Source: Pseudomonas sp. A34-9 (GTDB lineage: Bacteria > Pseudomonadota > Gammaproteobacteria > Pseudomonadales > Pseudomonadaceae). Taken from it: DNA of 64,000 nucleotides. A program made the position numbers and the translations under genes. The notes beneath the pieces are model-generated. The model saw only the letters and a list, made by a program, of their open reading frames with translations, ran no database searches and was not told the origin of the DNA. Location of the stretch: positions 1,018,501-1,082,500 of the forward strand of contig NZ_CP119967.1 in assembly GCF_029543085.1 (NCBI RefSeq). Reading direction: 5' to 3'. This document shows, piece after piece, positions 1 to 64,000 of the stretch (its first letter is position 1; every line of letters starts with the position of its first letter).

Positions 1-1413
1 CACTTGCTGCGGGTTGGCTTTGCCTTTGGACGCTTTCATCGCCTGACCGACAAAGAAGCCGAACATCTTGCCGCGTTTGGCTTCATCCGCCGCACGATAC
101 TGCTCAACCTGCTCGGCGTTGGCCGCGAGCATTTCGTCCAGTACCGCCGAGATTGCGCCGCTATCGGTGACTTGCTTCAGACCGCGTTTTTCGATGATCT
201 CGTCCGCGCTGCCTTCGCCATTGGCCATCGCTTCGAACACAACCTTGGCGATTTTGCCGGAGATGGTGTTGTCCTTGATGCGCAGCAGCATGCCACCCAG
301 CAGTTCAGCGGAAACCGGCGACTCGTCGATGTCCAGGCCTTGCTTGTTGAGCAGGCTGCCCAACTCGACCATCACCCAGTTCGCCGCCAGCTTGGCGTCG
401 CCGCCGATGGCTGCGACTTTCTCGAAGTAGTCCGCTTGCTCACGGCTGGTAGCCAGCACGTTGGCGTCGTAGGCCGACAGACCGAACTGGCTCTGGAAGC
501 GCTCGCGTTTTTGCGGTGGCAGTTCCGGCAGGGTGGCGCGCACCTCGCCGAGGAACGATTCTTCGATTACCACCGGCAGCAGGTCCGGATCGGGGAAGTA
601 ACGGTAGTCGTTGGCTTCCTCTTTCGAACGCATCGGACGGGTCTCGTCCTTGTTCGGATCGTACAGACGGGTCTGCTGGATCACTTTGCCGCCGTCTTCG
701 ATCAGCTCGATCTGCCGCTGGATCTCGGAGTTGATCGCCTTCTCGATGAAGCGGAAGGAGTTGACGTTCTTGATCTCGCAGCGCGTGCCGAATTCAACCT
801 GGCCTTTCGGACGGATCGACACGTTGCAGTCGCAACGCAGCGAGCCTTCGGCCATGTTGCCGTCGCAGATGCCCAGGTAACGAACCAGCGCGTGGATCGC
901 CTTGACGTAAGCCACGGCTTCCTTGGCGCTGCGCATGTCAGGCTCGGAAACGATTTCCAGCAGTGGCGTGCCGGCACGGTTCAGGTCGATGCCGGTGGCA
1001 CCGTTGAATTCTTCGTGCAGGCTCTTGCCGGCGTCTTCTTCCAAGTGCGCGCGGGTAATGCCGACACGTTTGACCGTGCCGTCTTCCAAAGCGATGTCCA
1101 GGTGGCCTTTACCGACAATCGGCAATTCCATCTGGCTGATCTGATAGCCCTTCGGCAGATCCGGGTAGAAGTAGTTTTTGCGCGCGAACACGTTGTGCTG
1201 ACCGATCTCGGCGTCAATCGCCAGACCGAACATCACGGCCATGCGCACGGCTTCCTGGTTCAGCACTGGCAACACGCCAGGCATGCCCAGGTCGATCAGG
1301 CTGGCCTGGGTGTTCGGCTCGGAGCCGAATGTGGTGGAACTACCGGAAAAGATTTTCGACCGGGTGGTGAGCTGAGTGTGAATCTCCAGCCCGATCACGA
1401 CTTCCCATTGCAT
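1..1413 (-). CDS. gatB: Aspartyl/glutamyl-tRNA(Asn/Gln) amidotransferase subunit B (3' end missing)
   Basis: GatB is the tRNA-binding and kinase-like subunit of the GatCAB transamidosome, which converts misacylated Glu-tRNA(Gln) or Asp-tRNA(Asn) to the amidated form using ammonia from GatA. The protein starts [15 protein letters not shown], the typical GatB N-terminus, at the ATG read from 1413, behind an AGGAG ribosome site. The frame is open to base 1, giving 471 codons; the family is about 480 residues, so only roughly the last ten residues and the stop lie outside the window. It follows gatA by 10 nt in a gatC-gatA-gatB operon. Confidence 0.95.
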
Positions 1414-1423
1414 GTGTGTCTCC

Positions 1424-2875
1424 TCAGAAGCCGGTTGGGGTGCGGGTGTGCCAGTCAGTTTTCAACTGATACTGGTGCGCAACATTGAGCAAACGGCCTT
1501 CCTGGAAATACGGCGCGAGCAACTGCACGCCAACCGGCAGACCGTCGACAAAACCGGCCGGCATCGACAGGCCCGGCAGGCCCGCGAGGTTGGCGGTGAT
1601 GGTGTAGACGTCTTCCAGGTAGGCAGCGACCGGGTCGCTGTTCTTGGCGCCAAGCTTCCAGGCCGGGTTCGGCGTGGTTGGGCCGAGGATGATGTCGACT
1701 TCATTAAAGGCAGCCATGAAGTCGTTTTTTACCAGGCGACGGATCTTCTGCGCTTTCAGGTAGTAGGCGTCGTAGTAACCGGCGGACAGCGCGTAGGCAC
1801 CGACCATGATCCGGCGCTGGACTTCCGCGCCGAAGCCTTCGCCACGGGAGCGCTTGTACAGGTCGATCAGATCTTTCGGTTGCTCGCAGCGATGGCCGAA
1901 ACGCACGCCGTCGAAACGCGACAGGTTAGAGGAGGCTTCTGCCGGAGCGATCACGTAGTACGCCGGAATCGCGTGCTGCATGTTCGGCAGGCTGATTTCC
2001 TTGATCACGGCACCGAGCTTCTGCAGCTCTTTAATGCTGTTCTGGATCAGCTCGGCGATGCGCGGGTCGAGACCGGCGCTGAAGTATTCCTTCGGCACGC
2101 CGATGCGCAGGCCTTGCAGCGAATCGCCCAGGCTGGCGGAGTAATCCGGAACCGGCTCATCGATGCTGGTGGAGTCGTTCTGATCGAAGCCTGCCATACC
2201 TTGCAACAAAATCGCGCAGTCTTCGGCCGTGCGCGCCAACGGGCCGCCCTGATCGAGGCTCGAGGCGTAAGCGATCATGCCCCAGCGCGAAACACGACCG
2301 TAGGTCGGCTTCAGGCCAGTGAGGTTGGTGAACGCTGCTGGCTGACGAATCGAACCGCCAGTGTCGGTGGCCGTCGCCGCAGGCAACAGACGAGCGGCAA
2401 CCGCCGCCGCCGAACCGCCGGACGAACCGCCCGGTACGTGTTCCAGGTTCCACGGATTTTTCACCGCGCCGTACCAGCTCGACTCGTTGGCCGAACCCAT
2501 GGCGAATTCGTCCATGTTGGTCTTGCCCAGGGTTACGGCACCGGCAGCCGCCAGTTTCGCGACCACGGTGGCGTCGTACGGTGCTTTGAAGTTGTCGAGC
2601 ATCTTCGAGCCGCAGCTGGTGCGAATGCCCTGAGTGCAGAACAAGTCTTTGTGAGCGATCGGCGCACCGAGCAGGGCGCCGCTCTCACCGTTGGCGCGGC
2701 GGGCATCGGCGGCTTTCGCCTGCTCGATGGCCTGCTCTTCGGTGAGGCTGATGAAACTGTTGAGCTGCGGGTCGAGCTGGGTAATACGCGCCAGCAGGAC
2801 TTTGGTCAGCTCTTCGGAGGAAAACTTTTTATCGGCGAGACCGCGGGCGATCTCGGCCAGAGTCATTTGATGCAT
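1424..2875 (-). CDS. gatA: Glutamyl-tRNA(Gln)/aspartyl-tRNA(Asn) amidotransferase subunit A
   Basis: GatA is the amidase subunit that hydrolyses glutamine and channels ammonia to GatB. The 483-residue protein has the amidase signature, with a Gly/Ser-rich loop [13 protein letters not shown] near residues 149-161. The Ser-cisSer-Lys triad can be placed at K76, S151 and S175 ([10 protein letters not shown]). Length is normal for the family. The start at 2875 has a purine-rich AAAGAG upstream; an ATG three codons later is possible but less well spaced. It lies between gatC and gatB, and the three subunits are probably made from one transcript. Confidence 0.97.
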
Positions 2876-2891
2876 TGCAGGCTCTTTCCCT

Positions 2892-3179
2892 TTAGTCGAT
2901 GACTTTCGGAACCAGATACAGGCCGTTTTCGACCGCTGGTGCGATGGACTGGTAGGCCTCGCGGTTATTCGTCTCGGTCACAACGTCGGCGCGCAGGCGC
3001 TGACTGGCTTCCAGCGGGTGGGCCAGAGGCTCGATTCCGTCGGTATTAACAGCCTGCATTTCGTCGACCAGACCGAGAATGCTGTTGAGGGCGGAAGTAA
3101 TGTGTGGAAGATCGGCATCATTGAGGCCAAGGCAGGCCAGATGAGCGATTTTTTCCACGTCGGAGCGTTCTAGCGCCAT
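2892..3179 (-). CDS. gatC: Glutamyl-tRNA(Gln)/aspartyl-tRNA(Asn) amidotransferase subunit C
   Basis: GatC is the small scaffold subunit that wraps between GatA and GatB and stabilises the complex. The 95-residue product begins [19 protein letters not shown], the usual GatC helical start, and carries the conserved PLAHP segment. The ATG has a clear AGGAG about 7 nt upstream. It is the first gene of the operon and is divergent from mreB across a 211-bp gap that must hold both promoters. Confidence 0.95.
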
Positions 3180-3378
3180 CGGGATTCTCCTGTGGAAAAC
3201 AGAACGGACGGCGTCCGTGTGTTAGATTGTCGGAACACTACCGCACTTCTACGGTCATAAGGCCGCGATTGTGGGGCTTGGTGCACAGAAAAGCGGCCAA
3301 TTTAACATATTGGCGCCTTGCCCAAAATCCCTGTCGTTGTTAGAGTTTGCCGCACTTTTTTACCCACGCGTTGCCTAG

Positions 3379-4428
<1,050 letters not shown>

Positions 4429-4459
4429 GTCGTCGAGTGCAATACGTGGGTGAGCGCGC

Positions 4460-4483
4460 AGGCAGCACTTTGCAGTGCTGCCT
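4460..4483 (+). promoter_or_regulatory. Intercistronic hairpin between mreB and mreC
   Basis: A perfect 10-bp inverted repeat (AGGCAGCACT / AGTGCTGCCT) with loop TTGC lies 32 nt after the mreB stop. No U-run follows, so it is more likely an mRNA-stabilising or attenuating stem than a full terminator. It would fit the need for far more MreB than MreC/MreD. This role is inferred from position only. Confidence 0.6.
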
Positions 4484-4569
4484 GTTGGCGTTTATCTTCT
4501 GTCAGTCTTCATCCAGGCCGGTTTGATGCCGTATGAATAAACAGAACATTTGCCTGGGAGGAGCGGCTT

Positions 4570-5715
4570 ATTAAACCGCTTTTCGCCAAAGGCCCTTCGT
4601 TGGGTGTGCGCCTGTTGGTGCTGGCCGTGTTGTCGGTCGCGCTGATGGTGGTCGATGCCCGCTTCGACTTGCTCAAGCCCGCGCGCAAACAAGCGTCGCT
4701 GGTGTTGATGGACGCCTACTGGATTACCGACCTGCCGGGACGGCTGTGGGAAGGCATTGCCAGTCAGTTCGGCAGTCGCACCGAACTGGTCGCCGAAAAC
4801 GAAAAACTCAAGACCGAAAACCTGCTGTATCAGGGTCGCATGCAGAAGCTTGCCGCCCTTACCGAGCAGAACGTTCGGCTGCGCGAGTTGCTCAATTCCT
4901 CTGCGCTGGTCAATGAAAAGGTCGAAGTGGCCGAGTTGATCGGCATGGACCCCAACCCCTTCACTCATCGCATCATCATCAATAAAGGTGAGCGCGATGG
5001 CGTGGTACTGGGGCAGCCGGTGCTCGATGCACGCGGCTTGATGGGTCAGGTGGTCGAGTTGATGCCTTACACCTCGCGTGTACTGCTGTTGACCGACACC
5101 ACTCACAGCATTCCTGTACAGGTGAACCGCAATGGCCTGCGGGCGATTGCCAGCGGCACTGGCAACCCGGAGCGTCTGGAACTGCGTCACGTTGCCGACA
5201 CGGCCGATATCAAAGAAGGCGATCTGTTGGTCAGCTCCGGCCTTGGCCAGCGCTTCCCGGCCGGTTACCCGGTCGCCACGGTGAAGGAAGTGATCCACGA
5301 TTCCGGCCAGCCGTTCGCGATCGTCCGCGCCGTGCCGACTGCCGCCCTCAACCGCAGCCGTTACCTGCTGTTGGTCTTCAGCGATAACCGCACCGCCGAA
5401 GAGCGCGCCAACGATGCCGCGCAAGCGCAGGAAAATCTTGATGCCTTTGGCGGCGGCCCGATTGTTCCGGCCACTGTGCCGAAAACCGTGACCGCGCCGG
5501 CAGCCACGGCTGCTCCGACGCCTGCAACACCTGCCGCACCGACCACTGCCGCCAGCGCCACACCGGCCAAACCCGCTGCAAGTAAACCGCCAGCGGCGGC
5601 GAAACCACCGGCATCCACGCCGGCGGCAACCAAACCTCCAGCTGCCCAGCCCGCTGCGCGACCGGCAGCGAAACCGCCTGTCAGTGCGCCGGCGACAACC
5701 GGGAGACAAGAATAA
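4570..5715 (+). CDS. mreC: Rod shape-determining protein MreC, probable AUU start
   Basis: MreC is a bitopic inner-membrane protein whose periplasmic beta domain organises the elongasome and activates PBP2/RodA. Visible are one N-terminal membrane segment, a coiled coil rich in E/K/L, and the MreC beta domain. A low-complexity Ala/Pro/Lys tail fills about residues 297-381. The start is not an ATG: the frame is open from a stop at 4534, and ATT at 4570 (IKPLFAKGPSLG) follows a strong GGGAGGAG (4556-4563) by 6 nt. The alternative TTG at 4600 lacks a ribosome site and removes conserved residues. The stop overlaps the mreD ATG by one base. Confidence 0.93.
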   Translation: MKPLFAKGPSLGVRLLVLAVLSVALMVVDARFDLLKPARKQASLVLMDAYWITDLPGRLWEGIASQFGSRTELVAENEKLKTENLLYQGRMQKLAALTEQNVRLRELLNSSALVNEKVEVAELIGMDPNPFTHRIIINKGERDGVVLGQPVLDARGLMGQVVELMPYTSRVLLLTDTTHSIPVQVNRNGLRAIASGTGNPERLELRHVADTADIKEGDLLVSSGLGQRFPAGYPVATVKEVIHDSGQPFAIVRAVPTAALNRSRYLLLVFSDNRTAEERANDAAQAQENLDAFGGGPIVPATVPKTVTAPAATAAPTPATPAAPTTAASATPAKPAASKPPAAAKPPASTPAATKPPAAQPAARPAAKPPVSAPATTGRQE

Positions 5716-6206
5716 TGGTCGGGGCTACCGCATCGCGAAACGGCTGGATTGTCTGGCTGACGTTTCTCATCGGCATGTTGCTCAGTGTCTCGCCGTTGCC
5801 GCAATTCATGGAAATCCTGCGTCCGCTGTGGCTGGCGCTGCTCCTGACATTCTGGGCACTGTACATGCCGCAAACGGTCGGCATGGTCACCGCGTTTTGC
5901 CTCGGACTGGCTGAAGATGTGCTCTACGGCACGTTGCTTGGGCAGAACGCATTGATCCTGACCCTGATCACCTTCCTCGTGCTGTCATTGCAACAACGCC
6001 TGCGAATGTTCCCGATGTGGCAGCAATGCCTGGTAATTCTGGTGATTTTCGGCCTCGCGCAGCTGGTGCAATTGTGGCTCAGCGCGTTGACCGGTAATCG
6101 TCAGCCGACCCTGGCGCTGGTACTTCCGGCACTGGTCAGTGCCTTGCTCTGGCCTTGGGTCAGCTTTGCCCTACGCGGATTGCGCCGACGCTACAAAATC
6201 AATTGA
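5715..6206 (+). CDS. mreD: Rod shape-determining membrane protein MreD
   Basis: MreD is a small polytopic inner-membrane partner of MreC in the elongasome. The 163-residue product is almost wholly hydrophobic, with about five predicted membrane segments and a short basic C-terminus (RGLRRRYK). It starts at an ATG overlapping the mreC stop (TAATG), so translation is probably coupled. Length and position within mreBCD-maf are as expected for Pseudomonas. Confidence 0.95.
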
Positions 6207-6243
6207 GCCGGTGAAGCAGGGCACTGAACAGGGAGATGTTTTG

Positions 6244-6840
6244 ATGAAGCCGCTTTACCTCGCCTCCGGATCGCCGCGTCGCCGTGAATTGCTCACGCAG
6301 ATCGGCGTTCCGTTCTCCGCCATCAGCGCGGATATCGACGAAACCCCGTTACCCGAAGAGTCGCCAGCGACCTATGTCGAACGCCTCGCGCGCGGCAAGG
6401 CCGAGGCCGGGCGCCGCACGGTCGTGTCCGCTCAGCCATTCTGCGTCCTCGGCGCCGACACCGCCGTGGTGCTGGACGGCAAAATTCTTGGCAAACCGGT
6501 GGACGAAGCCGACGCATGCGCCATGCTGATGATGTTGTCCGGCAAGGAGCATGAAGTGCTGACCGCCATCGCCGTGCTCGAAGGCGAGCGCTGCGAGTCG
6601 CGGGTGGTGCGCAGTCTGGTGCGGTTCCGCCCGATCAGTGGTGAAGAAGCGGGCGCTTATTGGGCCAGTGGCGAGCCACGGGACAAGGCCGGCGGTTATG
6701 GCATTCAGGGGCTCGGCGCGGTGTTTGTCGCCGGCCTCAATGGCAGTTACTCGGCTGTGGTCGGGTTGCCTGTTTGCGAAACCGCAGAACTGTTAGGCCA
6801 TTTCGGCATACCCTGTTGGCAAAACCTGAACGCGCAATGA
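6244..6840 (+). CDS. maf: Maf-family nucleoside triphosphate pyrophosphatase
   Basis: Maf proteins hydrolyse non-canonical or pyrimidine NTPs (dTTP/UTP type for YhdE-like members) and influence division and shape. The 198-residue product begins [16 protein letters not shown], the family P-loop-like motif, and contains [10 protein letters not shown] and GGYGIQG, conserved around the active site. The ATG at 6244 is chosen over upstream frames because it starts exactly at the conserved domain behind GGGAGA. It lies between mreD and rng as in many gammaproteobacteria. Confidence 0.94.
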
Positions 6841-6898
6841 GCGTCGTACGAATCCAGATGCGGCCATTATCGTGAACATGCCTGAACGAGATCCTGCC

Positions 6899-8356
6899 AT
6901 GAGTGAAGAGATTCTGATCAACATCACGCCGATGGAATCGCGCGTGGCGGTGGTCGAAAACGGTGTGCTGCAAGAAGTCCACGTCGAGCGCACGCAAAAA
7001 CGCGGGATCGTCGGCAACATCTATAAAGGCAAGATTGTTCGGGTATTGCCGGGCATGCAGGCCGCGTTCGTCGACATCGGTCTGGATCGCGCGGCGTTCA
7101 TTCACGCGGCCGAAATCTCCCTGCGCGAAGGCCCTGCGGTGGAAAGCATCAGCGCGCTGGTGCACGAGGGCCAAAGTCTGGTGGTGCAGGTCACCAAGGA
7201 CCCGATTGGCTCCAAAGGCGCGCGCTTGACCACACAACTGTCGATCCCCTCGCGCTATCTGGTGTACATGCCGCGTACTGCCCACGTCGGCATTTCCCTG
7301 AAAATCGAAGACGAAGCCGAGCGCGAACGCCTCAAACAGGTGGTCAGCGATTGCGTGGCCAAAGAGGGGATCAAGGAGGCGGGCGGTTTCATTCTGCGTA
7401 CCGCCGCCGAAGGCGCTGGCGCCGATGAAATTCTCATGGACATCCGTTATCTGCGTCGCCTGTGGGACCAGATCAACGAACAGATCAAAACCATCGCGGC
7501 GCCGAGCGTGATTTACGAAGACCTCGGTCTGGCGCTGCGTACCCTGCGTGATCTGGTCAATCCGAAGATCGAGAAGATTCGCATCGATTCTCGGGAAACC
7601 TTCCAGAAAACCACGCAGTTCGTTGCCGAACTGATGCCGGAAATCGCCGATCGTCTAGAACATTACCCGGGTGAACGGCCGATTTTCGACCTGTACGGCG
7701 TCGAAGACGAAATCCAGAAAGCCCTCGAACGCAAGGTGCCGCTGAAATCCGGCGGCTATCTGGTGGTGGATCCGGCAGAAGCCATGACCACCATCGATGT
7801 AAACACTGGCGCTTTCGTCGGTCATCGCAACCTCGAAGAAACCATCTTCAAGACCAATCTCGAAGCGGCCACCGCGATTGCCCGGCAAATGCGTCTGCGC
7901 AATCTGGGCGGGATCATCATCATCGACTTCATCGACATGGAAGATGAGGAACACCAGCGCCAGGTGCTGCGCACCCTGGAAAAACAGCTGGAGCGTGACC
8001 ACGCCAAGACCAACATCATCGGCATCACCGAGTTGGGCCTGGTGCAGATGACCCGCAAGCGTACCCGTGAAAGTCTCGAGCAAGTGCTGTGCGAACCGTG
8101 CAGCAGTTGTCAGGGTCGCGGCAAACTGAAAACCGCGGAAACCATCTGTTACGAGATTTTCCGCGAGATCCTCCGTGAAGCGCGGGCCTATCAGGCCGAG
8201 GGTTACCGGGTGCTGGCGAACCAGAAAGTCGTCGACCGCTTGCTCGACGAAGAATCCGGTAACGTCGCCGAGCTTGAAGGGTTTATCGGGCGCACCATAC
8301 GCTTTCAGGTGGAAACCATGTATTCCCAGGAACAATATGACGTGGTGTTGCTCTGA
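6899..8356 (+). CDS. rng: Ribonuclease G
   Basis: RNase G (CafA) is an endoribonuclease of the RNase E/G family that matures the 5' end of 16S rRNA and decays some mRNAs. From the chosen ATG the protein is 485 residues, the usual Pseudomonas length. It has an N-terminal S1 RNA-binding domain, the metal-binding aspartate segments TTIDVNTGAF and IIIIDFIDMED, and a zinc-link motif CEPCSSCQGRG. An in-frame ATG at 6872 would add nine unconserved residues. It probably belongs to the mre-maf transcript. Confidence 0.95.
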   Translation: MSEEILINITPMESRVAVVENGVLQEVHVERTQKRGIVGNIYKGKIVRVLPGMQAAFVDIGLDRAAFIHAAEISLREGPAVESISALVHEGQSLVVQVTKDPIGSKGARLTTQLSIPSRYLVYMPRTAHVGISLKIEDEAERERLKQVVSDCVAKEGIKEAGGFILRTAAEGAGADEILMDIRYLRRLWDQINEQIKTIAAPSVIYEDLGLALRTLRDLVNPKIEKIRIDSRETFQKTTQFVAELMPEIADRLEHYPGERPIFDLYGVEDEIQKALERKVPLKSGGYLVVDPAEAMTTIDVNTGAFVGHRNLEETIFKTNLEAATAIARQMRLRNLGGIIIIDFIDMEDEEHQRQVLRTLEKQLERDHAKTNIIGITELGLVQMTRKRTRESLEQVLCEPCSSCQGRGKLKTAETICYEIFREILREARAYQAEGYRVLANQKVVDRLLDEESGNVAELEGFIGRTIRFQVETMYSQEQYDVVLL

Positions 8357-8431
8357 TCCCCTGCGTCACGTTTATTCCACCGCGGCTGGCCTCAGCTTTT
8401 CGCAGTATTTTTGCCATGGGAGCCATCTGAC

Positions 8432-11400
8432 ATGGAGCGTCTGACACGCATTCTGGCCGCACTCACCCGTTGGGGGCTGGGCCTGTGCGCGTTGGTTCTG
8501 GTGTTGATGGCGTTGTACGTCAGTCTCGGTCGTGAGCTGACCCCGCTGGTGGCCGAATATCGCGCCGACATCGAGGACAAGGCCAGCGCCGCCCTTGGCA
8601 TGCCCTTGCAGATCGGCGAGCTGGAGGGCAACTGGAGCGGTTTTGCGCCGATCCTGCTGGCTCATGACGTTATGCTCGGCGACGGTGCCAATGCGCTTCG
8701 TCTGGACCGCGTGCGAGCGGTACCGGATCTCTGGGCCAGTCTGTTGGCTCGTGAGGTGCGTATTGCCCACCTTGAACTCAACGGTCTGAAAATCAGCCTC
8801 AAAGAGGCCGAAGACGGCACTTGGGCGCTGGAAGGTCTGCCGGTGCAGAACGATCAGCCGCTCGATCCGCAGCAGTTGTTCAATCGCTCGCAGATGATTC
8901 AGCAACTGTCGGTGCTCGACAGTCAGGTGACCTTGCAGCCGCAGGATCACGCGCCGCTGACGCTCACCTATGTAGGTCTCAATCTGAAAACCGGCGCCAG
9001 CCGTCAGCGGCTCGATGCGCGTTTGACCTTGCCGGATGGCCAACCGGTTGCACTGAGTTTGCGCACGCGGATCCGTCCTGATCAATGGCAGGACAGTGCG
9101 GTGGAGGGTTATGCCAGCCTGCCGCAAAGTGACTGGTCGAAGTGGCTGCCGGAGCGTCTTACCCAACAGTGGAATTTTTCCGAGATCAAGGCCGGCGGCG
9201 AGCTTTGGGTCAATTGGGCCAAGGGCACCCTGCAAAGTGCGGCGCTGCGCTTGAACGCGCCGCAACTGACCGGCGCTTACGCCGATCGCAAGCCGATCCA
9301 GATCAATAATCTGGCGCTTAATGCCTACTACGAGAACAGTGCCGAGGGCGCGACCGTTACCCTCGATTCGCTGGCGATGAGTTTCGGCGAAAACCGTTGG
9401 GAGTCGCATGTACAACTGAAGCAGACGCGCGCGACCGACAAGGTGGACGAGCTCTGGCACTTGCAGGCTGATCGTCTCGATCTGACCCCGATCACTCCAC
9501 TGCTGAATGCGTTGGGGCCTTTACCGCAAGGTTTCGCCACGGCCGTTGATCATTTGAAAGTCACCGGTGGTCTGCGCAATGTGTTGCTGGATTTTCGCCC
9601 CAACGCTACCGACGGCAACAAATTAAGTTTCGCCACCAACCTGGAAAACGTCGGTTTCGACGCCTATCACGGCGCGCCGGCAGCACGAAACGTCAGCGGC
9701 AGCCTCAGCGGCAACCTCGACGGTGGCGAACTGCGCATGGACAGCAAGGATTTTGTCCTGCACCTCGACCCGATTTTCGCCAAACCATGGCAGTACCTTC
9801 AGGCCAACGCCCGCCTGACCTGGAAGCTCGACAAAGACGGCTTCACCCTGATCGCTCCGTATCTGAAGGTGCTCGGCGAAGAAGGCAAGATCGCCGGCGA
9901 CTTCCTGATTCGTCTGCACTTCGACCATAGCCAGGAAGACTACATGGACCTGCGAGTCGGTCTGGTCGATGGCGATGGTCGCTACACGGCCAAATACTTG
10001 CCCGAAGTGCTCAGTCCGGCGCTCGATGAGTGGCTGCGTACGGCGATTCTCAAAGGTGCGGTCGACCAGGGTTTCTTCCAGTATCAGGGCTCGCTGAGCA
10101 AGAATGCCGGTGAGGCCGACCGCAGCATCAGCCTGTTCTTCAAAGTGCACGACGCTGAACTGGCCTTCCAGCCGGGCTGGCCGCATGTGAGCAAGGTCAG
10201 TGGTGACGTGTTCATCGAAGACAGCGGTGTGCGGATCGTGGCCGACAAGGGTCAGTTGCTCGACACCCAAGTCAGTGATGTGTTCGTCAATATTCCCCAT
10301 GTGCCTGCCGGCCAACATACGCATATGTTTCTCGATGGCGCCTTTGCCGGCGGCTTGGGGGACGGCTTGAAGATTCTCCAGGACGCACCGATCGGCACCG
10401 GTGAAACCTTCGCCGGCTGGGAAGGTGCGGGTGACCTGCAGGGCAAGCTCAAACTGGACATCCCGCTGGACAAGGGCGGCGACCTGCCGAAGATTCTGGT
10501 CGATTTCAAAACCGCCAATGCACGCCTGAAACTGGCTGAGCCGAAGCTTGAGCTGACGCAACTCAAAGGTGATTTCCGCTTCGACAGCGCCAAGGGACTG
10601 AGCGGCCAGAACATCACGGCGCGGGCCTTCGACAAACCGGTGACCGCGCAAATTTTTGCCGATGGCAGCCCCAACAAACTGAAAACCCGAGTGGCCGCTT
10701 CGGGACAGGTCGAGGTCAAGAAACTCACCGACTGGCTGGGCGTGACGCAACCCTTACCGGTATCCGGGACTATCCCCTATCAATTGCAATTGAATCTGGA
10801 CGGCGCCGACAGTCAGTTGATGGTCAGTTCCAATCTCAAAGGTGTTGCAGTGGATCTGCCGGCACCGTTCGGCATGGCGGCGGATGTCGGGCGCGATACC
10901 GTGTTCCGCATGACCTTGCAGGGGCAGGAACGGCGTTATTGGGTCAATTACGACCAATTGGCCAACTTCACCTTTGCGGCTCCGCCGAGCAATTTTGCCG
11001 AGGGCCGTGGCGAGCTGTTCCTCGGTGCTGGCGAAGCAGTGCTGCCGGGTGCCAAGGGCTTGCGGATTCGCGGGGTGCTTTCGGAGCTGGACGTCGCGCC
11101 GTGGCAGGACCTGGTCAACAAATACGCCGGGCAGGATCCGGGCGGCAGCGCCAAGCAATTGCTCAACAGCGCTGATTTCAAGGTCGGCAAGCTCACCGCA
11201 TTCGGAACCACGCTGGATCAGGCGTCGGTTCAGGTCAATCGCAAGCCGGGCGCATGGAATCTGGCCCTCGACAGCCAGCAGACCAAAGGCTCGGCAAGTC
11301 TGCCAGACGCCAAGGGCGTGCCGATTGCGGTCAATCTGCAATACGTGAAATTGCCGGCGCCGGACCCGACGGTGCAGGCTGACGAAAATTCGCCGGACCC

Positions 11401-12238
11401 ATTGGTATCAGTCGATCCAACGAAGATTCCGTCACTGGATATCACCATCAATCAGCTGTTTCTGGGGCCGGATCTGGTCGGCGGCTGGTCGCTCAAGGTG
11501 CGCCCGACCGCCAAAGGCATCGCCCTGAACAACCTCGACATGGGTCTCAAAGGCATCCTGTTGCAGGGCAATGGTGGCTGGGAAGGTGCGCCGAGTGCGA
11601 CCAACAGTTGGTTCAAAGGTCGCATTGGTGGCAAGAACCTCGCCGACGTCCTCAAGGGCTGGGGCTTTGCTCCGAGCGTGACCAGCGAAGAATTCCACAT
11701 GGACGTCGATGGCCGCTGGCCGGGCTCGCCGGCGTGGCTGGCGACCAAGCGTTTCTCCGGCACGCTCGATGCTTCACTGAACAAAGGCCAGTTCGTTGAA
11801 GTGGAGGGCGGCGCGCAGGCGTTGCGGGTGTTTGGTCTGCTCAACTTCAACTCCATTGGCCGCCGTTTGCGTCTGGATTTCTCCGACCTGTTCGGCAAAG
11901 GCTTGAGCTATGACCGGGTCAAAGGTTTGTTGGTCGCCACCAATGGCGTCTATGTCACCCGTGAGCCGATCCGCCTGACCGGCCCGTCGAGCAACCTTGA
12001 GCTGAACGGTACGCTGGATCTGGTCGGTGATCAGGTCGACGCCAAGTTGCTGGTGACGTTGCCGGTGACCAATAACCTGCCGATTGCCGCACTGATCGTC
12101 GGTGCACCGGCGGTGGGCGGCGCACTGTTCCTCATCGACAAGCTGATCGGTGACCGTGTGGCGCGCTTTGCCAGTGTGAAATACACCGTCAAAGGCCCTT
12201 GGAAAGAGCCGAAAATCACCTTCGACAAGCCTTTTTAA
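8432..12238 (+). CDS. yhdP: YhdP family AsmA-like envelope protein
   Basis: YhdP is a very large inner-membrane-anchored AsmA-like protein of the bridge-like group implicated in moving phospholipids from the inner to the outer membrane. The product is 1268 residues, close to the E. coli homologue. It has one N-terminal membrane segment (about residues 12-32), then a long beta-rich periplasmic region with DUF3971/AsmA-like C-terminal repeats. The ATG at 8432 follows GGGAG (8418-8422) at good spacing; a TTG at 8411 is less likely. Mla and Lpt genes, also serving the outer membrane, lie further along this window. Confidence 0.93.
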   Translation: MERLTRILAALTRWGLGLCALVLVLMALYVSLGRELTPLVAEYRADIEDKASAALGMPLQIGELEGNWSGFAPILLAHDVMLGDGANALRLDRVRAVPDLWASLLAREVRIAHLELNGLKISLKEAEDGTWALEGLPVQNDQPLDPQQLFNRSQMIQQLSVLDSQVTLQPQDHAPLTLTYVGLNLKTGASRQRLDARLTLPDGQPVALSLRTRIRPDQWQDSAVEGYASLPQSDWSKWLPERLTQQWNFSEIKAGGELWVNWAKGTLQSAALRLNAPQLTGAYADRKPIQINNLALNAYYENSAEGATVTLDSLAMSFGENRWESHVQLKQTRATDKVDELWHLQADRLDLTPITPLLNALGPLPQGFATAVDHLKVTGGLRNVLLDFRPNATDGNKLSFATNLENVGFDAYHGAPAARNVSGSLSGNLDGGELRMDSKDFVLHLDPIFAKPWQYLQANARLTWKLDKDGFTLIAPYLKVLGEEGKIAGDFLIRLHFDHSQEDYMDLRVGLVDGDGRYTAKYLPEVLSPALDEWLRTAILKGAVDQGFFQYQGSLSKNAGEADRSISLFFKVHDAELAFQPGWPHVSKVSGDVFIEDSGVRIVADKGQLLDTQVSDVFVNIPHVPAGQHTHMFLDGAFAGGLGDGLKILQDAPIGTGETFAGWEGAGDLQGKLKLDIPLDKGGDLPKILVDFKTANARLKLAEPKLELTQLKGDFRFDSAKGLSGQNITARAFDKPVTAQIFADGSPNKLKTRVAASGQVEVKKLTDWLGVTQPLPVSGTIPYQLQLNLDGADSQLMVSSNLKGVAVDLPAPFGMAADVGRDTVFRMTLQGQERRYWVNYDQLANFTFAAPPSNFAEGRGELFLGAGEAVLPGAKGLRIRGVLSELDVAPWQDLVNKYAGQDPGGSAKQLLNSADFKVGKLTAFGTTLDQASVQVNRKPGAWNLALDSQQTKGSASLPDAKGVPIAVNLQYVKLPAPDPTVQADENSPDPLVSVDPTKIPSLDITINQLFLGPDLVGGWSLKVRPTAKGIALNNLDMGLKGILLQGNGGWEGAPSATNSWFKGRIGGKNLADVLKGWGFAPSVTSEEFHMDVDGRWPGSPAWLATKRFSGTLDASLNKGQFVEVEGGAQALRVFGLLNFNSIGRRLRLDFSDLFGKGLSYDRVKGLLVATNGVYVTREPIRLTGPSSNLELNGTLDLVGDQVDAKLLVTLPVTNNLPIAALIVGAPAVGGALFLIDKLIGDRVARFASVKYTVKGPWKEPKITFDKPF

Positions 12239-12256
12239 CTAGCAGACACTACCCCT

Positions 12257-12340
12257 TGGCAGGAGCTGCCGAGGCCTGCGATCTTTTGATTTGGTTTTCA
12301 AGCGTCAGATCAACAGATCCCAGCCTCCGGCAGCGCCTAC
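12257..12340. repeat. Degenerate REP-like palindrome, type I, arms inward
   Basis: The left arm GGCAGGAGCTGCC..GCGATCTTTTGAT and the right arm ..CAGCCTCCGGCAGCGCCTAC form an imperfect inverted repeat between yhdP and the nitrilase gene. It is the most diverged copy in the window. The GTAGGAG-like ends face outward. Confidence 0.7.
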
Positions 12341-12370
12341 AAAGTTATGTGCAGATCCCGAGGAGCGGCG

Positions 12371-13231
12371 ATGTCTTTAGCGGTGATTCAAATGGTCAGC
12401 CAGAGCGACGTGCTGACCAATCTGGCTCAAGCCCGGCGCCTGCTCGAACAGGCTGCAGCCGGCGGCGCGAAGCTGGCGGTGCTGCCGGAAAACTTCGCCG
12501 CCATGGGCCGTCGTGACATCGCCGATATCGGCCGTGCCGAAGCCTTGGGCGAAGGGCCGATCCTGCCATGGTTGAAACAGACCGCCCGCGACCTCAAGTT
12601 ATGGATAGTGGCCGGCACTTTGCCGTTGCCGCCGGTGGATCAACCGATGGCCAAGGCCAATGCCTGTTCGCTGCTGGTCAATGATCAGGGCGAAACCGTT
12701 GCCCGCTATGACAAGTTGCATCTGTTCGATGTCGATGTGGCGGACAATCGCGGGCGTTATCGCGAATCCGATGACTATGCTTATGGCAGTGGCGTTGTGG
12801 TTGCCGACACGCCGGTGGGCAAACTCGGTCTGACCGTGTGTTACGACTTGCGCTTTCCGGAGCTGTACAGCGAGTTGCGCGCCGCCGGTGCCGAGTTGAT
12901 TACCGCACCGTCGGCCTTTACTGCGGTGACCGGCGCAGCGCATTGGGATGTGTTGATTCGCGCGCGGGCCATCGAGACCCAGTGCTATGTGCTGGCCGCA
13001 GCGCAGGGCGGGACCCACCCAGGACCGCGAGAAACCTTCGGTCATGCGGCGATTATCGATCCGTGGGGGCGCGTGCTGGCGAGCCAGGATCAAGGCGAAG
13101 CGGTGTTGTTGGCCGAACGCGACAGTATTGAACAAGCGTCCATCAGGGCGCGAATGCCGGTGACCAGTCATCGGCGGTTTTTCTCGCAGGGCGCGCAGCG
13201 ACCTGCTTCAGAACACGAATTTAAGGCGTAA
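12371..13231 (+). CDS. Nitrilase-superfamily carbon-nitrogen hydrolase, probable deaminated glutathione amidase
   Basis: The 286-residue product is a carbon-nitrogen hydrolase of the Nit1/YbeM type, a group that repairs deaminated glutathione. The catalytic triad is visible as E40 (VLPENF), K115 (YDKLHLFD) and C157 ([11 protein letters not shown]). The last motif and the HLFD segment favour the Nit1 branch over true nitrilases. The ATG at 12371 follows GAGGAG, so upstream in-frame codons are not needed. It ends 4 nt before tldD and is probably co-transcribed with it. The exact substrate is inferred. Confidence 0.88.
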
Positions 13232-13235
13232 ACCT

Positions 13236-14678
13236 ATGAGCGAGTTGTTGTCCTCAGTCAGTGATCACCTGTTGGCGCCCGGTGGCGTGACGATCGAGAG
13301 CCTGCAAGGCGTTCTCGGCGATCTGGCCGGCCCCGGCATCGATGCTGCCGACTTGTATTTCCAGGGCCAGATCTCCGAGTCGTGGGCGCTCGAAGACGGC
13401 ATCGTCAAGGAAGGCAGCTTCAACCTCGACCAGGGTGTCGGCGTGCGGGCGCAGTCCGGTGAGAAAACCGGCTTTGCCTACAGCAACGCGATCACCCTCG
13501 AAGCCCTCGGTGCAGCGGCCCGTGCCGCGCGTTCGATTTCCCGAGCCGGGCAGAACGGCACGGTGCAGGCCTTCACCACGCAGGATGTCGCACAGTTATA
13601 CGCGCCGGATAACCCGTTGGAAGTGCTGACTCGTGCCGAGAAAGTCGAGCTGCTCAAGCGCATCGATGTGGCGACCCGTGCACTCGACCCGCGTATCCAG
13701 CAAGTCAGCGTCAGCATGGCCGGTGTCTGGGAACGCATTCTGGTGGCGTCCACCGACGGCGGGCTGGCGGCGGATGTGCGACCTCTGGTGCGTTTCAACG
13801 TCAGCGTGATTGTTGAGCAAAATGGTCGTCGCGAGCGCGGCGGGCATGGCGGCGGCGGGCGCACCGATTACCGTTATTTCCTCGCCGAAGACCGTGCCAT
13901 GGGCTACGCCCGTGAAGCGTTGCGTCAGGCGCTGGTGAATCTGGAAGCGATCCCTGCGCCGGCCGGTACGTTGCCGGTGGTGTTGGGTTCGGGCTGGTCT
14001 GGTGTGCTGTTGCACGAAGCGGTCGGCCACGGCCTGGAAGGCGATTTCAACCGCAAGGGCAGTTCGGCCTACAGCGGTCGCATGGGCGAAATGGTTGCGT
14101 CGAAGCTCTGCACCATCGTCGATGACGGCACCCTGAGTGGTCGTCGCGGCTCGCTGAGTGTCGACGACGAAGGCACGCCGACCGAGTGCACCACGCTGAT
14201 TGAAAACGGCGTCCTCAAGGGTTACATGCAGGACAAGCTCAACGCGCGTCTGATGGGCGTGGCCCGTACCGGTAACGGTCGCCGTGAGTCCTACGCGCAC
14301 CTGCCGATGCCACGCATGACCAACACTTACATGCTGGGTGGCGAAAGCGATCCGGCGGAAATCATCGCGTCGGTGAAGAAAGGCATCTACTGCGCCAACC
14401 TCGGCGGCGGTCAGGTCGACATCACCAGCGGCAAGTTCGTGTTCTCCACCAGCGAGGCGTACCTGATCGAAGACGGCAAGATCACCGCGCCGGTCAAAGG
14501 CGCGACGTTGATCGGCAACGGCCCCGAGGCGATGAGCCGGGTGTCGATGGTCGGTAACGATCTGGCGCTGGACAGCGGTGTGGGCACGTGTGGCAAGGAT
14601 GGGCAGTCGGTGCCGGTAGGCGTGGGTCAGCCGACGCTGAAAATCGATGCGATCACCGTGGGTGGTACGGGCGCATAA
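13236..14678 (+). CDS. tldD: Metalloprotease TldD
   Basis: TldD is the catalytic half of the TldD/PmbA(TldE) heterodimeric zinc protease, which cleaves unfolded small proteins, matures ribosomal microcins and degrades the CcdA antitoxin in E. coli. The 480-residue product carries the HExxxH zinc motif as HEAVGH at residues 260-265, followed by [13 protein letters not shown] glycine-rich loop near residue 205 (GGHGGGG) is typical. Its partner pmbA lies 735 bp downstream, separated by the convergent yjgA and a REP-like repeat. Confidence 0.96.
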
Positions 14679-14687
14679 ACAAACGTG

Positions 14688-14770
14688 TGTAGGAGCTGCC
14701 GAAGGCTGCGATCTTTTGATCTTGTTATAACAATCAAAGTCAAAAGATCGCAGCCTGCGGCAGCTCCTAC
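14688..14770. repeat. REP-like palindrome, type I, arms inward
   Basis: A nearly perfect inverted repeat runs from GTGTAGGAGCTGCCGAAGG to CGGCAGCTCCTAC, with the GATCTTTTGATC parts facing a 20-nt AT-rich centre. It fills the space between the convergent tldD and yjgA genes, 10 nt from each stop, and may also act as a two-way transcription stop. Confidence 0.85.
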
Positions 14771-14780
14771 AGGGATGAGA

Positions 14781-15305
14781 TCAACGCAGTCCGCGTTGAG
14801 TCTCGTCCAGCTCACGGATGTACTTGAAGATCTTGCGGCTGGAAGCAGGAGGTTTGTTTTGCGCAACCTCATGCTGAGCCTGACGGATCAGGGAACGCAG
14901 TTGCTGGCGATCGGCGTCCGGGTACTCGACGACGAATTTCTCCAGCACGGCATCGTCGCCTGCGATCAGGCGATCACGCCAGCGTTCGAGATTGTGGAAA
15001 CGCTCGTTGTACTGACGAGTCGAGGCATCGAGTTGATCGAGCAGCGTGAGAATCGCGTCAGTGTCCTGATCGCGCATCAGTTTGCCGATGAACTGCAAGT
15101 GCCGTTTACGCGCGATGTTCGCGGTGTGCTTGGGCGCATCGGCCAGCGCCCGGCGCATAGCGTCGGTCAACGGCAGTTTTGCGATCAAGTCAGGCTTGAG
15201 TGTGGTCAGGCGCTCGCCGAGGTCAACCAGAGCATGCAGCTCGCGTTTGACCTGAGATTTGCTTTTTTCTCCCGTATCGAGGGAGTCGTCGTAAGAATCA
15301 ACCAT
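14781..15305 (-). CDS. yjgA: Ribosome-associated protein YjgA (DUF615)
   Basis: YjgA/DarP is a DUF615 protein that associates with late 50S ribosomal assembly intermediates. The 174-residue helical product is rich in charged residues and contains the conserved segments [11 protein letters not shown] and [11 protein letters not shown]. It is read from the ATG at 15305, which gives the usual length; the frame continues upstream over pmbA but without family similarity. It lies between tldD and pmbA, as in many Pseudomonas, and is divergent from pmbA. Confidence 0.93.
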
Positions 15306-15413
15306 GGTGGCAGTCCGCAAAGAAACGCCGCCATGATAACCAGTCGGGGGCCGCTTGTCCGGCCCGGTCGCTCGATGACCCCAGCCGAAAGCAGAATTTG
15401 AGTGGAGATGAGC

Positions 15414-16760
15414 ATGAGTGCAGTTGAAAGCGTCGGCCCGCAGGCATTGCCGGCACTGCAGGAACAAGTCGAGCAGATCATCGCCGAAGCCAAGCGTCAG
15501 GGCGCCAGTGCCTGTGAAGTCGCGGTGTCGCTGGAGCAGGGGCTGTCGACCTCGGTGCGCCAGCGCGAAGTCGAAACCGTTGAATTCAACCGCGATCAGG
15601 GATTTGGCATCACGCTGTACGTGGGCCAGCGCAAAGGCTCGGCCAGCACCTCGGCAACCGGCCCGGATGCGATTCGCGAGACCGTCGCAGCGGCACTGGC
15701 CATCGCCAAACACACGTCCGAAGACGAAGCCTCGGGTCTCGCAGATGCGGCGTTGATGGCCAAGGAGCAGCACGATTTCGATCTGTTCCACGAGTGGGAC
15801 ATCACGCCGGAGCAGGCCATCGAGAAGGCCCTGCTCTGTGAAGCCGCGGCCTTTGACGCCGATGCGCGGATCAAGAACGCTGACGGCACCACGCTGAGTA
15901 CGCATCAGGGCTGTCGCGTGTACGGCAACAGCCACGGGTTCATTGGTGGCTACGCCTCGACCCGACACAGCTTGAGTTGCGTGATGATCGCCGAGGCTGA
16001 TGGCCAGATGCAGCGCGATTACTGGTACGACGTGAGCCGTCAGGGCAGTCTGCTGGCGGATCCGGTGAGCATCGGCCAGCGTGCTGCGCAACGGGCTGCG
16101 AGCCGTTTGGGCGCGCGCCCGGTACCGACGTGCGAGGTGCCGGTGCTGTTTTCCGCAGAGTTGGCGGGCGGCTTGTTCGGCAGTTTCCTCTCGGCGGTGT
16201 CGGGCGGCAGTCTGTATCGCAAGTCGTCGTTCCTTGAAGGCACCCTAGGGCAGAAGTTGTTTCCGGAGTGGCTGACCATCGATGAGCGTCCGCACCTGAT
16301 GCGCGCCATGGGCAGCGCCTCGTATGACGGGGATGGCCTGGCAACGTACGCCAAACCGTTCGTCGAAAAGGGCGAGTTGGTGTCGTACATCCTCGGCACG
16401 TACTCCGGGCGCAAACTCGGCATGCCAAGCACGGCCAACGCTGGTGGGGTGCATAACCTGTTCGTTACCCATGGTGATGAAGACCAGGCGGCGCTGTTGA
16501 AGCGTATGGGCCGTGGCTTGTTGGTCACCGAATTGATGGGCCATGGCCTGAACATGGTCACCGGCGATTATTCGCGTGGGGCGGCGGGTTTCTGGGTGGA
16601 AAACGGCGAAATCCAGTTCGCGGTGCAGGAAGTGACCATCGCCGGCAACATGCGCGACATGTTCAAGCAGATTGTTGCTGTGGGTAATGACCTGGAGCTG
16701 CGTAGCAACATCCGCACCGGCTCTGTGTTGATTGAACGAATGACCGTCGCGGGCAGCTAA
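15414..16760 (+). CDS. pmbA: Metalloprotease PmbA (TldE)
   Basis: PmbA is the non-zinc partner subunit of the TldD/TldE protease. The 448-residue product is homologous to TldD over the whole length but lacks an HExxxH motif, having [21 protein letters not shown] instead near the C-terminus (shown here only as the family landmark). The ATG at 15414 follows GGAG by 6 nt; GTG 15402 and ATG 15408 are also in frame. A strong terminator follows the stop. Confidence 0.95.
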
Positions 16761-16781
16761 GCCCCCGGTCGCTCTGCAAAA

Positions 16782-16816
16782 AGGCGCGCCATCGCATCAG
16801 ATGGCGCGCCTTTTTT
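16782..16816 (+). terminator. Rho-independent terminator after pmbA
   Basis: A 12-bp perfect stem AGGCGCGCCATC / GATGGCGCGCCT with loop GCATCA is followed by TTTTTT. It isolates pmbA from the downstream Fur-controlled operon. Confidence 0.92.
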
Positions 16817-16825
16817 GTGTCTGCG

Positions 16826-16910
16826 GTGCAGGCGCTGCCGAAGGCTGCGATCCTTTGATCTGACCTTTAAAAAACAAAATCAAAAGATCGCAGCCTTCGG
16901 CAGCTCCTAC
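16826..16910. repeat. REP-like palindrome, type I, arms inward
   Basis: The inverted repeat extends from GTGCAGGCGCTGCCGAAGG to CTTCGGCAGCTCCTAC with an AT-rich centre containing TTTAAAAAAC. It lies between the pmbA terminator and the Fur boxes of fagA. Confidence 0.85.
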
Positions 16911-16921
16911 AAAGGTGCTCT

Positions 16922-16963
16922 TGTTTTGGTTCTCATTATCATCTAATAATAAATCTCATTATC
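16922..16963 (+). promoter_or_regulatory. Two tandem Fur-box-like sites upstream of fagA
   Basis: The 19-bp consensus GATAATGATAATCATTATC matches 14 of 19 bases at 16945-16963 and 12 of 19 at 16922-16940. Both end in the same CTCATTATC and are 23 bp apart. They lie 16-58 nt upstream of the fagA ATG, where bound Fur would block transcription. The orthologous P. aeruginosa fagA-fumC-orfX-sodA operon is known to be Fur-repressed, which supports the reading. Confidence 0.8.
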
Positions 16964-16979
16964 GGATGAGCCCCGGATC

Positions 16980-17367
16980 ATGAGTTCTGTCTTGCACGAG
17001 CAGCCGTACCTCGAAAGCTGGCGCTGGATGAGTCGCCAGATCCGTTGCGCGATGGATCCTGACGAGCCGCGCGTGATTGAACATTACTTGGCCGAAGGCC
17101 GGTATCTGGCCTGTTGTACGGCCACTTCTCCCTGGACCATCGCTGAAACCTCCTTCCGTCTTCTGCTCGACACGGCCACCGACATCGCGTTGCCGTGGCA
17201 CTGGCGCAGCGTCTGTCTCGATCAAGCCTGGCGCCCGTTGCGTGAAATGGAGCGCCTGTCCCTGTGCAACTGCCGGCTCCAGCGCTGGCAACGCTACACC
17301 TGGCAGCTCGCCACTTGCGAGTTGCTTCCCTCGATTTCTCTCATTGAATTAGTCCAAGGATCTACCG

Positions 17368-17387
<20 letters not shown>
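16980..17387 (+). CDS. fagA: Fur-associated protein FagA (function unknown)
   Basis: FagA is named for its place at the head of the Fur-repressed fagA-fumC-orfX-sodA operon; no biochemical function is established. The 135-residue product is rich in Trp, Arg and Cys (a CC pair near residue 45 and CNC near 96) and has no signal peptide or membrane segment. The cysteine clustering could suit metal binding, but that is a guess. Its last 20 nt overlap the fumC start, implying coupled translation. It should be induced by iron starvation. Confidence 0.85.
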
Positions 17388-18744
<1,357 letters not shown>

Positions 18745-18771
18745 ACCCTGCTACCGCTTTGGAGGCTCACC

Positions 18772-19212
18772 ATGGAGCACTGGAAACGCACGATCGAACG
18801 GGCCAATCGCTGCTTCATGCTCGGCGAACTGATCGACGCCCGTGAGGCTTACCTGCAAGCCCTGGCTCTGGCGCAAGTGTTGTACGAGCGCTGGGCAGAT
18901 GCCGATGAAGCGGTGGCGGCCTGCGTCATCTCCCACCACAACCTGGCCGACTTGCACTTGCGCCTGAATCAGCCGGAGGAGAGCGCCGAATACCTCTGCG
19001 CCATCCACCAACGGCTGTTGCAAACCATGCAGGACGAGCGCCTGCGCCCGGCGCTGCGTGAAGCGGCGCTGCGCCAGAGCAGCAAGACCTACGTTGAACT
19101 GCTGAATTTCATCAGCGAACACGGCGAATACCCGCGCACCCAGCGCCTGCTGCACCCGGATACCGGCAATGCGCGCCGCGCGCCTGCCTCACTTCACCAT
19201 GGAGTTCATTGA
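18772..19212 (+). CDS. Conserved protein OrfX of the fagA-fumC-orfX-sodA operon
   Basis: This 146-residue product corresponds to orfX between fumC and sodA in pseudomonads. It is predicted all-helical and looks like two or three TPR-like helical hairpins ([30 protein letters not shown]), suggesting a protein-protein adaptor. There is no signal peptide. It has a good GGAGG upstream and ends one base before the sodA start codon. Its function is unknown; context suggests low-iron or oxidative stress adaptation. Confidence 0.85.
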
Positions 19213-19213
19213 A

Positions 19214-19825
19214 ATGGCTTTTACCTTGCCTGCCTTGCCTTACGCCTATGACGCACTGGAACCGCACATCGATGCGCAGACCATGGAGATCCACTACACC
19301 AAGCATCACCAGACCTACATCAACAACCTCAACGCGGCGGTAGAAGGCACGGAATACGCCGAATGGCCGGTGGAAAAACTCGTCGCCAGCGTCAAGGAAC
19401 TACCGGAAAAACTCCGTGCGGCGGTGATCAATCAGGGCGGCGGCCACGCTAACCATTCGTTGTTCTGGGAAGTGATGGTGCCAGGCGGTGGCGGCAAACC
19501 GGATGGCGCGCTGGCCAAGGCGATTGATGAGCAACTGGGCGGCCTCGACAGTTTCAAGGAAGCCTTCACCAAAGCCGCACTGACTCGCTTCGGTAGCGGC
19601 TGGGCCTGGCTCAGCGTCACCCCGGAGAAAAAACTGATCGTGGAAAGCAGCGGCAATCAGGACAGCCCGTTGATGAACGGCAACACGCCGATTCTCGGTC
19701 TCGACGTGTGGGAGCACGCCTATTACCTGCGTTATCAGAACCGTCGTCCGGAATATATCAGCGCGTTCTACAACGTGATCAATTGGCCTGAAGTTGCTGC
19801 GCGCTATCAGGCCGCACTGGTTTAA
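19214..19825 (+). CDS. sodA: Superoxide dismutase, manganese type
   Basis: SodA dismutates superoxide in the cytoplasm. The 203-residue protein has metal ligands H27, H81, D164 and H168 (DVWEHAYY) and the Mn-type features GGHANHS and Q149 (GNQDSPL), rather than the Gln placement typical of FeSOD. The ATG at 19214 follows GGAG at 9 nt. Expression from the Fur-repressed upstream promoter would let Mn-SOD replace Fe-SOD when iron is short. Confidence 0.96.
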
Positions 19826-19855
19826 GTCTTCTATAAAAACAATCCAAGGCTGACT

Positions 19856-20749
19856 ATGGGCACTGAAACACTGGCGATCGGAAGTGGGCGTATGTTTCGT
19901 TACGCAGTGGGATCGCTATTGCTGTTGGCGGGCATGACGTTGCTGGTTGCCCACGGACTGGAATGGCTGAATCTGGAACCGAGACTGTCGCGGGCGTTGC
20001 AGGGCGGCGCGATCTGCGCCCTCGGCACGGCGCTTGGCGCTGTCCCGGTGCTGGTGATTCGGCACATGCCCCAGGCACTCAGCGATACCTTGCTGGGTTT
20101 TGGTGCCGGGGTGATGCTGGCGGCGACGGCGTTTTCGCTGATCGTGCCGGGCATTGCTGCCGCCGAAAGCCTGGGCCTGACAGCGTGGTCATCCAGTGGC
20201 CTGATTTGCTTCGGCATCATGCTTGGAGCATTCGGGCTGTATCTGGTCGATCGTCAGTTGTCCGCAGCCACGCCGGAAACGCTGGTGGGCACGCCGGAGC
20301 ATCCGGTAATTGCGCCGCGGATCTGGCTGTTCGTATTTGCCATCATTGCCCATAACATTCCTGAAGGCATGGCCGTTGGCGTTTCCGCCGGCGGCAGCAT
20401 GCCGGATGCGGACAGCCTGGCCATGGGCATCGCCCTGCAGGATGTGCCGGAAGGTCTGGTGATTGCGCTGGTGTTGGCCGGGGCGGGGATGTCGCGGGTC
20501 AAAGCGTTTTTGATTGGCGCGGCATCAGGTCTGGTCGAGCCGGTGTTTGCGTTGCTGTGTGCGTGGCTGGTCAGTCTGGCGCAGGTATTGTTGCCATTGG
20601 GACTGGCACTGGCGGCGGGGGCGATGTTGCTGGTAGTGACTCACGAGGTCATCCCGGAATCACGACGTCATGGTCATGACAAACTGGCGAGTCTTGGCTT
20701 GTTGATCGGGTTTTGTCTGATGATGGTGATGGATACCGCGTTGGGTTGA
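19856..20749 (+). CDS. ZIP-family metal transporter
   Basis: The 297-residue protein is a ZIP (ZupT-like) divalent metal permease with about eight membrane segments. The metal-site motifs in helices IV and V are clear: HNIPEGMAVG and QDVPEGLVIAL. Position 31 bp after sodA, in the same order as in P. aeruginosa, suggests co-transcription. Zinc, iron or manganese could be carried; manganese supply to SodA is an attractive but unproven idea. A REP-like repeat begins two bases after the stop. Confidence 0.9.
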   Translation: MGTETLAIGSGRMFRYAVGSLLLLAGMTLLVAHGLEWLNLEPRLSRALQGGAICALGTALGAVPVLVIRHMPQALSDTLLGFGAGVMLAATAFSLIVPGIAAAESLGLTAWSSSGLICFGIMLGAFGLYLVDRQLSAATPETLVGTPEHPVIAPRIWLFVFAIIAHNIPEGMAVGVSAGGSMPDADSLAMGIALQDVPEGLVIALVLAGAGMSRVKAFLIGAASGLVEPVFALLCAWLVSLAQVLLPLGLALAAGAMLLVVTHEVIPESRRHGHDKLASLGLLIGFCLMMVMDTALG

Positions 20750-20750
20750 A

Positions 20751-20846
20751 GATCAAAAGATCGCAGCCTGCGGCAGCTCCTACATTGGAATGCATTCCCT
20801 GTAGGAGCTGCCGAAGGCTCGGGCCGCGTTCGGACGATCTTTTGAT
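20751..20846. repeat. REP-like palindrome, type I, arms outward, variant right arm
   Basis: The left arm GATCAAAAGATCGCAGCC..GGCAGCTCCTAC is standard. The right arm is GTAGGAGCTGCCGAAGGCTC followed by GGGCCGCGTTCGGAC before GATCTTTTGAT, an insertion-like variant. It lies between the convergent ZIP gene and ptsO. Confidence 0.8.
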
Positions 20847-20855
20847 GTTGGCCTG

Positions 20856-21131
20856 TCAGCCGCCTTCGTCGAAGTAGTTGTTGATCAACGCCACCAGCGC
20901 ATCCAGCGCTTCCTGTTCCTGATGTCCTTCAGTGCTCAGATAGATTTTGGTGCCCTTGCCAGCCGCCAGCATCATCATCGCCATGATGCTTTTGCCATCA
21001 ACCGTGGTCTCTGGTGTACGACCCACTCTGATCGTGCAATCCGGATACTGCCCAGCCACCCCGACAAACTTGGCCGACGCACGTGCATGCAACCCCAATT
21101 TATTGATGATTTCGATTTCCAGAGCAGGCAT
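20856..21131 (-). CDS. ptsO: HPr-like phosphocarrier of the nitrogen PTS (NPr)
   Basis: NPr passes phosphate from EI-Ntr (PtsP) to EIIA-Ntr (PtsN). The 91-residue product has the HPr active site NKLGLHARA with H15, and the conserved serine region DGKSIMAMM. It is the last gene of the rpoN-hpf-ptsN-rapZ-ptsO cluster, as in other pseudomonads. Confidence 0.95.
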   Translation of the reverse strand: MPALEIEIINKLGLHARASAKFVGVAGQYPDCTIRVGRTPETTVDGKSIMAMMMLAAGKGTKIYLSTEGHQEQEALDALVALINNYFDEGG

Positions 21132-21146
21132 CGCGGTGTGAATCCT

Positions 21147-22004
21147 TTAAGTGAGGTCGCGGTGGCGAACCTGGACGTTCTTCAGGGTTTTCTGCAGGGC
21201 CTGACCCAGACGTTCGGTCAGGTAGACGGAGCGGTGATGCCCGCCGGTGCAGCCAATGGCAATGGTGACGTAGGCGCGGTTGCTCGCAGCGAAGCGTGGC
21301 AGCCACTTGTGCAGGTAGGTGAAGATGTCCTGAAACATTTCTTCGACCTCTGGCTGTGCGGCCAGGTATTCAGCCACCGGGGCATCCAGACCTGATTGCG
21401 CGCGCAGTTCCGGCTTCCAGTACGGATTGGGCAGGCAGCGCACATCGAAGACCAGATCCGCGTCTACCGGCATGCCGCGCTTGAAGCCGAATGACTCGAC
21501 CAGAAACGCCGTGCCCGGCTCCGGCTGATTCAGCAAGCGCAGCTTGATGGTGTCGCGCAACTGGTACAGGTTCAGATTGGTGGTGTTGATTTTCAGGTCG
21601 GCGAGGTCGGCGATCGGGCCGAGCAGGGCGGTTTCGTCCTGGATCGCCTCGGCCAGCGAGCGGTTGGCGTTGCTCAGCGGATGGCGACGGCGAGTCTCGG
21701 AAAAGCGCTTGAGCAGGGTTTCTTCGTCGGCGTCCAGATACAGGACATCGCACTGGATGTGCTTGGCCCGGACATCTTCAAGCAGCTCGGGAAAGCGCGT
21801 CAGGTGACTCGGCAGGTTGCGCGCATCGATCGATACGGCCACCAGCGGTTGCGCCAGCTCAGTGTGAATCAGCGCGCGTTCGGCCAGTTCCGGCAGCAAG
21901 CCTGCCGGCAGGTTGTCGATGCAGTAATAGCCGTTGTCCTCAAGGACATCCAGAGCGGTACTTTTACCCGAGCCGGAACGGCCGCTGACGATGATCAAGC
22001 GCAT
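21147..22004 (-). CDS. rapZ: RNase adapter / nucleotide-binding protein RapZ
   Basis: RapZ binds nucleotides and, in enterobacteria, guides RNase E to the GlmZ sRNA to control amino-sugar synthesis; its targets in Pseudomonas are less clear. The 285-residue product has a Walker [10 protein letters not shown] at residues 8-16 and the C-terminal conserved [10 protein letters not shown] phosphate-binding segment. It lies 2 nt after ptsN, so the genes are almost certainly co-translated. Confidence 0.95.
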
Positions 22005-22006
22005 GA

Positions 22007-22471
22007 TTAATGCCCGTTCTGCTCGCTCAGGACGACCTGATACAAGGCTTCGCTACTCGGTGCGCTGCGCAGTTTTTCGCGCACTTCCTTACGATCCAGC
22101 ATGCTGGCGATCTGGCGCAGTAACTCCAGGTGTGCATCGGTGGCAGCTTCCGGGACCAGCAAAACAAACAGCAGGTCAACCGGAGCGCCGTCAATGGCGT
22201 CGAAATCGATCGGAGCATCAAGGTGCATCAGCGCACTGATCGGCGCTTCGCAACCCTTGAGGCGGCAATGGGGGATGGCGATGCCGTTACCAAAACCGGT
22301 GGAACCGAGTTTTTCACGGGCAATCAACGCCTCGAAGACATCCTGCATGGCCAGATCCGGCACTTCGCGGGCGATCAGGTTGGCAATTTGTTCGAGGGCT
22401 TTCTTTTTACTGCCGCCCGGCACGTTCACGAGGGAACGGCCGGGGGTCAGGATACTTTCAAGTCGGATCAT
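22007..22471 (-). CDS. ptsN: Nitrogen-regulatory PTS EIIA component
   Basis: EIIA-Ntr is a phosphorylatable regulator linking nitrogen and carbon status to potassium transport, the stringent response and sigma-54 promoters. The 154-residue product is a single EIIA-fructose/mannitol-type domain, with the phospho-histidine H68 in [10 protein letters not shown]. It follows hpf by 12 nt. Confidence 0.95.
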
Positions 22472-22483
22472 GGGTTAGGGATG

Positions 22484-22792
22484 TTAACGACCGGTCGCGC
22501 CCTGGAGGAGGCTCTGGGTCTTTTCCTTATGCTTTTTGAGTTGGCGATCCAGCTTGTCGGTGAGTGAGTCGATCGCAGCGTACATGTCAGTATCTTCTGC
22601 GTTGGCGACCACTTCGCTGCCGGGTATATGCAAGGTGGCTTCGATTTTCTGCTTCAGCTTTTCGACGCACATCGTGACTTGCACGTTGGTGATTTTGTCG
22701 AAATGTCGCTCCAGTCGTTGGAGTTTTTCCTCGATGTAGGAACGCAGAGGTTGGGTCACTTCCAGTTGGTGTCCACTGATGTTGACTTGCAT
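22484..22792 (-). CDS. hpf: Ribosome hibernation promoting factor
   Basis: HPF binds the 30S subunit and promotes inactive 100S ribosome dimers in stationary phase. The 102-residue product starts MQVNISGHQLEVT at 22792 behind AGGAG; the frame extends further upstream without similarity. It is the short HPF form, lacking the long C-terminal dimerisation domain. It lies directly after rpoN. Confidence 0.95.
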   Translation of the reverse strand: MQVNISGHQLEVTQPLRSYIEEKLQRLERHFDKITNVQVTMCVEKLKQKIEATLHIPGSEVVANAEDTDMYAAIDSLTDKLDRQLKKHKEKTQSLLQGATGR

Positions 22793-22865
22793 ACAGCTTC
22801 TCCTTCGTTGCCAGTGCATAAAGCGGCAGGCTGGATAGCCTGCCACTGGAACGCTGTAACGTGGC

Positions 22866-24359
22866 TTACATCAACCGCTTGCGTTCGCTCGAAGGCGCGA
22901 TCCCGAGGGATTCGCGGTACTTGGCGACGGTGCGGCGAGCCACCTGAATGCCTTGTGCCTCCAGTAAACCAGCGATCTTGCTGTCACTCAACGGCTTTTT
23001 CTGATTTTCCGCGGCAACCAGTTTCTTGATGATCGCGCGGATCGCCGTGGACGAGCATTCGCCGCCTTCGGAGGTGCTGACGTGGCTGGAGAAAAAGTAT
23101 TTCAGTTCATAAATACCGCGCGGGGTATGCATGAATTTCTGCGTGGTCACCCGGGAAATCGTTGATTCATGCATGCCGACCGCTTCGGCGATGTCATGCA
23201 GGACCAACGGCTTCATGGCTTCGTCGCCGTACTCCAGAAAACCGCGCTGATGCTCGACGATCTGGGTGGCAACTTTCATCAGGGTTTCGTTGCGGCTCTG
23301 CAGGCTCTTGATGAACCAGCGGGCTTCCTGCAACTGATTGCGCATGAAGGTGTTGTCGGCGCTGGTGTCGGCACGACGGACGAAACCGGCGTACTGGGCG
23401 TTGACGCGCAAGCGTGGCACCGATTCCTGATTGAGTTCGACCAGCCAGCGCTCGTTGTCCTTGCGCACGATGACGTCAGGGACGACGTATTCGGCTTCGG
23501 TTGACTCGATCTGCGAACCCGGGCGCGGATTCAGGCTCTGCACCAGTTCGATGACCTGGCGCAGTTCGTCTTCCTTGAGCTTCATCCGGCGCATCAACTG
23601 GCTGTAGTCGCGGCTGCCGAGCAGGTCGATATAGTCGGTGACCAGACGTTTGGCTTCCGCCAGCCATGGGGTCTTGGCAGGCAACTGGCGCAACTGCAGC
23701 AGCAAGCACTCGCCGAGGTTGCGGGCGCCGATACCGGCTGGTTCAAATTGTTGAATGCGGTGCAGGACGGCTTCGATTTCGTCCAGTTCGATGTCCAGTT
23801 CCGGATCGAACGCTTCGAGGATTTCCTCGAGGGTTTCATCCAGGTAGCCCTGATTGTTGATGCAATCAATCAGGGTCACGGCGATCAGGCGATCGGTGTC
23901 GGACATCGGTGCAAGGTTCAGTTGCCAAAGCAGGTGGCTTTGCAGGCTCTCGCCGGCGGAGGTGCGGGTGGTGAAGTCCCACTCGTCATCATCGCTGCTT
24001 GGCAGGCTGCTGGCACTGGTCTGGTAGACGTCTTCCCAGGCGGTGTCGACCGGAAGCTCGTTGGGGATGCGCTCGTTCCATTCGCCCTCCTCGAGGTTAT
24101 CCACCGTCGGGGCAGTTTCCTGATAGGACGGTTCCTGGATCTCGGTATTGGGCTTCTGCTCGGCGTTGTCAGCCAAGGGGTCGGAATTGTCGAAGTCGTC
24201 GCCTTCTTCCTGGCGTTCGAGCATCGGATTGGATTCCAGAGCCTCCTGGATTTCCTGTTGCAGATCCAGGGTCGACAATTGGAGCAGACGGATGGCCTGT
24301 TGCAGCTGCGGTGTCATCGTCAGCTGCTGGCCCATTCTCAAGACTAGCGATGGTTTCAT
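22866..24359 (-). CDS. rpoN: RNA polymerase sigma-54 factor
   Basis: RpoN directs transcription of nitrogen, motility, alternative carbon and biofilm genes from -24/-12 promoters with enhancer-binding activators. The 497-residue protein has the N-terminal Gln/Leu-rich activator-interaction region ([16 protein letters not shown]), an acidic region II, and the C-terminal RpoN box [12 protein letters not shown] that reads the -24 element. It is separated from lptB by 187 bp containing a hairpin. Confidence 0.98.
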
Positions 24360-24512
24360 GGCAGGGGCTTAACACCTTATTCGCCGGCGCTATGCGCCAT
24401 CCACTACAGGGCGCCGAAGCGCCAAACTTAAGCAAATTATATGCCTGAAACTGAAGTGTTTGCCTAGAGCGCTGTAACAATTAAAGCGTATTAAATCCTG
24501 CTTGAATCGATA

Positions 24513-24540
24513 CAGCGCCCGGGCGGCGCACCGGGCACTG
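24513..24540 (-). terminator. GC-rich hairpin after lptB, possible weak terminator
   Basis: The inverted repeat CAGCGCCCGG / CCGGGCACTG (one G-U pair) has an 8-nt loop and lies 7 nt beyond the lptB stop. No U-run follows in the direction of transcription, so it may attenuate or stabilise rather than end the transcript. The rest of the 187-bp gap is AT-rich and probably holds the rpoN promoter. Confidence 0.5.
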
Positions 24541-24546
24541 TTGCGC

Positions 24547-25272
24547 TTACAGGCGGAACTCGTGGCCCAGATACACTTCCTTGACCAGATCGTTGGCCAG
24601 GATGGTCTCTGCATCGCCCTCGGCAATCAACTGACCGTCGTTGACGATGTAAGCGGTTTCGCAGATATCCAGCGTCTCACGGACGTTGTGGTCGGTGATC
24701 AGTACACCAATGCCCTTGGCCTTGAGGTGGTGGATGATCTGCTTGATGTCGCCGACGGAAATCGGGTCGACACCGGCGAACGGTTCGTCGAGCAGGATGA
24801 ATTTCGGTGCCGTTGCCAGCGCGCGAGCGATCTCCACACGGCGGCGCTCACCACCGGACAGGCTCATGCCGAGGTTGTCGCGGATGTGGGTGATGTGGAA
24901 TTCCTGCAGCAGGCTTTCCAGCTCCTTGCGACGGCCGGCCTTGTCGAGCTCCTGGCGGGTCTCGAGGATGGCCATGATGTTGTCGGCCACCGACAGTTTG
25001 CGGAAGATCGACGCTTCTTGCGGCAGGTAGCCGATCCCGGCCTTTGCACGACCGTGCATCGGCTGGTGGCTGACGTCCAGATCATCGATCAGCACGCGGC
25101 CCTGATCGGCCTGTACCAGGCCGACGATCATGTAGAAGCAGGTCGTCTTGCCGGCGCCGTTCGGGCCGAGCAGGCCGACGATCTGGCCGCTGTCGATCGA
25201 CAGGCTGACATCACGCACGACCTGGCGGCTTTTATAGGCCTTGGCCAGGTGCTGAGCTTTCAGAGTTGCCAT
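24547..25272 (-). CDS. lptB: LPS export ABC transporter ATPase LptB
   Basis: LptB powers extraction of lipopolysaccharide from the inner membrane with LptF/LptG. The 241-residue ATPase shows Walker [10 protein letters not shown], signature [15 protein letters not shown] and Walker [13 protein letters not shown]. Its ATG overlaps the lptA stop by one base (TAATG). LptF and LptG are not in this window. Confidence 0.97.
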
Positions 25273-25817
25273 TACTGGGTTTTCTCGTCGGTTTTCTTCT
25301 TCGGCTGGATCACCATATCGATGCGCGGACGCGCTTCGGTGACCTTGCTGCCGGTAGCGCGACCGGCGCTGGCCAGTTTCTTCACGGTGTCATAGACGAT
25401 TTTCTCGCCCTGAGTCGTGTTGTTGTCCTTGTCGACCACCTTGGCCTTGTCGATCAGCACAACGCGGTTCTGCGCGGCGTGGTACTGGATCGTCACGCCC
25501 CAGCCCTGAACCGGCTTGGTGTCGCCAGCGGTCTGCAGTTGTTCGAAGTAGGCGAGGTTGCCCACCGACGTCACGACATCGATATCGCCAGCCGGGGTGC
25601 GGGTGATGGTCACGGTATTACCGGTCACCTTCATCGAGCCCTGGGTGATGATCACGTCACCCTTGTAGGTGGCGATGCCGTTCTTGTCGTCCAGTTGGGC
25701 GTCGTCGGCCTGAATGCGGATAGGTTGCTGCTGATCGTTCGGCAGAGCCCAGGCGCTCACGCTTCCCAGTGCTGCGCCCAGACTGAGCAAAATAGGGAGG
25801 GTTTTAACGAGCCTCAT
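25272..25817 (-). CDS. lptA: LPS transport periplasmic protein LptA
   Basis: LptA forms the periplasmic bridge carrying LPS from LptC to LptD. The 181-residue precursor has a signal peptide ending SAWA, followed by the OstA/LptA beta-jellyroll repeat ([12 protein letters not shown]...GDVIITQGS). A Lys-rich C-terminus is visible. It overlaps lptC by 14 nt and lptB by one, indicating coupled translation. Confidence 0.95.
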
Positions 25818-26376
25818 ACTGTCCTCTTACGTTCGATAGCAGGTGTATCCTGCTTTCCTTCAGGTACGCTTTCATTCCAACGCCAGTCGATACACCGCCA
25901 GCGCCGTCGATTCTAACGGGTTGCTCGGTCTGCGCATATTGCTCCTGAGGGAACACGGTCATGCGCGTGGAGGTAACCAACAGATCGCGGTTCTGCTCAT
26001 CGGTGCGCTTGATGCGTACCGAATCGATCAATTCGACTTGGGTGCCGCCCGAATTCACTTCGCCACGCTCGCTGGTCACGTGCCACGGAAACTCCGTTCC
26101 GCGGTACATGTTCAGGTCGGGCTTGGTGACCAGAGTGATATCGGTTGCCTTGACGTGCTCGGCCTTGTCGGAGGTCATTTCATACTGCACTTTGCCGTCC
26201 GGCAGATATTGCAGGGTATGCGTGTTGGTTGCATACCAGTCGATAGGCGTTTCGACCGACGTCACCGGTGGCTTGTCGAGGAAGCGTTCCGGACTGATGT
26301 TCCAGTAGCCCACCGCGGCGAATATCGCCGCGATACAGCCGAACAGCAGGAAGTTGCGAAATTTTTTGCTAAACAT
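25804..26376 (-). CDS. lptC: LPS export protein LptC
   Basis: LptC is a bitopic inner-membrane protein that passes LPS from LptBFG to LptA. The 190-residue product has one N-terminal membrane segment (FLLFGCIAAIFAAVGYW) and a periplasmic jellyroll. Two starts are possible: ATG at 26376 (MFSKKF), preferred here, or GTG at 26388, which would overlap the kdsC stop as GTGA. Neither has a strong ribosome site. Confidence 0.93.
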   Translation of the reverse strand: MFSKKFRNFLLFGCIAAIFAAVGYWNISPERFLDKPPVTSVETPIDWYATNTHTLQYLPDGKVQYEMTSDKAEHVKATDITLVTKPDLNMYRGTEFPWHVTSERGEVNSGGTQVELIDSVRIKRTDEQNRDLLVTSTRMTVFPQEQYAQTEQPVRIDGAGGVSTGVGMKAYLKESRIHLLSNVRGQYEAR

Positions 26377-26384
26377 GGTTTGGC

Positions 26385-26909
26385 TCACAGGTACGCGGCG
26401 TTGGCCGCATCGAGGCGGCCCTGGGCGCGCAGGATCAATTCGCAGAATTCGCGGGCGGCCCCTTCGCCACCACGGGCGCGGGTTACGCCATGGGCGTGCT
26501 CGCGGACGAAATCGGCGGCGTTGGCGACGGCCATGCCCAGGCCAACACGGCGAATCACCGGCAGGTCAGGCAGATCGTCACCGAGGTAGGCGACTTCTTC
26601 ATAGCTTAGGCCCAGTTGCTCAAGCAGGCCGTCGAGAACGACCAATTTGTCTTCGCGGCCCTGAAACAGGTGGGGAATTCCCAGGTTTTTCGCTCGACGT
26701 TCAACGACGGGTGTCTTGCGGCCGCTGATGATAGCGGTCTGCACGCCGGCGTTCATCAGCATTTTGATGCCTTGACCGTCGAGGGTGTTGAAGGTCTTGA
26801 ACTCGCTACCGTCTTCAAGGAAGTACAGGCGACCGTCGGTGAGGACGCCGTCGACGTCGAAAACCGCCAGTTTGATCGCTTTGCCGCGTTGCAGCAGATC
26901 GTTGCTCAT
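26385..26909 (-). CDS. kdsC: 3-deoxy-D-manno-octulosonate 8-phosphate phosphatase
   Basis: KdsC dephosphorylates KDO-8-phosphate in LPS core synthesis. The 174-residue HAD-family enzyme has motif I DVDGVLTDG near the N-terminus and the conserved GDDLPDLPV segment; there is no cap domain, as expected. Its ATG overlaps the kdsD stop (TAATG). Confidence 0.95.
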   Translation of the reverse strand: MSNDLLQRGKAIKLAVFDVDGVLTDGRLYFLEDGSEFKTFNTLDGQGIKMLMNAGVQTAIISGRKTPVVERRAKNLGIPHLFQGREDKLVVLDGLLEQLGLSYEEVAYLGDDLPDLPVIRRVGLGMAVANAADFVREHAHGVTRARGGEGAAREFCELILRAQGRLDAANAAYL

Positions 26910-27883
26910 TACATGACTCCTGCACGCAGCAGATCGGAGAGGTTGAAGGCGCCGACCGGGCGGTCTTCCTCGTCTACGACTACCAATGCGTTGATTCGGT
27001 GGTCTTCCATGATTTTCAGGGCTTCGGCGGCCAGCATTTCCGGGCGGGCAGTCTTGCCGTGAGCGGTCATGACCTGGTCGATGGTGGCGCTGCGGATGTC
27101 AATGCTGCGGTCCAGCGTGCGGCGCAAGTCGCCGTCAGTGAAAATCCCGGCGAGTGTACCGTCAGTTTCAAGGATAACGGTCATGCCCAGACCTTTACGG
27201 GTCATTTCCATCAGTGCGTCCTTGAGCAGCGTGCCGCGCTGTACTTGCGGCAACTCCTGCCCGGCGTGCATGACGTTTTCCACTTTCAGCAACAGGCGAC
27301 GACCGAGCGCGCCGCCCGGGTGGGAGAAGGCGAAGTCTTCGGCGGTGAAACCGCGTGCTTCCAGGAGCGCGACGGCCAGCGCATCGCCCATGACCAGTGC
27401 CGCTGTCGTCGACGAGGTCGGGGCCAGGTTCAGCGGGCAGGCTTCGTGTTCGACGTGAACGTTGAGATTGACTTCGGCCGCCTTGGCCAGTGGCGATTGC
27501 GGGTTGCCGGTGACGCTGATCAGCTGGATGCCCAGACGTTTGATCAGCGGCAGCAAGGTCACGATTTCATTGGTCGAGCCGGAGTTCGACAGGGCCAGGA
27601 TCACGTCATCGCGAGTGATCATGCCCATGTCGCCATGGCTGGCTTCGGCCGGGTGGACAAAAAAGGCCGGGGTGCCGGTGCTGGCCAGGGTCGCGGCAAT
27701 CTTGTTGCCGATGTGCCCGGATTTGCCCATGCCAACCACGACCACACGGCCTTTGCTGGCCAGAATCATCTCGCAAGCGCGTACGAAATCGGCGTCGATA
27801 TGGGGCAGCAAGCCTTGTACGGCTTCCACTTCGAGTTGGATGGTGCGTTGTGCCGATTGAATCAGGTCGCTGGATTGGCTCAT
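26909..27883 (-). CDS. kdsD: Arabinose-5-phosphate isomerase
   Basis: KdsD makes D-arabinose 5-phosphate, the first precursor of KDO. The 324-residue protein has an N-terminal SIS sugar-isomerase domain (VVGMGKSGHIG, EASHGDMGMI) and two C-terminal CBS domains. The start is MSQSSDLIQSAQ at 27883; the longer open frame upstream is unconserved. It heads kdsD-kdsC-lptC-lptA-lptB and is divergent from mlaF across 275 bp. Confidence 0.95.
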   Translation of the reverse strand: MSQSSDLIQSAQRTIQLEVEAVQGLLPHIDADFVRACEMILASKGRVVVVGMGKSGHIGNKIAATLASTGTPAFFVHPAEASHGDMGMITRDDVILALSNSGSTNEIVTLLPLIKRLGIQLISVTGNPQSPLAKAAEVNLNVHVEHEACPLNLAPTSSTTAALVMGDALAVALLEARGFTAEDFAFSHPGGALGRRLLLKVENVMHAGQELPQVQRGTLLKDALMEMTRKGLGMTVILETDGTLAGIFTDGDLRRTLDRSIDIRSATIDQVMTAHGKTARPEMLAAEALKIMEDHRINALVVVDEEDRPVGAFNLSDLLRAGVM

Positions 27884-28040
27884 GTCAGAAATCGTATAGC
27901 CCGATGAAAAGGCGGCGATTATAGCGGTTATGTTGCAAAGGCTCACGCAAGTTCGTCGTGCTTTGTCATTCCTCGTTACCAAAACCCGGCAAAACAGCCT
28001 GCGCACCTGTCATATCGCCGAACACAGGCTGGTACAAGCC

Positions 28041-28070
28041 TTGGGCGCTTAGCCTTTGCAGTGATATAGT
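28041..28070 (+). promoter_or_regulatory. Candidate sigma-70 promoter for the mla operon
   Basis: TTGGGC (28041-28046) and TATAGT (28065-28070) are separated by 18 bp and lie 88 nt before the mlaF ATG, in the 275-bp divergent region shared with kdsD. The -35 matches only the TTG core, so this is a prediction. Confidence 0.4.
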
Positions 28071-28158
28071 TCGCCGCCAGTTCGGCCTGCCCGGGATGTA
28101 CGTGCTTTTTAAGTAAAGCCAGGCGTCCGAGTGAGAGGCTGCATCGCAAGGAGTTTAG

Positions 28159-28968
28159 ATGAGTGCCGATAACGCCTACGCGGTCGAGCTGAAGGGAGTC
28201 TCCTTCAAGCGCGGTGCGCGCAGCATTTTCAATAACGTCGATATTCGCATCCCGCGCGGCAAGGTCACCGGCATCATGGGACCTTCCGGGTGTGGCAAGA
28301 CCACGCTGCTGCGATTGATGGGCGCACAATTGCGCCCTGCCAGCGGCGAAGTCTGGGTCAATGGCCAGAACCTGCCTGCGCTTTCGCGCAGCGATCTGTT
28401 CGATGCGCGAAAGCACATGGGTGTGCTGTTTCAAAGCGGCGCGCTGTTCACCGATCTCGATGTATTCGAGAACGTGGCTTTCCCTCTGCGTGTTCATACC
28501 GATTTGCCGGAAGAAATGATCCGCGACATCGTCCTGCTCAAATTGCAGGCGGTCGGTCTGCGCGGTGCCATCGAATTGATGCCGGATGAGCTGTCCGGTG
28601 GCATGAAGCGTCGTGTCGCACTGGCGCGGGCGATTGCGCTCGATCCGCAGATCCTTATGTACGATGAACCTTTCGTCGGGCAGGATCCGATCGCCATGGG
28701 CGTGCTGGTCCGTCTGATCCGTCTGCTCAACGATGCGCTGGGGATCACCAGTATCGTGGTGTCCCACGATCTGGCGGAAACCGCGAGCATTGCCGACTAC
28801 ATCTATGTCGTCGGTGATGGTCAGGTGCTGGGGCAGGGGACGCCGGACGAGTTGATGAACTCGGACGAGCCGCGTATCCGTCAGTTCATGACCGGCAATC
28901 CCGATGGCCCGGTGCCGTACCATTTTCCAGCGACGGATTACCGCGCAGATCTTCTGGGGAAGCGCTGA
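28159..28968 (+). CDS. mlaF: Phospholipid ABC transporter ATPase MlaF
   Basis: MlaF is the ATPase of the MlaFEDB inner-membrane complex, which moves phospholipids between the membranes to keep outer-leaflet asymmetry. The 269-residue product has Walker [10 protein letters not shown], signature [15 protein letters not shown] and Walker [14 protein letters not shown] good AAGGAG precedes the ATG. It heads mlaFEDCB. Confidence 0.96.
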
Positions 28969-29765
28969 TGCGCAGAATTTCATTAATAGAACGCGTGCGC
29001 CGGTTCGGCGAGGCGGCGATCGACGCCGTCGCGGTGTTCGGTCGCGCGACGCTGTTCCTGTTTCATGCCTTGCTGGGTCGTGGCGGCATCAGCGGCGGTT
29101 TCAGCCTGCTGGTCAAGCAGCTGCATTCGGTTGGCGTGATGTCGCTGGTGATCATCGTCGTTTCCGGGATCTTCATCGGCATGGTGCTGGCGCTACAGGG
29201 CTTCAGTATTCTGTCGAGCTACGGTTCGGAACAGGCCGTGGGGCAGATGGTTGCGCTGACCCTGTTGCGTGAGCTCGGCCCGGTGGTGACAGCGCTGTTG
29301 TTCGCCGGTCGTGCCGGTTCGGCGTTGACCGCAGAGATCGGCAACATGAAGTCCACCGAACAGCTTTCCAGTCTGGAAATGATCGGCGTCGATCCGCTCA
29401 AGTACATCATTGCTCCGCGCCTGTGGGCCGGCTTCATTTCCCTGCCGGTGCTGGCGATGATTTTCAGCGTGGTGGGCATCTGGGGCGGTTCGTGGGTGGC
29501 TGTCGACTGGCTGGGTGTGTATGAAGGCTCGTATTGGGCGAACATGCAGAACAGCGTGAATTTCACCAGTGACGTGCTCAATGGCGTGATCAAAAGTATT
29601 GTTTTTGCCTTTGTAGTGACCTGGATCGCCGTATTCCAAGGCTACGACTGTGAGCCCACTTCCGAGGGGATCAGCCGTGCCACTACCAAGACCGTGGTGT
29701 TTGCCTCGCTGGCAGTCCTCGGCCTGGACTTTATTCTGACCGCTTTGATGTTTGGAGATTTCTGA
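28968..29765 (+). CDS. mlaE: Phospholipid ABC transporter permease MlaE
   Basis: MlaE is the permease of the Mla complex. The 265-residue protein has an N-terminal interfacial helix, about five membrane segments and the permease motif with [20 protein letters not shown] and [11 protein letters not shown]. The start overlaps the mlaF stop (TGATG), and its own stop overlaps mlaD in the same way. Confidence 0.96.
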
Positions 29766-30232
29766 TGCAAAACCGCACCCTGGAAATCGGTGTCGGCCTG
29801 TTCCTGCTGGCAGGGATCCTGGCTTTGTTGCTGCTTGCTTTGCGGGTCAGTGGTCTGTCTCCGACATCGACCACCGACACCTATAAACTGTATGCCTACT
29901 TTGACAATATCGCCGGTTTGACGGTCAGAGCCAAAGTGACCATGGCCGGTGTGACTATCGGCAAGGTCACGGCGATCGACCTGGATCGCGACAGCTTCAC
30001 CGGTCGGGTCACCCTGCAAGTGGATAAAAAGGTCGACAACCTGCCGACCGATTCCACAGCGTCTATCCTGACCGCTGGTCTGCTGGGCGAGAAGTACATC
30101 GGTATCAGCGTCGGCGGTGAAGACAAACCGCTGAAGGATGGTGGAACCATTCACGACACGCAGTCGTCACTGGTACTGGAAGACCTGATCGGTAAATTCC
30201 TGCTCAATACCGTTAGCAAAGACGCCAAATGA
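29765..30232 (+). CDS. mlaD: Phospholipid-binding MCE-domain protein MlaD
   Basis: MlaD is anchored in the inner membrane and forms a hexameric MCE ring that channels lipid between MlaE and MlaC. The 155-residue product has one N-terminal membrane segment and a single MCE domain (about residues 38-118, with the hydrophobic GLLGEKYIGIS strand). Length is normal for the short MlaD type. Confidence 0.95.
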   Translation: MQNRTLEIGVGLFLLAGILALLLLALRVSGLSPTSTTDTYKLYAYFDNIAGLTVRAKVTMAGVTIGKVTAIDLDRDSFTGRVTLQVDKKVDNLPTDSTASILTAGLLGEKYIGISVGGEDKPLKDGGTIHDTQSSLVLEDLIGKFLLNTVSKDAK

Positions 30233-30243
30233 GGAGCTTTTGA

Positions 30244-30897
30244 ATGATCTCTACCTTGCGACGTGGCCTGTTGGTGTTGCTCGCGGCATTGCCACTGATG
30301 GCTAACGCTGCGCCTGGGCAATCCGCGCATGATCTGGTTCAGGACACCACGAACCGGATGCTTGCCGACCTGTCGGCCAACAAAGAGAAGTACAAGCAGG
30401 ATCCGCAGGATTTCTACACGGCGTTGAATACCATCGTCGGTCCGGTGGTGGATGCCGAAGGCATTTCCAAGAGCATCATGACGGTCAAGTATTCGCGCAA
30501 GGCCACGCCGGCGCAGATGAAGACTTTCGAAGAAAACTTCAAGAAAGGCCTGTTCCAGTTCTACGGTAACGCCTTGCTCGAATACAACAACCAGGGCATC
30601 ACCGTTGATCCGGCCAAGGACGAGTCGGGCGATCGCACCAGCGTCGGCATGACCGTAAAAGGCACCAACGGCGCGATCTATCCTGTGCAGTACACGCTTG
30701 AGAAGATCAACGGCGAGTGGAAACTGCGCAACGTGATCATCAATGGCATCAACATCGGCAAGCTGTTCCGTGATCAGTTCGCCGACGCCATGCAGCGCAA
30801 TGGCAATGATCTGGACAAGACCATCAACAATTGGGCTGGTGAAGTCGCCAAGGCCAAGGAAACCACGGATAAAGCTGCCGAGAAGCCAGCACAATGA
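30244..30897 (+). CDS. mlaC: Periplasmic phospholipid carrier MlaC
   Basis: MlaC shuttles phospholipid between the MlaA complex at the outer membrane and MlaFEDB. The 217-residue precursor has a clear signal peptide ending NAA and the MlaC/Ttg2D fold with conserved YSRKATPAQMKTFEENF. The C-terminal tail is Lys/Ala-rich. Its stop overlaps mlaB by 4 nt (ATGA). MlaA is not in this window. Confidence 0.95.
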   Translation: MISTLRRGLLVLLAALPLMANAAPGQSAHDLVQDTTNRMLADLSANKEKYKQDPQDFYTALNTIVGPVVDAEGISKSIMTVKYSRKATPAQMKTFEENFKKGLFQFYGNALLEYNNQGITVDPAKDESGDRTSVGMTVKGTNGAIYPVQYTLEKINGEWKLRNVIINGINIGKLFRDQFADAMQRNGNDLDKTINNWAGEVAKAKETTDKAAEKPAQ

Positions 30898-31199
30898 GTG
30901 AGGCCGCAGTTCGTATGAGTGATGTCGACGAGCTTCTGCTCAGTGGCGTGCTGGACTATCGCACCGGTGCGGACCTGCGCAAGGAAGGCCAGGCGCTGAT
31001 CAAGTCGAGCAAGGCTGCTTCGCTGGTGATCGATTGCTCGGCGGTGCAGAAATCCAGCAGCGTCGGTTTGTCGTTGCTGTTGTGCTTCATGCGCGATGCG
31101 AATGCAGCCGGCAAGGCTGTCAGCATCCGCGCGATGCCCGAAGACATGCGCGAAATTGCTCAGGTCAGTGAACTGACCGAACTGTTGGCGCAACCCTGA
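30894..31199 (+). CDS. mlaB: STAS-domain protein MlaB
   Basis: MlaB is the cytoplasmic STAS subunit that binds and activates MlaF. The 101-residue product is a single STAS domain with the core VIDCSAVQKSSSVGLSLL. A terminator-like hairpin follows, so the mla transcript probably ends here. Confidence 0.93.
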   Translation: MSEAAVRMSDVDELLLSGVLDYRTGADLRKEGQALIKSSKAASLVIDCSAVQKSSSVGLSLLLCFMRDANAAGKAVSIRAMPEDMREIAQVSELTELLAQP

Positions 31200-31215
31200 A
31201 CCCGCATCAATAAAG

Positions 31216-31269
31216 AAGCCCCCCGTCAGAGTCCTGCCAATGCGGGGTTCGCAGGCGCGGGGCTTTTTT
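31216..31269 (+). terminator. Probable terminator after mlaB
   Basis: AAGCCCC (31216-) pairs with GGGGCTT (to 31265) and a TTTTTT run follows. The roughly 30-nt loop is long and may fold internally, so strength is uncertain. Confidence 0.65.
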
Positions 31270-31315
31270 GTATGATGTCCGACCCGTGCGCACAGGGCGC
31301 CGATTGAGGTTGAGC

Positions 31316-32843
<1,528 letters not shown>

Positions 32844-32854
32844 TTGCTGGATTG

Positions 32855-32954
32855 GGACACAGGGACGTGTCCAACGAATTGTTTCGAATCGAGGGTGGTC
32901 TTTTCATTGGTAAAGACGCCTCGATGTGTGCCCGGCGCCGATTGCGACCGGGCA
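32855..32954 (+). promoter_or_regulatory. Structured spacer/leader upstream of hisG
   Basis: Three hairpins are visible in the 141-bp murA-hisG gap: GGACAC/GTGTCC at 32855-32872; a two-part stem ATCGAGG..GTCTTT / AAAGAC..CCTCGAT at 32888-32925; and TGCCCGG/CCGGGCA at 32929-32954. No His-rich leader peptide is seen, so this is not classical his attenuation. It may be an RNA regulatory leader or processing site. Confidence 0.5.
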
Positions 32955-32984
32955 TGAGTACCTTGATAAGGACTGACGTTTCCC

Positions 32985-33620
32985 ATGTTGACCATCGCAC
33001 TGTCCAAGGGCCGCATCCTTGACGACACCCTGCCGCTTCTTGCTGAAGCGGGCATCGTGCCGACCGAGAATCCGGACAAGAGCCGCAAGCTGATCATTCC
33101 CACGACGCAGGACGACGTTCGTCTGCTGATCGTGCGCGCCACCGATGTGCCGACTTACGTCGAGCATGGCGCGGCCGACCTCGGCGTGGCCGGTAAAGAC
33201 GTGTTGATGGAATACACCGGCCAGGGCCTCTACGAGCCACTGGACCTGCAGATCGCCCAGTGCAAGCTGATGACCGCCGGCAAGATCGGCGCGCCAGAGC
33301 CCAAGGGCCGTCTGCGCGTGGCGACCAAATTCGTCAACGTTGCCAAGCGTTACTACGCCGAGCAGGGCCGTCAGGTCGACATCATCAAGCTCTACGGCTC
33401 GATGGAACTGGCGCCGCTGATCGGTCTCGCCGACAAGATCATCGATGTGGTCGACACCGGCAACACCCTGCGCGCCAACGGCCTGGAACCTCAGGAACTG
33501 ATCGCCACGATCAGCTCGCGCCTGGTGGTCAACAAGGCTTCGATGAAAATGCAACACGCCCGTATCCAGGCGTTGATCGATACCCTGCGCAACGCAGTGG
33601 AATCGCGACACCGCGGCTGA
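32985..33620 (+). CDS. hisG: ATP phosphoribosyltransferase, short form
   Basis: HisG joins ATP and PRPP in the first step of histidine synthesis. At 211 residues it is the short form lacking the regulatory C-terminal domain, which needs the HisZ partner for activity; hisZ is not in this window. The PRPP-binding segment [12 protein letters not shown] and the N-terminal [15 protein letters not shown] are typical. Confidence 0.96.
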
Positions 33621-33672
33621 TTTACCTGCGCGACCCCAGGTCGCGCCGTCTATCCGCCTCATAGCCAGAATT

Positions 33673-33722
33673 CTCAGGTGCCCAAGCGGATCGAATGATA
33701 GTTTCGGGCGCCTGAGTTTTTT
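33673..33722 (+). terminator. Terminator-like hairpin between hisG and hisD
   Basis: CTCAGGTGCCC (33673-33683) pairs with GGGCGCCTGAG (33706-33716, one G-U pair) and is followed by TTTTTT. A second perfect stem without a U-run, GCGCGACC/GGTCGCGC, lies just before it at 33628-33646. They suggest hisD-hisC are transcribed partly independently of hisG. Confidence 0.75.
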
Positions 33723-33745
33723 GCCATTCCTATGAGGCTCTCGCT

Positions 33746-35083
33746 ATGACCGCACCGACTGCAATTCGCCGACTCAACGCTGCTGACCCGGATTTCGCGC
33801 ATCATCTGGATCATCTGCTGAGCTGGGAAAGTGTGTCTGACGACTCGGTCAATCAGCGGGTGCTGGATATCATCAAGGCTGTGCGCGAACGCGGTGACGC
33901 GGCGCTGGTCGAGTTCACCCAGAAGTTCGACGGCCTCGAAGTCGCTTCGATGGCCGACCTGATCCTGCCGCGCGAACGCCTGGAGCTGGCTCTGACGCGG
34001 ATCACCGTGGCACAGCGCGAAGCACTGGAAAAAGCCGCCGCCCGTGTGCGCAGCTACCACGAGAAACAGAAACAGGATTCGTGGAGCTACACCGAAGCTG
34101 ACGGCACGGTGCTGGGCCAGAAGGTCACGCCGCTGGATCGTGCCGGTCTGTACGTGCCGGGTGGCAAGGCGTCGTACCCGTCGTCGGTGTTGATGAACGC
34201 GATTCCGGCCAAGGTCGCCGGCGTGACCGAAGTGGTCATGGTCGTGCCGACCCCGCGCGGTGAAATCAACGAACTGGTGCTGGCGGCTGCGTGCATCGCC
34301 GGCGTTGACCGCGTGTTCACCATCGGCGGTGCGCAAGCCGTCGCGGCTCTGGCCTACGGCACCGAAAGCGTGCCGAAAGTCGATAAGGTGGTTGGTCCGG
34401 GCAACATTTATGTCGCCACGGCCAAGCGCCACGTATTCGGTCAGGTCGGCATCGACATGATCGCCGGCCCTTCGGAAATTCTCGTGGTGTGCGACGGCCA
34501 GACCGATCCGGACTGGATCGCCATGGACCTGTTCTCGCAAGCCGAGCACGACGAAGACGCCCAGGCGATTCTGGTCAGTCCGGACGCCGAGTTCCTCGAC
34601 AAGGTCGCCGCGAGCATCGACAAACTGCTGCCGACCATGGATCGCGCGACCATCATCGAAACCTCGATCAATGGCCGTGGTGCGTTGATTCACGTGAAGG
34701 ACATGGCGCAAGCCATCGAAGTCGCCAACCGCATTGCCCCGGAACACTTGGAACTGTCGGTCGCTGACCCGCAAGCCTGGCTGCCGCAGATCCGCCACGC
34801 TGGCGCTATTTTCATGGGCCGTCACACCTCGGAAGCACTGGGCGACTATTGCGCAGGCCCGAACCACGTATTGCCGACGTCCGGCACCGCGCGATTCTCG
34901 TCGCCGCTGGGTGTGTATGACTTCCAGAAGCGTTCGTCGATCATTTTCTGCTCCGAGGCCGGTGCTTCCGAGCTGGGCAAGACTGCATCGGTGCTGGCCC
35001 GTGGCGAATCGCTGAGCGCTCACGCGCGCAGCGCCGAATACCGCATCAAAGACGAAGACTTTCAACAAGGGCAGGGGAACTGA
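33746..35083 (+). CDS. hisD: Histidinol dehydrogenase
   Basis: HisD oxidises L-histidinol to histidine in two NAD-dependent steps. The 445-residue enzyme has the family signature around [13 protein letters not shown] and zinc/catalytic residues in [12 protein letters not shown] and the C-terminal [12 protein letters not shown]. The ATG follows GAGGCTC. It runs into hisC with a 3-nt gap. Confidence 0.97.
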
Positions 35084-35086
35084 GCG

Positions 35087-36139
35087 ATGAGCAAATTCTG
35101 GAGCCCGTTCGTCAAGGATCTGGTGCCATACGTGCCGGGCGAACAACCGAAGCTGACCAAACTGGTCAAGCTCAATACCAACGAAAACCCCTATGGCCCA
35201 TCGCCAAAAGCCTTGGCGGCGATGCAGGTCGAGCTCAACGATAACCTGCGTCTGTACCCGGACCCGAACAGCGATCTGCTGAAAACCGCCGTCGCTCATT
35301 ACTATGGCGTGCAGAGCAATCAGGTGTTCCTCGGCAACGGCTCGGATGAAGTGCTGGCGCATATCTTCCACGGTTTGCTGCAACACGATCAGCCGCTGCT
35401 GTTCCCGGACATCAGTTACAGCTTCTATCCGGTGTATTGCGGTTTGTACGGTATCCAGTACGATGCGGTGCCGCTGGACGCGCAGTTCCAGATCAACCCG
35501 GCGGACTATGCCAAGCCGAATGGCGGAATCATTTTCCCTAATCCGAACGCACCCACCGGTTGCCTGTTGGCACTCGACGCGGTTGAGCAGATCCTCAAGG
35601 CCAGCCCGGATTCGGTGGTCGTGGTGGACGAGGCTTACATCGACTTCGGCGGCGAAACCGCGATCAGTCTGGTGGACCGTTATCCGAACCTGCTGGTGAC
35701 GCAGACCCTGTCCAAGTCGCGTTCGCTGGCCGGCCTACGCGTGGGTCTGGCGGTCGGGCATCCTGATCTGATCGAGGCGCTGGAGCGGATCAAGAACAGC
35801 TTCAACTCTTATCCGCTGGATCGTCTGGCCATTGTCGGCGCGGCAGCGGCGTTCGAAGATCACGAGCATTTCGACAAGACCTGCCGCCTGGTGATCGAGA
35901 GCCGCGAGTGGGTGATTGCGCAGTTGCAGGCCAAGGGTTTTGAAGTGTTGCCGTCGGCGGCGAACTTCATCTTCGCCCGGCATCCGCAGCATGATGCGGC
36001 AGGGCTGGCGGCCAAGCTGCGTGAGCAGGGCGTGATCGTGCGGCACTTCAAGCAGGAGCGGATTGCGCAGTTCCTGCGGATTTCGATTGGCACGCCGGAG
36101 CAGAATCAGGCGCTGATCGACGGCCTCGGCGACCTTTGA
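35087..36139 (+). CDS. hisC: Histidinol-phosphate aminotransferase
   Basis: HisC transfers an amino group to imidazole-acetol phosphate. The 350-residue PLP enzyme has [12 protein letters not shown] at the N-terminus, [17 protein letters not shown], and the PLP lysine in [14 protein letters not shown]. It is 3 nt after hisD, with probable coupled translation. A different REP-like repeat follows. Confidence 0.96.
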
Positions 36140-36154
36140 TACAACGCTGAACCC

Positions 36155-36242
36155 TGTAGGAGCGAGCCTGCTCGCGATAGCGCAAGGACATTCAACATTT
36201 ATGCTGACTGACCTGGCGCAATCGCGAGCAAGCTCGCTCCCC
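36155..36242. repeat. REP-like palindrome, type II (GCGAGC family)
   Basis: The arms TGTAGGAGCGAGCCTGCTCGCGAT and ATCGCGAGCAAGCTCGCTCCCCC form an inverted repeat around an AT-rich centre, between hisC and the convergent algW. This is a separate family from the GCTGCCGAAGGC repeats. Confidence 0.85.
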
Positions 36243-36262
36243 CATTGTTTTTGCTTGGCGGC

Positions 36263-37420
36263 TTACTCTTCTTTTTCCTGTACCGGCGCCGGTGGCGGAC
36301 GCAGGCCGATTTCAGCGGTGAGCTTCAGCTCTTTGCCATTGCGCATCACCTGAATCGTCACTTTGTCGGTCGGTTTGATCCGCGCGACCTGGTTCATTGA
36401 ACGACGGCCATCACCGGCCGGTTCGCCGTCAATGCTCAGAATCACATCACCCAATTGCAGGCCGGCTTTCTGCGCCGGGCCATCGCGGAAGATCCCTGCG
36501 ACGACAATCCCCGGACGCCCGGACAAACCAAACGACTCGGCCAGTTCCTGGGTCAGCGGCTGCACTTCAATGCCCAGCCAGCCACGAATCACCTGACCGT
36601 GCTCGATGATCGACTTCATCACCTCCATCGCCAGTTTCACCGGAATGGCAAAACCGATGCCCTGCGAGCCGCCGGACTTGGAGAAGATCGCCGTGTTGAT
36701 ACCGGTCAGGTTGCCGTTGGCGTCGACCAGTGCGCCGCCGGAGTTGCCCGGGTTGATCGCCGCGTCAGTCTGGATGAAGTCTTCGTAGTTGTTCAGGCCC
36801 AACTGATTACGCCCGGTGGCGCTGATGATGCCCATGGTCACGGTCTGCCCCACACCGAACGGGTTACCGATGGCCAGCGCGACGTCGCCGATACGAATAT
36901 TGTCGGAACGGCCGACAGTGATCGCCGGCAGGGTTTTCAGGTCGATCTTCAACACCGCGAGGTCGGTTTCCGGATCGCTGCCGATCACTCGGGCGAGAGT
37001 TTCACGGCCGTCCTTCAGGGCGACCACAATCTGATCGGCACCGCTGGTCACGTGGTTGTTGGTGAGGATGTAGCCCTCCGGGCTCATGATCACGCCGGAG
37101 CCGAGGCTCGATTCCATGCGCTTCTGCTTCCGCGAGTTATCACCAAAGAAGCGGCGGAACTGCGGATCTTCAAACAGCGGATGCGCCGGTTTGTTGATGA
37201 CTTTGGTGGTGTACAGATTGACCACTGAAGGCGCGGCAATGGTCACGGCATCCGCATAGGACACCGGCCCCTGCTGCACGCTGGTGGTCTGCGGGGCCTG
37301 TTGCAGGTTGACGTCGAGGCTCGGCAGCCCGACCCACTGCGGGTAACGCTGAATAATCAACAGAGCGATAAGCACGCCGGCCAACAGCGGCCAGCCCATA
37401 AAACGCAGCGCCTTGAACAT
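36263..37420 (-). CDS. algW: Periplasmic serine protease AlgW (DegS family)
   Basis: AlgW is the site-1 protease that cleaves the anti-sigma factor MucA in response to envelope stress, releasing AlgU (sigma-E) and alginate/envelope genes. The 385-residue protein has an N-terminal membrane anchor, a trypsin-like domain with triad H123 (TNNHV), D153 (ETDLAVLK) and S227 (NPGNSGG), then one PDZ domain and a Pro-rich tail. It is divergent from the Nif3-like gene. Confidence 0.95.
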   Translation of the reverse strand: MFKALRFMGWPLLAGVLIALLIIQRYPQWVGLPSLDVNLQQAPQTTSVQQGPVSYADAVTIAAPSVVNLYTTKVINKPAHPLFEDPQFRRFFGDNSRKQKRMESSLGSGVIMSPEGYILTNNHVTSGADQIVVALKDGRETLARVIGSDPETDLAVLKIDLKTLPAITVGRSDNIRIGDVALAIGNPFGVGQTVTMGIISATGRNQLGLNNYEDFIQTDAAINPGNSGGALVDANGNLTGINTAIFSKSGGSQGIGFAIPVKLAMEVMKSIIEHGQVIRGWLGIEVQPLTQELAESFGLSGRPGIVVAGIFRDGPAQKAGLQLGDVILSIDGEPAGDGRRSMNQVARIKPTDKVTIQVMRNGKELKLTAEIGLRPPPAPVQEKEE

Positions 37421-37523
37421 TAAGCACGTCCTGGAAGAGTTGCAGGCGGGGTCAGACCGCCCATAATGTCGCGCATTATACGAGGCCGCGCGTGCCTCTG
37501 AACGGGATATTTAGGAGTCTTTC

Positions 37524-38282
37524 ATGGCCGTTGCCCTCAGCACCCTCGTCGAAGAAGCCGACCGTTACCTTGGCAGTGCGAAAATTGCCGATTATTGCCC
37601 GAATGGATTGCAGGTCGAGGGCCGCCCGCAAGTGATGCGCATCGTTAGCGGCGTCACGGCCAGTCAGGCCTTGCTCGATGCCGCCGTCGAGGCCGGGGCC
37701 GATCTGGTGCTGGTGCACCACGGATACTTCTGGAAGGGCGAGAACCCGTGCGTCACCGGCATGAAGCAGCGCCGACTGAAGACCTTGCTCAAGCACGACA
37801 TCAGTCTGCTCGCTTACCACTTGCCGCTGGATTTGCATCCTGATGTCGGCAACAACGTGCAACTGGCGCGTCAACTGGACATCACTGTTGAAGGCCCGCT
37901 GGACCCGGATAATCTTAAAATCGTGGGTCTGGTCGGGTCTTTGAAAGAGCCGATGACGGCACGCGATTTCGCCCGCAAGGTGCAAGAAGTCATGGGCCGC
38001 GAACCGTTGCTGATTGAAGGCAGCCCGATGATTCGCCGGGTTGGCTGGTGCACAGGCGGTGGCCAAGGCTATATCGATCAGGCCGTCGCCGCAGGCGTCG
38101 ATCTGTATCTCAGCGGTGAAGCTTCCGAACAGACCTTCCACAGCGCCCGCGAAAACGACATCAGCTTTATTGCCGCCGGCCACCACGCCACCGAGCGCTA
38201 CGGCGTGCAGGCGCTGGGCGACTACCTGGCAAAACGCTTCGCCGTCGAACACATCTTCATCGACTGCCCGAATCCAATCTGA
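37524..38282 (+). CDS. Nif3-like dinuclear metal centre protein
   Basis: The 252-residue product belongs to the Nif3/YbgI family of ring-shaped hexamers with a two-metal site. Metal-binding segments VLVHHGYFWKG, YHLPLDLH and the C-terminal GHHATERYGVQALG are intact. Some relatives have GTP cyclohydrolase-like activity, but the role here is unknown. It sits between algW and cysDN as in P. aeruginosa. Confidence 0.9.
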   Translation: MAVALSTLVEEADRYLGSAKIADYCPNGLQVEGRPQVMRIVSGVTASQALLDAAVEAGADLVLVHHGYFWKGENPCVTGMKQRRLKTLLKHDISLLAYHLPLDLHPDVGNNVQLARQLDITVEGPLDPDNLKIVGLVGSLKEPMTARDFARKVQEVMGREPLLIEGSPMIRRVGWCTGGGQGYIDQAVAAGVDLYLSGEASEQTFHSARENDISFIAAGHHATERYGVQALGDYLAKRFAVEHIFIDCPNPI

Positions 38283-38298
38283 CAACCACCACTCCCCT

Positions 38299-38384
38299 GT
38301 GTAGGAGCTGCCGAAGGCTGCGATCTCTTGATCTGGCCTTTTAAAAACAAGATCAAAAGATCGCAGCCTTCGGCAGCTCCTACA
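38299..38384. repeat. REP-like palindrome, type I, arms inward
   Basis: Inverted repeat from GTGTAGGAGCTGCCGAAGG to CTTCGGCAGCTCCTAC, with GATCTCTTGATC / GATCAAAAGATC facing a TTTAAAAA centre. It lies between two genes on the same strand. The remaining 144 bp to cysD should hold the cysD promoter. Confidence 0.85.
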
Positions 38385-38528
38385 GGACAGTCATCGCCCA
38401 AACGAGTGGGCATATTCATATACCCTTTCGATCTAGTCGGCGTCCTGATTAGAAGAGGCCGCTGTGCTAGGATTTCCCGCTCGAACACGGCCCGCTGGCC
38501 GTTCATAAGAAAGTTTTCGTGAGTAGCC

Positions 38529-39446
38529 ATGGTCGACAAACTGACGCATCTGAAACAGCTGGAGGCGGAAAGCATCCACATCATCCGCGAGGTGGCCGCC
38601 GAGTTCGATAACCCGGTGATGCTGTACTCCATCGGTAAAGACTCCGCCGTGATGCTGCATCTGGCACGCAAGGCGTTCTTCCCGGGCAAGCTGCCGTTTC
38701 CGGTGATGCACGTCGACACCCGCTGGAAATTCCAGGAGATGTACAAGTTCCGCGACAAGATGGTCGAAGAACTGGGCCTGGACCTGATCACCCACATCAA
38801 CCCCGATGGCGTGGCGCAGAACATCAACCCGTTCACCCACGGCAGTGCCAAGCACACCGACATCATGAAAACCGAAGGCCTGAAACAGGCACTCGACAAG
38901 CATGGTTTCGACGCAGCGTTCGGCGGCGCCCGTCGCGATGAAGAGAAATCCCGCGCCAAAGAGCGCGTGTACTCGTTCCGTGACAGCAAGCACCGCTGGG
39001 ACCCGAAAAACCAGCGCCCGGAGCTGTGGAACGTCTACAACGGCAAGGTCAACAAGGGCGAATCCATTCGTGTGTTCCCGTTGTCGAACTGGACCGAACT
39101 GGACATCTGGCAATACATCTACCTCGAAGGCATCCCGATCGTGCCGCTGTACTTCGCCGCCGAGCGCGAAGTGATCGAGAAGAACGGCACGCTGATCATG
39201 ATCGACGACGAGCGCATCCTCGAGCACCTGTCCGACGAAGACAAAGCGCGCATCGTCAAAAAGAAAGTGCGTTTCCGCACCCTTGGCTGCTACCCGTTGA
39301 CGGGCGCCGTGGAGTCCGAGGCCGAAAGCCTCACCGACATCATTCAAGAAATGCTCCTGACGCGAACTTCCGAGCGCCAGGGCCGAGTCATCGACCACGA
39401 TGGCGCCGGCTCGATGGAAGATAAAAAACGTCAAGGCTATTTCTAA
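38529..39446 (+). CDS. cysD: Sulfate adenylyltransferase subunit 2
   Basis: CysD adenylates sulfate to APS with energy from the CysN GTPase in assimilatory sulfate reduction. The 305-residue product has the PP-loop-like [11 protein letters not shown] motif and conserved [14 protein letters not shown] and [14 protein letters not shown] segments. The gene ends 9 nt before cysN. Confidence 0.97.
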
Positions 39447-39455
39447 GGGGCTGTC

Positions 39456-41354
39456 ATGTCGCACGTATCTGATTTGATCAGCGAGGACATCCTCGCCTAC
39501 CTGGGCCAGCACGAACGTAAAGAGCTGCTGCGCTTTTTGACTTGCGGTAACGTCGATGACGGCAAGAGCACCCTGATCGGGCGCCTGCTGCACGACTCGA
39601 AGATGATCTACGAAGATCACCTCGAAGCCATCACCCGCGACTCGAAGAAAGTCGGCACCACCGGTGACGATATCGACCTGGCGTTGCTGGTCGACGGTCT
39701 GCAGGCCGAGCGTGAGCAGGGCATCACCATCGATGTCGCTTACCGTTATTTCTCCACCGCCAAACGCAAATTCATCATCGCCGATACGCCTGGCCATGAG
39801 CAGTACACCCGCAACATGGCCACCGGTGCGTCCACCTGTGACCTGGCGATCATCCTCGTCGACGCGCGGTACGGCGTGCAGACCCAGACCCGTCGCCACA
39901 GCTTCATCGCCTCCCTGCTGGGGATCAAACACATCGTCGTCGCCATCAACAAGATGGACTTGAAGGGCTTCGATGAAGGCGTGTTCGAGTCGATCAAGGC
40001 TGACTACCTGAAGTTCGCCGAAGGCTTGAAGATGAAGCCGACCAGCATGCACTTCGTGCCGATGTCTGCCCTCAAGGGCGACAACGTGGTGAACAAGTCC
40101 GAGCGTTCGCCTTGGTACAAGGGCCAGTCGCTGATGGAAATCCTTGAGACCGTGGAAGTGGCGGGCGATCGCAACTTCACCGATCTGCGTTTCCCGGTGC
40201 AGTACGTCAACCGTCCGAACCTGAACTTCCGTGGTTTCGCCGGCACGCTGGCCAGCGGCATCGTCAAGAAGGGCGACGAAGTCGTGGTGCTGCCGTCGGG
40301 CAAGAGCAGCCGGGTGAAATCCATCGTCACTTTCGAAGGTGAGCTGGAACATGCCGGTCCTGGTCAGGCCGTAACGCTGACCATGGAAGACGAAATCGAC
40401 ATCTCCCGTGGCGACCTGCTGGTGCATGCCGACAACGTGCCGCCGGTCACCGACAGCTTCGAAGCGATGCTGGTGTGGATGGCTGAAGAGCCGATGCTGC
40501 CGGGCAAGAAATACGACATCAAACGCGCCACCAGTTACGTGCCGGGCTCGATTGCCAGCATCGTCAACAAGGTCGACGTCAACACCCTTGAAGAAGGCCC
40601 GGCGAGCGCGTTGCAGCTCAACGAAATCGGCAAGGTGAAGATCGCGCTCGACGCGCCGATCGCCCTCGACGGTTACGAGAGCAACCGCACCACCGGCGCG
40701 TTCATCATCATCGACCGTTTGACCAACGGCACCGTTGGCGCCGGCATGATCGTTGCGCAACCGGTGACGCATGGCACTGCCACGCACCACGGCAAGCTGG
40801 CCCACGTTGCCACAGAAGAGCGCGCCCAGCGTTTCGGCCAGCAACCGGCTACCGTGCTGTTCAGCGGCCTGTCGGGCGCAGGCAAAAGCACGCTGGCTTA
40901 TGCGGTCGAGCGCAAGCTGTTCGACATGGGCCGTGCGGTGTTTGTGCTCGATGGCCAGAACCTGCGTCACGACCTCAATAAAGGTCTGCCGCAGGATCGT
41001 ACCGGTCGCACTGAAAATTGGCGCCGGGCCGCGCACGTCGCGCGTCAGTTCAACGAAGCCGGCCTGCTGACCCTGGCCGCGTTCGTTGCGCCGAGTGCCG
41101 AAGGACGCGAGCAGGCCAAGGAGCTGATCGGCAAGGATCGTCTGCTGACGGTCTACGTACAGGCCTCGCCGGCCGTGTGCGCCGAGCGTGATCCGCAAGG
41201 CCTGTACGCGGCTGGCGGCGACAACATCCCGGGCGAGTCCTTCCCGTACGACGTGCCGCTGAATGCCGATCTGGTGATCGACACGCAGACACTGAGTCTG
41301 GAAGAGAGCGTCAAGCAAGTGCTGGATCTGCTGCGCAAGCGTGGCGCGATCTAA
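39456..41354 (+). CDS. cysN: Bifunctional sulfate adenylyltransferase subunit 1 / APS kinase
   Basis: The 632-residue fusion (often called CysNC) joins the GTPase that drives APS synthesis to an APS kinase making PAPS. GTPase motifs are GNVDDGKST (31-39), DTPGHEQYT (110-118) and NKMD (165-168). The kinase P-loop is GLSGAGKST (471-479), with DGQNLRHDL and [10 protein letters not shown]. The fusion is standard in Pseudomonas. A strong terminator follows. Confidence 0.97.
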
Positions 41355-41370
41355 GCGTTAGCGACCAATG

Positions 41371-41410
41371 AAAAGCCCGTCGATGAGTGATCATCGGCGG
41401 GCTTTTTTTT
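41371..41410 (+). terminator. Rho-independent terminator after cysN
   Basis: The stem GCCCGTCGATGA / TCATCGGCGGGC (one G-U pair) with loop GTGA is followed by eight T. It ends the cysD-cysN transcript. Confidence 0.92.
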
Positions 41411-41421
41411 CGCTTTGAGAT

Positions 41422-41494
41422 GTCAAAAGATCGCAGCCTTCGGCAGCTCCTACATTGGATCGGCGTACACCCTGTAGGAGCTTGCGATCTTTTC
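41422..41494. repeat. REP-like palindrome, type I, arms outward, truncated
   Basis: The left arm CAAAAGATCGCAGCC..GGCAGCTCCTAC is complete. The right arm CCTGTAGGAGCTTGCGATCTTTTCG has lost about ten bases of the GCCGAAGGC block. It directly abuts a second, unrelated palindrome. Confidence 0.8.
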
Positions 41495-41608
41495 GTGATC
41501 GTTCCCACGCTCTGCGTGGGAACGCAGCCCGGGACGCTCCGCGTCCCACCTAAAGCGGACGCAGAGCGTCCAGTGAGGCATTCCCACGCGGAGCATGGGA
41601 ACGATCAT
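41495..41608. repeat. Composite palindromic repeat ending in a gene's stop codon
   Basis: Ends GTGATCGTTCCCACGCTCTGCGTGGGAACG and ..TTCCCACGCGGAGCATGGGAACGATCAT are inverted; nested inside are GGGACGCTCCGCGTCCC and GGACGCAGAGCGTCC. The right end TGATCG (read on minus) supplies the TGA of the acyltransferase gene at 41605-41607. A recognisable Pseudomonas repeat type, distinct from the REP-like families. Confidence 0.8.
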
Positions 41609-42507
41609 ACGGAAGGATATTCGCGGTGCATCTGTTCCAGTAACGCGTCTTTATCCAGCCACAGCTGGTTGATCCAGCCCTGAAACTGCAAGCGATACTC
41701 ACCATCCTGGTCGTAATTCTTGCCAATGAATTGCTGCGGAATTTTCAGCTCTTCAAAGTGCACCACCACATCGCGCACATTGCCGCACAGCAGATCCCAG
41801 AACCCCGGACGCCCGGCCGGGTAGTGAATCGTCACATTGACGATCGACTCCAGCTGTTCGCCCATCGCATCCAGCACAAAGGCAATCCCGCCAGCCTTCG
41901 GTTTGAGCAAGTATTTGAACGGCGATTGCTGCTGCGCATGCTTGCCTTCGGTGAAGCGCGTGCCTTCAACGAAGTTGAAAATCCCCACCGGGTTATTGCG
42001 AAACTTCGCGCAAGTCTTACGGGTAGTTTCCAGGTCTTTGCCTTTCTTCTCCGGGTGCTTGGCCAGGTATGCCTTGGAGTAGCGCTTCATGAACGGAAAG
42101 CCCAGCGCCCACCAGGCCAGACCGATCACCGGCACCCAGATCAGCTCCTGCTTGAGGAAGAACTTCAGCGGCTGAATCCTGCGGTTGAGCACGTATTGCA
42201 ACACCAGAATATCGACCCAGCTCTGATGGTTACTGGTGATCAGATACGAGTGCTGATAGTCGAGGCCTTGCAGCCCGCTGACGTGCCAGCGCGTACGCCG
42301 GACCAGGTTCATCCAGCCCTTGTTGTTACTGATCCATGCCTCGTGGGTATGGCTCATCAACCAGAGCGAAGCCCGCCGGGCGAGGTCGAACGGCAGCACT
42401 TTGATCAGCGCCACGCAGAACAGAAACGAGCACAGCAGAATCGTATTGAGTGCCAACAGCAGCGCGGCGATCACGCCGCGCAACGGTGCAGGTAGAAAAT
42501 CCAGCAT
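41605..42507 (-). CDS. PlsC-like acyltransferase (YihG type)
   Basis: The 300-residue membrane protein belongs to the 1-acyl-glycerol-3-phosphate acyltransferase family, YihG/LCLAT-like branch. The catalytic HX4D is NHQSWVD and the second motif is EGTRFTEGK. Two hydrophobic segments lie near the N-terminus. Its ATG directly abuts the pta stop. The stop codon comes from the adjoining palindromic repeat, so the native C-terminus may have been altered slightly. Confidence 0.88.
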   Translation of the reverse strand: MLDFLPAPLRGVIAALLLALNTILLCSFLFCVALIKVLPFDLARRASLWLMSHTHEAWISNNKGWMNLVRRTRWHVSGLQGLDYQHSYLITSNHQSWVDILVLQYVLNRRIQPLKFFLKQELIWVPVIGLAWWALGFPFMKRYSKAYLAKHPEKKGKDLETTRKTCAKFRNNPVGIFNFVEGTRFTEGKHAQQQSPFKYLLKPKAGGIAFVLDAMGEQLESIVNVTIHYPAGRPGFWDLLCGNVRDVVVHFEELKIPQQFIGKNYDQDGEYRLQFQGWINQLWLDKDALLEQMHREYPSV

Positions 42508-44607
42508 TTACACATCCATAGGTCGGTTGGCGGCTTGAATCGCCGTGAGGGCGATGGTGTAGACGATGTCATCGACCTGCGCGCCGCGCGGCAAGTCGTT
42601 CACCGGTTTGCGCAGGCCTTGCAGCATCGGCCCGAGGCTGACGCAATCGGCGCTGCGTTGTACGGCTTTGTGGGTGGTGTTGCCGGTGTTCAGATCCGGG
42701 AACACGAACACGGTGGCGCGACCGGCGACCTGACTGTTCGGCGCCAGTTGCCGGGCGACTTCTGCGTTGGCGGCGGCGTCGTATTGCAGCGGGCCGTCGA
42801 TCAGCAGCGAGTGCTGTTGCTCGTGGGCGAGCAGGGTGGCCTCGCGGACTTTCTCGACCTCTTCACCCGTGGCCGATTCGCCGCTGGAGTAACTGATCAT
42901 CGCCACGCGCGGGGTGATGCCGAATGCCGCCGCCGAATCAGCGCTTTGCAGGGCAATCTCGGCCAGTTCCGTCGCGCTCGGGTGCGGGTTCATCACGCAG
43001 TCGCCATACACCAGCACTTCTTCCGGGAACAGCATGAAGAACACCGACGACACCAGCGTGCAACCCGGTGCCGTCTTGATCAACTGAAGGGCCGGGCGAA
43101 TGGTGTTGGCGGTGGTGTTGATCACACCCGAGACCAGACCGTCGACTTCATCCAGCGCGAGCATCATGGTGCCGATCACCACGGTGTCTTCCAGTTGCTG
43201 CTCGGCCATCGGCGCATTGAGGCTCTTGGTTTTGCGCAGGGCGACCATCGGCTCGACGTAGCGCTCGCGGATCAGGTCCGGATCGAGAATCTCCAGCCCC
43301 GGTGGCAAGACGATACCCTGGGCGCGGGCCACGGCTTCGACGTCTGCAGGTTTGGCCAGCAGCACGCAACGGGCGATCCCGCGTTCCTGACAGATGGCCG
43401 CCGCTTGTACGGTGAACGGCTCGCTGCCTTCGGGCAGGACGATGCGCTTGTTCGCCGCCTGCGCGCGCTGAATCAACTGATAGCGGAACACGGCGGGCGA
43501 CAGGCGCATTTCCCGTGGCGTACCGCAGCGCTGGTGCAGCCATTTGGCGTCGAGATGGCTGGCGACGAAATCGGTGATGATCTCCGCGCGCTCGCGGTCA
43601 TCGATCGGAATTTCCTTGTTCAAACCGTTGAGCAGGTTGGCGGTGTCGTAGGAGCCGGTGCTCACCGACAACACCGGCAAGCCTGCCTGCAACGCGCCGC
43701 GGCACAAGTCCATGATGCGTGGATCGGGCAAGGTGTCGCTGGTCAGCAGCAGGCCGGCCAGTGGCACGCCGTTGATCGCCGCCAGGCTGACGGCGAGGAT
43801 GATGTCGTCGCGATCCCCCGGCGTCACCACCAAAACGCCGGGCTTGAGCAGCTCGACGGTGTTGCGCATGGTGCGTGCGCAAATGATGATCTTGGTCATC
43901 CGTCGGGTTTCGTAGTCACCGGCATTGAGCACTTGCGCGCCCATCAGGTCGGCGACGTCGCGGGTGCGTGGTGCGTTGAGTTCGGGTTGGAACGGGATGC
44001 AGCCGAGCAAGCGGAAATCACCGCTGCGCAGCAACGGCGAATGCTCTTTCAGACGGGTGGCGAAGGCGTCCATGCTCTCCTCGGTCTTGACCTTGTTGAG
44101 GATCACGCCGAGGACTTTCGGGTCTTTCGGCCCGCCGAACAATTGCGCCTGCAACTCGACGCGGCCAGACAGTTCGGCGAGCACTTCGTTTTCCGGCGCC
44201 GAGACCAGAATCACCTCGGCATCGAGGCTCTTGGCCAAGTGCAGGTTGACGCGCGCGGCGTAGCTGGCGCTGCGGGTCGGCACCATGCCTTCAACGACCA
44301 GCACGTCTTTGCCGATGGCCGCTTGCTGATACAGGGTGATGATTTCTTCGAGCAACTCATCGAGCTGACCGTCGCCGAGCATCCGCTCGACGTGGGCCAG
44401 GCCCAGCGGCTGCGGTGGTTTCAGGCCGTGAGTGCGCGCCACCAGTTCGGTGGAGCGTTCAGGGCCGGTGTCGCCCGGGTGCGGCTGCGCAATCGGTTTG
44501 AAGAAGCCGACTTTCAGGCCCGCTCGCTCCAGCGTACGCACCAGCCCGAGGCTGATGGAGGTCAGACCCACGCCAAAATCGGTGGGTGCGATAAAAAAAG
44601 TTTGCAT
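42508..44607 (-). CDS. pta: Phosphate acetyltransferase
   Basis: Pta interconverts acetyl-CoA and acetyl phosphate. The 699-residue long form has an N-terminal P-loop-like (dethiobiotin-synthetase-related) domain, a central DRTGG domain and a C-terminal PTA/PTB catalytic domain starting near residue 375. No ackA is adjacent, although the pta-ackA pair is the usual arrangement. It is probably co-transcribed with the DUF3565 gene upstream and the acyltransferase downstream. Confidence 0.95.
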   Translation of the reverse strand: MQTFFIAPTDFGVGLTSISLGLVRTLERAGLKVGFFKPIAQPHPGDTGPERSTELVARTHGLKPPQPLGLAHVERMLGDGQLDELLEEIITLYQQAAIGKDVLVVEGMVPTRSASYAARVNLHLAKSLDAEVILVSAPENEVLAELSGRVELQAQLFGGPKDPKVLGVILNKVKTEESMDAFATRLKEHSPLLRSGDFRLLGCIPFQPELNAPRTRDVADLMGAQVLNAGDYETRRMTKIIICARTMRNTVELLKPGVLVVTPGDRDDIILAVSLAAINGVPLAGLLLTSDTLPDPRIMDLCRGALQAGLPVLSVSTGSYDTANLLNGLNKEIPIDDRERAEIITDFVASHLDAKWLHQRCGTPREMRLSPAVFRYQLIQRAQAANKRIVLPEGSEPFTVQAAAICQERGIARCVLLAKPADVEAVARAQGIVLPPGLEILDPDLIRERYVEPMVALRKTKSLNAPMAEQQLEDTVVIGTMMLALDEVDGLVSGVINTTANTIRPALQLIKTAPGCTLVSSVFFMLFPEEVLVYGDCVMNPHPSATELAEIALQSADSAAAFGITPRVAMISYSSGESATGEEVEKVREATLLAHEQQHSLLIDGPLQYDAAANAEVARQLAPNSQVAGRATVFVFPDLNTGNTTHKAVQRSADCVSLGPMLQGLRKPVNDLPRGAQVDDIVYTIALTAIQAANRPMDV

Positions 44608-44667
44608 GCGAATTCTCTAAAGTTGCATGGCAATGGCGATCATCTATCTCTGACAATCTGCCGAAAT

Positions 44668-44964
44668 TCAGTCGCCAAGGTTATCGTTAACCGAGCCTTG
44701 TGCGCACCAACCGCAGGCAAAGGGTTGGCCTATTTTTTCAATACGTTGCGCCGGGTCGAGCACCCAGGCACGTGATTGCCAGGGCGGCTGATGGCGCAGG
44801 TGTTGGGTGTGCCCACAGGAAAGCTCGGCCACCCAATGGCCTTCTTCGTCTTGATGGAAGCCTGCGATCGTCGAAACCCGTTTGTCCGGGTTGTGTTCGC
44901 TTTCGCGCGTTTGCTTCGCTAAACTTGGCCTTTCTATATTCTTATGCAAAAGGTCTCGCCCCAT
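44668..44964 (-). CDS. DUF3565 small zinc-ribbon-like protein
   Basis: The 98-residue product contains the DUF3565 core GFHQDEEGHWVAELSCGH..HLRHQPPWQ..PFACGWC, with cysteines and histidines that could bind a metal. Function is unknown. The start is uncertain: the ATG at 44964 lies in the same CATG as the slyD start, so the two genes would share their first bases in opposite directions. Internal GTG or TTG codons before the core are possible. Confidence 0.75.
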   Translation of the reverse strand: MGRDLLHKNIERPSLAKQTRESEHNPDKRVSTIAGFHQDEEGHWVAELSCGHTQHLRHQPPWQSRAWVLDPAQRIEKIGQPFACGWCAQGSVNDNLGD

Positions 44965-45448
44965 GCTGATCGCCGCCAATAAGGCTGTCTCCATCGACTA
45001 TACCCTGACCAACGACGCTGGTGAGGTCATCGACAGCTCCGCCGGCGGCGCTCCGCTGGTCTACCTGCAAGGCGCAGGCAACATCATTCCAGGCCTGGAA
45101 AAAGCTCTGGAAGGCAAAGCTGTTGGTGACGAGCTGGAAGTTTCCGTTGAACCGGAAGACGCTTACGGCGAATACGCCGCTGAGCTGGTCAGCACCCTGA
45201 GCCGCAGCATGTTCGAAGGCGTTGACGAGCTGGAAGTCGGCATGCAGTTCCACGCTTCGGCGCCGGACGGCCAAATGCAAATCGTCACCATCCGTGACCT
45301 CGACGGCGACGACGTGACTGTCGACGGTAACCACCCACTGGCTGGTCAGCGCCTGAACTTCAAAGTGAAGATCGTTGACATTCGTGATGCCAGCCAGGAA
45401 GAAATCGCTCATGGCCACGTCCATGGCGAAGGTGGCCATCACCACTGA
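44963..45448 (+). CDS. slyD: FKBP-type peptidyl-prolyl isomerase SlyD
   Basis: SlyD is a cytoplasmic proline isomerase, chaperone and nickel-binding protein. The 161-residue product has the split FKBP domain with the IF insert and a short His-rich C-terminus (HGHVHGEGGHHH), less extended than in E. coli. The ATG at 44963 begins MLIAANKAVSIDY. A terminator follows. Confidence 0.94.
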   Translation: MLIAANKAVSIDYTLTNDAGEVIDSSAGGAPLVYLQGAGNIIPGLEKALEGKAVGDELEVSVEPEDAYGEYAAELVSTLSRSMFEGVDELEVGMQFHASAPDGQMQIVTIRDLDGDDVTVDGNHPLAGQRLNFKVKIVDIRDASQEEIAHGHVHGEGGHHH

Positions 45449-45477
45449 TTTTCTGCGCTAAGCTTCGAGTACTGGAG

Positions 45478-45499
45478 AGGCGCCTGCGGGCGCCTTTTT
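45478..45499 (+). terminator. Rho-independent terminator after slyD
   Basis: AGGCGCC and GGCGCCT pair around loop TGCG, followed by TTTT. It separates slyD from the peroxidase gene. Confidence 0.88.
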
Positions 45500-45571
45500 A
45501 GTCCGCGGCTGTCCTTGGTGGTCTCGCCAAGTGGCTGTTTCGAGTAGAACATCGGAATCCTGGAGTTCGTC

Positions 45572-46054
45572 ATGAGTGCTTTTCACGACCTTAAGTTGAC
45601 AGCCCTGGATGGTCAGGAGCTACCGCTGGCGCCGTTCAAGGGCCAAGTCGTGCTGGTGGTCAACGTCGCCTCCAAGTGCGGCTTGACGCCTCAGTACGCG
45701 GCGCTGGAAAACCTCTATCAGCAATTCAAAGGCAAAGGTTTCAGTGTACTGGGCCTGCCGTGTAACCAGTTCGCCGGTCAGGAACCGGGTACTGAAAAGG
45801 AAATTCAGGACTTCTGCAGCCTTAACTATGGTGTGACGTTTCCGTTGTCGAGCAAGCTTGAAGTCAACGGCCACGAGCGTCATCAGCTCTATCGTCTGCT
45901 GGCGGGCGAGGGTGCCGAGTTCCCCGGTGACATCACCTGGAATTTCGAGAAATTCCTGCTCGGCAAGGATGGCCGGGTGCTGGCGCGGTTCTCGCCGCGC
46001 ACGGCGCCGGATGATCCGACCATTGTTCATGCGATTGAAAAAGCGCTGAGCTGA
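45572..46054 (+). CDS. Glutathione peroxidase-like thiol peroxidase
   Basis: The 160-residue enzyme is a BtuE/GPx-family peroxidase that reduces hydroperoxides, usually with thioredoxin in bacteria. The catalytic set is C36 (NVASKCGLTP), Q70 (NQFAGQEPG) and W123 (TWNFEKFL). C64 or C82 could resolve the disulfide. trxB lies about 4 kb downstream. A REP-like repeat follows. Confidence 0.93.
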   Translation: MSAFHDLKLTALDGQELPLAPFKGQVVLVVNVASKCGLTPQYAALENLYQQFKGKGFSVLGLPCNQFAGQEPGTEKEIQDFCSLNYGVTFPLSSKLEVNGHERHQLYRLLAGEGAEFPGDITWNFEKFLLGKDGRVLARFSPRTAPDDPTIVHAIEKALS

Positions 46055-46061
46055 AAAGCAG

Positions 46062-46122
46062 GATCAAAAGATCGCAGCCTTCGGCAGCTCCTACGGGGGA
46101 CTGGCGATGCTGCGATCTTTTC
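46062..46122. repeat. REP-like palindrome, type I, degenerate
   Basis: A full left arm (GATCAAAAGATCGCAGCC..CTCCTAC) is followed by a shortened right arm GATGCTGCGATCTTTTCG, lacking the GTAGGAG block. It starts 8 nt after the peroxidase stop. Confidence 0.7.
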
Positions 46123-46219
46123 GTTTCTGATCCTTGATCACCGAAATCAATAATGCTGTTCAAAGGTTTCGACTCTCCATATTATCGCCGTCATAAAGCT
46201 ATCTCTGTGGAGCCTCCCG

Positions 46220-47323
46220 ATGCCTGTCCAAGCCTTGTTCAAACCGTTCCACCTCGGTGCCCTCGAACTGCCGACCCGTGTGGTCATGGCACCGATGACT
46301 CGCTCTTTCTCACCGGGTGGCGTGCCTAATTCGAAAGTCATCGAGTACTACCGTCGTCGCGCGGCGGCCGGTGTTGGCCTGATCATCACCGAAGGCACCA
46401 CCGTCGGCCACATTGCCTCCAACGGTTACCCGAACGTGCCGCAATTCTTTGGTGAGGCGCCATTGGCCGGCTGGAAAAAAGTCGTCGACGCCGTTCACGC
46501 TGAAGGCGGCAAGATTGTTCCGCAGCTGTGGCATGTGGGCAGCGTGCGTCGCATCGGCACCGAGCCGGACGCCAGCGTGCCGGGTTATGGCCCGTCGGAA
46601 AAACTCAAGGATGGTCAGGTCGTGGTGCACGGCATGAGCAAACAAGACATCCAGGACGTGATCGCAGCCTTCGCCCAAGCGGCCAAAGACGCCCAAAGCA
46701 TCGGCATGGACGGCGTGGAAATCCACGGTGCCCACGGTTACCTGATCGACCAGTTCTTCTGGGAAGGCAGCAACCAGCGCAGCGACGAATACGGCGGCAG
46801 CCTGGCCAACCGTTCGCGTTTCGCCATCGAACTGATTCAAGCCGTACGTGCAGCGGTCGGCGAAGGTTTCCCGATCATCTTCCGTTTCTCGCAATGGAAG
46901 CAGCAGGATTACACCGCGCGTCTGGTGCAAACCCCCGAAGCACTGGGCGAATTCCTCAAGCCGTTGTCTGACGCCGGCGTGGATATTTTCCACTGCTCGA
47001 CGCGGCGTTTCTGGGAGCCAGAGTTTGACGGCTCCGATCTGAACCTGGCCGGCTGGACACGCCAACTGACCGGCAAACCTACGATTACTGTCGGTAGCGT
47101 GGGTCTGGACGGCGAGTTCCTGCAGTTCATGGTCAACACCGACAAGGTCGCGCAACCGGCCAGTCTGGAGAACCTGCTGGAGCGTTTGAACAAGGAGGAG
47201 TTCGATCTGGTGGCGGTAGGCCGTGCGCTACTGGTCGATCCGGATTGGGCGCAGAAAGTCCGCGAAGGGCGCGAACAGGATATTTTGCCGTTCAGCCGTG
47301 AGGCGTTGATGACGCTGGTTTAA
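46220..47323 (+). CDS. NADH:flavin oxidoreductase, old yellow enzyme family
   Basis: The 367-residue TIM-barrel FMN enzyme belongs to the OYE family, which reduces activated alkenes. The active-site HxxH/N type motif appears as EIHGAHGYLIDQFFW, followed by SNQRSDEYGGSLANR. The N-terminal LFKPFHLGALELPTRVVMAPMTR is typical. The natural substrate cannot be told from sequence. Synteny with slyD-gpx matches P. aeruginosa. Confidence 0.92.
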   Translation: MPVQALFKPFHLGALELPTRVVMAPMTRSFSPGGVPNSKVIEYYRRRAAAGVGLIITEGTTVGHIASNGYPNVPQFFGEAPLAGWKKVVDAVHAEGGKIVPQLWHVGSVRRIGTEPDASVPGYGPSEKLKDGQVVVHGMSKQDIQDVIAAFAQAAKDAQSIGMDGVEIHGAHGYLIDQFFWEGSNQRSDEYGGSLANRSRFAIELIQAVRAAVGEGFPIIFRFSQWKQQDYTARLVQTPEALGEFLKPLSDAGVDIFHCSTRRFWEPEFDGSDLNLAGWTRQLTGKPTITVGSVGLDGEFLQFMVNTDKVAQPASLENLLERLNKEEFDLVAVGRALLVDPDWAQKVREGREQDILPFSREALMTLV

Positions 47324-47340
47324 GTAGAGCACTCAGTGAC

Positions 47341-47429
47341 GCAATCGCGAGCCGGCTCACGCCTACAATTGACCGCGTTTCTTCTGCTGAAATGCGCTCG
47401 ACTGCAGGAGTGAGCCTGCTGGCGATGAC
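47341..47429. repeat. REP-like palindrome, type II, degenerate
   Basis: GCAATCGCGAGCCGGCTCACGCCTAC and GCAGGAGTGAGCCTGCTGGCGATGAC form an imperfect inverted repeat of the same family as the copy after hisC. It fills the space between two convergent genes. Confidence 0.65.
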
Positions 47430-47450
47430 GATCTCACTGTCAGCAAAGAA

Positions 47451-48626
47451 TCAAGGCAATGTCTGCGCATTCGGGACAACCTGCTCCCCCACACACGCCC
47501 CACGCAAATGCTTTTCAAACTGTTCGATAACCGCCGGCCAACCCTGGCGACTCGCATGTTGCCGCGCATTCAAACGCACGCAACGCAACGCCTCATCCTC
47601 CTCCAGCAACCACGCAGCAGCATCGCAAAACGCCTCTTCATCACCGGGCATCGCCAGCACGCCGTTGTAACCATGGCGGATATGCTGCGCCGCCGCAGCC
47701 TGGTCGTAAGCCACCACACCCAGTCCCGACGCCAGCGCTTCCAGCACGACATTGCCAAAGGTTTCGGTAAGGCTCGGAAACAGAAAGACATCCCCGGATG
47801 CATAGTGCGCCGCCAACGCTTCACCCCGCTGTGAGCCGCAGAAAATCGCCCCGGGCAAATCCTTTTCCAGGGCTAGCCGTTGCGGCCCGTCGCCGACGAC
47901 GATCAGTTTCAGATTGCGCTGTGGGTAAGTGTCCCGCAGTTTTTCGAAGCAGCGTTTGAGCAGGCCAAGGTTTTTCTCCGGTGCGAGTCGTCCTACGTGA
48001 ATCACCGCAATGTCCTGCTCGGACAGGCCCCATTGCTCACGCAAGGCATTCAGCCGTTTACTCGGATGAAACAACTGGCTGTCGACACCGCGCGACAACA
48101 GCGCCAAGCGCTCGAAATGGCGCCGCTCCAGTTCCAGTCGTTGGCTGACGCTCGGCACCAGAGTCATGGCCGAGCGATTGTGGAACCAGCGCAGGTAATG
48201 CGTGAGCATCCGCGTCAGCAGACCGAGCCCATACTGGCTGGTGTACTGCTGGAAGTTGGTGTGAAACCCGCTGACCACGGATATCCCCAAACGCCGCGCC
48301 GCACGCAGCGCCGACAGCCCGAGCGGGCCTTCCGTGGCGATGTACAAGACGTCAGGACGCTGGCGCTTCCAGCGCCGCAGCAGTTTGTGCATCGACGACT
48401 GTCCCCATTGCAGCCCCGGGTACCCCGGCAGCGGCCAGCCCCGACACAGCAGCAGCGCATCATCCTCACTGCGCTGCGGATCGCCGGCCTGACGCGGTCG
48501 CACCAGTTCCACTTGGTGGCCACGCGCGCGCAGTCCATCGCACAAGCGGCCAAGGGTATTGGCCACCCCGTTGATTTCCGGTGGGAAGGTTTCGCTGATC
48601 AGAGTGATATGTAGAGCTGTCGTCAT
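47451..48626 (-). CDS. Glycosyltransferase family 4 (GT-B)
   Basis: The 391-residue cytoplasmic GT-B enzyme resembles GDP-mannose-dependent alpha-mannosyltransferases of glycolipid or glycan synthesis. The N-terminus ISETFPPEINGVANTL and the C-terminal donor site PSLTETFGNVVLEALASGLGVV (E-x7-E type) are conserved. The ATG at 48626 follows TGAGG; longer starts lack support. The acceptor is unknown. Confidence 0.88.
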   Translation of the reverse strand: MTTALHITLISETFPPEINGVANTLGRLCDGLRARGHQVELVRPRQAGDPQRSEDDALLLCRGWPLPGYPGLQWGQSSMHKLLRRWKRQRPDVLYIATEGPLGLSALRAARRLGISVVSGFHTNFQQYTSQYGLGLLTRMLTHYLRWFHNRSAMTLVPSVSQRLELERRHFERLALLSRGVDSQLFHPSKRLNALREQWGLSEQDIAVIHVGRLAPEKNLGLLKRCFEKLRDTYPQRNLKLIVVGDGPQRLALEKDLPGAIFCGSQRGEALAAHYASGDVFLFPSLTETFGNVVLEALASGLGVVAYDQAAAAQHIRHGYNGVLAMPGDEEAFCDAAAWLLEEDEALRCVRLNARQHASRQGWPAVIEQFEKHLRGACVGEQVVPNAQTLP

Positions 48627-48690
48627 GACCTCAGTGTCGGCTGAGGCCATGTCGACGTTGTGACGTTCGGATGATGGATTTGTGACGTGC

Positions 48691-49443
48691 CTAGCGCTGG
48701 GCCACCAGATTTTCCGCACCCCGCTCACGCACCCAGAACAACGTCGCCCCGGCCACTGCCGCCGGCATCATCAGGATGTTGACCACCGGAATCAGCAGCA
48801 CCAGATAGACAATGCCGCCGAAACTCATGCTCTGCCAGCGCTTCTGCCGCAGCCAGGCGAGCATTTCGTTCCAGCCCAGTTTGTGGTTGTCCGCCGGGTA
48901 GTCGATGTACTGGATCGCCATCATCCACACGCCGAACAACAGCCACAGCGGCGCGGCGATGATGTTCACCACCGGAATGAACGAGAGGATGAACAGACCG
49001 ATCGCGCGCGGCAGGAAATAGCCGAGTTTGCGCATTTCCCGGGCGAGGGTGCGCGGGATCATGGCGATCAGTTCGCCCCAGCTGAAGGCCGGGAAGTCAT
49101 CGGTGCCGCGCACCACCACTTCTACTTTTTCGGCGAGAAAGCCGTTGAACGGCGCGGCGATCACGTTGGCCAGCATGGTGAAGGTAAAAAACACCATCAG
49201 CGCCACCAGCACTACAAACAGTGGCCAGAGGATGTAACTGAGGAAACTCAGCCATTGCGGCAGCGACGGCATCAGCGTGTCGACCCACAGACTGAACTGG
49301 TGGCCGGCCAGATAAATCAATCCGACGAACAGCACCAGGTTGATCGCCAGCGGCAACAACACGAACAGACGCAGACCTGGGCTGAGGACCAGTTTGAGGC
49401 CTTCGCGCAGGTATTGCGGGCCGGACAGAACAGGGGCGGGCAT
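48691..49443 (-). CDS. cysZ: Sulfate transporter CysZ (EI24 family)
   Basis: CysZ is a membrane protein that supports sulfate uptake for cysteine synthesis. The 250-residue product has about four to six hydrophobic segments and the conserved [10 protein letters not shown] and [10 protein letters not shown] motifs. It is followed by the glycosyltransferase and divergent from trxB. The sulfate-activating cysD/cysN genes are elsewhere in this window. Confidence 0.92.
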
Positions 49444-50717
<1,274 letters not shown>

Positions 50718-50729
50718 GATCGCAGACAT

Positions 50730-50757
50730 AAAAAAACCGGCTTCGGCCGGTTTTTTT
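50730..50757 (+). terminator. Bidirectional terminator after trxB
   Basis: AAAAAACCGG CTTCGG CCGGTTTTTTT: a GC stem with stable CUUCGG-type loop, flanked by A and T runs, so it can end transcripts from both strands. Confidence 0.92.
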
Positions 50758-50763
50758 ATGAGA

Positions 50764-50840
50764 GTCAAAAGATCGCAGCCTTCGGCAGCTCCTACAGGGA
50801 TCGGTGTAGGAGCTGCCGAAGGCTGCGATCTTTTGATCTT
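50764..50840. repeat. REP-like palindrome, type I, arms outward
   Basis: GTCAAAAGATCGCAGCC..GGCAGCTCCTAC and GTAGGAGCTGCC..GGCTGCGATCTTTTGATC are nearly perfect inverted copies with a 10-nt centre. It lies between the convergent trxB and hopJ-like genes, 6 nt after the terminator. Confidence 0.85.
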
Positions 50841-50843
50841 TAA

Positions 50844-51182
50844 TCAGCGGCGGGTCAGGGGTTGGCCGGTGAATTTCACGCCGGCCAGACCGTGCTTGAT
50901 CAGCGCGCGGATATTGCCGTGATCGCTGCCCTCAGGGGTCGCGACCACCGAGCGGTAATGCTCACCAAACGCCAACAGCGCTTCTTCATCACTCAAACCT
51001 TCCAGCAATGCCAGACCCAAGGTCTTGCACGAGCCTTCGTTCTGCCCGGCGGCGCTTTCCACGCCACCGTTGTTGAAGGCTTGCGGCTGGTAGTCGTAAC
51101 CCGCAGCAATGAAAGCCAGGGTGTCGGCGAAAGCGTGTTCGCTGCTTTTGAGGCTGGTGCGCAGGGTGTTCAGGTCACTCAT
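50844..51182 (-). CDS. HopJ family protein
   Basis: The 112-residue protein belongs to the HopJ family, named after a P. syringae type III effector candidate but present in many non-pathogens as a cytoplasmic protein. The core is FADTLAFIAAGYDYQPQ, followed by FNNGGVESAAGQNEGSCK. No secretion signal is evident. The ATG at 51182 lies inside the end of the DUF1244 gene, an 8-nt overlap. Function unknown. Confidence 0.85.
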   Translation of the reverse strand: MSDLNTLRTSLKSSEHAFADTLAFIAAGYDYQPQAFNNGGVESAAGQNEGSCKTLGLALLEGLSDEEALLAFGEHYRSVVATPEGSDHGNIRALIKHGLAGVKFTGQPLTRR

Positions 51183-51471
51183 GGGTTTTTCCTTTGGCGA
51201 ACGCCGCTTGCTGGTCGGCGTTGGCTTCTTGCTGATATTGGGCTTTCCACTCGGCGTACGGCATGCCGTAAACCACTTCGCGGGCATCATCTAGGCTGAC
51301 CTCGATCTGGCGCTCGTCGGCTTCGGCCTTGTACCACTTCGACAGGCAGTTGCGGCAGAACCCGGCGAGGTTCATCAGGTCGATGTTCTGCACGTCCTTG
51401 CGGCTGTCCAGGTGGGCGACCAGCCGGCGGAAGGCGGCGGCTTCGAGTTCGAGGCGTTGTTGATCAGTCAT
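51175..51471 (-). CDS. DUF1244 domain protein
   Basis: The 98-residue helical product carries the DUF1244 motif NLAGFCRNCLSKWY; the two cysteines (CRNC) suggest a metal or redox role. It begins at 51471 (MTDQQRLELEAAAF) and overlaps the hopJ-like gene by 8 nt, so the two products probably act together or are made in fixed ratio. No function is established. Confidence 0.85.
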   Translation of the reverse strand: MTDQQRLELEAAAFRRLVAHLDSRKDVQNIDLMNLAGFCRNCLSKWYKAEADERQIEVSLDDAREVVYGMPYAEWKAQYQQEANADQQAAFAKGKTHE

Positions 51472-51548
51472 GGGGGTCTCTGCGAGACAGCTTTGAGCGG
51501 CAGGCTTCAAGCTGCAAGATTGGATCGGGGTCGGCCGTTAGCTTACCG

Positions 51549-51599
51549 CTTGAAGCTTGAAGCTTGAAGCTTGAAGCTTGAAGCTTGAAGCTTGAAGCT
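51549..51599. repeat. Tandem heptamer array, seven copies of CTTGAAG
   Basis: Seven exact copies of CTTGAAG occupy 51549-51597, followed by CT. The folX stop codon begins at 51599, so the array touches the 3' end of folX. An inverted partner GCTTCAAGCTGCAAG at 51504-51518 suggests the array grew from one arm of a palindrome. Copy number may vary between strains. Confidence 0.9.
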
Positions 51600-51970
51600 C
51601 AGCGGCTCGCCGCGAGCGTTATCGATACCGATTCGGCAAACCGCAGCGCATGCGGCTTGTCGACTTCGACCTCGGCGTAAAGCACCGAGCCGTTGCTCAT
51701 TACCAGATCGAGCAATTCCTGAGTCAGGCGTTCGAGCAGGGCAAAACGGTTGCCCTCGACGTGGGCGATGATCGCTTTGGTGATCGTGCGGTAATTGAGT
51801 GCATGATCGATGTCGTTGTCACGCACCGCTTCCTGCGCGGCATACAGAATGGTCAGGTTGATCAGCACATCCTGCTTGTTGAGGATTTCGTCCTCGTTGA
51901 TCCCGATAAAGGTGCGCAAGCGCAGATCCTTGACCCGGATGCGCGCCATTCCCGGCTGAAGTTGTGGCAT
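51599..51970 (-). CDS. folX: Dihydroneopterin triphosphate 2'-epimerase
   Basis: FolX epimerises dihydroneopterin triphosphate toward monapterin, leading to tetrahydromonapterin, the phenylalanine hydroxylase cofactor in Pseudomonas. The 123-residue product is a FolB/FolX tunnel-fold enzyme ([19 protein letters not shown]). FolX rather than FolB is preferred because the next two genes are folE and a folM-like reductase. Its ATG directly abuts the folE stop. Confidence 0.85.
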
Positions 51971-52531
51971 TTACTTGCTCCGTCCAATCAATTGCAGGAA
52001 CTCCTGGCGGGTGTTGCTCGACTCGCGGAACGCGCCGAGCATGACCGAGGTGTTCATGGTCGAATTCTGTTTTTCGACACCGCGCATCATCATGCACATG
52101 TGTCTGGCCTCGATGACGACGGCGACGCCGGCAGCATCGGTGACCTGTTGCACCGCATCGGCAATTTGCCGGGTGAGGTTTTCCTGAATCTGCAGGCGCC
52201 GGGCGAACATGTCCACCAGTCGCGCGATTTTCGACAGGCCCAGTACCTTGCCTGTCGGAATATAAGCCACATGGGCCTTGCCGATGAAGGGCAGCAGGTG
52301 ATGTTCGCACAATGAGTACAGTTCGATGTCGGCGACGATGATCATCTCGTCACTGTCCGAGGCAAACAGCGCGCCATTGACGATCTCGTCGACGCTCTGC
52401 TCATAGCCATGACACAGGTATTGCATGGCCTTGGCGGCGCGCAGCGGGGTGTCGAGCAATCCTTCACGGTCGGGATCTTCACCGAGGCCGATGAGGATTT
52501 CGCGGTAGTTCTCGGGCAGTGAGCGGCTCAT
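51971..52531 (-). CDS. folE: GTP cyclohydrolase I
   Basis: FolE converts GTP to dihydroneopterin triphosphate. The 186-residue enzyme has zinc ligands in [10 protein letters not shown] and HMCMMMRGV, and the conserved [14 protein letters not shown]. Clustering with folX and folM suggests this paralogue supplies monapterin rather than folate. Confidence 0.94.
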
Positions 52532-52552
52532 GGGCAGCCTCGCAGGCAGGTG

Positions 52553-53263
52553 TTATTTGACGTGCCTTCCGCCGTTGACGGTCAGGGTCGTGCCGGTGAC
52601 ATAAGGGTTGTCGAGCAGATAGCGCAGGCTCTGATAAATCACTTCGCTGCCGGGCTCCAAGCCCAGCGCGGATTTGGCCAGGGCCTTGACGCGGTACGCT
52701 GCGTCGTCATCGGGATTGAACAATAGCAGGGCCGGGGCTATGCCGTTGACCTTGATGGCCGGCGCATAGCGGGCGGCGAAGGACAGGGTCAGGCTGTCGA
52801 GCCCGGCCTTGGTCGCGCAATAGCCGATGTGCTTGCTGCTGCCCTTGCGGGTGACATCGTCGCTGATGTGGATGATGTCGGCGGGCGTCGAGCGTTGCAG
52901 CAATTGGCCGCAGTGCAGGTTGATCAGGTACGGCGCGAGCATGTGCAGATTGAACATGCGCGTGAAGGCTTCAGCCTCGCTTTGCGGGGTTTCGGCCAGC
53001 CATTCGGAGGCGTTGTGCACGATGGCGCGCAGGCTGTCGGTGTGGGTTTTCAGTTCGCTGATGAAGGCGAGAATCCCGGCCTCGCTGGAGAAATCGGCGA
53101 ACAGGCCGATGGCGCCCAGATCTCGTAGCGTCTGCACGCCGGGTCGCTCGCTGCGGTAAGTGAAGATGACGCGATGGCCTTCTTCGAGTAACCGCTGCGC
53201 GCAATGCAGACCGACGCGCTGGCCGGCACCGGTGATGAGGATCGGGGCTGAGGAATCAGGCAT
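52553..53263 (-). CDS. folM: Dihydromonapterin reductase
   Basis: FolM is a short-chain dehydrogenase that reduces dihydromonapterin to tetrahydromonapterin. The 236-residue product has a TGxxxxxG-like cofactor motif (ITGAGQRVGLH), a NAS segment and the catalytic YCATK. The arginine-rich TYRSERPG loop suits NADPH. It is the first gene of folM-folE-folX. The start is MPDSSAPILITG at 53263. Confidence 0.9.
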   Translation of the reverse strand: MPDSSAPILITGAGQRVGLHCAQRLLEEGHRVIFTYRSERPGVQTLRDLGAIGLFADFSSEAGILAFISELKTHTDSLRAIVHNASEWLAETPQSEAEAFTRMFNLHMLAPYLINLHCGQLLQRSTPADIIHISDDVTRKGSSKHIGYCATKAGLDSLTLSFAARYAPAIKVNGIAPALLLFNPDDDAAYRVKALAKSALGLEPGSEVIYQSLRYLLDNPYVTGTTLTVNGGRHVK

Positions 53264-53312
53264 GAACGGCTCGCATCGCGGTTGGAGCAAAAACTATAAC
53301 AGCGACGAGCCG

Positions 53313-53387
53313 GAAAAGATCGCCGCCTGCGGCAGCTCCTGCCGTCCTGCAGGAGCTGTCGAGTGCAACGCGGCTGCGATCTTTAAT
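53313..53387. repeat. REP-like palindrome, type I, arms outward, variant right arm
   Basis: The left arm GATCGCCGCCTGCGGCAGCTCCTGC is followed by GCAGGAGCTGTCGAGTGCAACGCGGCTGCGATCTT. The right arm carries a variant GAGTGCAACGC block. The repeat overlaps the TAA stop of the next gene. Confidence 0.75.
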
Positions 53388-53949
53388 GTTTCTGAGGCGT
53401 CGCCGAAACAGGCAGCCGCACGGGCGTGCTGTTCAGCCAGTTCGCCAGCAATCGGGTCGACAATGGAATAAAGAAGTAAACCATCAGCGGCGTCAGGCAC
53501 GCCGTGCTGATCAACACGCGCGGCAACAAAGTCAACTCAGCGAGCAACGGGCCGAGAACAAAGTTGAACAGCACTGATACCGGAAAAAACGCCAGCCAGA
53601 TCGCGACGGCCTGCTTCCAGCGCGGTGGACGCTGACCGGCAGCGCCGAACCAGCCTTCGATACCGCTGACCCGGTGCTCTTTCGGGTGGGCGAACAGATC
53701 GCTGCCACGGCTCAACCACGCGGTGCGTGATGCCGAATGTTCCCACGCATACAGAGTGTGTTCGTCGACAAAGCGGAAAATGATCTGAAACTCGTTATCG
53801 CCGGGCGGCGGGGCGAGTACGCCAGATCCGAGATAACCGGGAAAGTCAGTGGCCAGTTGCTCGCCTTCGCGCAGCCAGGCGATCAGATCCTGATAGCGGC
53901 CATCAGCGACGCGACGGGCAACCATCAGCGTGACGGGGGAAGTAGACAT
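53383..53949 (-). CDS. Antibiotic-biosynthesis-monooxygenase-domain membrane protein
   Basis: The 188-residue product has an N-terminal ABM ferredoxin-like domain (about residues 5-100, TLMVARRVADGRYQDL, FQIIFRFVDEHTLYAWE). Two membrane segments follow near residues 125-180. ABM relatives include small cofactor-free oxygenases and haem-degrading enzymes, but key residues cannot be assigned. Its stop lies inside a REP-like repeat. Divergent from the LitR-like regulator. Confidence 0.82.
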   Translation of the reverse strand: MSTSPVTLMVARRVADGRYQDLIAWLREGEQLATDFPGYLGSGVLAPPPGDNEFQIIFRFVDEHTLYAWEHSASRTAWLSRGSDLFAHPKEHRVSGIEGWFGAAGQRPPRWKQAVAIWLAFFPVSVLFNFVLGPLLAELTLLPRVLISTACLTPLMVYFFIPLSTRLLANWLNSTPVRLPVSATPQKH

Positions 53950-54094
53950 TGTGTATCTCCGTATTTCGAGTGCGTCATTCCGGGTAGGAATTTCGCCTGA
54001 CGCAGGGCCGGGGTAGAGGCCTGCGTTTTTCAACAAGCAAGGATTATTCCGGTTTTTCACGATTAAACCAGAGACTTTCGTCGCATTTGATCAC

Positions 54095-54125
54095 TTGAAC
54101 CTCATCGGGGCATAAGCGTTAGAAT
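54095..54125 (+). promoter_or_regulatory. Candidate promoter of the LitR-like regulator with a 19-bp spacer
   Basis: TTGAAC (54095-54100) and TAGAAT (54120-54125) are separated by 19 bp, the long spacer seen at promoters controlled by MerR-family proteins. It lies 37 nt upstream of the preferred start and might be autoregulated. The same TAGAATG -10 occurs before the LOV gene. Confidence 0.4.
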
Positions 54126-54162
54126 GGGATCCAATTGAACCGACATGGAAGTTGAGCGCCAT

Positions 54163-55122
54163 ATGCCTGTCATCACGGACGCAAGCCCTGCTTTGGACGC
54201 ATCTGTTGCGCTTCAGCGCGTCGATCTGTTCCCGATCCGTGAGGTCGCACGCCTGACAGGTGTCAACCCGGTGACCTTGCGCGCTTGGGAGCGGCGCTAT
54301 GGTTTGATTCAGCCGACACGCACCGAAAGCGGGCATCGGCTGTATTCGATGACCGAAATCGAGCGCGTGCGCAGCATCGTTGACTGGATTGATCGTGGTG
54401 TTGCCGTGAGCAAAGTCGGCAAGATTCTGGCCAAGACCGACCCGATGAAAGTACTGGCGCACATTATCCCGGATGATCTGGTGCAAGCGGATTACCTGCA
54501 GTGGCAGGAACAGATCCAGCAAGCGGTCAGCGCATTCGATGATCAGCAACTGGACCGCGTATATGGTCAGATTTTCTCTTCTTACTCATTGCCGGTGGTG
54601 TTTCAGGACATCCTGATGCCGCTGTGGCTGCAATTGTTGCAGCGCCAGGAAGCTTTCGGGCAAACCAGCGAGTGGCTGTTCTTCGATGGATTCCTGCGGG
54701 CGCGGGTGTTGCAAAGGATCGTCATGCTGCGTGGCACCCAACCGCGTCGTGTGATCGTCAGCGCGCTGGCCGGGCAATGTCGAGAGCTGGAATTGCTGGT
54801 GGCGGCGCTGTTTCTCAGCGAAAGCAACGCCGGTGTCAGGGTGTTGACCACGGGGCAGCCGTTCGATGAACTGACGCTGGTCTGCGAAAAGATCAAACCC
54901 GAAGCGCTGGTTCTGTTTTCCAATCACGCGCCCGGCGCCGATTTACCTCGGCGATTGAACCGGTTGGCGTTAAGCCTCGATTGTCAGTTGATGCTGGCGG
55001 GCGATGCGTCAGATCTGGCGCAAGACAGTCTGGCCGGATCCTCTGTTGCCTGTCTGGGCAATGAAGGAGCGAACATGCGTCAGCGCATGTTGCAGTTTCT
55101 GGCCGGCAAGCTGGATACCTGA
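54163..55122 (+). CDS. MerR-family LitR/CarH-like regulator without recognisable B12 ligands
   Basis: The 319-residue protein has a MerR HTH at residues 23-62 (REVARLTGVNPVTLRAWERR, then GHRLYS), a helical bundle (about 100-190) and a Rossmann-like domain (195-290), the CarH/LitR layout. The lower-ligand motif expected as E-x-H-x-x-G reads GQCRELE, so His is replaced by Arg. The bundle E-H pair reads E-W (SEWLFFDG). It therefore resembles the B12-independent LitR class of pseudomonads. The start at 54163 (MPVITDASP) is preferred; ATG 54145 is possible. Tail-to-tail with the PilZ gene. Confidence 0.85.
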   Translation: MPVITDASPALDASVALQRVDLFPIREVARLTGVNPVTLRAWERRYGLIQPTRTESGHRLYSMTEIERVRSIVDWIDRGVAVSKVGKILAKTDPMKVLAHIIPDDLVQADYLQWQEQIQQAVSAFDDQQLDRVYGQIFSSYSLPVVFQDILMPLWLQLLQRQEAFGQTSEWLFFDGFLRARVLQRIVMLRGTQPRRVIVSALAGQCRELELLVAALFLSESNAGVRVLTTGQPFDELTLVCEKIKPEALVLFSNHAPGADLPRRLNRLALSLDCQLMLAGDASDLAQDSLAGSSVACLGNEGANMRQRMLQFLAGKLDT

Positions 55123-55125
55123 AAC

Positions 55126-55731
55126 TCAGGTGTGAAGGGCAGGATGCGTCAAGCGATGTTGCTGCAGGATGAACTGACGCAGACGTTCGGTTTCGTCGGT
55201 ATCGGTCTGGCTCAGTTCGTAGGCGAAGAACCCGTTCTCGGTTTCCCGTTCGAAATTACCGCGCAATGAAATCCGCTCGTAACCCGAAGGGCTGAACCAC
55301 AAAGCGAAATGCTTGGGAGGTTTGGTCTTGTTGCGCACTTCCAGCAGCACACCTTTGTGCGAAACCTCGTGGACCCACAACGTGCCTGGCTGACCCTTGG
55401 CGTTTTCCAGGGCTACCGGCTCTTCGAGGGCCAACCGCCATGGCCGTACCATCGGGCCGTCTTCATAAATGCTTGGTACGCCGAGGCGCAGATGCAACGC
55501 GTGAAACTCGTCTTCCACCAGATGCAACGGGAAGGTCATCTGCTGATTTTCGAAGTTGGCCTGAATGGTCACTTGCTCGTGAGCAGCCAGGCGCGTGAGC
55601 AAATCACGAATCTGCGAACCGCCGTTAACCAGCAGACTCGACGTCGCATCCCGCACGTTCAGTTGCGGGTTGTGCTGCATGGTCTGGATGAAATCCAGCT
55701 CATCCTGAGTGAGGAGGGCGTCGCGCTGCAT
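55126..55731 (-). CDS. PilZ-like domain protein downstream of the LOV gene
   Basis: The 201-residue product has an N-terminal YcgR-like beta domain (about 45-95) and a C-terminal PilZ-like barrel. The c-di-GMP motifs are imperfect: RPWRL stands for RxxxR, and EVSHKG stands for D/NxSxxG. Binding of c-di-GMP is therefore uncertain. The ATG at 55731 is preferred; a GTG at 55785, directly after the LOV stop, would add 18 residues. It is almost certainly co-transcribed with the LOV gene. The PilZ assignment is by fold pattern. Confidence 0.72.
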   Translation of the reverse strand: MQRDALLTQDELDFIQTMQHNPQLNVRDATSSLLVNGGSQIRDLLTRLAAHEQVTIQANFENQQMTFPLHLVEDEFHALHLRLGVPSIYEDGPMVRPWRLALEEPVALENAKGQPGTLWVHEVSHKGVLLEVRNKTKPPKHFALWFSPSGYERISLRGNFERETENGFFAYELSQTDTDETERLRQFILQQHRLTHPALHT

Positions 55732-55785
55732 GGCTAACTCGAAAGATATAGTTACAAAGTCATTGGTGATTGTAGTTAATGACAC

Positions 55786-56262
55786 TTAGTTCGCGATTTT
55801 GTTTTGACCGTTTGTCGCTTTCAATGTGGCCAGTTCGGATTCGAGGGCTGCGACCTGCGCTTCCAACTGCACCACACGCTGCTGAGCCTTGACCTGAACG
55901 GTGACGTCCTTCTGCACGCCAATGAAATAGGTCTGCCCGTCATCGGTGTTTTTCACCGTTGAAAGCGACAGTTCATTCCAGAATGGCGTGCCGTCCTTGC
56001 GATAATTGCGCAGGATTTCGCGGCACGATCCATTGTTGCGCAAGACATCGCGAATCAGCTCCAGACTCTCCTGATCACGGTCCCCGGCCTGCAGAAAGCG
56101 GCAGTCCTGATAAAGAATTTCTTCGCTGGTGTAACCGGTCAGACGTTCAAACGCCGGGTTTACATAAATCAGGATATTGTCGTGGTCACCCTCCTTTTCG
56201 GCGACTACGATGCCGTCGTTCGACGCGTTGATCACCATTTGCAGCAGACTTGCATTGATCAT
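55786..56262 (-). CDS. Short LOV blue-light photoreceptor protein
   Basis: The 158-residue protein is one LOV-type PAS domain with a C-terminal helix and no effector, like the short LOV proteins of P. putida. The photoactive cysteine is C54 in YQDCRFLQ (GxNCRFLQ motif). FMN-binding N86 (LRNYRKDG), N96 (FWNELSL) and Q117 (IGVQKDV) are present. R62 matches a phosphate-contacting Arg, while residue 67 is Leu where slow-recovering homologues have Arg. Residues 121-150 form a heptad-like helix suited to dimerisation. Ribosome site AAGGA precedes the ATG. Confidence 0.9.
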   Translation of the reverse strand: MINASLLQMVINASNDGIVVAEKEGDHDNILIYVNPAFERLTGYTSEEILYQDCRFLQAGDRDQESLELIRDVLRNNGSCREILRNYRKDGTPFWNELSLSTVKNTDDGQTYFIGVQKDVTVQVKAQQRVVQLEAQVAALESELATLKATNGQNKIAN

Positions 56263-56295
56263 CTTTGAATCCTTTCAGAGTTGTCAGTGGCACGC

Positions 56296-56323
56296 ATTCT
56301 AGAAGAACCGCAGGCGCTGTCTA
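56296..56323 (-). promoter_or_regulatory. Candidate promoter of the LOV-PilZ genes
   Basis: Read on minus, TAGACA (56323-56318) and TAGAAT (56301-56296) are 16 bp apart, 33 nt before the LOV ATG. Both hexamers match the sigma-70 consensus at five of six positions. Confidence 0.45.
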
Positions 56324-56415
56324 CTGGCCATTACCGCTTATTGAGATCCAATCGCAGCTTTGCGCTGGAGGCTGTTACTATCGCCGCTCTTTTTTTCAGT
56401 TTCAGGATCAGATTG

Positions 56416-56871
56416 ATGAAAGTCGCCATCCTCTCCGGTTCGGTCTACGGCACCGCCGAAGAAGTCGCCCGTCACGCCCAGAACCTGTTGAAAGCCGCCG
56501 GGTTTGAAACCTTCTACAACTCGCGCGCCAGCCTGGCGGACATTCAAGCGTTCGGTCCTGAAGCGTTTCTGGCGGTGACCTCGACCACCGGCATGGGCGA
56601 GTTACCCGATAACTTGCAGCCGCTGTATTCGACCATTCGCGACCAGTTGCCAGCCGCGTGGCGCGGTTTGCCGGGCGCGGTAATTGCCTTGGGCGACGCC
56701 AGTTACGGCGACACCTTCTGCGGTGGTGGCGAGCAGATGCGTGAGCTGTTCGGCGAACTCGGTGTGCGCGAAGTACAAGACATGCTGCGCATCGACGCCA
56801 GCGAAAGCGTCACTCCGGAAACCGACGCCGAGCCTTGGCTGGCACAGTTGATCGACACGCTCAAGGGTTGA
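56416..56871 (+). CDS. Flavodoxin (MioC-like)
   Basis: The 151-residue product is a short-chain flavodoxin of the MioC type, an FMN electron carrier. The phosphate-binding loop is SGSVYGTAEE (residues 7-16), and the FMN-contacting loops TSTTGMGELPDN and LGDASYGDTFCGGG are clear. The ATG at 56416 begins the domain; the frame extends upstream without similarity. It diverges from the LOV gene across 153 bp, so the two flavoproteins share a control region. Confidence 0.9.
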   Translation: MKVAILSGSVYGTAEEVARHAQNLLKAAGFETFYNSRASLADIQAFGPEAFLAVTSTTGMGELPDNLQPLYSTIRDQLPAAWRGLPGAVIALGDASYGDTFCGGGEQMRELFGELGVREVQDMLRIDASESVTPETDAEPWLAQLIDTLKG

Positions 56872-57748
56872 TCGCCCGCTCGCGCAGCAAGCTCAACCAC
56901 GCCTGCGCTGCTTTCGACAGATAGGCGCCCCGGCGCCAGATGAACGCGATATCCCAGCGCAGATAATCCGGCGCGCGCAAGGTCAGGCGCACCACGCCTG
57001 GCCGCACCAGACCACGTGCGACCACGCTGGGCAACAGCACCACGCCTTGCCCGGCAGCCACCAGCGCCGCGAGAAAATCGGCTTGCCCGCTGCGGCCACC
57101 TTCCTTCGGTGTAAAGCCCAGTTGCTGGCACGCCTGCAGCAAGCGGTCGTTGAGCACGAAACTGCGCTGATAGAGCAGAAAGGGCGTCTCGGCCAATTCC
57201 TCTAGTCCAATCTCGCCCCGATCGGCCAGTGGATGATCCACTGGTAGCAGGGCGTCGAGTTGCTCATCGCAAAACGGCTGGCAGTCGAATTGCGCATCCT
57301 TTGGCAACAGACTGCCACCCAACTCCAGTTCGCCGCTCAGCACAGCCTGCTCGATGTTGCGGCTGCCACCCTCAAGCAACTGGATGCTGATATTCGGATA
57401 GCGCCGCCGGTATTCGGCAAACAGCTCGGCGAATAGCGCGTCGCTGCCCAGCAGCGGCAGGCCGAGGCGCAGTTCTCCACGCGCCAGATGACTGAGGTCG
57501 TCCAGTTCAATCAACAACTCGTTGCGCAAGCGCAGCATCGCTTCAGCGCGTTGCAGCACCACGCCGCCAGCGGCGGTCAGGCGCAACTGCGAACCGAGTC
57601 GTTCGAGCAATGGCGTGCCGAGGCTCTGCTCCAGCTGGGCGATCTGTTTGCTGACCGCCGATTGACTGATGTGCAGGGTTTTTGCGGCTTGGGTGAAACC
57701 GCCCTGATGCATGACTTCGACAAAACTGCGCAGCTGTTTGAATTCCAT
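56861..57748 (-). CDS. LysR-family transcriptional regulator
   Basis: The 295-residue protein has an N-terminal winged HTH (FVEVMHQGGFTQAAKTLHISQSAVSKQIAQLE begins near residue 10; only landmarks are given) and a periplasmic-binding-like effector domain. It overlaps the flavodoxin 3' end by 11 nt and is divergent from lrgA, its likely target, across 95 bp. The inducer is unknown. Confidence 0.9.
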   Translation of the reverse strand: MEFKQLRSFVEVMHQGGFTQAAKTLHISQSAVSKQIAQLEQSLGTPLLERLGSQLRLTAAGGVVLQRAEAMLRLRNELLIELDDLSHLARGELRLGLPLLGSDALFAELFAEYRRRYPNISIQLLEGGSRNIEQAVLSGELELGGSLLPKDAQFDCQPFCDEQLDALLPVDHPLADRGEIGLEELAETPFLLYQRSFVLNDRLLQACQQLGFTPKEGGRSGQADFLAALVAAGQGVVLLPSVVARGLVRPGVVRLTLRAPDYLRWDIAFIWRRGAYLSKAAQAWLSLLRERAINP

Positions 57749-57843
57749 GGCCTGATTCCAATCTGGAATTGTATTGAGTCTAACAATTCGCTTCAGGGAT
57801 GGCAGACCGCTTCGTAAAATAAGCCCCTGTCAGGAGCCAAATC

Positions 57844-58230
57844 ATGAACGCCGTCACCCTCAAACATCTGTCCCGTCTTCTCACCGAACTCGCCGTGCTG
57901 CTTGGCCTCTATTTGCTCGGCTGCCAATTGGCGGTCTGGCTGGCGTGGCCGATACCCGGTGGCGTGATCGGCATGGCGCTGTTGCTGCTGGCCTTTGCCT
58001 TTGGCTGGGTCAAACCGGCGGCGCTGCAATTGGGGGCGGGGCTGCTGATGGCCGAGATGCTGCTGTTCTTCATTCCGGCGCTGATGAGTCTGCTCGACTA
58101 CGGCGCGCTGCTGCGCAATGACGGCTGGCGGATCCTGTTGGTGATTGCCGCCAGCACATTAACGGTGATGCTGGTCACGGCATTCACCGTGGAGCTTGCC
58201 GTGCGCATGAGGCGGTCCCATGAAGCTTGA
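57844..58230 (+). CDS. lrgA: CidA/LrgA family holin-like protein
   Basis: The 128-residue protein has four hydrophobic segments and the CidA/LrgA core GCQLAVWLAWPIPGGVIGMALLL (landmark: PIPGGVIGM). Relatives act in murein hydrolase control and in small organic acid transport with LrgB. It overlaps the lrgB start by 11 nt. Because lrgB is broken here, LrgA may be an orphan. Confidence 0.9.
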   Translation: MNAVTLKHLSRLLTELAVLLGLYLLGCQLAVWLAWPIPGGVIGMALLLLAFAFGWVKPAALQLGAGLLMAEMLLFFIPALMSLLDYGALLRNDGWRILLVIAASTLTVMLVTAFTVELAVRMRRSHEA

Positions 58231-58871
58231 ATGGATGCCGATGTTCTGGCTGGCCTTCACCCTGTTGGCGTACCTGTTCAGTCGCTGGTTGTATCGGCGC
58301 ACCGGCCGCTACGTGTTGTCGCCGCTGATTCTGGTGCCGGCGTTACTGCTGGCGCTCGCCGTGCCACTGCACACCGCTTACGCGGAGTACGCCAGCAACA
58401 CCCATTGGCTGATGCTGGTGCTCGGCCCGGTGACCGTCGCCTTCGCCGTGCCGATCTGGCAGCAACGCCGTGTGTTGATACGGCATTGGTCGGCACTGCT
58501 GCTGGGTATGGTTGCCGGCAGTGCGGCATCGATCGGCACCTCGTTCGGACTGGCCAAGGCGCTGGCGCTCGATCACCACGCCATTCGCCATGCCGCTGGC
58601 ACAGAACCTGGGTGGCGTGCCGGAGTTGACGGCGGTCTTTGTAATGTTCACCGGTGTGTTTGGTGCGATGCTCGGCGGCGTGTTGTTGAAGTGGTTGCCG
58701 TTGCGCAGTGCTTTGGCGCGCGGTGCGTTGTTCGGGGTTGGCGCGCACGGTGCCGGGGTCAGCCGGGCCCATGAAGTCGGCGGCGAAGAAGGCTCTGTCG
58801 CCGGGCTGGTGATGGTGCTGACCGGGTTGCTCAATCTGTTTGCCGCGCCTTTGTTGGCGTCGTTGCTTTGA
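58220..58871 (+). pseudogene. lrgB: LrgB family protein, frameshifted
   Basis: The first part (58220 to about 58560) encodes normal LrgB membrane segments up to IGTSFGLAKAL. The conserved continuation RSITTPFAMPLAQNLGG is in the next frame (+1), running to a stop at 58869-58871. Between GTS and SITTP there are 25 nt where E. coli YohK has 18 residues (54 nt), so about 26-29 nt appear deleted near 58558-58571, in a GCGCTGGCGC repeat. The unshifted frame ends in non-family sequence at 58774. The downstream part is still well conserved, implying a recent event or, less likely, a sequencing fault. Confidence 0.85.
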
Positions 58872-59002
58872 TATGGATCCAAGGTGTTTGCGTTGCTGAC
58901 TCGATCAGTCATCAAGCTGGCTGCCAATGCAACTACGCGATTCTCTGCGCCTGACTAGACTGCTGACACGTGCAGAACAATAAGAACGCAGAGGTGCATA
59001 CA

Positions 59003-59785
59003 GTGAGCGTAGCCCCCGTCCAATCGTCCCTTAATGTCAAAGACCAGGTCAGCGCTGCGGAATGGCAGACCCGAGTCGATCTCGCCGCTTGTTATCGTCT
59101 GGTCGCCGCCCATGGCTGGGACGATCTGATCTTCACGCACATTTCCGCCAAGGTGCCGGGCACCGAAGATTTCCTGATCAACCCGTTCGGTTTGATGTTT
59201 CACGAGATCACCGCGTCGAGCCTGGTGAAAGTCGATCAGGCCGGCAACAAACTCATGGACAGTCCTTACGAAATCAACCCCGCCGGCTACACGATCCACA
59301 GCGCCGTGCACGAAGTGCGGCACGATGTGGTTTGCGTGCTGCATACGCACACCGCCTCCGGTGTCGCGGTGTCGGCGCAAAAGCAGGGCGTGTTGCCAAT
59401 CAGCCAGCAGTCGCTGTTCGTGCTGTCGAGCCTGGCCTATCACGCCTATGAAGGCGTGGCGCTGAACCACGAAGAGAAGGCGCGCCTTCAGACTGATTTG
59501 GCCGAGAACAATTTCCTGATGCTGCACAACCACGGTCTGCTGACCTGTGGCGGCACCATCGCCGATACCTTCCTGATGATGTTCACCTTCCAGCGCGCCT
59601 GCGACATTCAGGTCATGGCGCAAACCGGTGGTGCCGAGCTCATCGCCATCGAACCGCAAATTCTGGCAGGCGCCAAAGCGATGATCGCCGGCGTCACCAA
59701 AAGTGCTCAAGGCATGGGTGGCGCGCTGGCCTGGCCGGCGTTGCTGCGCAAACTCGATAAACAAGACCCCGGATATAAACTCTAA
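59003..59785 (+). CDS. Class II aldolase/adducin family protein
   Basis: The 260-residue protein is a class II aldolase-like zinc enzyme with metal-binding HTHTASGVAVS and HNHGLLTCGGT. Homologues include fuculose-phosphate aldolases and uncharacterised adducin-head proteins; the substrate is not evident. The GTG at 59003 follows AGAGG; GTG 58994 and 58970 are in frame too. The stop overlaps the hydrolase ATG (TAATG). Confidence 0.88.
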   Translation: MSVAPVQSSLNVKDQVSAAEWQTRVDLAACYRLVAAHGWDDLIFTHISAKVPGTEDFLINPFGLMFHEITASSLVKVDQAGNKLMDSPYEINPAGYTIHSAVHEVRHDVVCVLHTHTASGVAVSAQKQGVLPISQQSLFVLSSLAYHAYEGVALNHEEKARLQTDLAENNFLMLHNHGLLTCGGTIADTFLMMFTFQRACDIQVMAQTGGAELIAIEPQILAGAKAMIAGVTKSAQGMGGALAWPALLRKLDKQDPGYKL

Positions 59786-60687
59786 TGCCTCTTGCCGAGA
59801 TTCCTCTGTGTGTCTGGCGCAAACGCAGCCAGACGTTTGTCTTTCGTGGCCAGCCGATTCGCTACTGGACGGCGGGGCAGGGTGAGCCGCTGTTGCTGAT
59901 CCACGGTTTTCCGACCGCCAGTTGGGATTGGCATTACCTGTGGCAGCCACTGGCCCAGCGTTATCGGGTGATCGCCTGCGACATGCTTGGCTTTGGCGAT
60001 TCGGCGAAACCGCTCAATCACACTTACAGCCTGCTGGCACAGGCTGACCTGCAACAGGCTTTGCTCGCGCATCTGCAGGTCGAACAACCGGTGCATGTGC
60101 TGGCGCATGATTACGGTGACAGCGTTGCGCAGGAGCTGCTTGCCCGACACTACGAAGACAAGATCGCATTGGCCAGTTGCGTGTTTCTCAACGGCGGATT
60201 GTTCCCGGAAACCCATCGCCCGGTGCTGATGCAAAAACTGCTGCTCAGTCCACTGGGCTGGATGATTGGCCGCGCGTTTACACGCGATGCTCTGGTGAAA
60301 AGCTTCCGGCAGATCTTCGGCCCGCACACCCGGCCGAGCGAAAGTGAGCTGGACGATTTCTGGAGTCTGGTCGACAGCAATCGCGGGCCACGGATCATGC
60401 ACAAACTGATCAGTTACATTCCCGAGCGCCGGGTGCAGCGTGATCGCTGGGTGAGCGCGATGCAGCGTGGCGAAATCCCGCTGCGGGTGATCGATGGCGA
60501 GGTCGATCCGATTTCCGGGGCGCACATGGTCGAGCGTTACCGTGAATTGATCCCTGACGCCGACACGGTGCTGTTGCCGGGTATTGGCCACTATCCCCAG
60601 ACCGAAGCGCCGGTGCAGGTGCTCAAGCATTACCTGGAATTTCGTGACAGGTTTGTGCTGCCACCGCGCAAAGTCGCCTGCTCCTGA
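59785..60687 (+). CDS. Alpha/beta hydrolase, epoxide hydrolase/dehalogenase-like
   Basis: The 300-residue product is an alpha/beta hydrolase with oxyanion loop HGFPTASWDW and nucleophile elbow HDYGDSVAQ, where the first Asp takes the place of the usual Ser. This is the pattern of epoxide hydrolases and haloalkane dehalogenases. The catalytic His is in GIGHYPQTEAP. It forms a coupled pair with the aldolase gene. Confidence 0.88.
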   Translation: MPLAEIPLCVWRKRSQTFVFRGQPIRYWTAGQGEPLLLIHGFPTASWDWHYLWQPLAQRYRVIACDMLGFGDSAKPLNHTYSLLAQADLQQALLAHLQVEQPVHVLAHDYGDSVAQELLARHYEDKIALASCVFLNGGLFPETHRPVLMQKLLLSPLGWMIGRAFTRDALVKSFRQIFGPHTRPSESELDDFWSLVDSNRGPRIMHKLISYIPERRVQRDRWVSAMQRGEIPLRVIDGEVDPISGAHMVERYRELIPDADTVLLPGIGHYPQTEAPVQVLKHYLEFRDRFVLPPRKVACS

Positions 60688-60688
60688 A

Positions 60689-60770
60689 AGATCAAAAGAT
60701 CGCAGCCTGCGGCAGCTCCTACACAAATCTAATGTAGGAGCTGCCGCAGGCTGCGATCTTTTGATCTTTT
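60689..60770. repeat. REP-like palindrome, type I, arms outward
   Basis: GATCAAAAGATCGCAGCCTGCGGCAGCTCCTAC is mirrored by GTAGGAGCTGCCGCAGGCTGCGATCTTTTGATC (each arm described by its ends), with a 13-nt centre. It begins within two bases of the hydrolase stop and precedes the SDR gene on the same strand. Confidence 0.85.
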
Positions 60771-60888
60771 GACGCCCTTATCATCCCCCAACCTTATCGC
60801 ACACCATTCAGCCTCAGCCGTATTCATTGTGACCAAAAGCCAGTTGCCTGACACTCGGACTCAATACTGGCCTGCTGGAGTTGCTGCG

Positions 60889-61800
60889 ATGAATGAGTCT
60901 GTGCGTTTCGAAGATAAAGTCGTCATCGTCACCGGAGCCGGTGGCGGCCTCGGACGCGCCCACGCATTGTTGTTTGCCAAACAGGGCGCCAAGGTATTGG
61001 TCAATGATCTCGGCGGCTCGACCCAGGGTGAAGGCGCCAATGCCTCCGCCGCCGACCGCGTAGTGGCAGAGATTCGCGAGGCTGGTGGTACCGCTGAAGC
61101 CAACCACGACTCGGTTACCGACGGCGACAAACTGGTGCAAAACGCCCTCGATGCCTTCGGCCGGGTCGACGTCGTGGTCAACAACGCCGGGATCCTGCGC
61201 GACAAGACCTTCCACAAAATGGACGACGCCGACTGGGACCTGGTTTACCGCGTCCACGTCGAAGGCGCCTACAAAGTCACCCGTGCTGCGTGGCCGCACC
61301 TGCGCGAGCAAAACTATGGCCGGGTGATCTTCACCGCCTCGACCTCGGGCATCTATGGCAACTTCGGCCAGTCCAACTACGGCATGGCCAAACTGGGCCT
61401 GTACGGATTGACCCGTACGCTGGCCATCGAAGGTCGCAAGAACAACATCCTCGTCAACGCGATAGCGCCGACTGGCGGCACGCGCATGACCGAGGGCTTG
61501 ATTCCGCCGCAAGTGTTCGAGCAATTGAAGCCGGAACTGGTCAGCCCGTTGGTGGTGTATCTGGCCAGCGAACAGTGCCAAGAGACTTCCGGGCTGTTCG
61601 AGGTCGGGGGTGGCTGGATGGGCAAGGTGCGCTGGGAACGCAGCCTCGGTGCCGGTTTTGATCCGCGGGTGGGTTTCTCGCCGGAAGATGTCGCGGCGCA
61701 CTGGCAGCAGATCTGTGATTTCGAAGGGGCGGCGCATCCGAAGGACAATATTGAGGCGCTGAAGGAAATGATGGCGAATTTGCAGAAGTATTCGCTCTAA
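60889..61800 (+). CDS. Short-chain dehydrogenase (peroxisomal multifunctional enzyme type 2-like)
   Basis: The 303-residue SDR has cofactor motif TGAGGGLGRAH, the NNAG strand and catalytic Tyr/Lys in SNYGMAK. The long form with a C-terminal tail resembles the (3R)-hydroxyacyl-CoA dehydrogenase part of MFE-2, so a beta-oxidation-like role is possible. The ATG at 60889 follows GGAG by 8 nt. The gene order aldolase-hydrolase-SDR matches P. aeruginosa. Confidence 0.9.
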   Translation: MNESVRFEDKVVIVTGAGGGLGRAHALLFAKQGAKVLVNDLGGSTQGEGANASAADRVVAEIREAGGTAEANHDSVTDGDKLVQNALDAFGRVDVVVNNAGILRDKTFHKMDDADWDLVYRVHVEGAYKVTRAAWPHLREQNYGRVIFTASTSGIYGNFGQSNYGMAKLGLYGLTRTLAIEGRKNNILVNAIAPTGGTRMTEGLIPPQVFEQLKPELVSPLVVYLASEQCQETSGLFEVGGGWMGKVRWERSLGAGFDPRVGFSPEDVAAHWQQICDFEGAAHPKDNIEALKEMMANLQKYSL

Positions 61801-61811
61801 CTGGAGAGGAA

Positions 61812-61846
61812 GCGAGCAGGCAAAGATGCCTGCTCGCTTATTTTTT
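61812..61846 (+). terminator. Rho-independent terminator after the SDR gene
   Basis: GCGAGCAGGCA / TGCCTGCTCGC form a perfect 11-bp stem with loop AAGA, followed by TTATTTTTT. It overlaps the end of the immunity gene on the other strand and may stop both transcripts. Confidence 0.92.
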
Positions 61847-62108
61847 ATTCTTCAGGTTTGAAGCCGGGTTTTCCGTTGGCTGCGCGCCAAGCCTTGATGG
61901 TTGCTAATACGCCTGCCGGGCTGTCTTCGGCGCCTTCTTCCGGGTAATACAAAACACCTGTGCCGTTTGGATGCTCCGACGTTACAACGATGTTTTCTAC
62001 GAACTCATCGTGTTGTCTTTCTGACGGGAACCGCCCTTCGAATAGCCGTTCTATGACTGCCAGGTATTCGGACTCTGTGTAGTCTTCCAGTTTGTTTTTC
62101 AGTTTCAA
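61845..62108 (-). CDS. Bacteriocin (DNase pyocin/colicin) immunity protein, TTG start
   Basis: The 87-residue protein is an Im2/Im9-family immunity protein that binds and blocks the HNH DNase made by the gene upstream. The helix I start LEDYTESEY, the hot-spot YYPEEG and the C-terminal WRAANGKPGFK are typical. The best start is TTG at 62108: it gives the Im9 length and follows AAGGAGGA, which lies inside the 3' end of the bacteriocin gene. The ATG at 62138 would add ten residues that are part of that ribosome site. Confidence 0.92.
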   Translation of the reverse strand: MKLKNKLEDYTESEYLAVIERLFEGRFPSERQHDEFVENIVVTSEHPNGTGVLYYPEEGAEDSPAGVLATIKAWRAANGKPGFKPEE

Positions 62109-62109
62109 C

Positions 62110-64000
62110 TTACATTCCTCCTTTCGAGTGCAGTTCAATGTGTTGTTTCGGTGTTAGCACCGTTAGATTGGTTACGTCATAAACTGCGCCTCCCTCGCTG
62201 ATTGGCTTGATATGGTGAATCTCAAATTTTTTGCGCTTACCTGCTTGCTCCGAAGGTGTTGCACTTGGAGCCAAGCCGTCTCTCAAGTCAGTTTTGTTGA
62301 GTCGTGAGAACTGATCAAACAACGCCTTTTCATTCCCTACAGCCTTCCAAAATGCTCTGCGAAATGCCCTGAAACTCGAAAACTCCCGTCCTCTGAGCTT
62401 ATCCGCGATCTGCATCGGAATAGGTGCGCCTTGCGGTGTCGCAGCGGCTCCCAACCAATTGCCCGAAACCGGTTGTCCGATGCCGCTGGCAAAACCGGGA
62501 TCCTGCCGCCGATCCCTGAACATCGTGAAAATCGGCGGGATTCCGGATTCGACCGGAAAGACCGTGATCCATCCACCAAAACCATACAGATCCATTTCGG
62601 GAAATGGATCGATCCGTCCGCTGTCGGGTGTGACATTCGCGCCTTCATAGATTGGCAAGTCTGGATCGGCGAGAGGTAATTGCGTCGAAGGATTTGGCGG
62701 TTCCAGCAACGGCGTCCAAGTGATTACAGGGCCTTTGGCGTCGGTTGCAGAGGCGGAGGAAACGTAAACGTTTTTAAGTGCGTCAAAGCGCGCTGATACA
62801 ACCGGCACTTTACTGGGCACAGTCACTCCATCGGTGCTGACGACGACCACTTCGACTTTGTTGCCTATCGTCCTTGAGCCAAGCCTGACCGGCAGATCGA
62901 CGTCTGCGCCTATCCTTGCCAGTTCGTACAGATCGTCCTCCAGATCAGGAGCAAGGTCGGACAGTGGCACGCTTGCAGCAAACAGATCGCCGTTGCCCAG
63001 CTCGGAGGGCACGAACAAAGCGGCAAATCCCACCAGCACCGGGACTGCGCTGGTCGAAATCGCTGCAGTCGCGATGGTGACGGCCGAGCGCAGTGACGTT
63101 CTGAGTGCTTGTTTGGTTAACGGGTTGTGGCTTATCGCGCCGAGTGTTCCCGAGAACGCGGGGCCGAACGCCGCGAGGGAACCGAAATAAGCGAATTCAG
63201 GATTGTTCCAGCGTGCTTGTGTCTGTGTGTGCCAATGGGCGTCCACGCGTGCTTGCTCAGCACGCTGCCGGGCCTCTGCCTTGGCTTGCTTGCGCGCTAG
63301 CCGCTGGCGTTTACTTTTTGTCGCTCTTGCGGCTTTTTGCTGTTGTTCAAGGCGAGCCTTTTCAATCTCCAGCTGCTTTTCCTGTTCTATGCGCAACCTT
63401 TGCACTTTAGCTTGGCGTTCTGCCAATGCCGTCAATTTTGCCTGTTCAGAGGCTAATTGCCGTGCAGCAGCTTCGGCAGCGATTCGCGCTTGCTCGGCTG
63501 CCTGCCGCTGAGTCTGCGCGAGCGCAGCGAGCCGTGCTTGTTCGCGAGCCCGAACCTGCTCCTGTTCTCGGCGTGCAGCTTCGGCGAGTTCTCTTTGACG
63601 TTGCTGTTCTGCGGCAATCCGTGCACGTTCTGCTGCCAATCGCTGAGCTTCTGCCGCCGCCGATTGCGCCTGATCATTGGCTTTTACCAAATCCAGCCAC
63701 TTGTGAACTTCGACCTGTTGTTGGTTAAGTATGTGAATTGATTGCGCAAGCAGCTGGGTGTCATGGGCCGCTCTATACGATGCGGTCCAGGCCTGTATCG
63801 CAATACCTCCAGGCATGACAGGGTTTTGCAGGGTCACCGCTTTTTGATAGAACTCAATCAGGTTTTTGCTTCGCGGATCACTGCCATAGAACTGATTGGC
63901 CAACGCCATTTTTTGCTGAAGCTCAGCGGTTTTTCTCTGCAATAGCGTGGCGCGCACGCCTAGTTCACGAATGACTGTTTCAGCAGGCGGAAGCGGATGC
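62110..64000 (-). CDS. S-type bacteriocin with HNH DNase domain (5' end outside window)
   Basis: At least 629 residues are visible and the frame is open to the right edge, so the receptor-binding N-terminus is missing. In order: a short helical region, an Ala/Gln/Arg/Glu-rich coiled coil of about 145 residues (63669-63223), hydrophobic segments, an S-type pyocin domain (near 63040-62640, VPSELGNGDLF), and a colicin E9-like DNase at the C-terminus. HNH histidines HH..H..H occur in FEIHHIKPISEGG and TPKQHIELH with E9 spacing (24 and 4), so the toxin looks active. It abuts its immunity gene. Confidence 0.93.
   Translation of the reverse strand, partial: HPLPPAETVIRELGVRATLLQRKTAELQQKMALANQFYGSDPRSKNLIEFYQKAVTLQNPVMPGGIAIQAWTASYRAAHDTQLLAQSIHILNQQQVEVHKWLDLVKANDQAQSAAAEAQRLAAERARIAAEQQRQRELAEAARREQEQVRAREQARLAALAQTQRQAAEQARIAAEAAARQLASEQAKLTALAERQAKVQRLRIEQEKQLEIEKARLEQQQKAARATKSKRQRLARKQAKAEARQRAEQARVDAHWHTQTQARWNNPEFAYFGSLAAFGPAFSGTLGAISHNPLTKQALRTSLRSAVTIATAAISTSAVPVLVGFAALFVPSELGNGDLFAASVPLSDLAPDLEDDLYELARIGADVDLPVRLGSRTIGNKVEVVVVSTDGVTVPSKVPVVSARFDALKNVYVSSASATDAKGPVITWTPLLEPPNPSTQLPLADPDLPIYEGANVTPDSGRIDPFPEMDLYGFGGWITVFPVESGIPPIFTMFRDRRQDPGFASGIGQPVSGNWLGAAATPQGAPIPMQIADKLRGREFSSFRAFRRAFWKAVGNEKALFDQFSRLNKTDLRDGLAPSATPSEQAGKRKKFEIHHIKPISEGGAVYDVTNLTVLTPKQHIELHSKGGM

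What the first reader, a model, noticed from the sequence alone, without database searches (positions are those of the whole stretch)
54163..56262. Probable light-sensing cassette: short LOV protein, PilZ-like protein and a LitR/CarH-type regulator without B12 ligands
A complete short LOV photoreceptor (C54 in DCRFLQ) is followed on the same strand by a PilZ-like gene. Tail-to-tail with them, 3 nt away, is a MerR/LitR-family regulator. In P. putida, B12-independent LitR proteins are reported to work with a short LOV protein, so LOV-to-LitR signalling is likely. The PilZ-like gene as a third member could join blue light to surface or c-di-GMP behaviour; I do not know of this triple being described.
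Basis: partly seen in the sequence, partly recalled or inferred. Interest (0 to 1): 0.85.

Follow-up and report, generated by a model that had tools for sequence, protein, structure and literature searches.

The report
Known Pseudomonas blue-light switch locus
The two light genes here are orthologues of a published bacterial blue-light switch (a flavin light sensor that pulls a repressor off DNA), and the third gene between them looks like a neighbour that many relatives carry without the switch.

Summary
In detail: an intact short LOV protein (C54 in DCRFLQ), a 201-aa PilZ-fold protein behind it and, tail-to-tail 3 nt away, a LitR regulator lacking CarH's B12 ligands. The LOV-LitR half is published: Maruyama et al. 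2022 (PMC9758184) showed in P. mendocina that lit PmSB-LOV binds PmlR2 and takes it off DNA, and stated that the cluster pmlR2-PME15565-pmSB-LOV is conserved in Pseudomonas. So the triple is in print too, the middle gene without the word PilZ.

New here: over 199 Pseudomonas genomes LOV and LitR occur together (both 170, one alone 3, neither 26), while the middle gene is independent (without LOV 25, LOV without it 6). In 24 of 24 LOV-less loci read it stays beside a flavodoxin gene. Of 58 family members none has the full canonical c-di-GMP signature. A light-to-c-di-GMP triple is not supported.

Side lead: 25 of 27 LOV-less genomes keep the sister regulator LitR1, 23 with a perfect operator upstream, 10 with no canonical LOV motif anywhere. 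What feeds LitR1 there is open.

The parts
54145..55122 (+). class II LitR (PmlR2/PplR-type MerR regulator); start may be ATG 54163
   Evidence: 325 aa, MerR HTH at about 30-96, no B12 domain at E <= 0.1, CarH ligand positions replaced
55126..55731 (-). PilZ-fold protein, 201 aa, N-terminal part plus PilZ domain at 93-200; position of PME15565 in P. mendocina
55786..56262 (-). short LOV protein, C54 in DCRFLQ
56416..56871 (+). flavodoxin, neighbour of the LOV/PilZ-like genes
53383..53949 (-). protein with a weak ABM match (20.5 bits, below Pfam's cut-off 23.1) between LitR and folM; start ATG 53949 chosen by me
52553..53263 (-). folM, dihydromonapterin reductase (start ATG 53263 chosen by me); no LitR operator within 2 mismatches near it in this strain
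51971..52531 (-). folE, GTP cyclohydrolase I
51599..51970 (-). folX, dihydroneopterin triphosphate 2'-epimerase

Best explanation
A known blue-light anti-repressor switch with a neighbour gene in its midst. In the dark LitR (PmlR2 type) represses promoters bearing TRTACA-N12-TGTAYA. Blue light makes the C54-FMN adduct in the short LOV protein, which then binds the HTH part of LitR and takes it off DNA; the genes come on until the adduct decays. In this genome the likely targets lie elsewhere: the RudS-LitR1-photolyase operon (two perfect tandem operators) and a CryB-like photolyase-related gene (one). The PilZ-fold gene between LOV and LitR goes with the flavodoxin-folM neighbourhood and is not a needed part of the switch. 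Shown by others in P. mendocina: LOV-LitR binding, release from DNA, anti-repression. Shown here by sequence: parts, residues, co-occurrence, operators. Inferred: that this strain's pair behaves like P. mendocina's, that the listed genes are its targets, and that the PilZ-like protein is dispensable for it.
For: Orthologous pair characterised in PMC9758184. Key residues present. LOV x LitR over 199 genomes: 170 both, 2 LOV only, 1 LitR only, 26 neither; middle gene x LOV: 166 both, 25 middle gene only, 6 LOV only, 2 neither. In 24 of 24 LOV-less loci read the middle gene stays beside flavodoxin, LitR being gone in 23; in 5 of 5 loci read that lack the middle gene LOV and LitR stay adjacent. 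Outside the genus, of 15 loci with the middle gene 4 hold both LOV and LitR, 11 neither (3.6-kb stretches only). Flavodoxin tree of 100 rows: LOV at least 12 changes, LitR 11, middle gene 1 (weak tree). Own-genome operators: 5 perfect sites against 0 in the reversed control; two lie before RudS-LitR1-PhrB and one before the CryB-like gene.
Against: In at least 6 genomes LitR lies over 10 kb away or on another contig while LOV and the middle gene stay adjacent (G186, G068, G117, G147, G193, G165), so adjacency there favours LOV plus middle gene. The middle gene starts 54 nt behind LOV on the same strand and may be co-transcribed. No light experiment exists for this strain in what I read. On well-supported tree branches only 3 independent pairs remain. 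No operator was found beside LitR or folM here, unlike P. mendocina's folM. Two of the five perfect operators are not explained by a light gene. Seven of the 171 LitR-positive genomes score only 5e-57 to 6e-79 and may hold another LitR paralogue.
Confidence: 0.78

Rival explanations
1. A true three-part light module: the PilZ-fold protein modulates LOV or LitR, or binds c-di-GMP and gates the light response.
For: Same strand, 54 nt behind LOV; order kept in 79 of 80 named loci; stays next to LOV in 6 genomes where LitR has moved; R96, W98, R99 invariant in 58 of 58, S124 in 54, G127 in 53; PilZ fold.
Against: Present in 25 genomes without LOV and absent from 6 with LOV; in 11 of 15 loci of other genera it stands with no LOV or LitR in the fetched stretch; the full RxxxR plus [D/N]xSxxG signature is met in 0 of 58, each half in 6.
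Confidence: 0.15
2. (Compatible with the best explanation.) The PilZ-like protein serves the flavodoxin-folM neighbourhood or a surface function unrelated to light, perhaps with c-di-GMP binding through a shortened arginine motif (RxxR).
For: Flavodoxin beside it in 24 of 24 LOV-less loci read and a FolM-family gene near in 21 of 24; fold matches c-di-GMP receptors such as YcgR, MrkH and Alg44.
Against: Neighbourhood is not function; Arg spacing is one short and Glu stands at the Asp/Asn position in 46 of 58; three LOV-less genomes have no folM nearby; in G208 and G235 no flavodoxin was found in the stretch.
Confidence: 0.35
3. LitR here is a B12 photoreceptor of the CarH kind and the LOV gene is incidental.
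For: LitR/CarH homology over residues 28-258.
Against: B12-ligand positions replaced and no B12 domain by Pfam at E <= 0.1; LOV and LitR co-occur almost perfectly; PMC9758184 says that B12 is not needed in P. putida.
Confidence: 0.02

Closest known systems
PmlR2 / PmSB-LOV of Pseudomonas mendocina NBRC 14162 (PMC9758184), with PME15565 in the cluster and folM-folE-folX beside
   Same: Same set of genes: short LOV with adduct Cys, class II LitR, a middle gene, fol genes near by
   Different: A gene with a weak ABM match lies between LitR and folM here; PmlR2 keeps a Pfam B12-binding_2 match, this LitR none at E <= 0.1; P. mendocina has TGTACA-N12-GGTATA before folM, this strain and 80 close relatives have no such site
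PplR1-3 with PpSB1-LOV and PpSB2-LOV of P. putida KT2440 (Sumi et al. 2020, not held; known through PMC9758184)
   Same: Class II LitR controlled by short LOV; photolyase, CryB and fol targets
   Different: Three LitR and two short LOV there; here two LitR (E <= 1e-15) and one short LOV (E <= 1e-25) were found
YcgR, MrkH and MotI, two-domain PilZ proteins
   Same: PilZ fold in residues 93-200 with a beta-rich part before it in the model
   Different: Canonical RxxxR and [D/N]xSxxG not met; at most 18% identity in the aligned parts
CarH / class I LitR
   Same: MerR HTH and overall plan
   Different: B12 ligand positions replaced

Membership tests
short LOV photoreceptor | single LOV domain with adduct Cys in [N/D]CRFLQ, no effector domain | tested here: met
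   158 aa, C54, PAS/LOV matches over most of the length and no effector-domain hit above Pfam's cut-off
short LOV photoreceptor | light-induced FMN adduct and dark recovery | not testable with these tools
   needs purified protein
class II LitR | MerR HTH of LitR/CarH type | tested here: met
class II LitR | no B12-binding capacity | tested here: met
   sequence level only: no B12 domain hit, CarH His positions replaced
LOV/LitR anti-repressor switch | both partners present, and retained together across genomes | tested here: met
   170 both, 2 LOV only, 1 LitR only, 26 neither of 199
LOV/LitR anti-repressor switch | LitR operators at light genes in the same genome | tested here: met
   tandem perfect sites before RudS-LitR1-PhrB, one before the CryB-like gene; two further perfect sites unexplained
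LOV/LitR anti-repressor switch | light-dependent LOV-LitR contact | not testable with these tools
   shown for the P. mendocina pair (PMC9758184)
PilZ fold | PilZ beta barrel | tested here: met
   (predicted model, pLDDT 79)
c-di-GMP-binding PilZ | RxxxR and [D/N]xSxxG (motif recalled) | tested here: not met
   RxxxR in 6 of 58, [D/N]xSxxG in 6 of 58, both in 0; the window's own has RPWR and EVSHKG. Binding itself not tested
three-gene light cassette | the middle gene co-occurs with LOV more than chance | tested here: not met
   both 166, middle gene only 25, LOV only 6, neither 2; p 0.30

The most novel reading that the evidence does not exclude
Class II LitR (LitR1) has an input other than short LOV. 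Several Pseudomonas lineages have neither a short LOV nor, with one exception, the second LitR, yet keep LitR1 with operators upstream of its operon (and two of them a perfect operator at folM). Ten of these genomes encode no canonical LOV motif and none of the 34 genomes tested has a BLUF domain, so LitR1 there would sense light or damage through an unknown partner or by itself.
Probability: 0.35. Interest if true: 0.55.

Novelty: already known. Interest (0 to 1): 0.3.

Why it matters
It settles that the eye-catching triple is an instance of a published switch, and that its PilZ-like member should not be read as a light-to-c-di-GMP link without direct tests. The comparison also leaves a clean question: what controls LitR1 in Pseudomonas that have no short LOV.

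Tried and rejected
Pfam and NCBIfam on the window's middle protein alone gave nothing useful; phmmer and a profile search against PDB sequences gave no match; the family-wide Pfam scan and the fold search showed PilZ. A B12-photoreceptor reading of LitR was rejected on missing ligands. An operator beside this LitR or folM was looked for and not found (nothing within 2 mismatches there; the two matches in the whole window compare with 1.17 expected). One search, an alignment meant to compare the LitR upstream region with relatives, took coding parts of LitR from the relatives and was not used. PMC11231323 (passages only) gave no LitR or PilZ. PMC11417400 (passages only) calls class II LitR B12-dependent, against PMC9758184; I follow the latter. 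Searches for the middle gene in print: 'PA3436' (recalled as a possible P. aeruginosa locus tag; 0 papers); LOV+PilZ+Pseudomonas+blue light (12 papers, none on this locus by title and start of abstract); PmlR2/PplR/PilZ/folM and others (98 papers, 15 listed); 'class II LitR' (4 papers). Two of the five perfect operators in this genome (4370325; 6217481, inside a porin-like reading frame) were not assigned to a light gene.

Limits and rows dropped: the presence cut-offs (LOV and LitR at E 1e-45) were chosen by me at gaps in the tables; LOV hits of 1e-26 to 1e-30 in 7 genomes were counted as absent; 7 genomes counted as LitR-present score only 5e-57 to 6e-79. The 199 genomes include the window's own. 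G116 (no LOV) and G143 (no middle gene), and G092 and G122 (neither), were not read for neighbourhood. G208 and G235 were dropped from the tree for want of a flavodoxin in the stretch. In the tree, states of genus members are genome-wide, those of other genera are from 3.6-kb stretches. Gain and loss of LOV-LitR were not told apart. G211's middle gene carries one internal stop in the search.

Full report
What is there. The window is part of a 6.54-Mb single-contig genome; its nearest named relatives by the middle protein are loci labelled P. viridiflava, P. fluorescens, P. chlororaphis, P. koreensis and others. Around 51-57 kb the order is folX-folE-folM and a gene with a weak ABM match on the minus strand, LitR on plus, then the middle gene and LOV on minus, then flavodoxin on plus. 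LOV is 158 aa with C54 in DCRFLQ and aligns over nearly its whole length with its two closest solved relatives, over residues 1-134 or more with the other ten listed. LitR is a MerR protein related to CarH, with CarH's EH read as EW and GERHE read as GQCRE; Pfam reports no B12 domain at E <= 0.1.

What is published. PMC9758184 (parts 1-5 of 8 of the text read) shows for P. mendocina that illuminated PmSB-LOV binds the N-terminal part of PmlR2, inhibits its DNA binding and restores transcription in vitro, that this needs C53, and that folM and folE are light-induced 1.6- to 3.3-fold while pmlR2 and pmSB-LOV are nearly constant. It also says that the cluster pmlR2, PME15565, pmSB-LOV is conserved in Pseudomonas spp.. 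The word PilZ does not occur in its main text. Sumi et al. 2020 on P. putida is not held and is known to me through that paper.

Do the three genes belong together? The middle gene, LOV and LitR were each sought in the same 199 genomes of the genus, the window's own included. LOV at E <= 1e-45: 172; LitR of this type at E <= 1e-45: 171; middle gene: 191. LOV with LitR: 170 both, 2 LOV only (G090, G141), 1 LitR only (G185), 26 neither. Middle gene with LOV: 166 both, 25 middle gene only, 6 LOV only, 2 neither (Fisher p 4e-29 and 0.30; not corrected for kinship). I read 24 of the 27 LOV-less loci: in 24 of 24 the middle gene lies beside flavodoxin, a FolM-family gene is near in 21, LitR is gone in 23. 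I read 5 of the 6 loci with LOV but no middle gene: LOV and LitR are adjacent in 5 of 5. In the family beyond the genus the middle gene was found in 15 genomes (22 of 79 in all, 7 of them in the genus); LOV and LitR are both present in the fetched stretch in 4, both absent in 11. On a flavodoxin tree of 100 genomes (51 of 96 inner branches poorly supported; G208 and G235 left out) LOV changed state at least 12 times, LitR 11, the middle gene once; on well-supported branches only 3 independent pairs remain, LitR going with LOV in about 2.9 of 3, the middle gene in about none. Against this reading, in at least 6 genomes LitR is over 10 kb away or on another contig while LOV and the middle gene are still neighbours. 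Among 80 named loci, picked by likeness of the middle protein (best 80 of 279), 80 have LitR and 79 LOV; the exception, L062, lacks LOV only. There the stop-to-stop distance of LitR and the middle gene is 1-19 nt in 78 of 80 (two were not resolved by my script), and the LOV Cys is found at residue 54 in 77 of 79.

Operators. TRTACA-N12-TGTAYA with no mismatch occurs 5 times in this genome and 0 times read backwards; over 30 genomes 92 against 3 (my sum of the table, 27 of the 30 being LOV-less). Two of the five begin 93 and 44 bp before the start of a RudS-type gene (L095:6963) that is followed by LitR1, PhrB, a SnoaL-like gene, an SDR and an FAD oxidoreductase; one begins 90 bp before a CryB-like (DPRP) gene. 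This resembles the P. mendocina P6650 promoter with its two sites and the PhrB-LitR-RudS operon named in PMC11417400 (passages). A site within one mismatch of the consensus, often TGTACA-N12-GGTATA, stands just before folM in 16 of 35 loci from more distant relatives, among them 7 LOV-less and 5 without the middle gene, but in 0 of 80 close relatives and not in the window. So here the fol genes are probably not direct targets although they are neighbours.

Side lead. Of the 27 LOV-less genomes 25 keep LitR1 (G092 and G122 do not). 23 of the 25 have a perfect operator within 1.5 kb upstream, G116 one with a mismatch, G179 a perfect one 1.8 kb upstream. LitR1 in these 25 lacks the CarH EH pair. 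10 of the 25 encode no [N/D]CRFLQ motif anywhere (G020, G103, G109, G126, G169, G181, G183, G185, G188, G189; G185 still has both LitR); five of the ten are single-contig genomes. The other 15 do hold such a motif, in proteins I did not read. No BLUF domain was found in any of 34 genomes. Other LOV variants, phytochromes or non-light signals were not tested, and G122, with no LitR1, still has two perfect sites.

Verdict. Observation confirmed; LOV-LitR reading right but published; the triple as a functional unit not supported; c-di-GMP link unsupported. Interest 0.3, mainly for the independence of the PilZ-like gene and the LOV-less LitR1 regulons.

Noticed in passing
G000:C1:5425400-5432800 (L095:5488-12770): Probable light operon of this genome: RudS-type gene, LitR1, photolyase, SnoaL-like, SDR, FAD oxidoreductase, with two perfect tandem LitR operators before it and a one-mismatch site before a neighbouring amine-oxidase-like gene.
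   Followed up: partly
25 LOV-less genomes, LitR1 loci L198-L219, L221, L223, L224: LitR1 persists without a short LOV, in 23 of 25 with a perfect operator within 1.5 kb; 10 of these genomes have no canonical LOV motif at all.
   Followed up: partly
L062:5365-7553: A P. frederiksbergensis locus (DM22) lacking only the LOV gene while LitR and the PilZ-like gene remain.
   Followed up: no
window 53263-54145: The folM operator seen in 16 of 35 loci of more distant relatives is missing in this strain and in 80 of 80 close relatives.
   Followed up: yes
PMC11417400: That paper (passages seen) calls class II LitR adenosyl-B12-dependent, which disagrees with PMC9758184 and with the residues seen here.
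   Followed up: partly
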